Below are positions 1-54,991 of a DNA stretch of 54,991 nucleotides, in pieces. This DNA comes from Desulfurobacterium pacificum (lineage in GTDB: Bacteria > Aquificota > Aquificia > Desulfurobacteriales > Desulfurobacteriaceae), in NCBI RefSeq assembly GCF_900182835.1, contig NZ_FXUB01000001.1, positions 621,954-676,944 of the forward strand, written 5' to 3'. The first letter of the stretch is position 1; each line of letters opens with the position of its first letter. The translations under genes were made by a program, and so were the position numbers. The notes beneath the pieces are model-generated. The model was not told where the DNA came from, did not search any database, and saw only the letters and a list, made by a program, of their open reading frames with translations.

Positions 1-1
1 A

Positions 2-187
2 TCAAACGGCGAAGTAATCTTCACGCCAGGCGGAGACCTAAAAATAGAACCGTTAGACATAATGGTAATCGTAGCACCTAAAAAGAAATTGGAAGAAGCT
101 GTTCGCGCTCTCTTTAAAGGTAAAATTACGTCAAGAAGCGCAATGCTAAAAAGAAAAATAAAGGAGAGGTTAAATGGACTGGGGTAA
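2..187 (+). CDS. C-terminal fragment of a TrkA-C/RCK-type protein, probably a K+ channel
   Basis: The window opens inside this gene, and about 61 codons remain before the TAA. The fragment reads GEVIFTPGGDLKIEPLDIMV, then a basic helical tail. A beta-rich stretch ending in 'I-P-x-D-x-x-x-V/I-V-A/G' is typical of the RCK C-terminal (TrkA_C) regulatory domain of potassium channels and Trk/Ktr subunits. That assignment is inference from a short piece; the pore or Rossmann part lies outside the window. The end overlaps the next start by 14 nt, so the two genes are probably translated together. Confidence 0.55.
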   Translation, partial: SNGEVIFTPGGDLKIEPLDIMVIVAPKKKLEEAVRALFKGKITSRSAMLKRKIKERLNGLG

Positions 188-521
188 AGTTGGAACTGCT
201 TTCTTCATTATGATGTCGCTCACTACTACCGTAGGATTCGTTTATGACGGTGACCCTTACGAACTTATAGCTTCAGTAACTTTCAACCTGATAGCGACCC
301 TCCTCAAATTAGGAAGTAAAAAAACCTTAAGCGCAGAACTATTAGCAACAAGCTTGGCAGCAGACCTTCACCTTATACCTGCACTCATTTTCTACGAAAT
401 GGGAACTCGCTCAAGCCTCGTAGAAGCGTTAGCGTGGGGCGCACTTGTTGCAAACGTATTTTCTGTTATCATTGTAATTGTAGAAACCGTTTTAGAGTCC
501 CGCGAAGAACAGTGGTGGTAG
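174..521 (+). CDS. DUF6394-like small integral membrane protein
   Basis: This 115-residue protein has three to four hydrophobic segments (about 8-25, 31-46, 56-73 and 86-106). It contains the run SAELLATSLAADLHLIPA, which I recall from the DUF6394 family of Campylobacterota and Aquificota-like bacteria. The function of that family is not known to me. The start is an ATG after AAGGAGAGG. It overlaps the upstream channel fragment by 14 nt, which suggests the two inner-membrane proteins work together, perhaps in ion homeostasis (inference). Confidence 0.6.
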   Translation: MDWGKVGTAFFIMMSLTTTVGFVYDGDPYELIASVTFNLIATLLKLGSKKTLSAELLATSLAADLHLIPALIFYEMGTRSSLVEALAWGALVANVFSVIIVIVETVLESREEQWW

Positions 522-586
522 GTTAAAATTCTGCCATCAATTTCCGATAATAGTATTTGGACGGTAACCTTACAGGAGGAACTCCG

Positions 587-862
587 TTGAAAATAGAAAG
601 GCTATCAGCCGAGATACTAAAACTTTTGAACGAAGAAAATCTGCAGACCAAAAGGAAGAAAGCTGCTGGCGGGAATAAAAACAGCACACAGCTAAGTGGC
701 GTTATTATAAATATTTCCGAGGAAATAAAACAGGTAGAAGTTGAACTACCCACAAGAGAAAAAGTAGAAGAAATAAAGAAAGCAATCGCCGAAGGTAAAT
801 ATAAGATAGATGTTCATAAAATATCTGACGCTTTAATAAAAGAAATCATCGGCGACGAATAG
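587..862 (+). CDS. flgM: anti-sigma-28 factor FlgM
   Basis: FlgM binds the flagellar sigma factor FliA (sigma-28) and holds back late flagellar genes until it is exported through the hook-basal body. The 91-residue product starts MKIERLS and has the family layout: a flexible Lys/Asn-rich N-terminal half, then a helical C-terminal half (REKVEEIKKAIAEGKYKIDV, then ISDALIKEII). The TTG at 587 is chosen because AGGAGGA lies just upstream; an earlier in-frame TTG at 557 has no such site. It converges on the FlhB-tail gene and overlaps it by 17 nt, which fits a flagellar context. Confidence 0.82.
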   Translation: MKIERLSAEILKLLNEENLQTKRKKAAGGNKNSTQLSGVIINISEEIKQVEVELPTREKVEEIKKAIAEGKYKIDVHKISDALIKEIIGDE

Positions 863-1118
863 AAGAATAAACACAAGCTAAAACCTTCGCAACCAACCTG
901 TAAAGCTCAGGAGGAATCTCTTCCCCTGGGTCTAACTTAACCAGCATGGAAACCAATAGTTTATCTTCAACAATCGGAACGCCGTGTTTTTTTGCCAACT
1001 CCACAATTTTTTCTGCAATAATACCTTCTCCCTTCGCAACCACCTGAGGGGCATTCATCTTCCCCCTTTCATACTTCAAAGCCGCCGCCTTCTTCCTCTC
1101 TTCCATCTTTTCCTTCAC
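846..1118 (-). CDS. FlhB/YscU C-terminal-domain protein (FlhB2-like)
   Basis: The 90-residue protein matches only the cytoplasmic C-terminal domain of the flagellar export protein FlhB: AAALKYERGKMNAPQVVAKG, then AEKIVELAKKHGVPIVEDKL and a final IPPELYRLVAKVLACVY. Stand-alone FlhB tails (FhlB/YlqH type) occur in many flagellated bacteria. In full FlhB an autocleaving NPTH site precedes this part; here that stretch is absent, so it cannot autocleave in the usual way. Its role in substrate switching is inferred from the family. It lies tail to tail with flgM. Confidence 0.82.
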   Translation of the reverse strand: MKEKMEERKKAAALKYERGKMNAPQVVAKGEGIIAEKIVELAKKHGVPIVEDKLLVSMLVKLDPGEEIPPELYRLVAKVLACVYSSIRRR

Positions 1119-1184
1119 TGATTTAACCTTACTTTATTACCTTATATTGTAGAATTTCCACCACAAAACCAAAAGGGGAAAGAA

Positions 1185-2642
1185 ATGACAGTAAGAGTAA
1201 GGTTTGCACCAAGCCCTACAGGATTTATGCACGTCGGAAACGCAAGAACAGCGCTATTTAACTACCTATTTGCAAGACACAACAAAGGAAAACTAATCCT
1301 CAGAATAGAAGATACAGACATAGAAAGACACAGCGAAGAAGCAGTAAACGTCATTTACGAAGCCCTAAAGTGGATGGGAATAGAGTGGGACGAAGGACCA
1401 GACGTAGGCGGAAATTACGGACCTTACAGACAATCTCAAAGGCTTGATATATACAGGCAATACATCAATAAACTAAAAGAAAAAGGTCTCGTTTACGAAT
1501 GTTTCTGCACACAGGAAGAACTTGAAGCTATGCGTCAGGAACAACTTAAAAAAGGTGAACCTCCCCGTTACACCGGGAAGTGCAGGAATTTAATAGAAGA
1601 ACAAAAGAAAAAATTTTTAGAAGAAGGAAGAAAACCTGTTCTGAGATTTAAAGTCCCTGAAGACAGAACCATCGTTTTCAACGACCTCATAAAAGGGAGA
1701 ATTTCCATAAATTCAAAGCAGTTAGGCGGAGACTTCGTAATCGTCCGTTCAAACGGTATGCCTGTTTACAACTTCGTCGTTGTTATTGATGATGCCCTGA
1801 TGAAGATAACCCACGTAATAAGAGGAGAAGACCACATCTCCAATACTCCGAAACAGATTCTCCTTTACGAAGCTTTAGGGTTTAAAACACCAGAATTCGC
1901 TCACCTGCCGATGATTTTAGGAAAAGACAGAAGCAAACTTTCCAAAAGGCACGGTTCAACGTCCGTTAAAGAATTTAAAGAGAAAGGCTACCTATCCGAA
2001 GCCTTTACCAACTTTTTAGCACTGTTAGGTTGGTATCCAAAAGACGGTAAAGAAATTCTATCAATGGAAGAACTGATAGAAAGGTTTGACATAAAAGACG
2101 TCAACAGCGCACCTGCAGTCTTTGATACTACAAAGCTTAACTGGATGAATCAGGTATACATCAGAAATTACCCTATAGAAAAACTTACAGACCTGATAAT
2201 CCCATACCTCCAGAAAGCAGGTTATGACATTAACAGTTTTGACAGAAAATGGCTTGAAAAAGTTGTAGAGATAACAAGAGAATACTTTACTGTTCTATCA
2301 GACGCTCCAGAGTACATGGAAGTCTTCCTTAAGGATGAATTTAATTTTGAAGAAAAAGCTCTTAACTTCATGAAAGAATCGGAAAACAGGCTAAAAGTCG
2401 TTGAAGAACTTCTTAAAGTTTTGAAAGCACAGGAAAAAGAAATCACACAGGAAACGTTTAAAGAAGCTGTTAAACAGGTAGGAAAAACGCTAAAAGTTAA
2501 AGGTAAAGAACTCTTTATGCCAATTAGAATAGCACTAACAGGTAAAATGAGCGGTGTAGAAGTCCCGATATTAGCAGAAACGTTAGGCAAAGAACGCGTC
2601 ATAAAAAGGTTAGAATACACTTTAAACAAACTCAAAGATTAA
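1185..2642 (+). CDS. gltX: glutamyl-tRNA synthetase
   Basis: This cytoplasmic class I aminoacyl-tRNA synthetase charges tRNA-Glu (or tRNA-Gln in bacteria that amidate it). At 485 residues it has normal length. The N-terminal ATP-binding signature FAPSPTGFMHVGNARTALFN contains the HIGH equivalent HVGN (16-19), and KLSKR (251-255) is the KMSKS loop. The catalytic half is followed by a helical anticodon-binding half. The start ATG follows AAAGGGGAAAGAA. It is divergent from the FlhB-tail gene with about 65 bp of promoter DNA between, and overlaps the convergent beta-CASP gene by 11 nt. Confidence 0.96.
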   Translation: MTVRVRFAPSPTGFMHVGNARTALFNYLFARHNKGKLILRIEDTDIERHSEEAVNVIYEALKWMGIEWDEGPDVGGNYGPYRQSQRLDIYRQYINKLKEKGLVYECFCTQEELEAMRQEQLKKGEPPRYTGKCRNLIEEQKKKFLEEGRKPVLRFKVPEDRTIVFNDLIKGRISINSKQLGGDFVIVRSNGMPVYNFVVVIDDALMKITHVIRGEDHISNTPKQILLYEALGFKTPEFAHLPMILGKDRSKLSKRHGSTSVKEFKEKGYLSEAFTNFLALLGWYPKDGKEILSMEELIERFDIKDVNSAPAVFDTTKLNWMNQVYIRNYPIEKLTDLIIPYLQKAGYDINSFDRKWLEKVVEITREYFTVLSDAPEYMEVFLKDEFNFEEKALNFMKESENRLKVVEELLKVLKAQEKEITQETFKEAVKQVGKTLKVKGKELFMPIRIALTGKMSGVEVPILAETLGKERVIKRLEYTLNKLKD

Positions 2643-3990
2643 AAGAAGAAAACAATTCTGGAATAGCAGGTTGCAAGTTTAACCTTGACCTTACAAGGGC
2701 GGCAAAAGAGTTAGCTGCCCTTTCCTCTCCATGAACCAAAAACACTCTGGAATTTTCTTTTACTCCTCCTTTCAACCAATTAAAAAGTTCAGAACGTCCG
2801 GCGTGGGAAGAAAATCCATTTATAGTATAAACCTTAGCTTTAACGGCAACTTTTTCGTTAAAAATTTTAACTTTCTTTGCTCCTTCCACTATCTCTCTAC
2901 CTAACGTTCCTTCAGCCTGATAACCCACAAAGATAATGGAATTTCTCTTATCCCACAGGCGATGTTTTAAGTGGTGCAAAATCCGCCCCCCCGTACACAT
3001 CCCATTCCCAGCAATAATAACTCCCACACCTCTATACTCGTTAATCCTTTTAGACTCCTCAACAGTCCTCGTAAACTCAAGGTAAGGGAAATCAAAAATA
3101 TCTCTACTTCTAACGTTTTCTCTCAAACACTCTCTATGCCTTTTAAAAACCCTCGTTATAGAAATAGCTAAAGGTGAATCCACAAAAACCTTACATTTAG
3201 GCAATTTCCCTTCCTCATACATCTTTTTAAGCAAGTAAATAACGTCCTGCGCTCTCTCAAGAGCAAAAGTAGGAATAAGAACTACTCCCCCTCTCTTAAA
3301 GGTTTCTAAAACAGCTTCTTCAAACTCCTTAACCGACTCTTCATAAGACTTATGTTCTCTATCTCCGTAAGTGGTCTCAATCAAAACAACGTCACTCTTC
3401 TCAGGAACTTCAGGCTCTTTTATTAAAGGTTTACCCTTAGCTCCCACATCGCCACTAAAAAGAACTCTCCTTCCTTCAATTTCCAGCTCAATAAATGAAG
3501 AGCAGAGAATATGACCTGCATCTTTCAACCTAAACCTTATACCTTTTACTTCCTGCCATTCACAATACTTCACAGGCACAAAAAAATCAAAAACGTCAAA
3601 CACATCATCAAGAGTATAAAGAAGCTCTTTTAACGGAAGTCCCTCCCTTAAACGCCTTCTGTTCTCGGTCTTTAAGTTTTCTTCCATAACCTGAGCAGCG
3701 TCCATCAAAATCAATCTGGCTATATCTATTGTCCCTTTAGTTGCAAAAATCCTCCCCCTGAACCCCCTCTTCACCAGCAGCGGCAACCTGCCGCAGTGGT
3801 CAAGATGACCGTGGGAAAGTATCACGAAATCAATTTCCTCCGGTTCAAAAGAAAACCTTCTGTTAAGCTCTTCAACCTCATCTTTTCCCTGAAAAAGACC
3901 ACAATCCAGCAAAAATTTAACGTCATCTGTTTCTATTAGATGACAGCTTCCCGTAACAGTTTTTGCAGCTCCATTAAACGTTATCTTCAA
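2632..3990 (-). CDS. beta-CASP metallo-beta-lactamase-fold RNase (CPSF/YSH1 type)
   Basis: A predicted zinc-dependent ribonuclease of 452 residues. The metal site HGHLDH is at 60-65 and a second block GHILCSSFIELEIEG-GDVG follows. The middle beta-CASP part (ETTYGDREH, FALERAQDVI, GNGMCTGGRI) is followed by the C-terminal RMMBL-like segment FSSHAGRSELFNW and VHGEE. This matches bacterial homologues of archaeal/eukaryotic CPSF-73-type nucleases rather than RNase J, which is longer. The exact RNA target is not known. It overlaps the upstream thioredoxin-like gene by 4 nt (ATGA), so the two are probably cotranscribed. Confidence 0.9.
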   Translation of the reverse strand: MKITFNGAAKTVTGSCHLIETDDVKFLLDCGLFQGKDEVEELNRRFSFEPEEIDFVILSHGHLDHCGRLPLLVKRGFRGRIFATKGTIDIARLILMDAAQVMEENLKTENRRRLREGLPLKELLYTLDDVFDVFDFFVPVKYCEWQEVKGIRFRLKDAGHILCSSFIELEIEGRRVLFSGDVGAKGKPLIKEPEVPEKSDVVLIETTYGDREHKSYEESVKEFEEAVLETFKRGGVVLIPTFALERAQDVIYLLKKMYEEGKLPKCKVFVDSPLAISITRVFKRHRECLRENVRSRDIFDFPYLEFTRTVEESKRINEYRGVGVIIAGNGMCTGGRILHHLKHRLWDKRNSIIFVGYQAEGTLGREIVEGAKKVKIFNEKVAVKAKVYTINGFSSHAGRSELFNWLKGGVKENSRVFLVHGEERAANSFAALVRSRLNLQPAIPELFSSFNL

Positions 3991-4415
3991 AGTTTGCTCC
4001 TTAACGTTCCTTCCGTAACAGGACCAAGTAAAACATCCTCCATCTTACCGTCCTTCGTAACTATTACAGCTGGCGTAGCTAAAATTCCAAACTTTCTTGC
4101 CATTTCCGGATTTTCAGCAACGTTAACCCTAACAAAATGAACCTTTTTAAACTCTTTAGAAAGCTTCTTTATTACAGGCTCAACCATTTTGCACGGTCTA
4201 CAGTTAGGCGCATAAAAGTAGATAACACCTTTACCTTTCTTCAATCTGGCGAATTCCCCTTCCAAAACAGGTAATTCCTTCCCCTTCATTCTCTTAGACT
4301 TAAAATTCCAGTAAACCCTCAAACCAATTACAAAAACGATATAGGTAACGAAAATCACGAAAACGATGTCAAAAAACACAGCTGCAACGTGCATAAGCGT
4401 TTCAGAAATAGTCAT
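3987..4415 (-). CDS. membrane-anchored thioredoxin-like protein
   Basis: Residues 12-34 form one hydrophobic anchor, followed by a basic stretch ([10 protein letters not shown]) and then a thioredoxin fold. The active-site motif is CRPC (72-75) within [15 protein letters not shown], with the cis-Pro region ILATPAVIV later. CRPC instead of CGPC is an unusual but functional type of redox pair. With the positive-inside rule, the basic stretch after the anchor suggests the redox domain faces the cytoplasm, though this is uncertain. It is a thiol reductase or reductant-relay protein. It overlaps the beta-CASP gene by 4 nt and is divergent from leuS. Confidence 0.85.
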
Positions 4416-4484
4416 ACCTCCTCCTTACTTAATGCTAAAATAATTGTCTCATTAATTCTAACCTACCTTTCGGAGGAAACACCG

Positions 4485-7229
4485 ATGAAATACAACTTTA
4501 AAGATATAGAAAAAAAATGGCAAAAAGTCTGGGAAGAAAAAAAAGTCTTCAAAACACAACCCGACAACAGCAAAGAGAAGTACTACGTTCTTGAAATGTT
4601 TCCCTACCCATCCGGAAAAATCCACATGGGACACGTCCGCAACTACTCCATCGGCGACGTAATAGCAAGATTTATGAGAATGAAAGGATACAACGTCCTT
4701 CACCCAATGGGATGGGACGCATTCGGTCTTCCAGCAGAAAACGCTGCAATCAAAAGCGGCGTTCATCCAAAAGAGTGGACACTCTCAAACATAGAACACA
4801 TGAAGAAAGAACTTAAAAGCCTCGGTTTTTCATACGACTGGGACAGAGAAATAGCAACCTGCACTCCTGAATACTACAAGTGGAATCAATGGATATTCTT
4901 AAAGATGCTTGAAAAAGGCATCGCCTACAGAGCAAAAGCTTCCGTGAACTGGTGTCCTTCCTGCCAAACCGTTTTAGCAAACGAACAGGTTGATGACGAA
5001 GGTAGGTGCTGGCGCTGCGGAACTACAGTAGAACAGAGAGAAATAGACAGCTGGTTCTTAAAAATAACCGACTACGCTGAAGAACTCCTTGAAGACTTAA
5101 AACTCCTTGAAAACCATTGGCCCCAACCTGTAATAACGATGCAGAAAAACTGGATAGGTAAAAGTATCGGAGCAAGAATTTCCTTTGAAGTTCCGGAAAA
5201 AGGTAAAACAGTAGAAGTATTCACAACAAGACCGGACACCCTTTTCGGCGTTACGTATATCGTTTTAGCACCAGAACACCCGCTAACGTTAGAACTATCA
5301 AAAGGAACGCCTCAGGAAGAGGAAGTAAAAGCTTTCGTTGAAAAAATGAGAAAAACAGAAAAGAGAAAGAGAACAACAGGTGAATTAGAAAAAGAAGGCG
5401 TATTTTTAGGTGTTCACGCCGTTCATCCTTTAACAGGCGAAAAAATCCCCCTCTACTCCGCCAACTTCGTCCTCATGGATTACGGAACAGGCGCCGTCAT
5501 GTCCGTTCCCGCCCACGACCAAAGAGACTTTGAATTTGCAAAAAAATACAACCTCCCGATAAAAGTCGTTATAACGCCTGAAGGCAAAGAACTAAAGGCA
5601 GAAGAATTAGAGTCAGCCTACACAGAACCAGGTATTCTAATTAATTCCGGCGAATTCACCGGAATGAAAAGCGAAGAAGCAAAGAAAAAAATAACCGAAA
5701 AACTTGAAGAATTAAGCAAAGGAAAAAGAGAAGTCCAATACCGTTTAAGAGACTGGAACATCTCAAGACAAAGATACTGGGGAACGCCAATACCCGTTAT
5801 CCACTGCCCCAAGTGCGGAATAGTGCCAGTCCCAGAAGACCAGCTCCCCGTCAAACTTCCAGAAAACGCTCCTCTAATCGGCGAAGGAAGGTCACCCCTT
5901 GCCCGCGTTCCGGAATTCGTAAACGTTAAATGCCCAAAATGCGGTAGCGATGCAAAAAGAGATACAGACACAATGGACACCTTCTTTGACTCATCGTGGT
6001 ACTTCCTCCGCTACTGCTCTCCAAAGGAAGAAACGCTACCCTTCAAACCAGAAGAAGCAGCTTACTACATGGTAGTTGACCAATACATCGGCGGAATAGA
6101 ACACGCCGTCCTGCACCTCCTTTACTCAAGGTTCTTCACAAAGGTTTTAAGAGATTTAGGACTCCTCAAATGTCCAGAAAATCACTCCCAAAAAGAGTTT
6201 TTCAAAAAAGGCGAACCGTTCCAAAACCTCTTAACGCAAGGAATGGTCAACAAGCGCTGGACAAGCATTAAAAACCTTCTTAAAGGCTACAACCTGACAG
6301 AAGAATCACCGCTAAAAGAGCTGATAAAAGCCGTTTTAGGCAAAGAAGCAGACTTCAGCGAAACAATCGGCGAATTCATGAAAAAGCATCACCTCACGAT
6401 AGGAGACAACGTAAAACTCTTCTTTGAAACAGACGAAATTAAACCATACGTGGACGATTTAGAATCTCTCCTTTCTAAACTGGAAGAGCGCTTCGGCGAA
6501 GTCTCAAAAATGAGCAAGTCAAAGCACAACATAGTAAATCCCGGTGAAATGATAGAAAAGTACGGCGCAGATGCAACAAGGCTCTACATACTCTTTGCTG
6601 CCCCACCAGAATCAGAGTTTGAATGGAAAACAGAAGGTATAGAAGGTGCGTACAGGTTTTTAAAAAGAGTGTTCCAGCTAATTTCCGACAACCTTCAGCT
6701 CTTTAAAGAAGAACAAAACGGCAAACTCTCTAAAAACGGCAAAGACCTAAGAAGAAAAACCCACCAAACCTTAGAAAAAGTAACAGAAGAACTGAGCGGA
6801 AGGTTCAAATTCAACACAGCAATAGCCTCAATAATGGAATTAGTAAACGCAATATCTTCCTTTAAACCAGAAACAGAAGGCGACAGAAAAGCCCTCAAAG
6901 AAGCCCTTGAACTGACAATAATAATGCTCTCCCCATTCACTCCCCACATAGCAGAAGAACTTTGGCAACTTACAGGTCACAAAACGCTGCTATCAGAAAC
7001 GTCTTGGCCCCAAGTTGACAAGTCAGCTCTAAAAGTTGATGAGATAGAAATTCCTGTTCAGATAAACGGCAAAGTAAGAGACAAGATTACAATCCCTGCT
7101 GACGCAGACGAAAACACAGTTAAAGAAATAGCTCTATCTTCAGAAAAGGTGCGCAAATACACTGAAGGCAAAGAAATCAAAAAGTTCATATACGTCCCGG
7201 GCAGATTGGCAAACATAGTGGTGAAGTGA
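4485..7229 (+). CDS. leuS: leucyl-tRNA synthetase, single chain
   Basis: Class I synthetase charging tRNA-Leu. The ATG at 4485 follows CGGAGGAAACACCG, giving 914 residues that begin [16 protein letters not shown]; an earlier in-frame start at 4389 has no such site. HMGHVRNY (47-54) is the HIGH motif. Zn-type pairs CPSC and CWRCG lie near 165-185, the editing-domain motifs TTRPDTLFG and [19 protein letters not shown] follow, and KMSKSKHN is at 675-682. Between QGMV (about 586) and KMSKS lies a roughly 85-residue helical stretch unlike the usual leucine-specific domain. Aquifex splits LeuRS into two chains; here it is one chain. Confidence 0.95.
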
Positions 7230-7262
7230 TATGTTTAAATTGAAATCCATTTGAGGAAAAGC

Positions 7263-7796
7263 ATGAATTTAGCGATAAAATACCTCCCGAAATACACAAT
7301 TAAAGACTACGAAAAGTGGAAAGGAGACTGGGAACTCATAGAGGGAATAGCTTACGCTCTTTCTTCCCCTTCCTTTAAACATCAGAGAATAGCGGGGAAA
7401 CTCTTTCGCTTTTTAGACGAAGCGCTGGAAAAGAGCTGTAAAAACTGCATCGTCGGCATAGACACAGATTACGTAATAGACGAACACACAGTTGTAAGAC
7501 CCGACGTTTTCGTAACCTGCGACAAAGTGGAGAATAAGCTTTTAAAAGCCCCCCAAATCATTTTTGAGATAGTTTCAGAAACTACAAGCGACAGAGATGA
7601 AGGACTAAAAAAAGAACTCTACGAAAGAGAAAGAGTGGAATATTACGTTTTAGTCTATCCCGAACTAAAAAAAGCAAGAATCTTCAAACTAATAAATGGC
7701 AAGTATCAGAAAATCTTTGAAGCAACGGAAGATAAATACAACTTTGAAGTAAGAAACTGCAAATTCTCTTTAGATTTCTCCAAAGTGTGGAGTTAG
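7263..7796 (+). CDS. Uma2 family (DUF820) PD-(D/E)XK-like endonuclease
   Basis: Starting at ATG 7263 (after TTGAGGAAA) this gives 177 residues. Features of the Uma2/DUF820 fold are visible: YEKWKGDWELIEGIAYALSS near the N-terminus, VVRPDVFVTC (Asp of the nuclease core), then APQIIFEIVSETTSDRDEGL with the E-x-x-S-x-x-T/S-x-x-D-R-D pattern and a following K. The family is restriction-nuclease-like and often found near mobile DNA, but its biological role is poorly known. It sits 33 nt after leuS and directly abuts miaA (stop then ATG with no gap). Confidence 0.82.
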   Translation: MNLAIKYLPKYTIKDYEKWKGDWELIEGIAYALSSPSFKHQRIAGKLFRFLDEALEKSCKNCIVGIDTDYVIDEHTVVRPDVFVTCDKVENKLLKAPQIIFEIVSETTSDRDEGLKKELYERERVEYYVLVYPELKKARIFKLINGKYQKIFEATEDKYNFEVRNCKFSLDFSKVWS

Positions 7797-8729
7797 ATGG
7801 AAAAACCTCTAATAATTATTACAGGACCTACAGCAACAGGAAAGACAGACTTCTCAATAAAACTTGCAGAGGAAATCGGCGGAGAGGTTATCTCCGCCGA
7901 TTCAATGCAGGTCTATAAAGGTTTAGACATAGGTACAGACAAAGTCTCAAAAGAAATAAGAGAAAAAATCCCCCACCACCTCATCGACGTCATCACTCCA
8001 GACAAACCCTTTTCCGTTGCAGACTTCGTAAAACTGTCAGACCAAGCAATAGAAGAAATCAGAAAAAAGAACAAATACCCGATAGTAGTCGGCGGAACCG
8101 GCTTCTATATAAAAGCTCTCCTCTACGGCATCCCTCAAACACCTCCTTCAGACAAAAAATTAAGAGAACAACTCCTATCTCAACCAACAGAAAAACTCTA
8201 CGAAAAACTGCTCAAGATAGACCCAGAATACGCGCAAAAAATCGGCAGAAACGACAAAAAACGCATCGTAAGAGCTTTAGAGGTTTACGAAATAACAGGA
8301 AAGCCGATAACCTCTTTTAAACCATTTAGTTCAACTCCCCGCTACGAATTTTTAGGCTACTTCCTCTACCGAAACCGCGACGAACTCTACAAAAGAATAG
8401 AAAACAGAGTTGACTCACAAATAGAAAGAGGATTAATAGAAGAAACAAAGTGGCTTCTACAATTTGGCAAAGACACGACAGCCTTCCAAGCTTTAGGCTA
8501 CAAAGAAATACTAGAATACCTCGAAGGCAAACGCCCCCTTGAAGAAGCCGTACAGCTCCTCAAAAAAAGAACAAAACAATTCGCCAAACGGCAGTTTACC
8601 TGGTTCAAAAAAGAACCTAAATTTAAGTGGATAAACATGTCACAAATCCCCGAAGATAAAATTATGAAACTCATAAAACAGCATTTAAAACTTTACGAGG
8701 GGAAAAATGAGCGTAAAAATCACACTTGA
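7797..8729 (+). CDS. miaA: tRNA dimethylallyltransferase MiaA
   Basis: MiaA adds a dimethylallyl group to A37 of tRNAs reading UNN codons. The P-loop GPTATGKT is at 10-17, then SADSMQVYKGLDIGTDK, HHLIDVI, the VVGGTGFYIKALLYG motif and the C-terminal RTKQFAKRQFTWFKK, all family hallmarks. At 310 residues the length is normal. The ATG immediately follows the Uma2 stop. Its end overlaps the following antitoxin-like gene by 23 nt; this part lies beyond the conserved core. In many bacteria miaA is directly followed by hfq; here two genes lie between. Confidence 0.96.
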   Translation: MEKPLIIITGPTATGKTDFSIKLAEEIGGEVISADSMQVYKGLDIGTDKVSKEIREKIPHHLIDVITPDKPFSVADFVKLSDQAIEEIRKKNKYPIVVGGTGFYIKALLYGIPQTPPSDKKLREQLLSQPTEKLYEKLLKIDPEYAQKIGRNDKKRIVRALEVYEITGKPITSFKPFSSTPRYEFLGYFLYRNRDELYKRIENRVDSQIERGLIEETKWLLQFGKDTTAFQALGYKEILEYLEGKRPLEEAVQLLKKRTKQFAKRQFTWFKKEPKFKWINMSQIPEDKIMKLIKQHLKLYEGKNERKNHT

Positions 8730-8931
8730 CTTACCTGAAGAAACGTGGAAAAAAGTTGAAAAATTAGCACAACTTCAAGGAAAACAGCCTTTTATATTTA
8801 TTAAAGAATACATTGAAAGGCTCGCTAAAGAAAACAGCCACTACGAAGAGATAAATAAAAAATTATCCAACATAGCGTCTAAATATAAAGGTAGTTTAGA
8901 AAAGTGGAACAGAGAGGATTTGTATGACTAA
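8707..8931 (+). CDS. antitoxin-like small protein paired with a PIN toxin
   Basis: A 74-residue protein beginning SVKITLDLPEETWKKVEKLA, a beta-strand followed by helices as in ribbon-helix-helix type antitoxins (VapB-like). The tail is charged and helical ([15 protein letters not shown]), as in toxin-neutralising tails. AGGGG precedes the ATG. It overlaps miaA by 23 nt and the PIN gene by 8 nt (ATG of the toxin inside its end), the usual coupling for a type II toxin-antitoxin pair. The assignment rests mainly on this gene order and fold pattern. Confidence 0.72.
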   Translation: MSVKITLDLPEETWKKVEKLAQLQGKQPFIFIKEYIERLAKENSHYEEINKKLSNIASKYKGSLEKWNREDLYD

Positions 8932-9364
8932 ACAGATAAAAGCCTTCTTTGACACGAATATCCTCGCTTATGAGTTTGACAGCAGAAATACAACAAAACA
9001 AGAAATAGCTTCAACTTTGCTAACGCAATGGAGAACAAGTGGACGTATAGTAATTTCCACTCAAGTTTTACAGGAGTTATTCGTTGTCTTAACTAAAAAA
9101 CTTAAACCACCACTAAAAGAATCAATCGCCAAAGAAGTAATCAAAACCTACAGTGAATTTCCTGTAGTAATCGTTAACCCAAACCTTATATTAAAAGCAA
9201 TTTCAATAAAGGAAAGACATAAGTTTTCTTTTTGGGACTCACTAATTCTTTCTACTGCCATTGAAGCTAAATGTTCTATTCTTTTTACCGAAGATTTATC
9301 ACACGGAACAGTTATAGAAGGAGTTCAAATTATTAATCCCTTCCTAAAGGAGGAAAAGCGATGA
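8924..9364 (+). CDS. PIN-domain ribonuclease toxin (VapC-like)
   Basis: PIN-domain RNases cut RNA with acidic residues holding Mg2+. This 146-residue protein starts [13 protein letters not shown] (first Asp D10 with the T-N pair), has an acidic [10 protein letters not shown] helix, then [17 protein letters not shown] with the conserved W/x-D, and a final LFTEDLSHG. These are the four positions expected in VapC. It follows its antitoxin with an 8-nt overlap and itself overlaps hfq by 4 nt (ATGA). The pair appears to have been inserted between miaA and hfq. Confidence 0.88.
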
Positions 9365-9597
9365 ACCTTCAAGACGCATATCTTAACCGCCTCAGAAAAG
9401 AAAAAATACCTGTAAGCGTATTCCTGTCAAAAGGCACCAGACTTCAAGGCGTTATTACTTTTTTTGACCAGTTCACCATTCTTCTTGAAAACGGCAATTC
9501 CCAGCAGTTAGTTTACAAACACTCCATAGCTACAATCGTTCCATCCAGACCCGTTAAAAACCTCTTCAAAGAACAGGAAGAAAACAAAAATGGATAA
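9361..9597 (+). CDS. hfq: RNA chaperone Hfq
   Basis: Hfq is a hexameric Sm-like ring that pairs small RNAs with mRNAs. The 78-residue protein has Sm1 ([23 protein letters not shown], with the family Q and D-x-F-T loop FFDQFTILL) and Sm2 ([16 protein letters not shown]; the YKH motif binds the RNA 3' end). It lacks a long C-terminal tail. AAGGAGGAAAAGCG precedes the ATG. It overlaps the PIN toxin by 4 nt and the next gene by 8 nt. Confidence 0.95.
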
Positions 9598-11035
9598 AAC
9601 CATACTCTTCGGTGGACTAACACCTATCCATGAAAGACTTATTCAGGGAGCGGTGGAAAGCCAAGGTTACAAAGCCCTCCCTCTTCCTGTCCCTGACAAC
9701 CAATCGCTTGCTATAGGCAGAGAGTACTGCAACCGTGGAATGTGCAACCCAACTTATTACACCGTCGGCAATCTGATTAAATTCCTCTTAGAAGAACAGA
9801 AAAAAGGCATAAACGTAGAAGAAAACTATATCTTTGCAACCATCGGAGCCTGCGGACCCTGCCGTTTTGGAATGTATGAAACCGAATACAAACAAGCGTT
9901 AAGAAAAGCAGGCTTTAAAAACTTTCAGATAGCCATACTCAATCAAACAACTTTTTCTTCAGAAGGAACAATAGAACTAACACCTTCACTCATCTGGCAA
10001 CTCATTAAAGCAATATGGACTGCAGATATATTGAGAGAAATCGGATACAGACTCAGACCTTACGAAGTAGAAAACGGTTCTATAGACAAACTACTTACAG
10101 AACAAACAGAAACCCTATACCACATACTGAAAAAAGGTGGAAAAGTAAAAGAGATACTGAAATCTCTCTATCAATTCAGAAAGAAACTGCAAGTCATACG
10201 TTTTAACTTTTCTAAAGTGAAACCCGTCGTAGCCGTAATAGGGGAATTCTGGGCACATACAACAGAAAGCGACGGCAACTACCACCTACACCGCTGGCTT
10301 GAAGAGGAAGGTGCCGAAGTAAGACCAGAACCCATAGCAGGTTGGATAGACTATCAACTCTTTATAACCGAAGAAAAACTCAAAAAAGAGATAAAAGCAA
10401 AAGGGCTCTCAAAAAACAGAATAAAGTCTCTAATAGCAACTAAAAGCTTATCTATAGCACTCAAAGGCTTCTACAACCTTTTAAGAAGCGTATTTTCTTT
10501 CCTGCCAAAAGAGTTACCATCACAGAAATACTTAGCCCAATTAGCATCCCCCTACTTTGACTACATGGTAGTAGGCGGAGAAGGACATTTAGAAGTAGCA
10601 AAACACGTTTATTACGTAAAACACAAAAAGTGCCACATGGTAGTTTCCGTTAAACCTTTTGGCTGTATGCCTTCTACCCAAAGCGACGGCGCACAGGCAA
10701 AAGTTCTTTCTGACTATCCAGAAAGCATCTTTATCTCAGTAGAAACATCCGGCGATGCAGAGATAAACGTTAAAAGCAGAATTTTGATGAAGCTCTTTGA
10801 AGCTAAAAAATTAGCCGAACAGGAACTCTCAAACGCCTTAAGGAAACACAAGATCACCAAAAGAGAGTTTGAAAACGCCTGCAAATCTGAAAATCTACAA
10901 AAACCTCTTATAAAAAGAAGTAAAAACTATATTTCTACAGCCGCTCAAGTATTAGACGCAAACGCAAAACAGATTAAGTCTTTAATAAGAGAGAAATTCA
11001 GCGATGGATTACTTATACCTACAAAAAACGGTTAA
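9590..11035 (+). CDS. DUF2229-type CoA-dehydratase activase-related iron-sulfur protein
   Basis: This 481-residue protein resembles the second half of the large 2-hydroxyacyl-CoA dehydratase activator-related proteins (DUF2229). Cysteine motifs [18 protein letters not shown] (C47, C52), [12 protein letters not shown] (C88, C91) and [12 protein letters not shown] (C359) would suit an Fe-S cluster, and [13 protein letters not shown] lies between. The ATPase half (BadF/BcrA type) normally joined to it is not present in this gene. The substrate is unknown. The family shares ancestry with ATP-driven low-potential electron donors. The start overlaps hfq by 8 nt and the end overlaps the NFACT gene by 32 nt. 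Confidence 0.75.
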
Positions 11036-12611
11036 GGAACTAAATAAACTCTTCAAAGCTCAGAGGATAAAAGAAATTACAAATTCCGAAAACGGCATAT
11101 CTATCACCTTTTCAAACAAAAAAACTCTAAACGTTTATTTAGGATATCCAAACGCAATCTTCATAAGCGATAAAAAATTCAGCGACTTTAAAACGTTCAG
11201 TAGCGCCGAAAAATTAACGGTAAAAGAATTCAAGCTTCCAGTGAAAGATAGGGTATTAGAGTTAGAACTTCTAAAAATTTCCCTATCTGGAAAAATCCAA
11301 AAACTTTTTCTTATACTTGAACTAACAGGAAAAACAGCCAACGCATTTCTTCTAAACGAAAACAGGAAAATAGTAGCAACGCTAAAAAAGGTAGAAACAT
11401 CGGTAAGAAACGTATCTGTCGGAGAAGCCTATCAATTTCCACCTAACGACAAGAAAGAAATAGAAGAAATACAATTCGGAAAAGTAACACCTGAAGGAAT
11501 AGAAAAACAACTCCACAAATTCGTGAAAGGAATATCACCACTTAATTCAAAAGAGATAGCTTTCATCTTCAGGAAAACAAACAACTTAATTGAAGCTTAC
11601 AGAATCTTCCTTGAAAAACACGAAAACTCCCAAAATCCCCACCTCTACCGCCAAAACGACAAAATCAAATACCTCACAACTTTTAAGTACGAATCTTTAA
11701 GAGATTACGAAGGAGAAAAAATAGAAGCAGAATACCCATTTTTAGAAGCCTGGAAAATCTTATATATAGAAAAAGTTGAAAACGAAACGCTCAAAAACGT
11801 CAAAAGAAAACTCTTAGAACGCCTAAACAAAAAACTCCACTCGCTCCAGAAAGAACTATCAGAAGTAAGCAACCCGGAAAGCATAAAGTCAGAAGCACTT
11901 CATTACAAAAAATTGGGAGAACTCCTCAAGTACAACCTGTACGCCGTAAACAAAGGAGAAACAAAAATAAAAACTTACGACTACGAAACTGAAAAAGAAA
12001 TTGAAATTCCCATTGACCCCACACTATCCCCACAAGAAAACTTGGAACGTTATTTCAAGCAGTATAAAAAATTAATCAACAAATACGAACACTCTTTCAA
12101 AAGGAAAGAAGAACTCCTAAAAGAGATAAAACAGATAAACAACTTAATAGACGTAATTGAGAAAGCGGAAAATATAAAGGAACTCCCTCTATTAGAAACA
12201 GAATCATCAAAAGCTCAAAAAAACAAAGAACTACCATTCCGAATCTACACTCTTCCCACAGGAAAAAAACTCTTGATAGGTAAAAACAGCAATGGAAATG
12301 AAACAATAACGTTTAAAATTGCAAGACCCTGGGACTTATGGTTTCACGTCAAAGACATTCCAGGTTCTCACGTTATCTTGATGCGAGAAAAGAATGAACC
12401 CCCAACTAAAGAAGAATTAGAACTATCAGCATCTGCAGCAGTTTTCTTCAGCAAAGCAAGAAACGGCGGAAAAGTTAAGGTTGATTACGTGGAAGTGAAA
12501 AACCTGAAAAAACCACCAAAAAGCAAAGCTGGCTTTGTTATCTACAGAGGAGAGAAAAGCGTTTTAATAGATGACAAACCTTTTAGAGAGTTTTTGAAAG
12601 GGGAGGACTAA
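11004..12611 (+). CDS. NFACT-family protein, RqcH-like
   Basis: RqcH/NEMF proteins bind peptidyl-tRNA on split 50S subunits and add alanine tails for degradation. The 535-residue protein has the N-terminal NFACT-N domain with the Asp-Arg pair D82-R83 (LPVKDRVLEL) needed for tailing in RqcH, a central coiled coil (about 250-390, many Lys/Glu heptads) and the NFACT-R domain RPWDLWFHVKDIPGSHVIL near the end. Domain order and length fit the family; the older name is fibronectin-binding protein A-like. It overlaps the activase gene by 32 nt and ends in a hairpin terminator. Confidence 0.88.
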   Translation: MDYLYLQKTVKELNKLFKAQRIKEITNSENGISITFSNKKTLNVYLGYPNAIFISDKKFSDFKTFSSAEKLTVKEFKLPVKDRVLELELLKISLSGKIQKLFLILELTGKTANAFLLNENRKIVATLKKVETSVRNVSVGEAYQFPPNDKKEIEEIQFGKVTPEGIEKQLHKFVKGISPLNSKEIAFIFRKTNNLIEAYRIFLEKHENSQNPHLYRQNDKIKYLTTFKYESLRDYEGEKIEAEYPFLEAWKILYIEKVENETLKNVKRKLLERLNKKLHSLQKELSEVSNPESIKSEALHYKKLGELLKYNLYAVNKGETKIKTYDYETEKEIEIPIDPTLSPQENLERYFKQYKKLINKYEHSFKRKEELLKEIKQINNLIDVIEKAENIKELPLLETESSKAQKNKELPFRIYTLPTGKKLLIGKNSNGNETITFKIARPWDLWFHVKDIPGSHVILMREKNEPPTKEELELSASAAVFFSKARNGGKVKVDYVEVKNLKKPPKSKAGFVIYRGEKSVLIDDKPFREFLKGED

Positions 12612-12628
12612 ACCTCCCCTCATATTTT
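12599..12628 (+). terminator. rho-independent terminator of the miaA-hfq-NFACT operon
   Basis: The 8-bp stem AGGGGAGG / CCTCCCCT encloses the loop ACTAAA that contains the TAA stop of the NFACT gene. It is followed by CATATTTT. The small minus-strand membrane gene ends at its edge, so it may also stop transcripts from the other side. Confidence 0.75.
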
Positions 12629-12728
12629 ACTGCATACCTATAATTACTATAGAAGTAATAATAACTATTAAGAGATATATCCCAAAAACTCCATAAAACA
12701 TCAACTTCTTAATTGGGCTGTTCTCCAT
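12627..12728 (-). CDS. 33-residue single-span membrane protein after the cyd operon
   Basis: A short ORF, MENSPIKKLMFYG followed by an unbroken hydrophobic span of about 20 residues (VFGIYLLIVIITSIVIIG). It has a very good ribosome binding site, AAGGAGG, 6 nt before the ATG, and its start lies inside the end of the upstream 137-residue gene (20-nt overlap), suggesting coupled translation. It could be a small subunit or assembly factor for cytochrome bd, similar in size to CydX/CydS/CydH, but there is no sequence signature to prove this. Confidence 0.6.
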   Translation of the reverse strand: MENSPIKKLMFYGVFGIYLLIVIITSIVIIGMQ

Positions 12729-13122
12729 CTTTTCCTCCTTCAAGAGTTGCTTTCAAAGCTCTAAGTTCCGCTTCAAACCTATCTCTATTAATAAAAATAA
12801 CGACGTAATGCCCAACAATCCCTTTTAACGTAAACATTGCAGACAGAATAAACAACAATTTAGAAAGAAAATGCGCTACACTTCCAGGAGGGAAAACAAC
12901 TTTCCATAAAATAAGCGCTGGCAGTAGGAGGCTGCCCCCTATTAAGAAAAAATAAGAGAACAGGTTCAGTTTTCTAAAGCTCAAATCTTCTTTGTATAGC
13001 TTCCTAATATAAGACTCTACCTCCTTCCAGCTCCTGCTCTTTAAATAAATTTCCCTGGCTTTTCTCAAAACTTGAGAACGCCCCTTAAGGAAATCTTCTT
13101 TTAAACCTACTACCAGCGCCAT
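12709..13122 (-). CDS. 137-residue membrane protein in the cyd operon, unknown function
   Basis: I do not recognise this family. The N-terminal half is basic and helical (REIYLKSRSWKEVESYIRKL), then there are two predicted membrane spans (about 52-76 and 82-108) and a short charged tail. It lies 32 nt downstream of cydX on the same strand and overlaps the 33-residue membrane gene, so it is part of the cydABX transcript. A role in heme or quinol oxidase assembly is possible from context only. Confidence 0.7.
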   Translation of the reverse strand: MALVVGLKEDFLKGRSQVLRKAREIYLKSRSWKEVESYIRKLYKEDLSFRKLNLFSYFFLIGGSLLLPALILWKVVFPPGSVAHFLSKLLFILSAMFTLKGIVGHYVVIFINRDRFEAELRALKATLEGGKDGEQPN

Positions 13123-13154
13123 TCCTTTATCCCCATTAGATATATAGAGAGGGG

Positions 13155-13247
13155 TTAAGCCCCCTCTCCTTCAAATTTAGACTTTGCAAGAGTATAAGTA
13201 ATCCACGCTATACCTATCCACCAAATAAAGGATATGATAAGCCACAT
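13155..13247 (-). CDS. cydX: CydX-like small subunit of cytochrome bd oxidase
   Basis: The 30-residue ORF begins MWLIISFIWWIGIAWITYTL, a tryptophan-rich single membrane span with a short polar tail. This is the signature of CydX/CydS-type subunits (M-W-Y/L start), which stabilise the heme site. AAGGAGG stands 6 nt before the ATG, overlapping the cydB stop region, and the gene lies 11 nt after cydB. Its stop lies in an inverted repeat (GAGAGGGG...CCCCTCTC) that may act as a weak terminator. Confidence 0.85.
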   Translation of the reverse strand: MWLIISFIWWIGIAWITYTLAKSKFEGEGA

Positions 13248-13258
13248 TATTCACCTCC

Positions 13259-14455
13259 TTAGTGTTCTCCTGCTTCTTCAATCTCTCTCCTAATTGTTTC
13301 AGGAGAAATCTTAAATAGGAACATCTTATAAACCCAAGCCTGATAAGCAATAACAATAGGAGTAAAGATGAGCGCAGCAACAAGCATTACAGTAAGTGTA
13401 AGTTGGCTGGAACAACCGTTATAGATAGTAATGGAATGTTCTAAACCAACACTGGAAGGAACAGCCAATGGGTAAGCACCAAACATTACAGCAAATCCTG
13501 CGAAGAGGAATGTAAGCGTAGAGAACAGAAAAGCTCTCGCTCCATTCATGCTCTTTACAGCCAACAGGTATCCAACGGCAGAAAGAGCAGCCAATACAAT
13601 TAACGCAATTTCAATAGCAGGAAATCTGAAAAGTGCATGTTCAAGAACGCCGTTATGAAGCATAGAAGCTATCTGGTTAAACATATCATCAGGTAATGCA
13701 AGGAATTTTTTGGCTGCTGCAGCATCATTCACTTTGAAAGAAATCTCATAAGCAAGCGCTGTACACACAACGTACATAACTACAAATGGAAGCCATAGTT
13801 TGAGAGCAATATTTCTCGCCCTTTCTGCAATTTCTCCCTCTGTTTTCCATAAAAGCCAGGAAACACCATGAAGGATAACGAACAATACCGTTGTTATACC
13901 AACAAGTAAACCGTAAAGTCCGTGGAACTTGAACGGATTAACCAGGTTAATAAAGCTAATTGGGAATCTCTCAGCGTAAACGAAGCCGTGCAACATATCT
14001 CCTTTTATTGCACTATTTACAATTGGAATCCCTGCCAAGATATTTCCAATAGCAACACCTATAAGAAGAGCTACTATCAAAGAAGACCAGAAAATGCTCT
14101 GGTCCCAAAACTTCTTCCAACCTTCACTCTCTTCTTTACTTCTAAATTCAAAGGAAACAGCCCTGTAAATAAGCGCGAGAAGAACAACAAAGAGAGCTAT
14201 GTAGAGAGAGCTGAACAGCGCAGCGTAAAGCTCTGGAAAGGCAGCAAATGCTGCACCACCAGCTGTAATGAACCAAACTTCGTTACCGTCCCATACAGGA
14301 CCAATAGCGTTAAGCATTACTCTTCTTTCAATATCTGTTTTGGCTATTATCGTATGGAGGATACCCACACCAAGGTCAAAACCATCGGTAATTATGTATC
14401 CTGCAATCAGAACTGTTACCAATATCGCCCATATAGTAGGCAAATCAAAATGCAT
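13259..14455 (-). CDS. cydB: cytochrome bd ubiquinol oxidase subunit II
   Basis: CydB is the second membrane subunit of the bd-type oxygen reductase. The protein has 398 residues and about nine hydrophobic spans. The N-terminal signature TDGFDLGVGIL and the GPVWDGNEVWFITAGGAAFAAFP block are diagnostic, including residues that form the proton/oxygen path. The region around KSMNGARAFLFSTLTFL and the final helices complete the fold. It lies 18 nt after cydA and 11 nt before cydX. Confidence 0.96.
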   Translation of the reverse strand: MHFDLPTIWAILVTVLIAGYIITDGFDLGVGILHTIIAKTDIERRVMLNAIGPVWDGNEVWFITAGGAAFAAFPELYAALFSSLYIALFVVLLALIYRAVSFEFRSKEESEGWKKFWDQSIFWSSLIVALLIGVAIGNILAGIPIVNSAIKGDMLHGFVYAERFPISFINLVNPFKFHGLYGLLVGITTVLFVILHGVSWLLWKTEGEIAERARNIALKLWLPFVVMYVVCTALAYEISFKVNDAAAAKKFLALPDDMFNQIASMLHNGVLEHALFRFPAIEIALIVLAALSAVGYLLAVKSMNGARAFLFSTLTFLFAGFAVMFGAYPLAVPSSVGLEHSITIYNGCSSQLTLTVMLVAALIFTPIVIAYQAWVYKMFLFKISPETIRREIEEAGEH

Positions 14456-14473
14456 CGCTCACCTCCTCCGTAA

Positions 14474-15883
14474 TTAGTAAAGTTCAGCTTCCTTCTCTGG
14501 ACCTTTAGTTGCAAACTTCGCAAGGAGGTAAAAGTCTGCAATAGCCAGAGCTATGAAAGTAGCAAGGAATACTACGTAAGTTATAACAACCTCTACATTC
14601 GTAAGTGGAGATACCGCATTTGCTGTCTTAAGACCTATCTGTGGTAACAAAATCTTTCCAAAATCATCAGTTAACGGATAAACAATCCACGGCTGTCTTC
14701 CTACCTCTGCGAAAGCCCATCCTAACCAACAAGCAATATAAGGTAACGGTAGAGAGTAAAGGGCAAGTTTAAGGAATCCAGTGCTGTTTTCAAGATTCTT
14801 GTACTTGATAAGTCCTACCAAGAAAAGAAGTACAAAGTAGAATCCAAGGTAAACCATCAAATGGAAAGACCAGAAACTAAAGTTAACAGGAGGAATATAA
14901 TTGCCAGGACCAAACTGTGCTTCAAACTGCTTCTGTAACTCCGCAGCTCCCTTCAACTCTCCGTTAAAGCTATGAGTTGCCAAGAAGCTCAAAAGTCCTG
15001 GAATTGGTACAGGAATCTCTATAATGTTTTTCTGAGAATTTTGGTCTGCCCACGCAAACATAAGTAGATTAGCTCCTTTTGTTGTATGCCACAACGCTTC
15101 ACCGGCAGCTAATTTAGTTGGTTGAGTCTTAGCAACTTCGTGAGCATGAATATCACCTATAACCACTTCACCAACAGAAGCTATAAGACCAAAAACTAAG
15201 GCTATATACGCAGACTTTTTGAAAAACTCAACGTGTTGTTTCTTAAGCAGATGGTAAGCACTAATAGAAAGTACAAACACAGCAGAAAGTATCATTCCCG
15301 CTGTAGTAGTATGCCAGAACTTAACATCAGCTACTGGATTAAACACAACAGCCCACCAGTCAGACAAAACAGCTCTCTTACCAGCAGCAGCCATCTCTAC
15401 TTTTGCACCTACTGGATGTTGCATCCAACCGTTAGCAATCAAAATCCAGAGAGCAGAAAGGTTCGAACCAATTGAGGACAGCCAGGCTGCCAGAAGGTGA
15501 ACAGCTTTAGGTACCTTATCCCAACCAAAAAGAAATACACCCATAAAAGTAGATTCCATAAAGAACGCAAGTAAACCTTCAATGGCAAGCGGAGCACCGA
15601 AAATGTCTCCTACAAATCTTGAATAAACAGACCAGTTCATACCAAACTCAAACTCGTGAACAAGACCTGTAGCGACACCAAGAGCAAAGTTAATAGCAAA
15701 AAGCTTTGCCCAAAACTTTGCCATATCACGGTAAATCTCTTTACCCGTTGCGTAATGTAGAGTTAGCATAATTGCGGCAAGTGTTGAAAGTCCCAGAGTT
15801 AAGGGAACAAAGATAAAGTGGAAAAAGGCTGTCATCGCGAACTGCAATCGCGACACTAAAAGTACAAAAGGTGATACATCCAT
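14474..15883 (-). CDS. cydA: cytochrome bd ubiquinol oxidase subunit I
   Basis: CydA carries hemes b558, b595 and d and oxidises quinol. The 469-residue protein has nine membrane spans. FAMTAFFHFIFVPLTLGLS contains H22, the counterpart of E. coli H19; WHTTTAGMILS supplies the second heme His; and GWAFAEVGRQPW is the classic Q-loop-following motif. The Q-loop (around DIHAHEVAKTQPTKLAAGE) is of the short kind. GGGAGGTGCCCG precedes the ATG. In a lineage thought to be anaerobic or microaerophilic, the enzyme would remove oxygen or allow micro-oxic respiration (inference). Confidence 0.97.
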   Translation of the reverse strand: MDVSPFVLLVSRLQFAMTAFFHFIFVPLTLGLSTLAAIMLTLHYATGKEIYRDMAKFWAKLFAINFALGVATGLVHEFEFGMNWSVYSRFVGDIFGAPLAIEGLLAFFMESTFMGVFLFGWDKVPKAVHLLAAWLSSIGSNLSALWILIANGWMQHPVGAKVEMAAAGKRAVLSDWWAVVFNPVADVKFWHTTTAGMILSAVFVLSISAYHLLKKQHVEFFKKSAYIALVFGLIASVGEVVIGDIHAHEVAKTQPTKLAAGEALWHTTKGANLLMFAWADQNSQKNIIEIPVPIPGLLSFLATHSFNGELKGAAELQKQFEAQFGPGNYIPPVNFSFWSFHLMVYLGFYFVLLFLVGLIKYKNLENSTGFLKLALYSLPLPYIACWLGWAFAEVGRQPWIVYPLTDDFGKILLPQIGLKTANAVSPLTNVEVVITYVVFLATFIALAIADFYLLAKFATKGPEKEAELY

Positions 15884-15915
15884 CGGGCACCTCCCTTCAT
15901 AATTTATAAACCTTT

Positions 15916-15970
15916 CTTACTTATGTAAGTTATTTGGATGGAATTATACCAAAACTGCTAAATGTTAGCA
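15916..15970 (-). promoter_or_regulatory. cydA promoter with two inverted repeats
   Basis: On the minus strand, TATAAT (15943-15948) suits a -10 box upstream of cydA. GCTAA-CAT-TTAGC (15957-15969) sits just upstream, and CTTACATAAGTAAG (15916-15929) lies just downstream. These dyads are candidate operators for a redox or oxygen regulator. Neither matches the FNR/CRP consensus, so the regulator cannot be named. Confidence 0.45.
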
Positions 15971-15992
15971 TATGAAAATTTCCTGCTTTCAA

Positions 15993-16904
<912 letters not shown>

Positions 16905-16932
16905 TTACATTAACAAATTTTTCGGAGGAATC

Positions 16933-17499
16933 TTGAAAGAGAAAAACCTAATCGTTGCAGTAACCGGCGCATCTGGAGCAATATACGCAAAGCTTTGTAT
17001 AGAAACTCTCAGCAACAACGGATATCACCTTGAAGTCATCTTCTCAGAGACAGGAAAACAAGTTTTTGAATACGAATTAGGGATAAAACCAGCCGAATTT
17101 CTTAAAAACCTAAATGTAACAGTATACAAAGAAAAAGATTTCTTCGCACCACCATCAAGCGGCTCACACCCATCAAAAGGGATGATTATTATCCCCTGTT
17201 CAACAGGTACTTTAGGGCATATCGCTAACTGCACAATTTCAAACCTGATACACAGAGCCGCCGATGTAACCTTAAAAGAAAAAAGACCCTTAGTTTTAGT
17301 AGTTAGAGAAACTCCTTTAAATCCCATACATTTAGAAAATATGCTCAAACTATCCAGAGCAGGAGCTACTATACTCCCGGCATGCCCTTCTTTCTACAGT
17401 AAACCACGAACAGTTGAAGACTTAGCTGCTACAGTAGTAGAACGAGCGTTAAGACACCTTGCAGGAAAATCTTTTAACCTCTCTAAAGATTGGAAATAG
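16933..17499 (+). CDS. ubiX: flavin prenyltransferase UbiX
   Basis: UbiX joins dimethylallyl phosphate to FMN to make the prenylated flavin used by UbiD-type decarboxylases. The 188-residue protein shows VAVTGASGAIYAK (flavin loop), IPCSTGTLGHIANCTISNLI, the REKRPLVLVVRETPLN-like motif (KEKRPLVLVVRETPL) and LPACPSFYSKP. The start is TTG 16933 after CGGAGGA. No ubiD is in the window. It is divergent from argB and overlaps the EpmA-like gene tail to tail by 17 nt. Confidence 0.95.
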   Translation: MKEKNLIVAVTGASGAIYAKLCIETLSNNGYHLEVIFSETGKQVFEYELGIKPAEFLKNLNVTVYKEKDFFAPPSSGSHPSKGMIIIPCSTGTLGHIANCTISNLIHRAADVTLKEKRPLVLVVRETPLNPIHLENMLKLSRAGATILPACPSFYSKPRTVEDLAATVVERALRHLAGKSFNLSKDWK

Positions 17500-18424
17500 T
17501 TTCTTCTAACAGTCTTTTTGTTGAATAAGGAATAACATCGTGAATCGATTCAGCTCCCAATCTCAACATTAAAAGTCTGTCAAACCCCAGAGCTACTCCT
17601 TCACATTCAGGAAGTAAACGTTTCTTTAAAAGAGACAAAAATCCCCCATCCACCGCCTTTTTCCCTTTCTCCTCAAACTTTCTCAAATAAGATTCATAAT
17701 CTCTCAATTCCGTATAACCGTTCGCTATCTCCACTCCCCCAACGTAAAGTTCAAACCTTTCAGCAACGCCATTTTTCACCCTTGCCATAGCAGAAAACTC
17801 TTCCGGATAATCAATTAAAAAGACTGGTTTGTCTATTTTCCCCAGTGCAGGTTCAACTCTTTCAACCAAAAGCTTGAAAAAACCACTTTCATAATCCTCT
17901 TCACAGGCAACTTTCTTTACTTCCTCTCTATCAAAAACGTTCACCCCTGCAAACTCTCTAAAAGCTTCCTCAACAGTAAAAATCTCATAACCATTAAGCG
18001 TTATCTTCCTCCCCTTTACGTTCGCAAAATCCCCCACCACCTCCCTCACCAAACCAAACGTTTCCTTCATACCATCACGATAATCCCCACCCACTCGATA
18101 CCACTCAATCATCGTAAACTCTATACTGTGCAAATCAGTTATTTCACCATCCCTGAAAACCCTGACAATCTGATAAATCCCCCCTTCCCTCATCTCCCAA
18201 ACAATCCTTTTCATAAAAAACTCCGGCGACGTATGTAAAAACCATTCATACCTCTTACCTAAAAAATCCCTAAAAACTGCCCTCACGTTCTCCACGTTAT
18301 CGTCAGGATTCTCATAAGGCACCATAATCGGCGTATCTACTTCCAAAAATCCTCTTCCCTCAAAAAATCCCCTCACCCTCTCTCTCGCCTCTTTTCTCAA
18401 CCTCAACAGTTCAAGCAAACTCAC
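17483..18424 (-). CDS. epmA: EpmA/PoxA-like lysyl-tRNA synthetase paralogue
   Basis: EpmA uses the class II synthetase core to attach (R)-beta-lysine to elongation factor P. Starting at GTG 18424 (AGGGAG 6 nt upstream) the protein has 313 residues; a GTG at 18448 would add eight. It has motif 2 (FLHTSPEFFMKRIVWE ... IYQIVRVFRDGE) and motif 3 (GVALGFDRLLMLRLGA) of class IIb LysRS but no N-terminal anticodon domain. This is the EpmA layout. EpmB and EF-P genes are not in this window. Confidence 0.88.
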   Translation of the reverse strand: MSLLELLRLRKEARERVRGFFEGRGFLEVDTPIMVPYENPDDNVENVRAVFRDFLGKRYEWFLHTSPEFFMKRIVWEMREGGIYQIVRVFRDGEITDLHSIEFTMIEWYRVGGDYRDGMKETFGLVREVVGDFANVKGRKITLNGYEIFTVEEAFREFAGVNVFDREEVKKVACEEDYESGFFKLLVERVEPALGKIDKPVFLIDYPEEFSAMARVKNGVAERFELYVGGVEIANGYTELRDYESYLRKFEEKGKKAVDGGFLSLLKKRLLPECEGVALGFDRLLMLRLGAESIHDVIPYSTKRLLEETISNL

Positions 18425-18498
18425 ATCACGCTCCCTGTAAAGTCCCACCTAAAATCTCACTTACTACTATTTCTACCTCAGAATCTCTTCCTTCCAGA

Positions 18499-18780
18499 TT
18501 ACAGAATACTCCACAACTCCTCTAACTCTTTATTCCTGAAGTTCGGTTTTATAAACCTTTCATAGTAACGTCTCAGCTCTTCCATAGTTATTCCATATTT
18601 CCTGCAAAACGACACAACTGCAGAAACAGGAACTTCGGAAAAGAAGACTTCTACCTGTTCGTTGTAGGGATACTCCTCGGGAAATTCCTGCTTCTTTAAC
18701 AGTTCTGCCAACTTCTCTTCTGTAATACCCTTACTGTAGGCACAATTAACTGTAATCAACGCTCCATGCACTTCTTTCAT
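18499..18780 (-). CDS. hypothetical 93-residue protein
   Basis: Not recognised. It is acidic and helical, with ITEEKLAELLKKQEFPEEYP, a short beta-like stretch (EQVEVFFSEVPVSAVVSFCR) and ITMEELRRYYERFI, which could be a small three-helix domain. No membrane span or signal is visible. GAGGGG lies right at the ATG, so the exact start is unsure. It lies about 50 bp upstream of the EpmA-like gene on the same strand and could share its promoter. Confidence 0.6.
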   Translation of the reverse strand: MKEVHGALITVNCAYSKGITEEKLAELLKKQEFPEEYPYNEQVEVFFSEVPVSAVVSFCRKYGITMEELRRYYERFIKPNFRNKELEELWSIL

Positions 18781-18911
18781 CCCCTCAAATTACCCCTACC
18801 TTTTAAAGAAGTTTAAGTATTTCACCCCAATCTTGCAAATTAGAACACAAAATCCAAAAATTCCCTTTTTCAAGTAAAATTTGCAACATACCAACTTACA
18901 AGAGGTGAACC

Positions 18912-20093
18912 GTGAGCACGATAGAAAAGACAGAAAAGTTCGTTATGAAAACTTACAACAGATACCCCGTTTCCTTCGTTAAAGGCAAAGGATGTCGCCT
19001 TTACGACGAAAACGGCAAAGAATACCTTGACATGCTTGCAGGCATAGCCGTCTGCAACTTAGGACACTGCCACGAAAAAGTATCAAAAGCCATATGCGAA
19101 CAGGCACAAACTCTCATACACACTTCCAATCTTTTCCACATAAAACCTCAAGCAGAATTAGCAGAACTTCTCTGCAAAAACTCCTTCGGCGAAAAAGTGT
19201 TTTTCTGTAACAGCGGCGCAGAAGCCAACGAAGGTGCAATAAAGTTAGCAAGAAGGTACGGAACGGAAAAAGACCCAGAAAAGTTTGAAATCATAGCCTT
19301 CCGCCAATCGTTTCACGGAAGAACTATGGCAGCAGTTTCAATAACGGGGCAGGGCAAGTACAACGAAGGCTTCGGACCAATGCTTCAAGGCGTTCACTTC
19401 GCCGAATTCAACAACATAAATTCCGTAAAAGAACTAATATCAGAAAAAACTGCAGGCATTATCGTTGAACCTATACAGGGCGAAGGAGGCATCGTCCCCG
19501 CAGAAAAAGAATTCCTCCAGGAGCTAAGAAATTTAGCGGACGAAATTGACGCAATTCTCATATTTGATGAAGTCCAAACAGGAGTTGGGAGAACAGGAAA
19601 ACTCTTTGCTTATCAGCATTACGGAGTAGAACCAGACGTTATGACTTTAGCAAAAGCGTTAGGAAACGGCGTTCCGATAGGTGCAATTGTCGCAAAAGGC
19701 AAAGCTGCAGACGTTTTAAAGCCCGGACTTCACGCATCAACCTTTGGCGGCAACTTCTTAGCAACAAGAGCAGGCGTAGAAGTAATAAAGGAAATCTCAA
19801 AACCAGAATTCCTAAAGTCCGTTGAAGAAAAAGGAACTTACTTGAAAGAGAAGCTACAATCTCTAATAGAACAATTCCCCGAAAAGTTTGTATCTGTCAG
19901 AGGAAAAGGATTAATGATAGGACTGATATGTAAAGAACCCTGCAGCAAAATAGTAGAAAAGGCACTTGAAAACGGACTTGTCATAAACTGCACAGCAGGA
20001 AACGTCTTGAGATTTACGCCTCCGCTCATAATTTCTAAAGAAGAAATAGATGCAGGAATAGAAATTTTAAAGAAAACGCTGAAGGAACTATGA
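18912..20093 (+). CDS. argD: acetylornithine aminotransferase
   Basis: ArgD is a PLP enzyme of arginine (and lysine) synthesis that transfers an amino group to N-acetylglutamate semialdehyde. The 393-residue product shows LDMLAGIAVCNLGHCH, FCNSGAEANEGAIKLARRY, VEPIQGEGGIVPA, IFDEVQTGVGRTG (PLP Asp) and TLAKALGNGVPIGA with the Schiff-base Lys, followed by STFGGN. GTG 18912 follows AGAGGTGAACC. Its end overlaps the next gene by 4 nt (ATGA). Confidence 0.96.
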   Translation: MSTIEKTEKFVMKTYNRYPVSFVKGKGCRLYDENGKEYLDMLAGIAVCNLGHCHEKVSKAICEQAQTLIHTSNLFHIKPQAELAELLCKNSFGEKVFFCNSGAEANEGAIKLARRYGTEKDPEKFEIIAFRQSFHGRTMAAVSITGQGKYNEGFGPMLQGVHFAEFNNINSVKELISEKTAGIIVEPIQGEGGIVPAEKEFLQELRNLADEIDAILIFDEVQTGVGRTGKLFAYQHYGVEPDVMTLAKALGNGVPIGAIVAKGKAADVLKPGLHASTFGGNFLATRAGVEVIKEISKPEFLKSVEEKGTYLKEKLQSLIEQFPEKFVSVRGKGLMIGLICKEPCSKIVEKALENGLVINCTAGNVLRFTPPLIISKEEIDAGIEILKKTLKEL

Positions 20094-21823
20094 AGGTAAA
20101 GGAACTTAGCAAGCAATTTTTTGAAACGCAGGAAATAAGGCAGGAAGCCGTTTTAGACGCCATAGACTTCTTTTTAGAAAAACTAAAGAAAATCGGCGGA
20201 ACTATAGACAGCATCTATCCTGCCGACCCTTTTGCCCTACCGCTTGCTATGTATATTTCCGATAAACTCTCAATCCCCATAAAAACGGAACAGTTCTTAA
20301 AAGAAGATGAAAAAATCCTCACCCTCTTCTCCACCCTCTACAAAAACTACGTAACCCCCACTTATATTTCTCAAAAACTCAAAATCTTCAGAAAGCGCTT
20401 TCCCCATTCCCCGTCAGTATTAATAGCAGGCAACAATCAGGAAATATTTACAGACGTTCAACTCATAAAATTTAATAACGAAGTGGAAATATTCAGCTAC
20501 CGCTTCAGAAGGGAAGCTCTAAAGAACTTCTTCTTCCCCGTTGAAGGTGAAATCACCCACTTCTCTCAGGACTTCTGGCAGTTAGCCAAAGAAGAAATAA
20601 AAACTTTTGAAAAAGCAAGACGCATAAGAGACAACGCAAGAAGATTCTTAAGAGAAGAAACCGCTCCCCTCAAAATTTTAGAATCAGACCCTGAAATCGT
20701 TCTCTGGGAAAAGTTTGTAAAGCTCTCCCTATCACCTCCCAGGCAGATAAATAGAGAAACAGAAACAAACATAAAACTAAAAACCGAAAAGCTGATTCAG
20801 GTAGAAGACAAAAAAACGAACTCCGCCATAACATCGCTGTTAGAGTATTTTTCTCAAATATTTGAAGCACACTTCCCTACCTACCTTGCCTATTCCAGCC
20901 TTGAAATAACCGACAGGAGAGGAATAACCATAATTCCCCAGGTTTCTCAAATAATGGAAGGCGCTGACGTAAAGTTAGAAATCGTTTTAAGAAGCGAAAA
21001 CGTTGAAACAGACTACAAGCGCCTGATAGCTGTTTTAAAAGAAGCGTTCAGGATAATCTTTACGGAAATCTTTGAAAAGGAAGCTTTCCGTCCGGCTATT
21101 GACTCAGTAGTTGAGAAAGAAACAAACAAAGCCTCTGTTTACGTCAACTGGTTTTTAGACAAAGAAATGATTGAAAAATTAACGAAGAAAATCAACAAGC
21201 GCTGGCTACTTTCTCGCCTTCTCTATAGAAAAAGATTTAAATCTCAAATGCGAGAATTCCTCAAAAGCTTAGAAGAATTCACATTTACACCGGAAAATCT
21301 TGACTACCTTATCGCAACAATAGAAGGTTTATGGAAGCAAAACCCTACCTACGTGAGATTATACGGAAAAGAAATCAAAAAACTCCTTGACGGAAAAGAC
21401 CTGTGGGGCATCGTCGGTTACTACGGAACAAAAATTTACGGAAGCAAGAGCAAGCTCCTGACCTCACTTCTCAACTTCCTGCTTTCTCTTAAAGGCTACG
21501 AAAACATCCACCACTTTTTAGCAGAAGAGAAAACCTACTTCATACCAGTCCAGACGAAAAGGATTTTAAGACCAAACTGGGAAAGGGTAATAAAAGAAGA
21601 GCAGGACGTTTACCTTAAACCTGAACCTTTAAACCCGGAATCACCGGTAACCTACACTCTAATGAGTGAAGATGGAAAACTGCTTGGAACAATTCCCAAG
21701 ATTTTTGCCCACTACATAGCAGCAAGGGAATCTATCGGAAAGACAATAACGTGTGAAAAACTCTACTTTGACCCGGACATCTTTTCTGAAAACTCCTACT
21801 GGATAAAGGTGTCATGCCTTTAA
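20090..21823 (+). CDS. unknown 577-residue cytoplasmic protein
   Basis: I do not recognise a domain. The N-terminal part has DAIDFFLEKLKKIGG and DSIYPADPFALPLAMYISDK, a mixed alpha/beta pattern. Residues about 165-240 are strongly charged and helical (RIRDNARRFLREETAPLKIL). The rest alternates helices and strands, with RRGITIIPQVSQIMEGADVK near 290 and a C-terminal beta pair. No signal peptide or membrane span is seen. It overlaps argD by 4 nt and the ABC ATPase by 10 nt, so all three are translated together. Confidence 0.8.
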   Translation: MKVKELSKQFFETQEIRQEAVLDAIDFFLEKLKKIGGTIDSIYPADPFALPLAMYISDKLSIPIKTEQFLKEDEKILTLFSTLYKNYVTPTYISQKLKIFRKRFPHSPSVLIAGNNQEIFTDVQLIKFNNEVEIFSYRFRREALKNFFFPVEGEITHFSQDFWQLAKEEIKTFEKARRIRDNARRFLREETAPLKILESDPEIVLWEKFVKLSLSPPRQINRETETNIKLKTEKLIQVEDKKTNSAITSLLEYFSQIFEAHFPTYLAYSSLEITDRRGITIIPQVSQIMEGADVKLEIVLRSENVETDYKRLIAVLKEAFRIIFTEIFEKEAFRPAIDSVVEKETNKASVYVNWFLDKEMIEKLTKKINKRWLLSRLLYRKRFKSQMREFLKSLEEFTFTPENLDYLIATIEGLWKQNPTYVRLYGKEIKKLLDGKDLWGIVGYYGTKIYGSKSKLLTSLLNFLLSLKGYENIHHFLAEEKTYFIPVQTKRILRPNWERVIKEEQDVYLKPEPLNPESPVTYTLMSEDGKLLGTIPKIFAHYIAARESIGKTITCEKLYFDPDIFSENSYWIKVSCL

Positions 21824-22761
21824 AAGTAGAAAACTTAAAGATATCCACAAAAGACGGAAAGATAACTCCCGTTAAAAACGCATTTCTCACCGTTGAAAAA
21901 GGTGAGCGAGTAGCGTTAGTAGGAGAAAGCGGTAGCGGTAAATCCCTCACCGCTCTATCCATTTTAAAGTTACTGCCGGAAAACCTTATAGCAGAAGGAA
22001 ATATAACGGTTGACGATAAAAACGTTTTTAAGCTTACAGGAGAAAAACTAAGACAGTTCAGATGGAAAGACGTTTCAATGATATTTCAAGACCCATCTGC
22101 TTCTTTAAATCCTTTGATTAAAGTAGGCGAACAGGTAGGAGAAGCAATAAAATTCCACCATCCTGAGCTATCTAAAAAAGAGATAACAGAGAAGGTGATA
22201 GAACTCTTTAAAATTGCGGATATTCCTGAACCTCATAAACGAATAAATGCCTATCCGCACCACCTTTCAGGCGGACTCAAACAAAGAGTCTGCATAGCAA
22301 TGGCTCTCGCCTGCAATCCCAAATACGTAATAGCAGATGAACCAACAACCGCTTTAGATGTAACCGTCCAAGGCAAAATACTTGAACTTTTGAAAAAGAT
22401 AAGTGAGAGAAACAACGTAGGAATCTTACTAATCACCCACGACATGGGCGTCGTAGCAGAATTCGCAAAAAAAATATACGTAATGTACGCAGGATACACT
22501 GTAGAACACGGAACGGTTGAAGAAGTCTTCTCAAACCCCTTACACCCTTACACAGAAGGGTTACTAAAGTGTTCTCCCACCTTAAGCGGTAAACCGAAAA
22601 GGAAACTCCCCTCCATTCCCGGTTCTATCCCTCAACCAAACGAAAAAATAAGCGGATGCCCCTTTCACCCCCGCTGTCCGATTAAGAAAGAGATATGCGA
22701 GAGGGAGTTCCCTCCCGCAAAGTGGAAAAACGGAAGATTCGTTCTCTGTCACTTAAGGTGA
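21814..22761 (+). CDS. OppD/DppD-type ABC transporter ATP-binding protein
   Basis: A 315-residue peptide/nickel-type ABC ATPase: Walker A GESGSGKS, Q-loop IFQDPSASLNPL, signature LSGGLKQRV, Walker B VIADEPTTALDV and switch His ITHDMG. It also carries the extra C-terminal oligopeptide-type region HPYTEGLLKCSP ... CPFHPRCP, whose cysteines in some members hold an Fe-S cluster. No permease, binding protein or OppF partner lies nearby; the neighbour is the unknown 577-residue gene. The substrate is unknown. Confidence 0.9.
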   Translation: MPLKVENLKISTKDGKITPVKNAFLTVEKGERVALVGESGSGKSLTALSILKLLPENLIAEGNITVDDKNVFKLTGEKLRQFRWKDVSMIFQDPSASLNPLIKVGEQVGEAIKFHHPELSKKEITEKVIELFKIADIPEPHKRINAYPHHLSGGLKQRVCIAMALACNPKYVIADEPTTALDVTVQGKILELLKKISERNNVGILLITHDMGVVAEFAKKIYVMYAGYTVEHGTVEEVFSNPLHPYTEGLLKCSPTLSGKPKRKLPSIPGSIPQPNEKISGCPFHPRCPIKKEICEREFPPAKWKNGRFVLCHLR

Positions 22762-24684
22762 ATTGAAGAAATCATTAACCTGCTGTCTTGCAAGTTCTCC
22801 CAACTCATCTATAACATCCTGATTTATATGCTCCGCTGCTTCAGGATACTTACTTGCAGCGTCGTCAACTCCTAAAAGGAAACTGTGAACGCCCCAGTAA
22901 GTTTCATTTCCAAACATATACCATCCTGGAGTAGAAGGCGGTTCTGTATTCAGCACTGTAGTGTAATTGTCAAAACCTACTCTCTTGGCAAGTATGGTGT
23001 TAGAAACGTTTGGAACAACTGTATCGCCGTAAGCATTCTGCAATATCACGTTGGTTCCGTTATCAATTCCTACATACACAGGGTCAGCCGGGTCTTGAAT
23101 TAACTGCGTTATACCAAGCATATAAGCATAAGTGTAAGTATTCTTCTTAACACCTGCAGCTTCCAAAAGACCTTCTATCAACTGATTTGTAGCTGCATCT
23201 ACAATAGAAGCATAGTTCGCTCCACCAACGTTAAGAACCACTTTATCAGGAGTACCGTACTTAGCATAAATGGAACCAACAATCGCTCCCATAGAAATAC
23301 CTAAGAAGTCAACACTTGTAACGTTATCAAGCTTTCCATCACCGTCAACATCGTAAAATCCTCCCCTCAACAACTTCTCAAGCAACCTCAAATTAAACAC
23401 CGCTTGGTAAATATTCATTCTATTAGCAATAGGATTAGAGCCTAAGAAAGTTCCATTCTCACTCATATAATCACCATGATAAGGCAGGTCTATCGCCACA
23501 ACAGGCAGGTCAATATCATTTAACAGTTTCTCCGCCTGCGTTCTGTTGCCGCCAAGCCCGTGCTGGAAAATGTAAACGGTTCCATTGTAATGTTCAGTAT
23601 CGTTGTTGCCTAAGTAGACAGGAATTTTCACAAGGTAATCATCAGAAGACAAAGTTTGATTAGCAATAGCAATTAAAACATCATTTAGTTCCCCTAACTT
23701 AAAAGCTCCCATCAGCTTAGAAATGTCAAAAGCCGGAAAAGAACCACCTGAAGTAATGTTTTCAATATAAGATCGAACAGAAGAATTCTCTTTCACTAAG
23801 CTGTAAACTTCATCTACCAAACCATTAATCAAGCCATAATCTTGTGTCACGTTAGAATAAGCAATCCCCGTAACGTTAAGAGAACCAACCTCTTCTTTCA
23901 AATAAGCACTTATAGCAGCAAAATCGGAAACAGAAAGCGTCTTGTTAGCAGTTGTAAAGGTAAACAGCTCTAAAACATCTTCCTTAGTCAAATTAAAATT
24001 CGGTAATACTTCGTTAAATAACGGCGCGTAGCTTTCTCTTAAAGCTTCAAGCTCAGGATTATCCAGCGGTTTATCCGATTCAAGCTCCAAGAAAATAGAA
24101 GGCGGTAAAACGTCCCTACCAGAAACATCTTTTATCCCTTTAAGGAGAACGAAAAGATACTGATGTCCCGGCTCTAAAGGCTTCACAGGATAAAACTTCA
24201 AATAACTTCCATCTTGTCTGAAAATCAGCCTATTACTCTGGTCAATTAAGGAAGCATACGTAGCATTCTGGGAAGCCAAAGTCAAAGCAGTCAAATCAAT
24301 TAACCTGTAATTGTTCTTCAATGTATTCAAATCTATAGGATAATCTGAAGCAAGTGGAACGAATATCGGCATGTTAGGACTAAAACCTTTAAGCTGGAGT
24401 TGATTCAGAGCTTCATAAAGAACTCTCGTTGCATTATCTTTTGCTTTATCTGGGTCAAAGTAAAGATAAGAATCTCCGTCTCTTGTTTCAGGAGTAAGAA
24501 AAATATCGTTAGGGAAAGGAACACCTATCGGCGAAAACGCATCAGTAGAAAACGGGTCAAAAACTAAAGCTCCTCTCTCGTAATTAGTATCAACCTTATC
24601 AGAAACAGATTCAGGACTCTGCAAACTTCCTCCACAGGAAAAGAATAAAATAGGCATCAACAATAATACTAAAATCCTCCCCAT
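22753..24684 (-). CDS. VolA/Pla-1/Cef-type outer-membrane lipase lipoprotein
   Basis: The protein starts with a lipoprotein-like signal (MGRILVLLLMPILFFSCGGS, C17 as likely lipidated residue) and has 643 residues. The N-terminal part (FDPFSTDAFSPIGVPFPNDI, then RLIDLTALT and PVKPLEPGHQYLFVL) resembles the Vibrio-type virulence-factor lipase N-terminal domain. An alpha/beta-hydrolase domain follows, with FQHGLGGNR (oxyanion side) and the nucleophile elbow GISMG at 462-466 (S464). In Vibrio, VolA cleaves lysophospholipid and FadL imports the fatty acid; here fadL is directly upstream, 12 nt away. Confidence 0.82.
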   Translation of the reverse strand: MGRILVLLLMPILFFSCGGSLQSPESVSDKVDTNYERGALVFDPFSTDAFSPIGVPFPNDIFLTPETRDGDSYLYFDPDKAKDNATRVLYEALNQLQLKGFSPNMPIFVPLASDYPIDLNTLKNNYRLIDLTALTLASQNATYASLIDQSNRLIFRQDGSYLKFYPVKPLEPGHQYLFVLLKGIKDVSGRDVLPPSIFLELESDKPLDNPELEALRESYAPLFNEVLPNFNLTKEDVLELFTFTTANKTLSVSDFAAISAYLKEEVGSLNVTGIAYSNVTQDYGLINGLVDEVYSLVKENSSVRSYIENITSGGSFPAFDISKLMGAFKLGELNDVLIAIANQTLSSDDYLVKIPVYLGNNDTEHYNGTVYIFQHGLGGNRTQAEKLLNDIDLPVVAIDLPYHGDYMSENGTFLGSNPIANRMNIYQAVFNLRLLEKLLRGGFYDVDGDGKLDNVTSVDFLGISMGAIVGSIYAKYGTPDKVVLNVGGANYASIVDAATNQLIEGLLEAAGVKKNTYTYAYMLGITQLIQDPADPVYVGIDNGTNVILQNAYGDTVVPNVSNTILAKRVGFDNYTTVLNTEPPSTPGWYMFGNETYWGVHSFLLGVDDAASKYPEAAEHINQDVIDELGELARQQVNDFFNSP

Positions 24685-24696
24685 CTTTTCTCCTCC

Positions 24697-25989
24697 TTAG
24701 AATCTATAACTTACTGTTAAACCGTAACCCCAGAGATGACCGTCAGCAGCCAAAGAAACCGTTCCAGGATTACCAGCTACGCCTGGATAACTATCGTTTA
24801 GGTTAACGCTTTCTCCGCCAATTTCTCTCTTATACTCAGCAATTATGTACTGCAGAACTGTATCAACCGTCCATCTTCCAAAATGAAGCCCCATACCTAA
24901 AGAATAGGTTTTCTTATCAGCATCCGGCCAAAGCATATCAAAGGTATGGTCTGGAATAGGAGACGGGTCATAGAAATAACCACCCCTCAGTGTAACAATT
25001 TCGTTCCACTTATACTCAATACCAAACCTTACCTGCCTCGTATCCTTCCAATCCCTCGGGAAGTACTCCTCCGTCTTACCCAAAAGAGGTCTTGAAAACT
25101 TAATGGTGTAATCTTTTACAGAACTCCAGTTAGTCCATACAACATCAGCAGTTAAAGTAAGTCTCTTATTCGGCTGATATTTCACACCCATCTGAAGCTG
25201 GTCAGGATGGTCTATCTTCGTACTCGCATGAACTTTATCAATTCCAACAACTTCAACCGTTCCTTCAAAGTCAGTATAAGTTCTTGACCTGTAGGTCAAA
25301 CCAAAAGATAAATTGTCGTAAGGCTTATAGAGGAAACCCACATTAAAAGAAACGTTGAAATCGTCCGTCATTTCACCTTTTATTACCTTTCCGTTAAGCC
25401 CATTAGGAGCCGTAGGATAGTAAAGTCTCCTCTGAGTTCCTGCTTCAGACCTTCCAAAAGAGATACCGAAACCGGCTGCCAACTTATCTGTAAGCTTTAC
25501 AGCCACGGTTGGCGTTACAACAGCCCTTAAATAGTAAGACTCAAAACCGTTGTAAGCACCAGGGTTTTGAGAAACATTATCGTTCCACTTAATATGAAGA
25601 CCGTAAGGCACGTACGCAGCTATACCGAAATAAACGTTTTTAAAAAGGTGCATAGCAAATCCTGCATGAGGAACAAGCAAATTATCGGAAGTGTCTTTAA
25701 AGGTAACTCCATAAGGTTGAACAGGAGTACCGTCCCCATCAACTGCTTTAAAATCGTGAATTTTCAACGTTGGATTAAGAATTTCAAAACCGACAGAAAG
25801 CGTAGGACTCTCAATTTGCGTTAAACCGGCTGGGTTGTAGTAAACCGCATAAACGTCATCTGCATAAGCAGAAAACGCTCCTCCTAACGCGGTAGCCTTA
25901 GCACCAATACCAAACGTATCTACGTTTCCGGCATTCGCAACACCACAAAGAGAAAGTAAAAGACTTGAAGTTAAAAGGATTTTCCTCAT
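24697..25989 (-). CDS. FadL/OmpP1/TodX-family outer-membrane transporter
   Basis: A beta-barrel for hydrophobic substrates such as long-chain fatty acids. The signal peptide ends at ANA, and the mature part begins with the hatch-like GNVDTFGIGAKATALGGAFSA, then ADDVYAVYYNPAGLT with the family NPAGL motif. Alternating strands continue to a C-terminal aromatic residue (LTVSYRF), as needed for BAM insertion. The start is ATG 25989, preceded by GGGAGGAAGGTTTG. It forms an operon with the downstream lipase and lies 31 nt after mtnP. Confidence 0.9.
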   Translation of the reverse strand: MRKILLTSSLLLSLCGVANAGNVDTFGIGAKATALGGAFSAYADDVYAVYYNPAGLTQIESPTLSVGFEILNPTLKIHDFKAVDGDGTPVQPYGVTFKDTSDNLLVPHAGFAMHLFKNVYFGIAAYVPYGLHIKWNDNVSQNPGAYNGFESYYLRAVVTPTVAVKLTDKLAAGFGISFGRSEAGTQRRLYYPTAPNGLNGKVIKGEMTDDFNVSFNVGFLYKPYDNLSFGLTYRSRTYTDFEGTVEVVGIDKVHASTKIDHPDQLQMGVKYQPNKRLTLTADVVWTNWSSVKDYTIKFSRPLLGKTEEYFPRDWKDTRQVRFGIEYKWNEIVTLRGGYFYDPSPIPDHTFDMLWPDADKKTYSLGMGLHFGRWTVDTVLQYIIAEYKREIGGESVNLNDSYPGVAGNPGTVSLAADGHLWGYGLTVSYRF

Positions 25990-26020
25990 CAAACCTTCCT
26001 CCCCGATAGTTTCTTAAGGT

Positions 26021-26893
26021 CTAAAGTTTGAAAATCCACTCCCTCCAATCCTCCCCTATTTTTCCTTTTTTTCTGTACCTTTCCATCAAACTACCGCAAG
26101 GACATGTCCTTTCTTCTCTAACCAATTTCAGCACCAAACGTTTAACTATCTGTGGGAACCTCTCCACAGCCATATCAACTTTCTCTTTATCTCTTGGCGG
26201 CAACATTCCTTCAAACAGGACGCCTGCCTTAAAGTCATAATTCTTCACACCTTCAGCGTAATTGGTGACGTAGCAAACAGCACCGTAACAAATTTCAAGT
26301 TCCTTAGCCAAGAAAACTTCAGGAACTAAAGTCATACCGACTAAATCACCGCCCAATCGCTTAAAAGCTCTTATTTCTGCAGGCGTTTCAAGGCGCGGAC
26401 CTTCAGTACAAACGTAAGTCCCACCAAAATGAAAAGGAAGATTTAATTCAGCAAAAACTTCCCTAACTAAATCAGAAATTTGCGGGCAGAAAACGGGACT
26501 CTGCCTAACAAATCCTAAACCGCCATTTTCAAAAAACGTTGATTTCCTTCCCTTAGTAAAGTCTAAAAGGTCTGAAGGAATAACGTAATCTCCAGGTCTA
26601 AAATCCTCCCTCAAAGAACCAGGACCTGTCCACGCAAAAATACGACCAACTCCTAAAAACTTAGCTGTATAGATATTTGCTCTATAATTAACGAAAGGCG
26701 CCGTTACATCGTAATCTTTTTCGCCGTGCCTTGAAAGAAAAAAGAAATCAAAACCATCCTCATGACGAATAGTATAAACAGGATTTGAAATACCAAAAGG
26801 CGTATCAAACCTTTTTACTTCCAAAACCTTACCGAAAGACTCCTTTTCTAAAAAGTACGCTCCACTACCACCGATAACTAAAACCTTATCCAC
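26021..26893 (-). CDS. mtnP: MTAP/PNP-family purine phosphorylase (methylthioadenosine/methylthioinosine type)
   Basis: These trimeric enzymes cleave methylthioadenosine or methylthioinosine with phosphate. The 290-residue protein reads VIGGSGAYFL, FFLSRHGEKDYDVTAP with the family R-H-G motif, YRANIYTAKFLGV, CTEGPRLETPAEIRAFKRLG and GMTLVPEVFLAKEL with the purine-site acidic residue. The M-T region (VGMTLVPE) fits MTAP rather than plain PNP, but the exact base cannot be read with certainty. It overlaps queF by 8 nt; the C-terminal tail holds a C-P-C pair (ERTCPCGSL). Confidence 0.85.
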   Translation of the reverse strand: MDKVLVIGGSGAYFLEKESFGKVLEVKRFDTPFGISNPVYTIRHEDGFDFFFLSRHGEKDYDVTAPFVNYRANIYTAKFLGVGRIFAWTGPGSLREDFRPGDYVIPSDLLDFTKGRKSTFFENGGLGFVRQSPVFCPQISDLVREVFAELNLPFHFGGTYVCTEGPRLETPAEIRAFKRLGGDLVGMTLVPEVFLAKELEICYGAVCYVTNYAEGVKNYDFKAGVLFEGMLPPRDKEKVDMAVERFPQIVKRLVLKLVREERTCPCGSLMERYRKKGKIGEDWREWIFKL

Positions 26894-27368
26894 GGTTTCT
26901 CCTTATCTCCGGCGGAACTATCCTGTGGAGTTTAAACCTTTCCTTAGCTAACTCTTCTACCCATTTTTCCTTCTTATAACGTTGAGTAAACGGGTCTATA
27001 GAAATGCCACCTCTTGGATTAAATTCACCATAAACTTCAAGGTAGAAAGGTTCTAACAGCTCAAATAAATCATCCGCTATCCTGTTTACAGTATCTTCGT
27101 GAAAATCTCTGGCGTTCCTGAAAGAAAACAGATAAAGCTTTAACGATTTACTTTCTACAAGCCACTTGTCAGGAATGTACTGAATGTAAATAGTTGCAAA
27201 ATCAGGCTGACCGGTAATAGGACACAGAGTAGTGAATTCAGGACAGTTAAATGAAACCCAGTAAATTTTCCCCTTATACCTATTCTCAAACTTCTCTAAC
27301 AAATTCGGAGAGTAATCGTAAACGTAATCGGTTTTCCTTCCTAATTTCTTTAAACCTTTATCTTCCAT
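26886..27368 (-). CDS. queF: preQ0 reductase QueF
   Basis: QueF reduces 7-cyano-7-deazaguanine to preQ1 with NADPH for queuosine in tRNA. The 160-residue protein is the short (unimodular) form. The catalytic Cys C49 lies in FTTLCPITGQPDFATI with the partner Asp (D56), and ESKSLKLYLFSFRNARDFHE is the NADPH-binding E-S-K-S-x-K-L motif. AGGGGAATTTTCT precedes the ATG. It is the first gene of the queF-mtnP-fadL-lipase run; about 100 bp upstream holds no preQ1 riboswitch that I can recognise. Confidence 0.95.
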   Translation of the reverse strand: MEDKGLKKLGRKTDYVYDYSPNLLEKFENRYKGKIYWVSFNCPEFTTLCPITGQPDFATIYIQYIPDKWLVESKSLKLYLFSFRNARDFHEDTVNRIADDLFELLEPFYLEVYGEFNPRGGISIDPFTQRYKKEKWVEELAKERFKLHRIVPPEIRRNRG

Positions 27369-27472
27369 AGAAAATTCCCCTGAAACTTTGTAAGAGGAAT
27401 TTTAATCAAAAATTGAAGGAATTTCTAATGTTATGAGATTTATTGAATAGTGAATCATCGTTCACAAAAGAG

Positions 27473-27494
27473 GGGGCGACTAATTAGTCGCCCC
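27473..27494. terminator. perfect 22-nt palindrome, terminator after tRNA-Glu
   Basis: The half GGGGCGACTAA is followed directly by its complement TTAGTCGCCCC. It lies 60 nt beyond the 3' end of tRNA-Glu, and the minus strand continues with CCTCTTTT, so it can end the tRNA transcript. The symmetry also allows action in the other direction. Confidence 0.7.
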
Positions 27495-27553
27495 TTTCTC
27501 CATAAAGGGGAGGGAGGGGGAAAAGGGGGGATTATAAAGACATATATAATATA

Positions 27554-27631
<78 letters not shown>

Positions 27632-27645
27632 GCTTCGTATGCCCC

Positions 27646-27675
27646 ATAATATAGCTCCACCTCCGAAATTGTCAA
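27646..27675 (-). promoter_or_regulatory. sigma-70-type promoter of tRNA-Glu
   Basis: On the minus strand a perfect TTGACA (27670-27675) is followed after 16 nt by TATATT (27648-27653), or after 18 nt by TATTAT (27646-27651). The tRNA 5' end lies 15-20 nt downstream, the expected distance. Confidence 0.7.
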
Positions 27676-27681
27676 CTCCCC

Positions 27682-27780
27682 CTATTCAGAAACGTTAAGT
27701 TTTCCTCCTTTTCCCAAACAACCTTCAACTTTTTGCGCTTTATACTGCTTCAAAGCTCTTACCATATTATTGTAAGCATC
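27682..27780 (-). pseudogene. C-terminal part of a small gene broken by the TnpB element
   Basis: Directly beyond the right end of the TnpB element an open frame continues for 32 codons: DAYNNMVRALKQYKAQKVEG, then CLGKGGKLNVSE and TAG. It has no start of its own at its 5' end. Joined to the open frame beyond the left end of the element (29312-29389) with the element removed, it makes an uninterrupted 58-codon ORF. The family is not recognised; it is lysine-rich with one Cys. Confidence 0.5.
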
Positions 27781-27930
27781 TGTGAACTACCTACCACTAA
27801 AGTCGTAGGCTTCTGAGGGAGTTTGGTAGGTTACACCTACCCTTATCCCTCCAGGCGGGTTCACTCCGCCCTCTACTCCTATCCCTGCATGCAGCAGAGA
27901 TTCGGAGATACCTTCACTGAACTTATAGAC
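27761..27930 (-). ncRNA. predicted omega-RNA (TnpB guide RNA) at the right end
   Basis: TnpB elements make a guide RNA from the 3' end of tnpB and the right end, with the guide taken from the flanking DNA. Here the right-end hairpin CCTAC...GTAGG (27790-27809) overlaps the last codons of tnpB, and the next 16-20 nt past TTCAC (27761-27781) would be the guide. The 5' boundary is an estimate and nothing beyond the hairpin was folded. This is inference from the family. Confidence 0.45.
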
Positions 27931-29311
27931 TCTTATCTTCACTACATTCTTAAGTCCCGTTACAAGATCAAACCACTTCTTCTTGAACTTCCTCAAGATG
28001 TTTCTTGCTCCGTTAACATCCGCATTGATGAGTCCTTTTATCGGCGATAAGAAAAGTCCCCTCTTTATCCTCCTACCGTTACCCTTACTCTTTTTCGTAA
28101 CTCCTGCTTCCCTGTCGCAGGAGTCGGCAACGGAAGTATAGCTCTCATCTATCAGTTTTACTTCTATACCTAATTCTTTAAGCTTGTAGGTTAAGTATTC
28201 CGTTACTTTCCCGTGAGGTAACAGCTTGAACATCTGATTCACAAGGTCAGGTAGATTGCTCTCTTTGTTCTTTGATTCCTGAACTTTCCCTATCACTACC
28301 GTTTTGACGTTGTATAAAACTGCAAGTCTTGTTATGAGATTGCTTACTTTGTGTGCGTAGTCTCTTAAAAGGTTCTTAACGCTTTTCCAGAGTTTATGAA
28401 GTTTCTTTTCTAACTGAATTGTCGGAAGTCCTTTGTTTTTTAGGTTGTCAAGTCTTTTTTGCAGGTTGGCTATTTTCTTAAGTTTTTTTCTGAGAAGTGT
28501 CTTTAATCCTCTCCCGTCTATGATGTAAGAAACAGGATTTCCCTCTATCACGCAGGTTGCAAAGTTTGATATCCCATAGTCTATTGCTAATACTTTGTCT
28601 CCTTTAGCTTCAACTTCGGGAACTTCTCTTTCATACACTACCACCAGTTTAAAACTTATTTGACCGTAGGATTTATACGGAACTACTTGAACATTAAGAA
28701 CTTCAAGGTTCTTTAAATCCTTATACCCCGTCTCCATCCACAAGTATTCAGGAAAAAATCCAAATTTTTTGAGCAGGTGTTCTTTTAAGTTTTTTGAGAG
28801 TGAGAGTCTTATCCCGCTTCCTTCAATCTTGAATCCTGTTTTGTCCCAAGTTACTACTCTGTGAGGTGTTTCGGGATTTACGTAACTTGGTGGTTTGACG
28901 GTTTCTATTCCCTTCTTTTTGAATTTTTCGGGATTTTCTAAAAACTTGAAAAAGTTTTTCCATCCTCTTGACAGTTCGTCAAGAACTATCTGAGCAGAGC
29001 GGGACTGTAGGGAACGCAGGTGTAAGGATGTGTCCTTGAGTTTGTTATACAGGTCTCTGTAATCTGGTTTTGCTAACTTGTTTCTTACGAGGTAGTTAGC
29101 TTGATTCCAAAGTCTTCCAGCGTGGTAGGTGAGGTATCCGAGGATTACCTGCTGTTCTGTACTTAAGTGCTTTAGCTCAAAAACTATCGCTTTTTTTGCT
29201 TTCATCTTATCACTCAAGGTAAGTTATCGCTGAGTCAAAGTCAACACCCCTTTGGGATGTCGGGCTGTATCCCCACTTTAAAAAACGGGGTTTTAGTCTG
29301 GCGTTTTTCTA
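27781..29311 (-). mobile_element. tnpB-only IS200/IS605-type (IS1341-like) element
   Basis: The element has tnpB but no tnpA transposase, so it cannot move without help. The right end is a hairpin ending at TTCAC(A) (27781). Near the left end are the hairpin CCCC...GGGG (29271-29290) and a second dyad (CCCAAAGGGG region, 29246-29258). There are no terminal inverted repeats or target duplications, as expected. The boundaries are set by rebuilding the interrupted ORF on both sides and may shift by one base because A is shared. Confidence 0.7.
27787..29205 (-). CDS. tnpB: TnpB RNA-guided nuclease, IS1341-like
   Basis: TnpB is the ancestor-like relative of Cas12. The 472-residue protein (ATG 29205; a TTG at 29217 is possible) has an N-terminal helical domain and a RuvC core. 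RuvC-I is AIDYGISN (D209) and RuvC-III is LINADVNGARNILRK (D396). The usual RuvC-II Glu is missing at VVIGK, but a Glu stands in LIDESYTS (E354), as in TnpBs with a rearranged active site. The zinc ribbon keeps only one Cys (C363) of four. The stop lies in the right-end hairpin (YDFSGR then stop). Confidence 0.88.
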   Translation of the reverse strand: MKAKKAIVFELKHLSTEQQVILGYLTYHAGRLWNQANYLVRNKLAKPDYRDLYNKLKDTSLHLRSLQSRSAQIVLDELSRGWKNFFKFLENPEKFKKKGIETVKPPSYVNPETPHRVVTWDKTGFKIEGSGIRLSLSKNLKEHLLKKFGFFPEYLWMETGYKDLKNLEVLNVQVVPYKSYGQISFKLVVVYEREVPEVEAKGDKVLAIDYGISNFATCVIEGNPVSYIIDGRGLKTLLRKKLKKIANLQKRLDNLKNKGLPTIQLEKKLHKLWKSVKNLLRDYAHKVSNLITRLAVLYNVKTVVIGKVQESKNKESNLPDLVNQMFKLLPHGKVTEYLTYKLKELGIEVKLIDESYTSVADSCDREAGVTKKSKGNGRRIKRGLFLSPIKGLINADVNGARNILRKFKKKWFDLVTGLKNVVKIRVYKFSEGISESLLHAGIGVEGGVNPPGGIRVGVTYQTPSEAYDFSGR

Positions 29312-29389
29312 TAAAAACAAAGTGCAGATTACAGAAGTTACAAAAAATAAAAATCCCCCCTTCAAAATACCCGAAAACCAAGTTTTCAT
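29312..29389 (-). pseudogene. N-terminal part of the small gene broken by the TnpB element
   Basis: Starting at ATG 29389 after GGGGTGG, the frame reads MKTWFSGILKGGFLFFVTSV then ICTLFL, which looks like a signal anchor. It meets TAG at the left end of the TnpB element. Joining codon TTA (29312-29314) to GAT (27780) past the element gives a 58-residue protein with one membrane segment and a basic C-terminal tail. The same stretch (29218-29514) otherwise holds only the element's left-end hairpins and the promoter of the next plus-strand gene. Confidence 0.5.
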
Positions 29390-29514
29390 AACCACCCCAA
29401 CTATGGTTACAATTTTATTTTATAACCTATTCCTTATTTTTTCAATCAGCATTTCTCCGAAGTAAAGCGATATAATTCATAAATCCTGATATACTCAATT
29501 AACAGGAGAAAAAA

Positions 29515-30099
29515 ATGGAATTTCTAATAACAGGAAACCTCAACGGAAACGTAGAAAGACTCCAAGGTTTAGTGGAAATATCAAATCCATATATAACGTT
29601 CGTTTTAGGAACTTCCCACCTTGAAAATCCAATCAAACTCAACCGTTCATGGTTCTACGTAAGAAGCAAAGATGACAACGTAGAGGTCTTAGCGAAAAGT
29701 GACGGTATAGATATCCTATCAAGAGTATTTATGACAAAAGAAGGCGTTTCGTTCTCCGGAATAAGCGGCGTTTATAACCCAACAACCATAAAGTTTACCC
29801 GTTCCGAATGGATTAAAACTCACAGAAAATTAGATAAAAGAAAGCAAAACTGCATTTTCTTAGATGATGTAGAAGCTGTAAAAAACTTCTTCCAGAAATC
29901 AAGACTACCAAACCTTGATATGTTTTTCATTGCAGATAGCCCAGAAAAACCGGTATTCAAAGAATTGATAGAACTACTCAAACCGCGCTACCTCTTTTTC
30001 CCTTCAAATACCTATACAAAAGAAAAGATTGGAGAAACAACGTTTATAGGTCTTGAACCTGTATCCTCACCAAAAGGAAAATACATACTGCGTCTTTGA
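29515..30099 (+). CDS. metallophosphoesterase-like protein lacking metal ligands
   Basis: The 194-residue protein starts MEFLITGNLNGNVERLQGLV, which recalls the G-D-x-H-G-N motif of calcineurin-like phosphoesterases, but the Asp and His are both Asn. Later parts (GVSFSGISGVYNPTTIKF and LDMFFIADSPEKP, then PRYLFFPS) follow the order of the debranching-enzyme branch of the fold, again with usual His residues replaced. It is probably a non-catalytic or binding protein, or simply unrelated. The ATG follows AGGAGAAAAAA. It lies just upstream of gltB (46 nt). Confidence 0.5.
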   Translation: MEFLITGNLNGNVERLQGLVEISNPYITFVLGTSHLENPIKLNRSWFYVRSKDDNVEVLAKSDGIDILSRVFMTKEGVSFSGISGVYNPTTIKFTRSEWIKTHRKLDKRKQNCIFLDDVEAVKNFFQKSRLPNLDMFFIADSPEKPVFKELIELLKPRYLFFPSNTYTKEKIGETTFIGLEPVSSPKGKYILRL

Positions 30100-30145
30100 T
30101 AGAATTATTAGAATTAATTCTCATTAAGACTTTAAAGGAGCAGTT

Positions 30146-33100
30146 ATGACAAAATATAAAGACTCTTGCGGCGTCGGCTTTATCGCCAACGTAAACGGTA
30201 ATCCTTCACACAAAATAATAAAAAACTCCATAAAAGCGGTTAAAAACCTAACCCACAGAGGCGCAACCTTAGCCGACGGAAGAACAGGAGACGGCTCCGG
30301 AATCCTCTTTCAGCTACCTCACGAATTTTTTATATCTGAAGCAAAAAAAATAAATCCATCGTTCAACGCCGAAAAAGTCGCAGTAGGAACGTTTTTCCTC
30401 CACGAAACGGACAAAAGCCTTCAATTAATAGAAAAAGAAGCAAAAGAAACTTTTAAAGAAATAGTAATCAGAAAAGTCCCCGTAAACGAAAAAGAATGCG
30501 GTGAAATTGCAAGACGCTCACTACCAAAAATATTCCAGTTAATAGTACCTGCCCCAGAGTCACCTTTCACGACCTACCTCTTTAAAAGAAAACTCCAGAA
30601 ACAGCTCAAAAAAATCCACCCCACCAACTACATCGTCTCCCTCTCAGACTCCTTGATAGTCTATAAAGGAATGCTCTTAGCTCCAGACCTTGACAAATTC
30701 TACCCTGACCTTCAAAACGAAGAACTCAAAACGAAGTTCGCCATATTTCACCAGCGCTACTCAACAAACACAAACCCGGAATGGAAACTGGCACAACCGC
30801 TGCGCTACATCGCTCACAACGGCGAAATAAACACGATAACCGCAAACAGAAACTTCATAAAAACGGTAGAACTCCTTTTAAATCTACCAGAAGAAGCACT
30901 ACCACTGTTAGAAGAAAACGAAAGCGATTCAGCATCGCTGGATAGAATTTTTGAAGTAATGCTCCTTTCAGGCATAAAACCGGAAGTCGCCATAAACATC
31001 CTGATACCTCCCGCCTACGAACTCATGGACGGACTTTCAGACGAAGTAAAAGCGTTCTTTGAATACTCCGCCTTCTTCATGAAACCCTGGGACGGACCAG
31101 CAGCAATAGCCTTCACAGACGGCAGAGTAGTAGGCGGCAAGTTAGACAGAAACGGCTTACGCCCTGCAAGATTCATCGTGACAGAAGACGGAACGGTAAT
31201 TTTCGGTTCAGAAGCAGGCATGATAGATGTTCCGACAAACAAAATCGCAGAGTCGGGAAGGCTCCTGCCCGGCGAAACGATACTCATAGACCCGAAAGAA
31301 AAAGAAATCAAACGAAACGACGAAATATTAGAGGAAATAGCTTCAGAATTCCGCGTCACAAAAGAAGTCAGGAGAAAACTCTGCCTTTTAGAAGGTAAAG
31401 GCGAAAAGCCGGAAAAAAGCAAAAACCTGACGAAAGAACTCGTTAAGTTCGGCTACTTTAAAGAAGAACTTGAAATGGTCGTTGAATACATGGGAGAAAT
31501 GGGCAAAGAACCCGTTTACTCAATGGGAGACGACACGCCGATTCCAAACTTACGCAAAAATCCCCCCCTCCTCTTCTCCCACTTCAAGCAGCGCTTTGCC
31601 CAGGTAACAAACCCACCCATAGACCCGATAAGAGAAAAAGCCGTAATGTCCCTATCGCTACGTTTAGGACCAAAAGCAAGCTTCCTAAACCTTGACGGCA
31701 AGCTCCCACGCAGAATTAAAGTCCCTTCTCCCCTGCTCACTCCTGCTCAGTTTAAAAAGTTAGAAAACGCCTCCTTCCTTAAAACAAAAAAGTTCAAAAT
31801 GGAATTCGGCGAGTCAGAAACCCTGAAAGAAGCCCTGAACCGCCTCTTTAATTCAGTCAAAGAAGCGATACAGAACGGCGAAGTTGACATCGTAATCCTT
31901 TCAGACAAAGACGCAAAGTATCCAATACCTTCACTTTTAGCAGTTGCCGGACTTTCCACCTTCCTGCAGAGAGAAAAACTCCTCCACAGAGTATCGCTGG
32001 CGATAGAAACCGGCGAAGCGAGAGACTCCCACCAGATAGCAGCCCTCATAGCCTTCGGCGCTGCAGCCGTTTACCCATACCTCGTTTACCAGTATTTCAG
32101 AGAAAACGCCGTAGAGCTCAACAAACCTTACGAAGAATTAGAGGAAAACTACGCAAAAGCAATAAACGCGGGGCTTTTAAAGATAATGTCAAAAATGGGA
32201 ATCTCCGTCATCGCCTCCTACCACCGCTCCTGCCTCTTTGACGCAGTAGGAATTTCAAAGGAAGTCATAGACGAGTTCTTCCCCGGCGTCTTTTCACCCA
32301 TAAACGGCATAACCTTAAAAGAGATAGAAAACGCAGTCAGAGAAAGAGTTAAAAAGGCAGAAAAAGAAGCAGAAGTAAAGTATTCCGGAGAATACAGGTT
32401 TCGCCCCGACGGCGTTTACCACTCCTGGAATCCAGAAGTTGTGAGAAACATTTTCAAAGCGGCAAAAAGCGGCAGTTACGAAGACTTCAAAAAGGTCGTA
32501 GAGGCAGCAGAAAAACGCCCTACCTACATAAGAGACCTCCTGAAAATAGAATCGGACAGAAAACCCATACCATTAGAAGAAGTTGAACCCGTTGAGTCAA
32601 TAGTCAAAAGGCTAATGGTTCCCGGAATGTCTATAGGAGCGCTTTCAAAAGTAGCCCACGAAGTAATAGCAGAAGCTATGAACCTGTTAGGCTCAAAAAG
32701 TTGTAGCGGTGAAGGCGGTGAAGACCCGGAAAGATATGGAACGATAAAGAACAGCAAAATCAAGCAGGTGGCATCAGGAAGGTTCGGCGTCACGCCGGAA
32801 TACCTGGCATCTGCCGAAGAGATAGAGATAAAAATCGCTCAAGGTGCAAAACCCGGAGAAGGCGGACACCTCCCAGGACACAAAGTTACCCCTTACATTG
32901 CAAAGCTCCGCCACTCCGTTCCCGGCGTCGCACTCATATCACCGCCTCCTCACCATGACATCTACTCAATTGAAGACCTCGCACAGCTCATTCACGACCT
33001 TAAACTTTCAAATCCAAAAGCGCGAATAGCCGTTAAGTTAGTAGCAGAAAACGGCGTTGGAACCGTCGCCTGTGGCGTCGCAAAAGCAAAAGCCGACACC

Positions 33101-34456
33101 ATACAGGTAAGCGGCGGAGACGGCGGAACTGGCGCTTCCCCTCTGACTTCCATAAAAGGTGCAGGACTTCCCTGGGAAATCGGTCTGACGGAAACCCAAA
33201 AAGAACTAATAGAAAACGGATTGAGAGAAAACGTCGTTTTAAGAGTTGACGGCGGATTCAAAGTCGGCAGAGACGTCATCGTAGCAGCCCTCTTGGGCGC
33301 TGAAGAGTTCGGCTTTGGAACGGCAGCCATGATAGCAGAAGGCTGCATAATGGATAGAGACTGCCACACCAACAGGTGTCCCGTGGGCATAGCAACTCAG
33401 GACGAAAAAAGGATTAAGAAGTTCAGAGGTGCAGTAGAAACCGTAGCCAACTACTTCCGCCTTGTTGCTGAAGATGTAAGAAGGTTACTGGCACAGTTAG
33501 GATACAGAAGCCTTGACGAAATCATCGGAAGAACAGACTTGTTAAAAGTTGACGAAGAAAAACTTAAAACCTTCCCGAACGCAGCAAACCTTAACCTTTC
33601 GTTTATAACTTCCGTTCCTTCTTACAAACTCAAAAGGAACAGCTACCCCTACACGCCGATACAATCAACTCTTAACGACAGAATAACTAAAGACGCCCTG
33701 CCTTTCTTGAAAGAAAAGAAAAAGTTTTCTTCCACCTACGAAATCAAAAACACCGATAGAAGCGTCGGAACGCTACTTTCCTATTACGCAGTAAAGGAAT
33801 CGGCCACCAGTGATAAACCCCTGATTACGCTCAACTTCAAAGGAACGGCAGGACAAAGCTTTGGCGCATTCTTACCTAAAGGCATAATGCTCAGGTTAGA
33901 AGGCATAGCAAACGATTACGTCGCCAAAGGTTTAGCCGGCGGAACGGTTGTTCTGAAGTTTCCAGAAGACTTTAAAGGCAATCCATCCGAGAACGTTATA
34001 GCCGGCAACACCGTCCTTTACGGCGCAACGGGCGGCTCTTTCTACGCAGCAGGCGTAGTGGGAGAGCGTTTTGCCGTTAGAAACAGCGGAGCAGTTGCAG
34101 TAGTAGAAGGCGTCGGACAGCACGGCTGCGAATACATGGTAAGGGGAATTGTGGTAGTAGCAGGAAAGGTAGGCAAAAACTTTGGCGCCGGAATGACGGG
34201 CGGCGTTGCGTTCGTTTTGGATAGGGACGTTGAAGAAAAGATTAACAGAGATTACGTGGAAGTAAGAAAGCTAGACCAAAGAGACTTTGAAGTCCTGAAA
34301 GTGCTCCTTTCAAGGCACTACAAATATACAAAGAGCAAGATGGCAGAAGTGCTGCTTGAAAACAAGTTCCTGTTAGAGTCTTTCAGAAAAGTCGTTCCAA
34401 TAGGAGTAAAGGAACTTGAAACAAAACTTACAGGTGCAGACAGATTACCGGTTTAA
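30146..34456 (+). CDS. gltB: glutamate synthase large subunit
   Basis: GOGAT converts 2-oxoglutarate and glutamine to two glutamates, the main route of ammonia assimilation with GlnA. The 1436-residue chain has the N-terminal amidotransferase domain with Cys nucleophile at residue 8 (KDSCGVGFIA; the first seven residues are removed in maturation), the central FMN-binding domain, the [3Fe-4S] motif DRDCHTNRCPVG, and the C-terminal GXGXG beta-helix (GATGGSFYAAGVVGERFAV). No small subunit gltD is adjacent, so the electron donor could be ferredoxin or a distant GltD. Confidence 0.97.
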   Translation: MTKYKDSCGVGFIANVNGNPSHKIIKNSIKAVKNLTHRGATLADGRTGDGSGILFQLPHEFFISEAKKINPSFNAEKVAVGTFFLHETDKSLQLIEKEAKETFKEIVIRKVPVNEKECGEIARRSLPKIFQLIVPAPESPFTTYLFKRKLQKQLKKIHPTNYIVSLSDSLIVYKGMLLAPDLDKFYPDLQNEELKTKFAIFHQRYSTNTNPEWKLAQPLRYIAHNGEINTITANRNFIKTVELLLNLPEEALPLLEENESDSASLDRIFEVMLLSGIKPEVAINILIPPAYELMDGLSDEVKAFFEYSAFFMKPWDGPAAIAFTDGRVVGGKLDRNGLRPARFIVTEDGTVIFGSEAGMIDVPTNKIAESGRLLPGETILIDPKEKEIKRNDEILEEIASEFRVTKEVRRKLCLLEGKGEKPEKSKNLTKELVKFGYFKEELEMVVEYMGEMGKEPVYSMGDDTPIPNLRKNPPLLFSHFKQRFAQVTNPPIDPIREKAVMSLSLRLGPKASFLNLDGKLPRRIKVPSPLLTPAQFKKLENASFLKTKKFKMEFGESETLKEALNRLFNSVKEAIQNGEVDIVILSDKDAKYPIPSLLAVAGLSTFLQREKLLHRVSLAIETGEARDSHQIAALIAFGAAAVYPYLVYQYFRENAVELNKPYEELEENYAKAINAGLLKIMSKMGISVIASYHRSCLFDAVGISKEVIDEFFPGVFSPINGITLKEIENAVRERVKKAEKEAEVKYSGEYRFRPDGVYHSWNPEVVRNIFKAAKSGSYEDFKKVVEAAEKRPTYIRDLLKIESDRKPIPLEEVEPVESIVKRLMVPGMSIGALSKVAHEVIAEAMNLLGSKSCSGEGGEDPERYGTIKNSKIKQVASGRFGVTPEYLASAEEIEIKIAQGAKPGEGGHLPGHKVTPYIAKLRHSVPGVALISPPPHHDIYSIEDLAQLIHDLKLSNPKARIAVKLVAENGVGTVACGVAKAKADTIQVSGGDGGTGASPLTSIKGAGLPWEIGLTETQKELIENGLRENVVLRVDGGFKVGRDVIVAALLGAEEFGFGTAAMIAEGCIMDRDCHTNRCPVGIATQDEKRIKKFRGAVETVANYFRLVAEDVRRLLAQLGYRSLDEIIGRTDLLKVDEEKLKTFPNAANLNLSFITSVPSYKLKRNSYPYTPIQSTLNDRITKDALPFLKEKKKFSSTYEIKNTDRSVGTLLSYYAVKESATSDKPLITLNFKGTAGQSFGAFLPKGIMLRLEGIANDYVAKGLAGGTVVLKFPEDFKGNPSENVIAGNTVLYGATGGSFYAAGVVGERFAVRNSGAVAVVEGVGQHGCEYMVRGIVVVAGKVGKNFGAGMTGGVAFVLDRDVEEKINRDYVEVRKLDQRDFEVLKVLLSRHYKYTKSKMAEVLLENKFLLESFRKVVPIGVKELETKLTGADRLPV

Positions 34457-34465
34457 AGGTGAAAG

Positions 34466-35275
34466 ATGAAGGAATACTTCGTTCTAAAGTTCAAAACCAC
34501 GAAAGAGGAATGGGAAAAGCTACAACCCTTAATAGTTTCTGATAACTACTTAGGAGCTGAAGAGACAGAAGAAAACGGAACGCTAACCGTTAAAGCTTAC
34601 TTCAAAAATAGAGAAAAAATCCCCCCAGAAATCCTCCAACTGTCAGAATCACAGGAATCAATACCTGAAAAAAACTGGAACGAAGAATGGAAAAAGTATT
34701 TTAAGCCCGAACCGGTCTCTGAAAAGTTCATCGTCGTCCCTTCCTGGATGAAGGAAGAATACCCCATACCTAAAGGAAAATTTCCCATCTACATCTATCC
34801 GGGTCAAACTTTTGGAACAGGCACCCACGAAACGACAAAACTAACGATAAGGTTTTTAGAAAAAACAATCAAACCCGGCTGTTCCTTCCTTGACGTCGGT
34901 GCAGGCAGCGGTATCCTTTCAATTGCAGCTAAAAAGTTGGGCGCAAGGGAAGTCCTCGCCTGCGACATTCAAAAAGAGTGCAGAGAAGAGATACCTTTTA
35001 ACTGCAAGCTCAACGAAGTCAGTGGCGTTGAAGTTTTCATAGGCGACCTGAAAAAACTGAACGGCGCCTTTGACGTTGTAGCAGCGAACATAGAAAAGCA
35101 CCTGCTCGAACCGCTCGTTCCAGAAATCTACAAAAAGACAAAAAAGTTAGCAGTGTTTTCCGGAATTCTTAAAAAGCAAAGAGACGACTTTGCAAAAACT
35201 CTAAAAGAAACAGACTTCACGATTTTAGAAGAAGCAGGAGAAGGAGAATGGATGGCTTTTCTCTGCAGAAAGTAG
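34466..35275 (+). CDS. prmA: ribosomal protein L11 methyltransferase
   Basis: PrmA trimethylates ribosomal protein L11 with S-adenosylmethionine. The 269-residue protein has an N-terminal substrate domain (including ESIPEKNWNEEWKKYFKPEP), then the methyltransferase core: FGTGTHETT, LDVGAGSGILSIAAKKLGA, ACDIQKE and DVVAANIEKHLL with the N-I-x-x motif. AAAGGTGAAAG precedes the ATG. It lies 9 nt after gltB and overlaps the PHP gene by 28 nt. Confidence 0.94.
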   Translation: MKEYFVLKFKTTKEEWEKLQPLIVSDNYLGAEETEENGTLTVKAYFKNREKIPPEILQLSESQESIPEKNWNEEWKKYFKPEPVSEKFIVVPSWMKEEYPIPKGKFPIYIYPGQTFGTGTHETTKLTIRFLEKTIKPGCSFLDVGAGSGILSIAAKKLGAREVLACDIQKECREEIPFNCKLNEVSGVEVFIGDLKKLNGAFDVVAANIEKHLLEPLVPEIYKKTKKLAVFSGILKKQRDDFAKTLKETDFTILEEAGEGEWMAFLCRK

Positions 35276-36081
35276 ACCTCCACGCTCACTCAACGGCGTC
35301 AGACGGCTCACTCACGCCCAAAGAGGTCGTAGAATTAGCAAAGTCAAGCGGCATTGGAATCTTCTCTCTTACAGACCACGATACCGTCAGCGGCTTAAAA
35401 GAAGCCGAAGAAACGGCAAAACAGCTTGGCATAAAACTAATCTCCGGAATAGAAGTAACCGCAGACACTTCCATTTTTGGCAGAGGCAAAAGAGAATTCC
35501 ACATATTAGGCTACTACATTAACCCCGAATCACCTGCCATTAAACAGCTAACAGAGTTTTCTCAAAACTCACGAATTAAAAGAAACAAAGAACTGCTCTC
35601 AAAACTTGAAGAGTTAGGCTATGGCATCAACTATGAATACATGGTGAAAAAATACGGCGAAAACTTCGGTAAACCCAACGTGGCGAAAGAACTAATAAAA
35701 AAAGGCTTCTTCAAAGAAAGAGAAGAAGCGATAGACTTCCTCACTTCCTTAAAAGTAAAAAGAGAAAAGTTAGACTACCACACAATCGTCAAACTGATAA
35801 AAGAAGCAGGCGGAATCCCGATAATTGCCCATCCCGTCACGCTCAAAATAACGATGAACGACCTCTACTGCTTCCTCAAAAAAGCAAAAGAAGAAGGCAT
35901 AGAAGGTTTAGAAGTTTACCACTACAGGCACAAACCATCAGAATCATTAGAACTCAAGGAAATCTGCAAAGAACTGAAACTTTACTACACAGCAGGCTCA
36001 GACTTCCACGGCGACAACAAACCCTGCATAAAATTAGGCTTCTTAAACGTGAAAACAAACGACATACACTTCCCGTTATAG
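35248..36081 (+). CDS. PHP-domain phosphoesterase (RNase AM / nucleoside 3',5'-bisphosphate phosphatase type)
   Basis: A 277-residue PHP protein with KVDLHAHSTASDGSLTP (H12, H14, D19), SLTDHDTVSG, SGIEVTAD, GGIPIIAHPVTL and a final TAGSDFHGDNK. These are the nine metal ligands of the PHP family, in a layout like E. coli YciV, which removes 5' nucleotides from RNA and hydrolyses pAp. The function here is inferred. GGAGAAGGAGA stands before the ATG at 35248, inside the prmA end (28-nt overlap), suggesting coupled translation. Confidence 0.88.
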   Translation: MDGFSLQKVDLHAHSTASDGSLTPKEVVELAKSSGIGIFSLTDHDTVSGLKEAEETAKQLGIKLISGIEVTADTSIFGRGKREFHILGYYINPESPAIKQLTEFSQNSRIKRNKELLSKLEELGYGINYEYMVKKYGENFGKPNVAKELIKKGFFKEREEAIDFLTSLKVKREKLDYHTIVKLIKEAGGIPIIAHPVTLKITMNDLYCFLKKAKEEGIEGLEVYHYRHKPSESLELKEICKELKLYYTAGSDFHGDNKPCIKLGFLNVKTNDIHFPL

Positions 36082-36113
36082 AGCCCCTTCCCGATTTCCT
36101 GCTATCCTATGTC

Positions 36114-36125
36114 GTTCATGTGGAC
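36114..36125. repeat. degenerate copy of the GTCCACGTGGAC palindrome
   Basis: GTTCATGTGGAC, followed by AA, matches the right half of the main palindrome family and differs at two positions of the left half. It is 345 bp away from the main cluster and could be chance. Confidence 0.3.
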
Positions 36126-36211
36126 AACCTGAGTGGAAAAAGTAAGAAAAGTAAAGATGTGAAGTTTTACCTGAATCTGCTTTAGTTGCAGTCTCTATCC
36201 GGGCGTACTGT

Positions 36212-36309
36212 TTGTGCGTTTTTGCACATTCTACACATTTTTGCATTTCTGCACTTTTGACACATTTTGCACATTTGTGCGCTTTTACACATTTAGCACA
36301 TTTATACAA
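36212..36309. repeat. about ten degenerate 9-bp tandem repeats with phased A-tracts
   Basis: On the minus strand the unit is close to TGTGCAAAA, with variants TGTGTAAAA, TGTGCTAAA and GTGCAGAAA, so A-runs recur every 9-10 bp. That spacing is near the helical turn and suggests curved DNA. Read as a frame (TTG 36327 to stop 36076) the array encodes triplets such as C-A-K and C-V-K, but I see no ribosome binding site or family; I treat it as non-coding. Confidence 0.55.
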
Positions 36310-36469
36310 CTTTGAGCAAAAGTGCAAAAAACTCCAGTTTTGGTTTTTTTCGTGTTTTTATACATTCTTGCTTTTTAAACACATTTTTACCAATTTTCAC
36401 AAAAAGCAATAAAGACGAAAAAGTGCTGAAAGGCAACAAAGTGTTGAAGGTGAAAAAATCGCTTACCCC

Positions 36470-36574
36470 GTCCACGTGGACAAGATGAGGAACTTTAGAG
36501 GGTCAAAGGTTGTCCACGTGGGACTGGTCTACGGAATGTGGAATTTTTTGTCCACGTGGACTGCCTACGTGGAC
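36470..36574. promoter_or_regulatory. cluster of four parS-like palindromes GTCCACGTGGAC
   Basis: Perfect copies lie at 36470-36481 and 36550-36561, a copy with one inserted G at 36512-36524, and a one-base variant (GCCTACGTGGAC) at 36563-36574. Two copies have TTG before and one has AAG after. The centre CCACGTGG is shared with known parS sites (consensus TGTTNCACGTGNAACA), but the outer arms differ. They could be binding sites for ParB, for a replication initiator or for a repressor. No par or rep gene is in the window. Confidence 0.55.
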
Positions 36575-36599
36575 AAGGATAGAGAAAAGCAAGAAAGTG

Positions 36600-37020
36600 C
36601 AAGGTTTTCCAACATCGTGCTTTTGGTTTTTTGTATGTCGGCGTGTGTTCTGCATATTTTTCCTTTTTGTGTTTTTCTACATATTTTACCCTTTTGTGTG
36701 TTTTTGGTTTGCTTTCTATGTTAGGACTTGTTTGTGTTTGTTTTGTTTTTATTGTTTTTTGTGCCTTTTTGTGTTTTTATGTTTATTTTGTAGGTTTTGT
36801 GTATTTTTTGCTCTTTAGGGCATTATTACTCGTTTGGTATTTTTGTGTTTGTTCTGCATTCTTTGTGCGTTTTTGCTTTTGTGGCATTTTTTACCCTTTT
36901 GCACTTTTTGTTTGCCTATTTGCTTCTTCTGTATTCTTTGACAGATTTGCACTTTTTACACATTTTGTACATTTTTGCACTTTAGGACATTCCACCTCTT
37001 TGTATTTTTTGGATTTTTAA
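36600..37020. other. T-rich low-complexity intergenic tract
   Basis: The plus strand is very rich in T and G, with runs like TTTTTGTGTTTTT and TTTTGCACTTTTT repeated irregularly. Open frames here (for example 36476-37020 on plus) encode only Phe/Val/Cys/Leu-rich strings and no recognisable protein, so I read this as non-coding. Together with the 9-bp array on the other side it flanks the palindrome cluster. Confidence 0.6.
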
Positions 37021-37034
37021 GCAAAAAGGAAAAA

Positions 37035-37208
37035 CTACCACTTCTTGCGTTTTACCAGCTTGTAGTAGTAGTAAAACCTCTTTGCGTATTGATAGTTCTT
37101 GTAAGGGTCGGCTGAATGGTAGAGAGCCACGGCGTTTGCGGTGTAGCCTCTTGTGGAAAGGTAGGTTTTGATAAGGTATAGAGATTTTGAACCAACCTGA
37201 ATAATTCG
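37035..37208 (-). pseudogene. C-terminal remnant of a lytic-transglycosylase-like gene
   Basis: Directly after the TAG of the 135-residue gene, in the same frame, 57 codons continue: IIQVGSKSLYLIKTYLSTRG, then NAVALYHSADPYKN and an aromatic, basic end. The A-L-x-x-Y-H-S motif with a Y-A-x-x-V/F-Y-Y-Y tail is typical of the end of small lytic transglycosylases. The catalytic-Glu half is missing and there is no start codon at the 5' edge. It is a gene remnant or a read-through extension. Confidence 0.5.
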
Positions 37209-37616
37209 CTAGGTTTCCACGAGGAACTTGAGGGTGTTGTAATCGTTAGTTGCCACAAGTGCGCCGTAGAGGAGTGCTTTTCTCCTGTTTTTCCATTCGT
37301 CGTCGGTTATTTTTTCCTCTAACTTTGCAGGGTCTTTTTCGTAGAGGTTTCTCCACCAGAGCATATCCCTCGTGAACCTGTTTGAGGGGTCGGCAGGTCT
37401 TAAGGGGGTGCAGAGCTCTCCTTTCCCTACTTCTTCAACTATCTCTTTCAGGGTTTCTTTGTCGGGAATTATGTCGGGAAATACTCCAAAGGTGCTCATA
37501 GATAAGAGGTCAGTACGGGGTATGGTTGAGGTTATGGGAGCGGTGGGTAGGGAAGATGCCTCTTGTTGTCTGTTAGCATCAAAAAAATCTTCAAAGCCTA
37601 TTTTTGTTTCATTCAT
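37209..37616 (-). CDS. unknown 135-residue protein of the island
   Basis: Not recognised. A Ser/Thr/Pro-rich N-terminal half (about 17-45) is followed by a charged helical half with RFTRDMLWWRNLYEKDPAKL and ITDDEWKNRRKALLYGAL. AAGGAGGTAAAA precedes the ATG. It is the third gene of a minus-strand set (74-, 141-, 135-residue genes). The single TAG after residue 135 is followed in frame by 57 further codons, so the gene may be a truncated or fused form. Confidence 0.65.
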   Translation of the reverse strand: MNETKIGFEDFFDANRQQEASSLPTAPITSTIPRTDLLSMSTFGVFPDIIPDKETLKEIVEEVGKGELCTPLRPADPSNRFTRDMLWWRNLYEKDPAKLEEKITDDEWKNRRKALLYGALVATNDYNTLKFLVET

Positions 37617-37629
37617 TTTTACCTCCTTG

Positions 37630-38055
37630 TTACCAAATTCTTTCTGATTGATATGCTATGTCAGAAATAGTCTTGCTAATATTCTTTTCAGCATCTTCTA
37701 TTTTGCTAGAAACGCTCTCCACAATTTCTCTCTGTGCTTTACCTATAACCTTAGATAATGCTCCACCCATTTCCATATGTTGGTCAAGCATTTCTTTCCT
37801 TATCTCTTCCTTCAAATTCTCCTCCAACGCCTTAGCTACTTTCCATATTACAGGCTCTATAAGGGACTGAAGTTCCTGTGCTTTGAGGTTGGATAGGTCT
37901 AAAGTGCCTGCCATTTCGTTGAGTACCTGAAGTGCTAAGTCGGTTATTTCTTTCCTCACTCTTTCGTCCTGCAATACGGGGATTTCTTTGGATTTGGTGA
38001 GAAGGGCTCTTTTGTAGTTTTCAATGAAGAGTTTTGCGAATTCCTGTGCTGTCAT
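37630..38055 (-). CDS. coiled-coil protein, paralogue A (141 residues)
   Basis: A helical protein: basic N-terminus, a middle block ELQSLIEPVIWKVAKALE, then a long coiled coil (EIRKEMLDQHMEMGG ... SKIEDAEKNISKTISDI). It is clearly a paralogue of the gene at 53565-53963: middle block identical, tails similar (D-A/D-x-E-K-x-I-x-x-T-I-x-D-I). Function unknown. GGGAGGTAAGTC precedes the ATG. It lies 13 nt before the 135-residue gene and 21 nt after the 74-residue gene. Confidence 0.75.
   Translation of the reverse strand: MTAQEFAKLFIENYKRALLTKSKEIPVLQDERVRKEITDLALQVLNEMAGTLDLSNLKAQELQSLIEPVIWKVAKALEENLKEEIRKEMLDQHMEMGGALSKVIGKAQREIVESVSSKIEDAEKNISKTISDIAYQSERIW
37823..37876 (-). repeat. 54-bp near-identical block, left copy
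   Basis: On the minus strand this starts GGAACTTCAGTCCCTTATAG and ends GGCGTTGGA. It is 53/54 identical to 53719-53772 on the plus strand, while the rest of the two genes differs widely. The copies are inverted relative to each other and in the same codon phase. Confidence 0.9.
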
Positions 38056-38076
38056 GACTTACCTCCCTTTTTGGTT

Positions 38077-38301
38077 TTATTTCTGCTTTCTGTTTTTTGA
38101 TTTTATCGTTTTTTTAACTGCCTCAAGGAAGAGCCAATTCTTTTCCTTTTCTTCTGGTGTAGGACTGGCAAAACGGTACTCAAGCCACGCAAGCTGGAGA
38201 GTTTCTATCGGAGTGAAAAATTCTGCGTAGACTTCTGCCAGTGCTTTTTCGTGTCCTCCTTTGAATATTTCTTCAAGCCTTTTTCTCTGCTCATCGGTCA
38301 T
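38077..38301 (-). CDS. small helical protein, paralogue A (74 residues)
   Basis: Begins MTDEQRKRLEEIFKGGHEKA and continues LAEVYAEFFTPIETLQLAWLEYRF. It is a paralogue of the 90-residue protein at 53205-53477 (same order, MTxEQRxxLExIFxGG and ALAEXYAExFTPxExLQxAWL). Function unknown; it could be a small adaptor or regulator. It is the first gene of the minus-strand set and has GAGGGAAAAGAA before the ATG. Confidence 0.72.
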   Translation of the reverse strand: MTDEQRKRLEEIFKGGHEKALAEVYAEFFTPIETLQLAWLEYRFASPTPEEKEKNWLFLEAVKKTIKSKNRKQK

Positions 38302-38364
38302 TTCTTTTCCCTCAACCGTTGATTATTTTCGCCTCTGAGGAATTTTCTCCCCTCTTCCTATACG

Positions 38365-38425
38365 ATTATACCCCTTGCAAAAGAAAGGGAAATATATCAA
38401 CGATTTAGCGTTTCCATTGGAAACG
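38365..38425 (-). promoter_or_regulatory. promoter with an upstream dyad for the 74-141-135 operon
   Basis: On the minus strand GGGGTATAAT gives a good -10 (38365-38370) about 65 nt before the ATG. The dyad CGTTTCCATTGGAAACG (17 nt, 38409-38425) lies about 40 nt upstream of the -10. The same dyad occurs at 39081 and 49384, so it may be an operator or a repeat family of the island. Confidence 0.5.
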
Positions 38426-38484
38426 ATCAGTGAATCTTTGTTCTTCAATCGGAATTTCGTGGAAAACACAGCACTAGCCACATT

Positions 38485-39030
38485 CTACTCTCCTGAAAAC
38501 AATCCAGCCCAGTCGGACGCCTCTTCGCAGATGTCGTCGCAGACGTGAAAGCTGATCTTCGGTATTTCAAACCCGTCCTCAAGGAGCGCGTCTATCGCAT
38601 CTCCAAAGTTCGGAGAGCTGGGGTCGTAGTCGTCAATAGTGAACTTTTTTGTCGGTTTCTCCTCTTTCTTTTCCTCTTCTTTTGCCTCTTTCGGCTTTTC
38701 GTCATCTTCCGTGTCGTAAACACAGACGCCTCCGTTTTCTATGACGATGTCCCACTTCGTAACGGGAAGCCCCGTTTCTTTGGAGAGCTCTTTTGCTTTT
38801 CCGTAGGCAACCTTGTAGGCGTTTCCTTCCACTTCGGGAACGCCGTGCTCTTCGCACCACTTAACGGAGAGTTCGTTTTCGTGTATTATCGGGATTATGC
38901 AGTAGGGACCTTTCCACACCTCCGCTACTCTCCTGCGTCCGTCTTCTTCCTTGGTGATTACCCTGTAAACGTTTTTTAATCCTTTTCTGTCCTCAAACCA
39001 GTCTTCCCTGAACTTTATTTTCTTTTCCAT
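38485..39030 (-). CDS. unknown acidic 181-residue protein
   Basis: Not recognised. The N-terminal domain (MEKKIKFREDWFEDRKGLKN, then HENELSVKWCEEHGVPEVEG) is mixed alpha/beta. It is joined by a highly charged linker (Lys/Glu, about 115-135) to an acidic C-terminal part (FTIDDYDPSSPNFGDAIDAL). The ATG at 39030 has AGGAGGTGCG upstream; an earlier start is 24 nt further up. The G+C content of this gene is visibly higher than that of the nearby RM genes. Confidence 0.7.
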   Translation of the reverse strand: MEKKIKFREDWFEDRKGLKNVYRVITKEEDGRRRVAEVWKGPYCIIPIIHENELSVKWCEEHGVPEVEGNAYKVAYGKAKELSKETGLPVTKWDIVIENGGVCVYDTEDDEKPKEAKEEEKKEEKPTKKFTIDDYDPSSPNFGDAIDALLEDGFEIPKISFHVCDDICEEASDWAGLFSGE

Positions 39031-39080
39031 AACGCACCTCCTATTATTCTTCAACGATTTTGAACTTCTTTAAATTTCCC

Positions 39081-39097
39081 CTTTCCATTAGAAACGG
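39081..39097. repeat. degenerate copy of the CGTTTCCANTGGAAACG dyad
   Basis: CTTTCCATTAGAAACGG is the same dyad with one or two changes. It lies just downstream (3') of the broken small membrane ORF, between it and the 181-residue gene. Confidence 0.5.
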
Positions 39098-39109
39098 TAA
39101 AAACTGCAA

Positions 39110-39225
39110 TCAAAATTCCTTTTTACCTCCTGCTGCTATCCAAACCATAGTTAAAATAGCTACCAAGAAAGCTATGCCGAGAATTACAGAAGCTATTGAT
39201 GCTATTAAGATTTCTCTTCCCATTT
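39110..39225 (-). pseudogene. small membrane ORF with a 2-nt frameshift
   Basis: From ATG 39225 the frame reads MGREILIASIASVIL, then SA and TAG. The other frame goes on GIAFLVAILTMVWIAAGGKK, then EF and TGA at 39110. The switch falls at CTCTC (about 39178-39183); removing one CT gives a continuous 37-residue single-span protein. AAAGGA lies upstream. It could be a decayed gene, a slippage site or a sequence error. Confidence 0.4.
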
Positions 39226-39252
39226 TTTCTATCCTTTCATTGCCTCCCCAAA

Positions 39253-39516
39253 CTACGACGCAGGGATACAATGAGTTTCCCTAACAAAGTCCCATTCAAT
39301 AGCAGGTAATATGCTTTCTTTTTCCAAATATTCTGTTTGAACTTTAGCTATTTTGTCAGCTACTTTTTTGGCAATTTTCCAGTTGACTTCCTCTAAAGTT
39401 ATCTCAAGATATACATCAAGGTTGGGATAATATCCCTCTGCAGTTTTAACGTCTATCACCCCGTCAACTTTAAGCAGTTCTTCTCTAAGTTTTGAAAGAA
39501 GTTCAATTTTATTCAT
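39253..39516 (-). CDS. unknown 87-residue protein downstream of PLD-HerA
   Basis: Not recognised. Helix-strand-strand-helix pattern: ELLSKLREELLKVDGVIDVK, NLDVYLEITLEEVNWKIAKK and a final ILPAIEWDFVRETHCIPAS. This could be a small ferredoxin-like fold binding domain. It starts 46 nt after the PLD-HerA stop on the same strand, so it probably belongs to the rmuC-PLD-HerA operon. Confidence 0.62.
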   Translation of the reverse strand: MNKIELLSKLREELLKVDGVIDVKTAEGYYPNLDVYLEITLEEVNWKIAKKVADKIAKVQTEYLEKESILPAIEWDFVRETHCIPAS

Positions 39517-39562
39517 ACCTGAATTCCTTTCAGCTCAATCTCCTTATTCCATTCTTTTAATT

Positions 39563-41521
39563 CTATTTAACTTCCACAACCAGTGGAAAAGGCACTCCTA
39601 AACCGCTTAAAATCCCGACTCCAGTTCTAAGGGAAGGTAAAAGTCCTATCATACTTTTACCTGCAAATTCCACGTAAGATTCTATTGCTTTAAGGTCTGA
39701 ATCATTCATTGTCCTGAACATTGCTTGAGTGTTCGCCTGAGAAAGAACATACTTACTAACCTGCGCAGGACGCTGGGTTATCACAATAAGCCCGAGATTA
39801 AATTTCCTTCCCTCTGAAGCAATCTTCCTCGCCATTGTAAGCGCAAGGTTGTTTCTACCTGCTGAAACGTCTCCGTAGCTGCTTTCAGGGGCAAAGTTGT
39901 GAGCTTCTTCAAGAACAACTATTCTTTCTTTTTTGTCTTTCTTGTTCTTTTCAAAGAGTTCTTGCATGACTAATCCTGCAAGGTTCACTCTGGTAGCAGG
40001 ATCAGTTATGCAGGAAAAATTGAAAATAATAACCTTCTTATCGCTTTTAAGAGCCGAATCCATTTCATCGTAAGTGCTTACCTGGCTTACCAAAATCTCT
40101 TCACCTAAAACAGACGCAACTTCTTCACTAATAGCTTCATCTTCTTCAGTTTTAACATTTAAAAGAATATCGTAAAGATTCTTTTCCTTAAAAGAAGTTG
40201 TCCTTAAAGAAGGTTTTATTTCCGCTGCTAAGCGTGATTTATTACTTTTTGCAACTTTAGAGTTACCACTTATAATGCTAGATAATCCAATTTCTTTAAT
40301 GATATTCTCCACTTCTTCAGGATAAATAGGGAAAATCGTTTCTTTAAAAACTATGTGTTCAATATATTCTTCGTGTTCAATATATTTTTCAGAAACAGAT
40401 TCTCTTAACCCATCATAGTATTCTCCGTGCGGGTCAAATATGAAAACTTGCACAGGATACTGCTGAAGAAGCCTTGATAAGAATTTCTTAGTAAAGTGGC
40501 TCTTTCCCGAACCGGTTGTTCCTAAAATTAGCATGTGCTTTGTTATGACTTCTTTTGCATCGATAAATACTTTTTGGTCCGTACCTTTAAATACTCCCAC
40601 TTCTACTGGATAAGCCATACTTTTCCCTGACCAGGTTGTCTTAGACACAGCATTTAGGACTTCTTTAGAGGCAGCGCAAACAGGTTCGCCGACGTCAAAA
40701 GGTTCCATATTAGTTTCAAGTTTCCCGTCAGGAGTTACGATTCCAAGTATTTCGGCAACGGCAATTCTTACTTTATCTCCGTTTTCGTTAAGGTAGGACC
40801 AGACTGCTGCTTTTTTCCAATCTTTATCTTTCCTGCCGCTAAAAAGAGTTTTGAATTCGTCTATTGAACCGAAAACTGCCGATTCTCCGGCTGAAAAGGG
40901 GTTGGCAAAGAATCCCATATCGTAAGAGTAAATCGTAGTTATTTCTGCTAATACAGTTCCTTCCAGATGGTTAACTTTAACGTAAGAGCGTTCTTTTATT
41001 CCAGGCTCTATCAGAATGAATTCAAAAGAATCTGACTTAACGGGATTTATTGCAAATCCGATAAGGTTATCATCAAATTTTGATGAGTCTTCTTTTATCC
41101 TTTCAAAGTAATCAACAAGTTCCTTTATCTCACCAGGATCATCACTGTCGTCGTAATAAACCGCAGCTTCTATGTTTCCTGAATCGTAATCGGAAAGCCC
41201 TGCTCCGGTAAAGTTGGCAGAACCTACAACAGCTTTACAGTCATCAACGAGGATGAATTTCGCGTGTAAGCGGTTATTCAGATAAACAATTCCTCCTCTC
41301 TTCCTAATTTCTTCGAACACTCTGTCGTCTGTTATCAACAGGTCTTTAAGCTCCGAAGCTCTGAGAATTACTTCAAGTTCTACGTTCTCCCGAAGGTGTG
41401 AAAGCAAAAGACTAATCATATTCCCTTTCAGCCAAGCAGAAGATATTTTTACAGAAGAATTAGCATTTCTAATTAAGTCAGCTAAGTACTTGTATATTTC
41501 TTCACTTTTGAGCGTTTTCAC
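39563..41521 (-). CDS. PLD-family nuclease fused to a HerA-type ATPase
   Basis: A 652-residue fusion. Residues 1-165 hold a phospholipase-D-like nuclease with one HKD motif (RLHAKFILVD: H86, K88, D93) and GSANFTGAG. Residues about 165-320 look like a HAS-barrel (VNHLEGTVLAEITTIYSYD). The FtsK/HerA ATPase follows, with Walker A GTTGSGKS (334-341), Walker B VVLEEAHN (535-542) and ITQRPAQVS. HerA forms hexamers that thread DNA; a single HKD would act as a dimer. HerA plus a nuclease is a known defence arrangement. GTG 41521 follows AAGGGGGATAATC; it lies 11 nt after rmuC. Confidence 0.85.
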   Translation of the reverse strand: MKTLKSEEIYKYLADLIRNANSSVKISSAWLKGNMISLLLSHLRENVELEVILRASELKDLLITDDRVFEEIRKRGGIVYLNNRLHAKFILVDDCKAVVGSANFTGAGLSDYDSGNIEAAVYYDDSDDPGEIKELVDYFERIKEDSSKFDDNLIGFAINPVKSDSFEFILIEPGIKERSYVKVNHLEGTVLAEITTIYSYDMGFFANPFSAGESAVFGSIDEFKTLFSGRKDKDWKKAAVWSYLNENGDKVRIAVAEILGIVTPDGKLETNMEPFDVGEPVCAASKEVLNAVSKTTWSGKSMAYPVEVGVFKGTDQKVFIDAKEVITKHMLILGTTGSGKSHFTKKFLSRLLQQYPVQVFIFDPHGEYYDGLRESVSEKYIEHEEYIEHIVFKETIFPIYPEEVENIIKEIGLSSIISGNSKVAKSNKSRLAAEIKPSLRTTSFKEKNLYDILLNVKTEEDEAISEEVASVLGEEILVSQVSTYDEMDSALKSDKKVIIFNFSCITDPATRVNLAGLVMQELFEKNKKDKKERIVVLEEAHNFAPESSYGDVSAGRNNLALTMARKIASEGRKFNLGLIVITQRPAQVSKYVLSQANTQAMFRTMNDSDLKAIESYVEFAGKSMIGLLPSLRTGVGILSGLGVPFPLVVEVK

Positions 41522-41532
41522 GATTATCCCCC

Positions 41533-42729
41533 TTAAACTTCCTTTAAAGAACTTACCTTACTAGTAAAAGAAGCAAACCTGGCTCTTAGAGAACTTATTC
41601 TATTAAGAGAGTTGCGAGCGTGCCTTTCGAAAGTTTCCATTTCAGCCATGCAACCTTCTATGTCGTGACAAATAGAATTCAGCTCTCTCATCAATGATTC
41701 AAGGTTCTCCTCTATTTCGTAAGCCCTAGCTCCTTCCATAATAACAAGGAGATAACTCATTAAAGTATTAGGAGAAACAGGAAAAACTTTCTTTTCTAAA
41801 GCATATCTAAAAACAGAAGGATTCATCACAAAAAGGCTGTACCATACACTTTCCGCTGGTATGTACATAAAAGCAAAGTTAGTGGTGTTATACTCTGCAG
41901 GTTTTATGTATTTACTTGATATACTGTCTATCATATTTTTAACATCTCTTACTAAAGCCCTGATATCTCCTCCCTTTTCAACAACTTTTATGTAATTTTC
42001 CAAAGGAAACTTAGAGTCAATGGGTAGAATTTTTCCGTCTAACTTCAGAACTGCATCTACTTTATCAGTTCCCATGGAATATTGAAATTCATACATATCT
42101 CTGGGAAAAACTTCTTTGAGCAGATTTTCAAGCATCACTTCTCCCAAGATTCCTCTCTGCTTCGGCGGTTTCAAAATGTCCTGCAGCGATTGGATTTCTG
42201 ACGATATTTTCTCTACTACAGATAGCTTTTGATCTAACGTCCCAAGTTTTTCAGAAAGGCGATTGGTTTGCTCGATAAATTGCTTGTTAACTTCCTGAAT
42301 AGTATTCTTTACATCGGTAACAATTTTCATATTACTCGCATTCAAAGACTGAGTAACTTCTGAAATAGTTTTATTTATTTTACTTTCCAGTTCCGTTAGC
42401 TTCTGTTTTGTCTCACTGGATAAACTGTCATTTTTAGATGAAAGTTCTCTAGTGGTTTCATGGACAGTATCTTTGAGTTTAAGCAGATTGTTAACCAAAT
42501 CCTCCTTTGTTTTTACTAAATCTCCTGTAATCTTCTCAAGTATTTTGTTTTCAAAATCCTTTTCTATAAGTAAAAGTCTCTCTCTAATAGAACTCAAAAT
42601 TCTATAAATTTCCTCGTTCAAAGGGTTATTTAGGGATTCTCTTAACTTCAGCCAAAGAACGATAACGACGATAGAAAGAATAAAAACACACAAAAGTGTT
42701 AACCCTTGAAGAACCAAGGATGCCTGCAT
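41533..42729 (-). CDS. rmuC: RmuC-family DNA recombination/antirecombination protein
   Basis: RmuC limits DNA inversion and rearrangement and is predicted to have a PD-(D/E)XK-like nuclease core. ATG 42729 is chosen (AGGAGGGTAGGG before it), giving 398 residues. There is an N-terminal membrane anchor (VFILSIVVIVLWLKL), a long coiled coil (about 30-200), then the RmuC core LKPPKQRGILGEVMLENLL and KLDGKILPIDSKFPLENY. It is the first gene of the minus-strand operon with PLD-HerA, and is divergent from mod. Confidence 0.93.
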   Translation of the reverse strand: MQASLVLQGLTLLCVFILSIVVIVLWLKLRESLNNPLNEEIYRILSSIRERLLLIEKDFENKILEKITGDLVKTKEDLVNNLLKLKDTVHETTRELSSKNDSLSSETKQKLTELESKINKTISEVTQSLNASNMKIVTDVKNTIQEVNKQFIEQTNRLSEKLGTLDQKLSVVEKISSEIQSLQDILKPPKQRGILGEVMLENLLKEVFPRDMYEFQYSMGTDKVDAVLKLDGKILPIDSKFPLENYIKVVEKGGDIRALVRDVKNMIDSISSKYIKPAEYNTTNFAFMYIPAESVWYSLFVMNPSVFRYALEKKVFPVSPNTLMSYLLVIMEGARAYEIEENLESLMRELNSICHDIEGCMAEMETFERHARNSLNRISSLRARFASFTSKVSSLKEV

Positions 42730-43057
42730 CCCTACCCTCCTATGTTTTTGTCTTTGATAGTTTATCATTTTATTACTTTTAATAATTTAAAAAAATTCCT
42801 CTTAACGTAAGGCTACAGAAAGCTTTATGTTCCAAAAGCATTTCTAAATGCAAGCATCCCTCAAAATTTGATTTACTTTTTCTTTTTTAAGAATTTTCAA
42901 AAAAACAACCAACCAGATTTGTTATTCCTGTAAGGATGTCTCTAAAATTAGACTAACCTAATTACTAACATTCAGTCAAAGTTTTCTTTTATTTTTTAGA
43001 AGGTTCTTACCCAAAATGATGTATCATTAACATTGAATTTTTCCGAAGAGGGTAGCT
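42730..43057. other. divergent intergenic region between rmuC and mod
   Basis: A 328-bp, AT-rich stretch with no open frame that looks coded. It holds the hairpin GCATTT-CTA-AATGC (around 42840-42860) and several T/A runs. The palindrome near the mod start is listed separately. No ncRNA is recognised. Confidence 0.5.
43015..43028. promoter_or_regulatory. palindrome AATGATGTATCATT before mod
   Basis: A 6-2-6 dyad, AATGAT-GT-ATCATT, 30 nt before the mod ATG. TATCAT within it could be part of a -10 box. A repressor bound here would shut mod (and res). No C-protein gene is adjacent. Confidence 0.4.
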
Positions 43058-46000
43058 ATGGCGATTGTTAGCGATTTGGAGAAGAGACTACAAGAAAAAC
43101 TAAGGGAACTTTTTCAATTTGAATCTGAGGATTTAGACTTCGGCATTTACAAGATGATGAACTACAAGAGAAAACAAATTGAACAGTTTATAGAAAAAGA
43201 CCTCATTGGCGAAATACAGAAACAATTAAACGTATTGAGTAAAGAAGAAAAGGAAAGAATCAGGAAAGAACTTGAAAGAATAGAACAAAAAATAAAAGAA
43301 GTATTTGGAGAGAATGCCTTTGAAGATGGAGACCTAAAGGAAGGATTTAGAGACACTCCTTTAGGTAGGGAGTATTACGAGAAAAAGAAAGCGCTTGAAC
43401 AGATTAATATTTCTGAAGATTTAGAGAGGGAAATTTATAACCACTTAATTAACTTCTTTTCAAGGTATTACGACAATGGAGACTTTATAAGCAAGAGAAG
43501 ATACGGCAAAAAGGAGAAATACTGCATTCCTTACAACGGAGAGGAAGTTTACTTTTACTGGGTAAACAAAGATCAGTACTACATTAAGACTACTGAATAC
43601 TTTAGGAAATACACTTTTTGGGATAAGCAAAAAAGAATAAAGGTAAACTTCAGGGTAGTGGAAGCAGAAGAAGAAAAAGGAAACGTTAAGTCGCAGGAGA
43701 AAAAATTTTTCGTTTTGAGTAAGAAAGTTTTTGATTTTGATAAGAAGAAAAACGAATTAAACATTTATTTTGAATATAGGGCAGTAAGCAAAGAAGAAGC
43801 TTTGAAGAATGGTTGGGGGGACAAAGAAGGAAAAGGAGTAAAACAGGAAAAAATCAATGCTTCAATAATAGAAATATTAGAGAAAAAAATACCGCAGAAT
43901 AGCCCTGCAAGGCTCATTTTTGAAAAAGATGGAGAGAAAACACTTATTGAAAAGCATCTTAACCGATATACCAAAAGGAATACTACCGATTATTTCATTC
44001 ACAAAGACTTAAAAGGCTTCCTGGAAAGAGAATTAGACTTTTACATAAAGAACGAATTTCTCCAGTTAGATGATTTAGACGTATTAGAAAAGAGTGGTTA
44101 CTTTGACAAGCTGAGAGTTTACCTTATTGCAGTTAGAGTGTTCAGGAACGTTGCCTTAAAGATTATTGAGTTTCTTGCACAGATTGAAAACTTCCAGAAA
44201 AAACTCTGGGAAAAGAAGAAATTTGTCATTGATACGCATTACGTTATAACCTTAGATAAGATTAAGGAGTATGCGGGAGAGGAGTTTTTAGAGAGTATCC
44301 TGGATGAAATCCTCAATAATAAAGAACAATTAAAAGAGTGGGAAGAGCTATTTGGAATTAAAGTTAAAAGCAAAAAAGGATTAAAGAAGGGTAAAGAATG
44401 GAAGAAATTACCCATAGATACCAGATACTTTAATGAAGAGTTTAAATGGAAGTTATTGGTTGCCTTAACAGAAAAGAATAACTTAGATGAGATTTTGGAT
44501 GGAGTTTTAATTAAGTCAGAAAATTGGCAGGCTTTGAATTTGCTTTTGAATAAATACTATGAAAAGGTGCAAACGATTTATATTGATCCGCCTTATAATG
44601 CAAAATCATCTGAAATTTTATATAAAAATACGTTCAAGCATTCCTCGTGGCTTTCCTTAATGGAAAATAGGCTTTCTCTAGGAAAAGAATTTTTGAGAAG
44701 TAAAGATGGCGTTTTTATTATAGCTATTGATGAAAATGAGCAAGAAAGATTAGGATTACTATTAGATAATATATTTCCAAAGTATAAGAAGACTATGGTA
44801 TGCGTGGTTCATAACAGAAGGGGAATACAAGGGGAAAATTTTAGGTACACAAATGAATTTGCGTATTTTATTTATCCAGAAGGAAAAGGGATTATAAAGA
44901 AAACAAAAATTCCAGAAGAAGAATGGGAGTTTTCTAATCTGAGAAATTGGGGAGGAGAATCGGAAAGAAAGTTTGGGAAGAATAGTTTTTATCCAATTTA
45001 TGTGGATGCAAAAACTTTAGAGATAATAGATGTAGGATATCCAGAAGAAGATACATTTCACCCAGAAAAACAAACTTTGGTAGTTAAAAAGGACGGAAAA
45101 GAAATTTATAAAGTCTATCCTATAGATAAAACAGGTATAGAAAGGAAATGGAGATTTGCTCGTGAAACGTTAATGAATTTTATAAAAAAATATCCTAATG
45201 CTATTAGAGTTAAAAAGAAAGGTGACCGTATAGAAATTGAAGTAGCTCAAGTTTTAGAACGTCCGTCAACATGTTGGTATTTAAAAAAGTATGATGCGAG
45301 CGTTTACGGAACACAAGAAATAACTAATCTCTTCAAAAAGAAGATTTTTGATTTTCCTAAATCTGTTTGGACGGTTTTTGATAGTATCAAAATTTCATCC
45401 AATTATGATTCTTTGGTTCTTGACTTCTTTGCAGGTTCTGGAACAACAGCTCACGCAGTTATGAAACTTAACAGTGAAGATGGTGGAAAAAGGAAATTTA
45501 TCCTTGTAGAGATGGCAGATTATTTTGATACTGTCATTATCCCAAGAATTAAAAAAGTGGCATATTCCTTTCATTGGAAGGAAGGAAAACCGCAAGATAC
45601 AGACGGAATTGGTGTTTTCTTCAAATACCACACCTTAGAACAATACGAAGATGCATTGGAAAACGTTGAATTCGAGCAGCAAAGCGAAAAACAACAAAAA
45701 CTTCTATTAGAACTTCCCGATTACTTTGTCAAATACATGCTTGAATGGGAAACCAAAAACAGCAGTACTTTCCTTAACGTTGAAAAATTGAAAGACCCGT
45801 TTAACTACAAGCTGAGAATCATAGAAAACTATCAGCAGAAAACCGTTAACGTTGATTTGATTGAGACGTTCAATTACTTGCTTGGCTTAAACGTAAGCAG
45901 ATACAAGGTTTTAGATGAAAATGGCAGGAAATACGTTTTTGTCTTTGGAGAAAAAGAAGGAAAGAAAATAGCCGTTGTTTGGAGAAGTCTTGAAAACATT

Positions 46001-46147
46001 AACTTTGAAGAAGATAGAAAAATCATTGAAAGAGAAATGGAAAACTTTAAACCCGACATCGTTTACGTTAACGGCGATTCTATGGTTAAGGGATTCACGG
46101 CAATTGAACCTGTTTTCAAAACGTTGATGTTTGAGAAGGTGGAGTGA
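43058..46147 (+). CDS. mod: type III restriction-modification DNA methyltransferase (Mod)
   Basis: An adenine-specific beta-class methyltransferase of 1029 residues. IDPPYNAKSSEILY has motif IV DPPY at 510-513, and DFFAGSGTTAHAVMKLN is motif I at 789-805 (FAGSG after DPPY gives the beta order). The target recognition part lies between, about 560-780. The first 500 residues are unusually long for Mod and show repeated Lys/Glu-rich helices plus possible DNA-binding strands. GAGGGTAGCT precedes the ATG. It is followed after 1 nt by res. Confidence 0.88.
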   Translation: MAIVSDLEKRLQEKLRELFQFESEDLDFGIYKMMNYKRKQIEQFIEKDLIGEIQKQLNVLSKEEKERIRKELERIEQKIKEVFGENAFEDGDLKEGFRDTPLGREYYEKKKALEQINISEDLEREIYNHLINFFSRYYDNGDFISKRRYGKKEKYCIPYNGEEVYFYWVNKDQYYIKTTEYFRKYTFWDKQKRIKVNFRVVEAEEEKGNVKSQEKKFFVLSKKVFDFDKKKNELNIYFEYRAVSKEEALKNGWGDKEGKGVKQEKINASIIEILEKKIPQNSPARLIFEKDGEKTLIEKHLNRYTKRNTTDYFIHKDLKGFLERELDFYIKNEFLQLDDLDVLEKSGYFDKLRVYLIAVRVFRNVALKIIEFLAQIENFQKKLWEKKKFVIDTHYVITLDKIKEYAGEEFLESILDEILNNKEQLKEWEELFGIKVKSKKGLKKGKEWKKLPIDTRYFNEEFKWKLLVALTEKNNLDEILDGVLIKSENWQALNLLLNKYYEKVQTIYIDPPYNAKSSEILYKNTFKHSSWLSLMENRLSLGKEFLRSKDGVFIIAIDENEQERLGLLLDNIFPKYKKTMVCVVHNRRGIQGENFRYTNEFAYFIYPEGKGIIKKTKIPEEEWEFSNLRNWGGESERKFGKNSFYPIYVDAKTLEIIDVGYPEEDTFHPEKQTLVVKKDGKEIYKVYPIDKTGIERKWRFARETLMNFIKKYPNAIRVKKKGDRIEIEVAQVLERPSTCWYLKKYDASVYGTQEITNLFKKKIFDFPKSVWTVFDSIKISSNYDSLVLDFFAGSGTTAHAVMKLNSEDGGKRKFILVEMADYFDTVIIPRIKKVAYSFHWKEGKPQDTDGIGVFFKYHTLEQYEDALENVEFEQQSEKQQKLLLELPDYFVKYMLEWETKNSSTFLNVEKLKDPFNYKLRIIENYQQKTVNVDLIETFNYLLGLNVSRYKVLDENGRKYVFVFGEKEGKKIAVVWRSLENINFEEDRKIIEREMENFKPDIVYVNGDSMVKGFTAIEPVFKTLMFEKVE

Positions 46148-46148
46148 G

Positions 46149-49100
46149 ATGGAACTTGAAAAGCACTTAGTATTAAATAAATACTTTCTCAATCTTTTCG
46201 GCTTAAATGATTTTGACGAACTGAGGGGAAAATTAAGGGATGTACAGGAAGGTTACGACTCTGACGGAAGGAGTCACTTTGTAAATGTCCTGAAAGGTTT
46301 AAGACCTGACTGGGAAGCTGAGCTTTTAAGATATGACAGCAATATAAAAACATATGTTGAGCGGTTAAAACGCAATAGGATGCAGCCCAAATTCAATCTC
46401 AAGTACTTCCAATATTTAGCTATTCTATTTACAGAAATTTTCCTGGAGAAGTGTTTTGATAACAAAAGTGGCTTTCTGAATGAGTTGAACGAATTCCTTC
46501 AAAAATTCAATCAAGCAAATAAAACAAAGATAGAACCGTTCACGGAAGAGGAATTCAAGAAACTTGCCTTTTGGATGGCAACAGGAAGCGGGAAAACCCT
46601 TGTAATGCACGTGAACTACTGGCAAATCCGCAAGTATTTTGATGAGTGGGACAACATTATCTTGATAACTCCCAACGAAGGATTATCAAAACAGCACTTT
46701 GAAGAGATGAAATTAAGCGGTATTCCCTGCAAACTTTACGATGGCAACCTTGATAGCTTAAAAACAAAAGACGGGGAAGTTTTAATCATAGATGTTCACA
46801 AGCTGACTAAAGAGAAAAAAGGAGAAGGCGTAAGAGTTGACGTGTCTTACTTTGACGGCAAAAACCTTGTATTCATAGATGAAGGGCACAAAGGTCAGAA
46901 ATCTGAGGAACAAAAATGGAAAAAACTGAGAGAAGAAATAGCAAGGAACGGTTTTTTGTTTGAATACTCAGCCACTTTTGGACAGATTATCGGAAAAAAT
47001 GAGGACTTGCTTGACGAGTATGCTAAAGCAATAATTTTTGACTATTCCTACAAGTACTTCTATACTGACGGTTACGGTAAAGATTTTCACATTTACAACT
47101 TAAAGGCACAGGAAAAAAAAGAAAAGAAGAAAAAAAAGAAAAATGGAAAGGAAATTGAAGTAGAAGAAATAGTCAAGTACTATCCTGAAGAGCAGGTAGA
47201 TTTACTGTTAGTGGCAAACTTACTGTCTTTTTATGAACAGTTAACTATTTTTGAAAACTACTATGAAGAATTAAGAGAATATAACATAGAAAAGCCGTTA
47301 TGGATTTTTGTTGGAAGTAAGGTTACAGGTTCTGGTTTAAATTCTGACGTTGTGAAAATACTGCGTTTCTTAGATAAAGTTCTCAAGGATGAAGACTTTT
47401 TAAAAGAAAAAGTAAAAAAGATATTAGACGGCAAATCAGGACTGATAGATAAAGAGGGTAACGATATTTTTAGAGGAAAATTTGAATACATAAGAGAGTT
47501 TGACCCTGAAACTATTGTTAGCGATATATATCAAAAAGTTTTTAACGGTAGAGGCAATCTTTCCCTTTATGAGATAAAGAATGCCGATGGAGAAATCGGG
47601 TTAAAAACTTCTACAGGAGAAAAGTATTTTGGCGTTATCAATATTGGGAACGTTAGAGATTTAAAAAAATTGATAAAGGATTACGACATAGAAGTGGAAG
47701 AAGACCACATGAGTCAGTCTTTATTTTCTGACATAAAAAGCAGTAATTCTCCCTTAAATATTTTGATCGGCTCAAAGAAGTTTGTAGAAGGATGGGATAC
47801 TTGGAGAGTATCCGTTATGGGATTGATAAATATGGGGAAGGGGGAAGGCCCTCAGATAATTCAGCTTTTCGGCAGAGGAGTGAGATTAAAAGGTAAGGAT
47901 TATTCCCTAAAGAGGGAGGAAAATCCCGATTATAAAGTAAAAGTTTTACAAACACTTCTTGTTTTTGGTTTGAATGCGGATTATATGGATGCATTCTTGA
48001 AGGCAATAGAACAGGAAGAAGTTAATTATGAAGAGATTGAAATTCCTATAACGTTTAATCGGGTGAAAAAGTGGGAAAAGAAGATTCATACCATTAAAGT
48101 TAATGATAATTTTGATTTCTTGAAATACAAGTTAGAGCTTGAAAATGATGATGGTATTTTAAGTAAAGTGAAATTGGATTTAAGACCTAAAATAACGCTG
48201 GCACGTGGTTTGAATGTAGAAAGTGTGGATTCAAAAGTAGATGAGCCTGTAAAGATTCCGGAAGAGTATTTTGATTTAATAGATTGGCAATATATTTATT
48301 CAGAACTTATGGACTATAAGTTGTCAAGCGGTTTCTATAATCTTGTTATAAAAACAGAGGTTGTGAAGGATATTGCAAAGAGCCAGAGGTACGAAGTATT
48401 CTTGCTTGAAGATGAGGATTTTGGAATTGAGAGTGGAAATCGTTTGAAGATTAAGAGTTTTAAAGGAATTAGAAAGTTTCAGGATATTATTCTGTTAGTT
48501 CTGAAAGACTACATTTCTAAGTTTTATAGAACGAAATTTAAACAGGAAAGTATGAATCATTTGGAGGTGGAGGCGTTAACTATTGATGACCATCCTCATA
48601 TGTATCCTGAGGATAGAAGAATAATAGTTAAGGTTCCTAGGGATTTAATAGATGACATTAAAGATATCTTAGAGCAGCTAAGAAATTATGAACCAGATAT
48701 CTGCGAAATCCCGGAAAAATGGAAAAAGTGGGATTCTTTTATTGTACATTTTGATAAGCATTTATATACGCCATTAATAGTTTATGAGAAAAATAAAAAA
48801 AGAATTACTTCGTTTCCTGTTAAGTTAAATGAGGGAGAAACAGAGTTTGTTAGAGATTTAAAAGCTTACTTCGAGAGATATTCCGAAGAATTTGAAGGCA
48901 AAGATATTTTCTTGTTAAGGAATCTTTCAAAAAGGGGAATAGGGTTTTTTGTTGGTATTGCAGGTTTCTATCCTGATTTTATCCTATGGGTAAAAGAAGA
49001 AGACAAAGAAAGAATGATTTTTATTGATCCTAAAGGGATAAGGAATATTAAGGGCTTTCACGATGAAAAGGTTCAGTTTTGTGTTTCTTACATAAAGGAA

Positions 49101-49310
49101 ATTGAAGAAAACGTAAAGAAGAAAGCAGGTATAGAATTGAAGCTAGATGCATTTTTACTCTCTGTTACTCCATACGAAAAAGTAAAAGACAATTTTGGTA
49201 GTAAAGTTTCAAAGGAAGATTTTGAAAGGCACAAAATTTTGTTTCTAAGAGATGAAGAAAATTATTTAGAAAAGCTTTTTAGGCAAATTTTTGCCGAATG
49301 TTTGGAATGA
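46149..49310 (+). CDS. res: type III restriction-modification helicase-nuclease (Res)
   Basis: Res (1053 residues) translocates or signals along DNA and cuts when two Mod sites face each other. SF2 motifs are ATGSGKT (144-150), DEGH (244-247, in place of DEAD/DEAH), EYSATF (SAT) and the C-terminal FVEGWDTWRV ... IIQLFGRGVRL (about 575). The nuclease is at about 941-962: GFYPDFILW ... FIDPKG (PD-x-D-x-K type). ATG 46149 follows GGTGGAGTG. Two A8 runs at 47113-47120 and 47130-47137 encode a Lys-rich linker. Confidence 0.9.
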   Translation: MELEKHLVLNKYFLNLFGLNDFDELRGKLRDVQEGYDSDGRSHFVNVLKGLRPDWEAELLRYDSNIKTYVERLKRNRMQPKFNLKYFQYLAILFTEIFLEKCFDNKSGFLNELNEFLQKFNQANKTKIEPFTEEEFKKLAFWMATGSGKTLVMHVNYWQIRKYFDEWDNIILITPNEGLSKQHFEEMKLSGIPCKLYDGNLDSLKTKDGEVLIIDVHKLTKEKKGEGVRVDVSYFDGKNLVFIDEGHKGQKSEEQKWKKLREEIARNGFLFEYSATFGQIIGKNEDLLDEYAKAIIFDYSYKYFYTDGYGKDFHIYNLKAQEKKEKKKKKKNGKEIEVEEIVKYYPEEQVDLLLVANLLSFYEQLTIFENYYEELREYNIEKPLWIFVGSKVTGSGLNSDVVKILRFLDKVLKDEDFLKEKVKKILDGKSGLIDKEGNDIFRGKFEYIREFDPETIVSDIYQKVFNGRGNLSLYEIKNADGEIGLKTSTGEKYFGVINIGNVRDLKKLIKDYDIEVEEDHMSQSLFSDIKSSNSPLNILIGSKKFVEGWDTWRVSVMGLINMGKGEGPQIIQLFGRGVRLKGKDYSLKREENPDYKVKVLQTLLVFGLNADYMDAFLKAIEQEEVNYEEIEIPITFNRVKKWEKKIHTIKVNDNFDFLKYKLELENDDGILSKVKLDLRPKITLARGLNVESVDSKVDEPVKIPEEYFDLIDWQYIYSELMDYKLSSGFYNLVIKTEVVKDIAKSQRYEVFLLEDEDFGIESGNRLKIKSFKGIRKFQDIILLVLKDYISKFYRTKFKQESMNHLEVEALTIDDHPHMYPEDRRIIVKVPRDLIDDIKDILEQLRNYEPDICEIPEKWKKWDSFIVHFDKHLYTPLIVYEKNKKRITSFPVKLNEGETEFVRDLKAYFERYSEEFEGKDIFLLRNLSKRGIGFFVGIAGFYPDFILWVKEEDKERMIFIDPKGIRNIKGFHDEKVQFCVSYIKEIEENVKKKAGIELKLDAFLLSVTPYEKVKDNFGSKVSKEDFERHKILFLRDEENYLEKLFRQIFAECLE

Positions 49311-49382
49311 GGTTGTTCAGAGCGATGTAACTCTTATAGTGTATACCTTCTGAATCCTGAAAAGTTTAAGCTCAATTTTTGG

Positions 49383-49413
49383 ACCGTTTCCACTGGAAAC
49401 GGTTGTTTTTTCT
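49383..49413 (+). terminator. terminator after res, built from the CGTTTCCANTGGAAACG dyad
   Basis: A 10-bp stem ACCGTTTCCA / TGGAAACGGT with a single-C loop is followed by TGTTTTTT. It lies 73 nt after the res stop. The stem is the third copy of the dyad seen at 38409 and 39081; only this copy has a T-run, so it can act as a terminator. Confidence 0.7.
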
Positions 49414-49477
49414 AAAAAACGACCGTTTAATTGAAATCTTATTTTCTCTCTAATACATAAATTTTGAAGTTCCGCTA

Positions 49478-50674
49478 ATGGATGTTTATCAAGAGAGCCT
49501 TCTCTACAAGTATTCCAAAGGTTATAGGATACTAAGGGGAACTGCTGGTTCAGGGAAAACAGTAGTTCTTGCGGGAAAGGCAGTCCAGGAAAAAGTGATG
49601 AATAAGAACAAAAGAATTCTAATTATCACATTTACTAATTCCCTGGTAGGTGAAATCAAGAGCAGCATAGAAAAAGTTTTAGAAGCAGAAGAGATAGAAG
49701 ATGTTACTGTGAGCGATTTTGAAGTTACTACAATTGACTCTTTAGTTCAAAATCTTGTTTTTCGTTACACAGATAATATTAAGAAAAAGACTAATAGTAA
49801 AAAAGCACGAAGAATCTTGTTTAACTACTTAGAGAGAAATCCAAACTTAATTCCTGATGATGCCAAGTACGATGTCATTTTGTGCGATGAATCACAGGAC
49901 TTTTCTAAGGAACTCTTTTCTGTTGTCAGATCTCTATCTAAGAAAAACAGTTTAATAATTTTTGGAGTAGATGAAACCCAAAGAATATATGACGGGACAG
50001 ATTGGAAATGGATAGACGTAGGTTTTGATGCTCGAGGTAAGGTAACTATCCTAAGGAAAAGCTATCGTAATCCCGGGAAAATTTTTCAATTAGCTATTGA
50101 ATTTTTACGGCAAGATTTACAGTTAATGAAAGAACTAAAAGAGTTAGATGCTGTTGTGTTGGATAAAGGAATAGAATCAATAAGGAAAGATGATGGAGAA
50201 ATAGAATTTTATGAAACTAATAACGAATTTGAAAAGGTAGCTGAAATTGTAGTTGACTTGATAGAAAACGGAACCAATTATGGAGATATATTTATACTTA
50301 CTTCGTTAGAATGTCACGTTAAGTTGTTTTATAGGGCAATTTCATCGAAAGCCCCACACCTTAAGAATAAACTCCATTATTTCTCGTACCATAGTCCTAA
50401 AAAATACAAGTTTGTGCCTGACGATAAGATAGTCATAATGCCTTATAAATCAGCAAAGGGATTAGAAAGACCGGTAGTTATAGTTACAGGAATCGGCAAC
50501 CTGCCTTATGACAGCAGTAGGGAAGTAGCTGAGAAAAGGAGAGATAGGAGAACACTTTATGTGGCTTTAACCCGAGCGCAGAAAAAACTGATTATTACTT
50601 CTTCCAGAGAAAAAGATAACGGTTTTACAGGGGATATGAAAAGTGTTATAGAAAGATTATCTCTGGTAAGATAG
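49478..50674 (+). CDS. compact UvrD/Rep-like SF1 helicase
   Basis: A 398-residue SF1A helicase-like protein. Walker A GTAGSGKTVVLAG is at 21-33, motif II CDESQD at about 136-141, and motif III/IV GVDETQRIYDG. The C-terminal motifs are KSAKGLERPVVIV and YVALTRAQKKLIIT (about 361-374). Much shorter than UvrD (about 700), it lacks the large 1B/2B inserts, similar to defence-linked UvrD-like proteins. It follows the RM pair on the same strand after a terminator, so it is probably separately expressed. Confidence 0.85.
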   Translation: MDVYQESLLYKYSKGYRILRGTAGSGKTVVLAGKAVQEKVMNKNKRILIITFTNSLVGEIKSSIEKVLEAEEIEDVTVSDFEVTTIDSLVQNLVFRYTDNIKKKTNSKKARRILFNYLERNPNLIPDDAKYDVILCDESQDFSKELFSVVRSLSKKNSLIIFGVDETQRIYDGTDWKWIDVGFDARGKVTILRKSYRNPGKIFQLAIEFLRQDLQLMKELKELDAVVLDKGIESIRKDDGEIEFYETNNEFEKVAEIVVDLIENGTNYGDIFILTSLECHVKLFYRAISSKAPHLKNKLHYFSYHSPKKYKFVPDDKIVIMPYKSAKGLERPVVIVTGIGNLPYDSSREVAEKRRDRRTLYVALTRAQKKLIITSSREKDNGFTGDMKSVIERLSLVR

Positions 50675-50818
50675 ATTTGGATCTATCAGGTAACTAATGG
50701 ATATTTGGTGATAGAATAACTGTCTATGTAGAGGAATTTCTTTCAAACAAAGGGAATTATTTAAAGTAGTTATGGCATTGGAATTTGAGGTGACCAGAAA
50801 ATTAATAGGACAGTGAAG

Positions 50819-51292
50819 ATGGAATTCTTGTATAAAATCGATCAGGCTGCAGAGAGAGTATTATCATCTATTTCTGATGAGTTTGTGGAAAAACTAGAAA
50901 AAAGTAAATTGGCACCAGAAGAATGGCAGGAATTTATAGATAATCTTTTACACGAGGTAGAAGAAGAAATAAAAAATGAAATAAGTGTGGAAGTACAAAT
51001 AAGAGGGGAAGCAAGGCAAGTATATCCTTATAATTTCAAAAGTATGAGGAACGAACCTTTTAATAAGAAAAAACCTCTTTGGGAGGTTTTTGAAAGATAC
51101 GTGAAGGGATATTTAAAGATATACATTTCCGGAAAATTAATAGCTGTTGGAGACTACGAGAGCGAGGAAGGTAGGGAAATTAACAAGAAAGCTCTTGTTT
51201 TATATGCTTCGGGAGTTTCGGAAATTTTGCCAATGCTCAAGGAAGATATTAGTGAAGTTTTAGAAGAAGTTACAGGAGAGGTGCTTCCTTAG
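50819..51292 (+). CDS. unknown 157-residue acidic protein
   Basis: Not recognised. The N-terminal helices (AAERVLSSISDEFVEKLEKS, EEWQEFIDNLLHEVEEEIKN) are followed by a beta-rich centre (ISVEVQIRGEARQVYPYNF) and helices to the end. No membrane span. ATG 50819 lies 6 nt after the GTG at 50813; AGGACAGTG is the best ribosome site. It is preceded by 144 bp without a gene in which I see nothing. The end overlaps the convergent 249-residue gene by 23 nt. Confidence 0.62.
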   Translation: MEFLYKIDQAAERVLSSISDEFVEKLEKSKLAPEEWQEFIDNLLHEVEEEIKNEISVEVQIRGEARQVYPYNFKSMRNEPFNKKKPLWEVFERYVKGYLKIYISGKLIAVGDYESEEGREINKKALVLYASGVSEILPMLKEDISEVLEEVTGEVLP

Positions 51293-52019
51293 CGGTTATT
51301 TTAAAGTCATTTAAATTAAACGGTAGGAGAAAAAATTCTTCTTCTTTTTCCCCGTAGAACTCAACGCTCATAGTTCTTTCGCTATATTGAATTATTTTAT
51401 CGCAAATCTCTTGATGTATGATTCTCGGCAGTAATCCTTTGTTTTCTAAATCTTTTATGAGTAACCTTGTTTTTGTCAAATTCTTAGGTTTGATTAAAGA
51501 TACAAAGAACTTAAAGTCTGAGAAAGGCTTAATTACCTGAATCTCAGCATATGATCTTGTTAGGAAATCCAAAACATTATCTTCGTTGTTCAGAAAAATT
51601 TTCTTCCAGAAATCAGTCAACAAGGTTAAAGCTTTTTGTATAAATTGTTTTACAATTATTCGTGATTTCAGCCAAGATTTATTTACTATTTCACAAGTTA
51701 GGGATTTTAGTTCAATATCTTCGCAATTCCACGGTTCTTCTTCATTGCATAATAAATCAAGAAAATCGTCAGGTATTATTTCATAATATCTCGGTTCTAA
51801 AGAACTTTTACTAAAATAGACATACTTAGTTATACTCATAAACTCCTTGCAACTTTTTTCTTTATGTTTAAATGTAAATAATTCTCTGCTGGCTACAACT
51901 TCTTTTATCCTGAGAAGTATCCAGAAATCCAAGTAAAGATAACTCCATTCGGCTGCTTTACCTTTTGCAATGTCTTCTATTGCTTTCAAAGAATCCAGAA
52001 CGAATAGAGCTTTTTCCAT
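51270..52019 (-). CDS. unknown 249-residue protein (operon 245-115-249)
   Basis: Not recognised. It is helical and hydrophobic-basic with no clear membrane span, and about ten possible helices (SWLKSRIIVKQFIQKALTLL, RTMSVEFYGEKEEEFFLLPF). No signal peptide. It starts 12 nt after the 115-residue gene on the same strand, so it belongs to that operon. The base composition is AT-rich like the rest of the island core. It converges on the 157-residue gene. Confidence 0.62.
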   Translation of the reverse strand: MEKALFVLDSLKAIEDIAKGKAAEWSYLYLDFWILLRIKEVVASRELFTFKHKEKSCKEFMSITKYVYFSKSSLEPRYYEIIPDDFLDLLCNEEEPWNCEDIELKSLTCEIVNKSWLKSRIIVKQFIQKALTLLTDFWKKIFLNNEDNVLDFLTRSYAEIQVIKPFSDFKFFVSLIKPKNLTKTRLLIKDLENKGLLPRIIHQEICDKIIQYSERTMSVEFYGEKEEEFFLLPFNLNDFKITAKEAPLL

Positions 52020-52031
52020 TTTTTTACTATC

Positions 52032-52379
52032 TTACAAATATGTTTCTATTGCCTTGATGAAATGTTTTCTAAACAGTTCGTATTCCCTTTTTATGGGTTT
52101 CAGCTCGTTAAGTTCAGCTCCTCCTGTAGATGCTTTGTATAACCTTGCTATTCCAGGTCTGCTGTAAGAATAGTACCTATTAATTACTCTATGAAATTCT
52201 TCAACCAAGCCTTTTAGTTCCTCTTTTGAAATTTTTCTTCCTCTTGGGATAGTATCAGATAAAAATTTAAAAAAGGCAGTAACCATTCTATTTGTTTGTG
52301 TTTTTTCTAAAGGATCGTCAAAATTTACCAAGGAGTAAATCTTCCACGCTTCTCTGATATCTGTTTTTGTGTACTTCAT
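52032..52379 (-). CDS. unknown 115-residue protein
   Basis: Not recognised. It is helical and strongly basic, with tyrosine-rich parts (FHRVINRYYSYSRPGIARLY) and helices around FFKFLSDTIPRGRKISKEEL. This could be a small RNA- or DNA-binding protein, but no motif says so. GGGAGGCAAAA before the ATG is a good ribosome site. It lies 12 nt before the 249-residue gene and 53 nt after the 233-residue gene. Confidence 0.65.
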   Translation of the reverse strand: MKYTKTDIREAWKIYSLVNFDDPLEKTQTNRMVTAFFKFLSDTIPRGRKISKEELKGLVEEFHRVINRYYSYSRPGIARLYKASTGGAELNELKPIKREYELFRKHFIKAIETYL

Positions 52380-52432
52380 TTTTGCCTCCCAGCCCTGGAA
52401 ACAATATATATAATAAAAACTACACTTTTGAG

Positions 52433-53134
52433 TTATTTCAACTTACTGTGTTTACGCTGTTTGTACAGTTCTAACAGAAATAGCTTTTGAGCTGAGCTTG
52501 ACTTTTCTAGTAACTTATCAAGCTCAAGTTTTGTCTGAGAAGCCTGTTTGTAAATTTCCTCTCCAATGGTTTTTGTATACTTTTCTGAAACCACTCCTCC
52601 GGGAACAGAACAGTAGCTGTATTGCTCCTCATAAGGAAAATCTAATAACTCTAGAACGTCTAAGGCATCTACAAGACAATCAAATTTTTGCTGTGAATCC
52701 TTTAGTCTTTTAATTATTTCACAAATAGGCAGGTAAACTTTCTTTACAGTTTCCCTTCTTTCGTAGTTTCCCCCTTCTCCGTTGTAGATTTTTATTTCTT
52801 CAAAAGAGACGAAGGTATTTTCCACTAATGTTCTAAGAAAGTCTAAAAATTTATTTTTTAACTCCATCTCCCAGCTAACACTTTTCCAACGGTGGTCTGC
52901 TATGGTTATAGGAGCATCCCAACCGCAGCAGGATAAGCCATAGCAGAATTTGACCGGCAAAGGAAGAACGTTGAATACAAGTTCCGTAATTTCGTCAATG
53001 CATTCTTTTTTTAATGAAAGTTTTTTCCACTCATGCCTCACTGGACTACATTTATCATATCCACTACCTTTTTCTGATGTTAAGCAAAGTTGAAGATTTT
53101 TTATTATGGCATCCATTCTTTCAATTTCAGTCAC
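52433..53134 (-). CDS. unknown 233-residue cysteine-containing protein
   Basis: Not recognised. The N-terminal helix (EIERMDAIIKNLQLCL) is followed by a Cys-rich centre (VKFCYGLSCCGWDAP, four of seven residues C/G/W) and helices with a basic C-terminus (LYKQRKHSKLK). The Cys pairs could bind metal. GTG 53134 is preferred because GGAGG lies 8 nt upstream; a TTG at 53170 after GAAGGA is an alternative (245 residues). It is probably cotranscribed with the 90-residue gene upstream. Confidence 0.6.
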   Translation of the reverse strand: MTEIERMDAIIKNLQLCLTSEKGSGYDKCSPVRHEWKKLSLKKECIDEITELVFNVLPLPVKFCYGLSCCGWDAPITIADHRWKSVSWEMELKNKFLDFLRTLVENTFVSFEEIKIYNGEGGNYERRETVKKVYLPICEIIKRLKDSQQKFDCLVDALDVLELLDFPYEEQYSYCSVPGGVVSEKYTKTIGEEIYKQASQTKLELDKLLEKSSSAQKLFLLELYKQRKHSKLK

Positions 53135-53204
53135 GATTGTTTCCTCCAGCAATCTTATTTCTTCTAACAATATAGTTCCTTCAGCAGTAATACTTAAAAT
53201 AGAC

Positions 53205-53477
53205 TTACAGATACTTCCTAAATGCCCTTTCCAATATTTCCTTAAAACTCATTCTGCCTTTTAAGGTTAAAGATTTAAATAAAGCTTCTTTAACGGCTTC
53301 TAAAAACGCAAGACTATATTCTTTATCCATAAGGTTACGGCTGCCGAATTTGTAATCAAGCCAGGCTGCTTGGAGAACCTCCAGGGGCGTGAAATTCTCT
53401 GCATATATTTCAGCAAGGGCTTTCTTACTACCACCTCTAAAGATTGATTCTAATTTCTGCCTCTGCTCTTCAGTCAT
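53205..53477 (-). CDS. small helical protein, paralogue B (90 residues)
   Basis: MTEEQRQKLESIFRGGSKKA then LAEIYAENFTPLEVLQAAWL: the same family as the 74-residue protein at 38077-38301, but with a longer C-terminal helix (MSFKEILERAFRKYL). Function unknown. AAGGAGGGATT precedes the ATG. It is divergent from paralogue B of the coiled-coil family (gap 87 nt) and leads the unknown operon 233-115-249. Confidence 0.72.
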   Translation of the reverse strand: MTEEQRQKLESIFRGGSKKALAEIYAENFTPLEVLQAAWLDYKFGSRNLMDKEYSLAFLEAVKEALFKSLTLKGRMSFKEILERAFRKYL

Positions 53478-53564
53478 AATCCCTCCTTGGTTCTAGTTAT
53501 TACAAGTAGTGTATCAAACTCTTAAGATATAATTAAGGAAAATACCGAATAATTGAGGGCGAAA

Positions 53565-53963
53565 ATGAAAGATATAAATTCTCTGAAAGAATCTCTCAAC
53601 AGAGCCTTGAAGGAAGAAATTCCTGCTTTGGATGAAAATCTCAGGAATAAAATCGTAGAGGTTACACTCAAAGTAATAGAGAAATCAGCTATCTTTCAAC
53701 AAACACCTACCAACTCTAAGGAACTTCAGTCCCTTATAGAGCCTGTAATATGGAAAGTGGCTAAGGCGTTGGAAAGCAAGTTAGATAAAGTAAAAGAGGA
53801 GTTGATTAAGAATGATGATGAAAATACTCTTAATCTTGCAAGAGCAATAGGTAGTGTGGTTAATGAAAGAGCTAATGGCATTGAGAAAAGTATAGAACAA
53901 GCTAAAGATGATATAGAAAAAACAATTCGTGATATAAACTGGCAAAACGATAGGTTGTATTAA
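53565..53963 (+). CDS. coiled-coil protein, paralogue B (132 residues)
   Basis: Paralogue of the 141-residue gene at 37630-38055: the same middle block (ELQSLIEPVIWKVAKALE), a similar start (basic helix LKESLNRALKEEIPALDENL) and a coiled-coil tail (IEKSIEQAKDDIEKTIRDIN). ATG 53565 has GAGGGCGAAA upstream; a TTG at 53553 would add four residues. Unlike on the left side it runs opposite to its 90-residue partner. Function unknown. Confidence 0.75.
   Translation: MKDINSLKESLNRALKEEIPALDENLRNKIVEVTLKVIEKSAIFQQTPTNSKELQSLIEPVIWKVAKALESKLDKVKEELIKNDDENTLNLARAIGSVVNERANGIEKSIEQAKDDIEKTIRDINWQNDRLY
53719..53772 (+). repeat. 54-bp near-identical block, right copy
   Basis: Starts GGAACTTCAGTCCCTTATAG and ends GGCGTTGGA on the plus strand. 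It is 53/54 identical to the inverted copy at 37823-37876 and differs only at the A/G of AAAGT(A/G)GC. Confidence 0.9.
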
Positions 53964-53984
53964 ATCCGACTTCGGTATACAACT

Positions 53985-54407
53985 ATGGGGATTTCAAGAT
54001 ACGACTGGAGAACGAAAAGGTGGGAAGCGCCCACCTGGCTCGTAAGGCACGTTTACCAGACCTTCAGAAGCCTTGCCAGATACAACGACGCAGTCAGCGT
54101 TGAGGAACTGGCAGCAGAAACAAACCTGCCGATTGAGGCGGTCATTGCAGCAGTTCAGAAGCTCTGCCACTCTGAGGTAGCGCCAGTAACGATAGTTACC
54201 ACGCCGTTAACCGACTTCATAGTGGGCAGAGAAACGGTGGGAACTTACAGGCTTCAAAGGGCAATCAGGAAAGTGGCAGGGAACGTTCCGTTCGGATACA
54301 TAGAGATACCTCTGACCGCAGAAGAAAGGAAAAAGAAAGTCCCCGTCTGGGGCGAAGACGACATAGACGAAGAAACTCTGAAAGACCTTGAAAATATAGA
54401 CCTCTAA
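53985..54407 (+). CDS. 140-residue winged-helix-like protein, possibly truncated
   Basis: VSVEELAAETNLPIEAVIAA followed by VQKLCHSEVAPVTIV fits a winged helix-turn-helix. The N-terminus is aromatic/basic (MGISRYDWRTKRWEAPTWLV) and the end is acidic. No strong ribosome site is seen at ATG 53985. Its G+C is higher than the RM core. The frame continues for 42 codons beyond the TAA at 54405-54407, so the gene may once have been longer (182 residues). Confidence 0.55.
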   Translation: MGISRYDWRTKRWEAPTWLVRHVYQTFRSLARYNDAVSVEELAAETNLPIEAVIAAVQKLCHSEVAPVTIVTTPLTDFIVGRETVGTYRLQRAIRKVAGNVPFGYIEIPLTAEERKKKVPVWGEDDIDEETLKDLENIDL

Positions 54408-54536
54408 AAGCAGGCTGAGGCTTACTTCAAGGAACTTCAGAAAGTATCCGAAACACCTCACAAGGCAGTCGTTTGGAACGGAAAAGTAGCTATGCCTGAA
54501 GAAAAACTGAAGAAATTATTTAACACGGGCGATTAA
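54408..54536 (+). pseudogene. in-frame 42-codon extension after the TAA of the winged-helix gene
   Basis: KQAEAYFKELQKVSETPHKA, then VVWNGKVAMPEEKLKKLFN and TGD-stop, reads as good helical coding sequence in the same frame as the 140-residue gene. There is no start codon before its end region (ATG near 54492 would give 14 residues). Either a nonsense mutation has cut a longer gene or the stop is read through. Its last codons lie in the shared terminator. Confidence 0.5.
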
Positions 54537-54547
54537 TCGCCCGTGTT
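54522..54547. terminator. 26-nt perfect palindrome with both stop codons
   Basis: The half AACACGGGCGATT is followed directly by its complement. The plus-strand frame and the minus-strand gene both end with the codons N-T-G-D and TAA in this palindrome, and the two stops overlap by two bases. It can form a strong hairpin but lacks long T-runs. Confidence 0.6.
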
Positions 54548-54982
54548 CGTATCAAAATCAAAAAGTTCATCATCATCCATCACTTTATCAGGACAATAAA
54601 TGTTTCCAGACAAAGAAGAAAAAATCGGACTATAAAGTATTTCCATACCAGGAGTTCTCCACGCAGGGACTTCCCATACATTCATTTCTACTTCTTCTTC
54701 CACAGGCATCCACACAACAGGCTGTTCCATCTGCTCTGCTTCAGCTCTTTTCCTTCTCAGCAGGAACGGAGCTAACAAAACGGAAAACTGAAGCAGAGTT
54801 ACTGCCTGCCAGACTACGATAAAGGCAAACCAGCCTGCAAGCGTTCCGAACTCCTGCCCGCAGATGTTATAAGCAAACTTACCAGCCGTATTGGGCAGGA
54901 AAAACACGACGTTAAAAGCATCAATGAGCAGTTTCATCAAGTCCATCTCTGCCCATCCCTTTGAAAGGATTGTATTCAACAT
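54533..54982 (-). CDS. unknown 149-residue membrane protein
   Basis: Not recognised. It has two membrane spans (about 18-34 and 48-74, the second FAFIVVWQAVTLLQFSVLLA) followed by RRKR, then an acidic, Pro/Trp-containing C-terminal tail of about 70 residues (VWMPVEEEVEMNVWEVPAW, DDDELFDFDTNTGD). The ATG at 54982 has no good ribosome site; ATG for MDLMKLL (12 residues later) has GGGCAG upstream. The gene may be part of a mobile element's cell-envelope module, by context only. Confidence 0.6.
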   Translation of the reverse strand: MLNTILSKGWAEMDLMKLLIDAFNVVFFLPNTAGKFAYNICGQEFGTLAGWFAFIVVWQAVTLLQFSVLLAPFLLRRKRAEAEQMEQPVVWMPVEEEVEMNVWEVPAWRTPGMEILYSPIFSSLSGNIYCPDKVMDDDELFDFDTNTGD

Positions 54983-54991
54983 TAAATTCTA

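What the first reader, a model, noticed from the sequence alone, without database searches (positions are those of the whole stretch)
27682..29389. TnpB element inserted into a 58-codon membrane-protein gene; exact reconstruction
Left of the element an ORF starts with a signal-anchor (MKTWFSGILKGGFLFFVTSV) and stops at its edge; right of it an open frame without start continues (DAYNNMVRALKQYKAQKVEG). Removing 27781-29311 joins TTA to GAT and makes one clean ORF of 58 codons. This fixes the element ends to within one base, shows the empty target site, and predicts the target-adjacent motif (GTTTTTA at the left) and the guide (27761-27780).
Basis: seen in the sequence. Interest (0 to 1): 0.6.

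Follow-up and report, generated by a model that had tools for sequence, protein, structure and literature searches.

The report
tnpB transposon; rebuilt ORF not supported

Summary
The element is real: a single-copy, tnpA-less IS200/IS605-type insertion of about 1.53 kb with an intact-looking TnpB (476 aa) and a well-supported right-end omega RNA, beside tRNA-Glu in a Desulfurobacteriaceae (Aquificota) genome. Eleven left ends all read [C/T]TTAT|AGAAAA; the base after the right end GTAGTTCAC varies, so it is flank. Three independent insertions (hemW/TPR overlap, cutA, an IS256 gene) keep length, frame and conserved residues only if the 5-nt motif YTTAT stays in the empty site. For the window this gives element 27782-29310, TAM TTTAT (29311-29315) and a guide starting at 27781. 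The empty site is then TTTTTAT|AGATGC, with TAG after codon 26, so the 58-codon ORF is not reconstructed. It also has no homologue in 136 Aquificota genomes or IMG/VR and no counterpart beside tRNA-Glu in the relatives examined, and a spanning ORF that long arises in 14% of simulated flanks. No empty allele of this very site was found. Verdict: new member of a known kind. By-product: ~400-nt tnpB-less relatives that keep the omega RNA; most also carry a conserved ~170-nt structured segment.

The parts
27782..29310 (-). the transposon (1529 bp): AGAAAAAC...GTAGTTCAC
   Evidence: ends aligned with sister copies, boundary fixed by insertions in hemW/TPR, cutA and IS256 genes
29311..29315 (-). target-adjacent motif TTTAT (family consensus YTTAT)
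   Evidence: 11 of 11 left ends preceded by TTAT, with T (9) or C (2) before it
29235..29310 (-). left end with palindromic segment, conserved in sisters including tnpB-less ones
27787..29217 (-). tnpB, 476 codons from TTG (ATG at 29205 is the more likely start); D213, E358, D400 kept
   Evidence: Pfam, NCBIfam and alignment of nine homologues
27782..27916 (-). omega RNA scaffold, overlapping the 3' end of tnpB
   Evidence: fold z -5.6; 17 of 40 pairs with changes on both sides; sub-threshold Rfam sot0042 match
27762..27781 (-). predicted guide AGATGCTTACAATAATATGG (the first 16 nt end at 27766)
   Evidence: position after GTTCAC; guide length by analogy with ISDra2 (PMC8612924)
   Evidence: present; no homologue; not coding-like
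   Evidence: present; coding-like by codon usage; no homologue
27554..27631 (-). tRNA-Glu (ttc), neighbour of the insertion

Best explanation
A tnpA-less member of an IS200/IS605-type TnpB element family inserted 3' of a TTTAT motif between tRNA-Glu and a divergently transcribed gene. By analogy with ISDra2 it was mobilised by a Y1 TnpA supplied in trans (or by one since lost), without target duplication, and TnpB, guided by the right-end omega RNA plus about 16-20 nt of flank (AGATGCTTACAATAATATGG), would cut the empty site so that the element is copied back. The true ends are 27782-29310, so the empty site does not hold the 58-codon ORF. Shown by sequence: ends, YTTAT motif, omega RNA structure, intact tnpB, no convincing tnpA in this genome. 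Inferred: cleavage, repair, mobilisation in trans, and the application of the sister rule to this copy.
For: TnpB by Pfam and NCBIfam; RuvC residues invariant in nine homologues; sister copies with Y1 TnpA; 11 left ends YTTAT|AGAAAA, variable base after GTTCAC; boundary rule from hemW/TPR, cutA and IS256 insertions; covarying omega RNA; no tnpA beyond E 0.05 in the genome.
Against: No empty allele of this very site is available; the same-genus genome has another IS there. The L065 flanks are too diverged to test the length exactly. The terminal omega RNA hairpin of the window copy has a G-G mismatch. The TnpB structure model failed.
Confidence: 0.85

Rival explanations
1. One reading: the element is 27781-29311 (or the equivalent 27782-29312) and interrupted a real 58-codon small membrane-protein gene.
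For: The join gives one clean ORF with a signal-anchor-like N-terminus; the right half scores as coding.
Against: The same rule applied to sisters breaks hemW/TPR and cutA and is two bases short in IS256; no homologue in 136 Aquificota genomes or IMG/VR; chance of such an ORF is 14%.
Confidence: 0.1
2. The element interrupted a different frame that crosses the corrected join: TTG start, MVFGYFEGGIFIFCNFCNLHFVFI|DAYNNMVRALKQYKAQKVEGCLGKGGKLNVSE.
For: The frame is open across TTTAT|AGATGC and includes the coding-like right half.
Against: Only a TTG start, left part not coding-like, no homologue of the right half.
Confidence: 0.1
3. TnpB here is a stationary, domesticated gene rather than part of a mobile element.
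For: Single copy, no tnpA in the genome, intact ORF.
Against: Both transposon ends and the TAM are kept, and close relatives (77-91% identical) sit at different loci and in other phyla.
Confidence: 0.08

Closest known systems
ISDra2 of Deinococcus radiodurans (IS200/IS605; TAM TTGAT; PMC8612924)
   Same: TnpB, right-end RNA overlapping the 3' end of tnpB, insertion 3' of a 5-nt motif without target duplication, guide taken from the flank
   Different: No tnpA in the window copy; TAM YTTAT; zinc-finger cysteines lost and catalytic glutamate probably at the alternative position
TnpBs with rearranged RuvC2 glutamate (Ealt) described with Fanzor-related TnpBs (PMC10711439)
   Same: Canonical glutamate absent (VVIG), invariant glutamate E358 just before the zinc-finger position
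   Different: D-Y-G rather than DPG motif; zinc finger absent; assignment by motif only
Rfam RF02656 sot0042 (sense overlapping transcript)
   Same: Its RNA model matches the right ends of the window element and of its sisters at E 1e-6 to 2e-2
   Different: All matches are far below the gathering score (22-36 bits against 88)
PATE-like ends-only derivatives of IS605 elements (PMC7290912)
   Same: The ~400-nt sisters have both ends and no transposon protein
   Different: They keep a covarying omega RNA, and most have an extra conserved structured segment

Membership tests
IS200/IS605 family element | TnpB/OrfB protein | tested here: met
   PF01385, PF07282, TIGR01766, NF040570 above cut-off
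IS200/IS605 family element | Y1 (HUH) TnpA | tested here: not met
   Absent from the window copy and no convincing match in the genome (best E 0.05); present in sisters L057 and L058. tnpB-only members exist in the family (PMC8612924)
IS200/IS605 family element | Insertion 3' of a fixed short motif without target duplication | tested here: met
   11 of 11 YTTAT; three sister insertions restore genes without gain or loss
RNA-guided TnpB | RuvC D-E-D residues | tested here: met
   D213, E358 (alternative position, by motif) and D400 invariant in nine homologues
RNA-guided TnpB | Structured right-end RNA ending at the element end | tested here: met
RNA-guided TnpB | RNA-guided cleavage next to the TAM | not testable with these tools
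   needs a biochemical or plasmid assay
Interrupted 58-codon membrane-protein gene | Uninterrupted homologue in relatives | tested here: not met
   none in 61 relatives, 136 Aquificota genomes or IMG/VR
Interrupted 58-codon membrane-protein gene | Empty site restores the frame under the boundary rule of sister copies | tested here: not met
   TTT TTA TAG at the join

The most novel reading that the evidence does not exclude
The ~400-nt tnpB-less sister elements (L130, L131, L133, L134; variant L065) are not debris but mobile units whose omega RNA, each with its own guide, is used in trans by TnpB of the full elements, while the conserved ~170-nt structured RNA segment that replaces tnpB in most of them adds a function of its own.
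Probability: 0.2. Interest if true: 0.5.

Novelty: new member of a known kind. Interest (0 to 1): 0.22.

Why it matters
It gives a TnpB family from presumed thermophiles with a TAM (YTTAT), an RNA scaffold and a guide that can be tested directly. It also shows that rebuilding an empty site by asking what makes an ORF can be wrong by one base, and that sister insertions in conserved genes are the better ruler.

Tried and rejected
Direct empty-site search in the only same-genus genome (the contig runs into another IS end) and in other genera (different sequence upstream of tRNA-Glu). TAM YTTA, or YTT with the A in the element: rejected because the base after TTCAC varies and hemW, cutA and IS256 do not fit. 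The flanks of L125, L064 and L133 were too diverged to read an empty site, and L065 fits only roughly. The AlphaFold model of TnpB was unusable (pLDDT 42), so no fold search was run. Rfam at gathering threshold finds only the tRNA.

Full report
WHAT IS THERE. On the minus strand, 29389-29312 reads MKTWFSGILKGGFLFFVTSVICTLFL and then TAG; 27780-27685 reads DAYNNMVRALKQYKAQKVEGCLGKGGKLNVSE and then TAG at 27682-27684. Between them lies a tnpB gene of 476 codons (27787-29217; ATG at 29205 is the more likely start). Downstream is tRNA-Glu (27554-27631). Cutting out 27781-29311 does make a 58-codon ORF.

THE PROTEIN. It passes the NCBIfam model NF040570 'guided_TnpB' (141.5 bits, cut-off 100) and Pfam OrfB_IS605 and Cas12f1-like_TNB. 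Its PDB sequence relatives are annotated as an IS605 OrfB protein and a designed RNA-guided nuclease. In nine homologues D213 (IDYG) and D400 (NADVNGARN) are invariant. At the canonical glutamate position the family has VVIG; E314 and E319 nearby are not conserved, but E358 (IDESYTS) is invariant. PMC10711439 describes an alternative glutamate, 'Ealt', six residues before the zinc finger, and E358 sits at about that place. This is an assignment by motif, not by structure: the model had pLDDT 42. The zinc-finger cysteines are gone except C367.

COPIES. The genome has one copy and no convincing TnpA. Close relatives, up to 90% identical, occur in other genera of the family; six of 22 genomes, this one included, have a match. 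MAGs labelled Desulfobacterales, Ca. Desulfofervidaceae and Deltaproteobacteria carry 77-83% identical ones, which suggests transfer between phyla, or binning errors in the MAGs. L057 and L058 also have a Y1 TnpA between the left end and tnpB, Pfam-confirmed for L057; the window copy, L063 and L066 lack it. The family is named Desulfurobacteriaceae by the record title of L098, the same locus as L057.

ENDS. A pattern for the left end that leaves the preceding bases free found 11 true left ends; all are preceded by TTAT, with T (9) or C (2) before it. The right ends finish GTAGTTCAC; the next base is T, A, C or G in different copies, so it belongs to the flank. That leaves the question whether the empty site keeps YTT, YTTA or YTTAT. 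Three insertions decide it. (a) L134 lies where a TPR-like gene overlaps the start of hemW. The closest relative reads CCATTTAAATCTCTATACG, and the stop of the first gene and the hemW frame both depend on the length. Joining with YTTAT gives CCATATAAATCTCTATACG: same length, stop TAA restored, hemW reading ...PYKSLYVHVPFC. The other joins fuse or shift the genes. (b) L130 lies at the start of cutA. Relatives begin MENFIQV, MEKYIQV or MEKFI. Only the YTTAT join gives ...FIQVFTTT; the others give a stop or FL. (c) L060 lies in a remnant of a transposase gene that looks like IS256 (family named from memory). The intact gene has ATTTCTCTTTGAACC (15 nt) and the YTTAT join gives ATTTCTTATTGAATC (15 nt); the others are one or two bases short. 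In addition, both relatives of the L065 site have CTTAT. So the element is AGAAAA...GTTCAC, inserted 3' of YTTAT without duplication or loss, as ISDra2 does with its 5-nt TTGAT (PMC8612924).

CONSEQUENCE. In the window the element is 27782-29310, the TAM is TTTAT (29311-29315), and the guide starts at 27781: AGATGCTTACAATAATATGG. The empty site is TTTTTAT|AGATGC, and the left ORF ends there: TTT TTA TAG. The 58-codon ORF exists only if one base is dropped. A frame does run across the corrected join (...HFVFI|DAYNNMVRALK...), but only from a TTG, and its left part does not look coding. In Markov-simulated flanks a spanning ORF of at least 58 codons turns up in 14% of trials. The protein found no homologue in 61 relatives, 136 Aquificota genomes or IMG/VR and nothing in Pfam or PHROGs. 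In the only same-genus genome the sequence upstream of tRNA-Glu is the end of another IS, and in three other genomes of the family it is unrelated. That a gene was interrupted is therefore unsupported, though an empty allele of this very site has not been seen.

OMEGA RNA. The last 135 nt fold at -60.7 kcal/mol (z -5.6). Across 19 right ends, 17 of 40 consensus pairs show changes on both sides that keep the pair, including wholesale exchange of two hairpins. Rfam sot0042, a sense overlapping transcript, matches below threshold. The window copy has one G-G mismatch in the terminal hairpin that its sisters lack.

HOW IT WORKS (inference from ISDra2). TnpA, supplied from elsewhere or since lost, peels the element out as a single strand and leaves TTTAT joined to AGATGC. 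TnpB with the omega RNA recognises TTTAT and the 16-20 nt that follow and cuts the empty copy, which is repaired from the filled one. Shown by sequence: ends, motif, RNA, protein. Inferred: cleavage, repair, mobilisation in trans.

SIDE FINDING. Five complete elements of about 390-421 nt (L065, L130, L131, L133, L134) have both ends and the omega RNA but no tnpB. In four of them, and in the fragments L113 and L067, tnpB is replaced by a segment of about 172 nt that is very similar across three genera (G002, G003, G010), without similarity to the full-length elements, and predicted to be highly structured (only 3 covarying pairs because the copies are so alike). L065 has a different inner part. 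PATE-like ends-only derivatives are known (PMC7290912), but a retained, covarying omega RNA suggests that these carry usable guides.

LIMITS. One sister copy (L131) lies in a gene that looks like MazF/PemK; it was left out of the junction test once recognised. One search had already printed its two 150-nt flanks one after the other.

Noticed in passing
L130, L131, L133, L134 (390-405 nt each); L065:1217-1637 (421 nt): tnpB-less elements with both ends and a covarying omega RNA; four of them (and fragments L113, L067) share a conserved, predicted highly structured ~172-nt segment found in three genera and in no Rfam family searched.
   Followed up: partly
window 27787-29217; alignment A1: This TnpB family lacks the canonical RuvC glutamate and the zinc-finger cysteines but keeps an invariant glutamate (E358) near the alternative position.
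   Followed up: partly
L099-L102, L105 (MAGs labelled Ca. Desulfofervidaceae, Desulfobacterales, Deltaproteobacteria): 77-85% identical TnpBs outside Aquificota, pointing to transfer between phyla or to MAG binning errors.
   Followed up: no
   Followed up: no
G003, at least 20 places listed (left flank of L130): A sequence of about 30 nt (TGACATCTTTTATATCATCTCC...) is scattered over the genome in many near-identical copies.
   Followed up: no
L058, right end: The right end is followed by a second GTAGTTCAC 15 nt downstream, as if a second right-end tip were left there.
   Followed up: no
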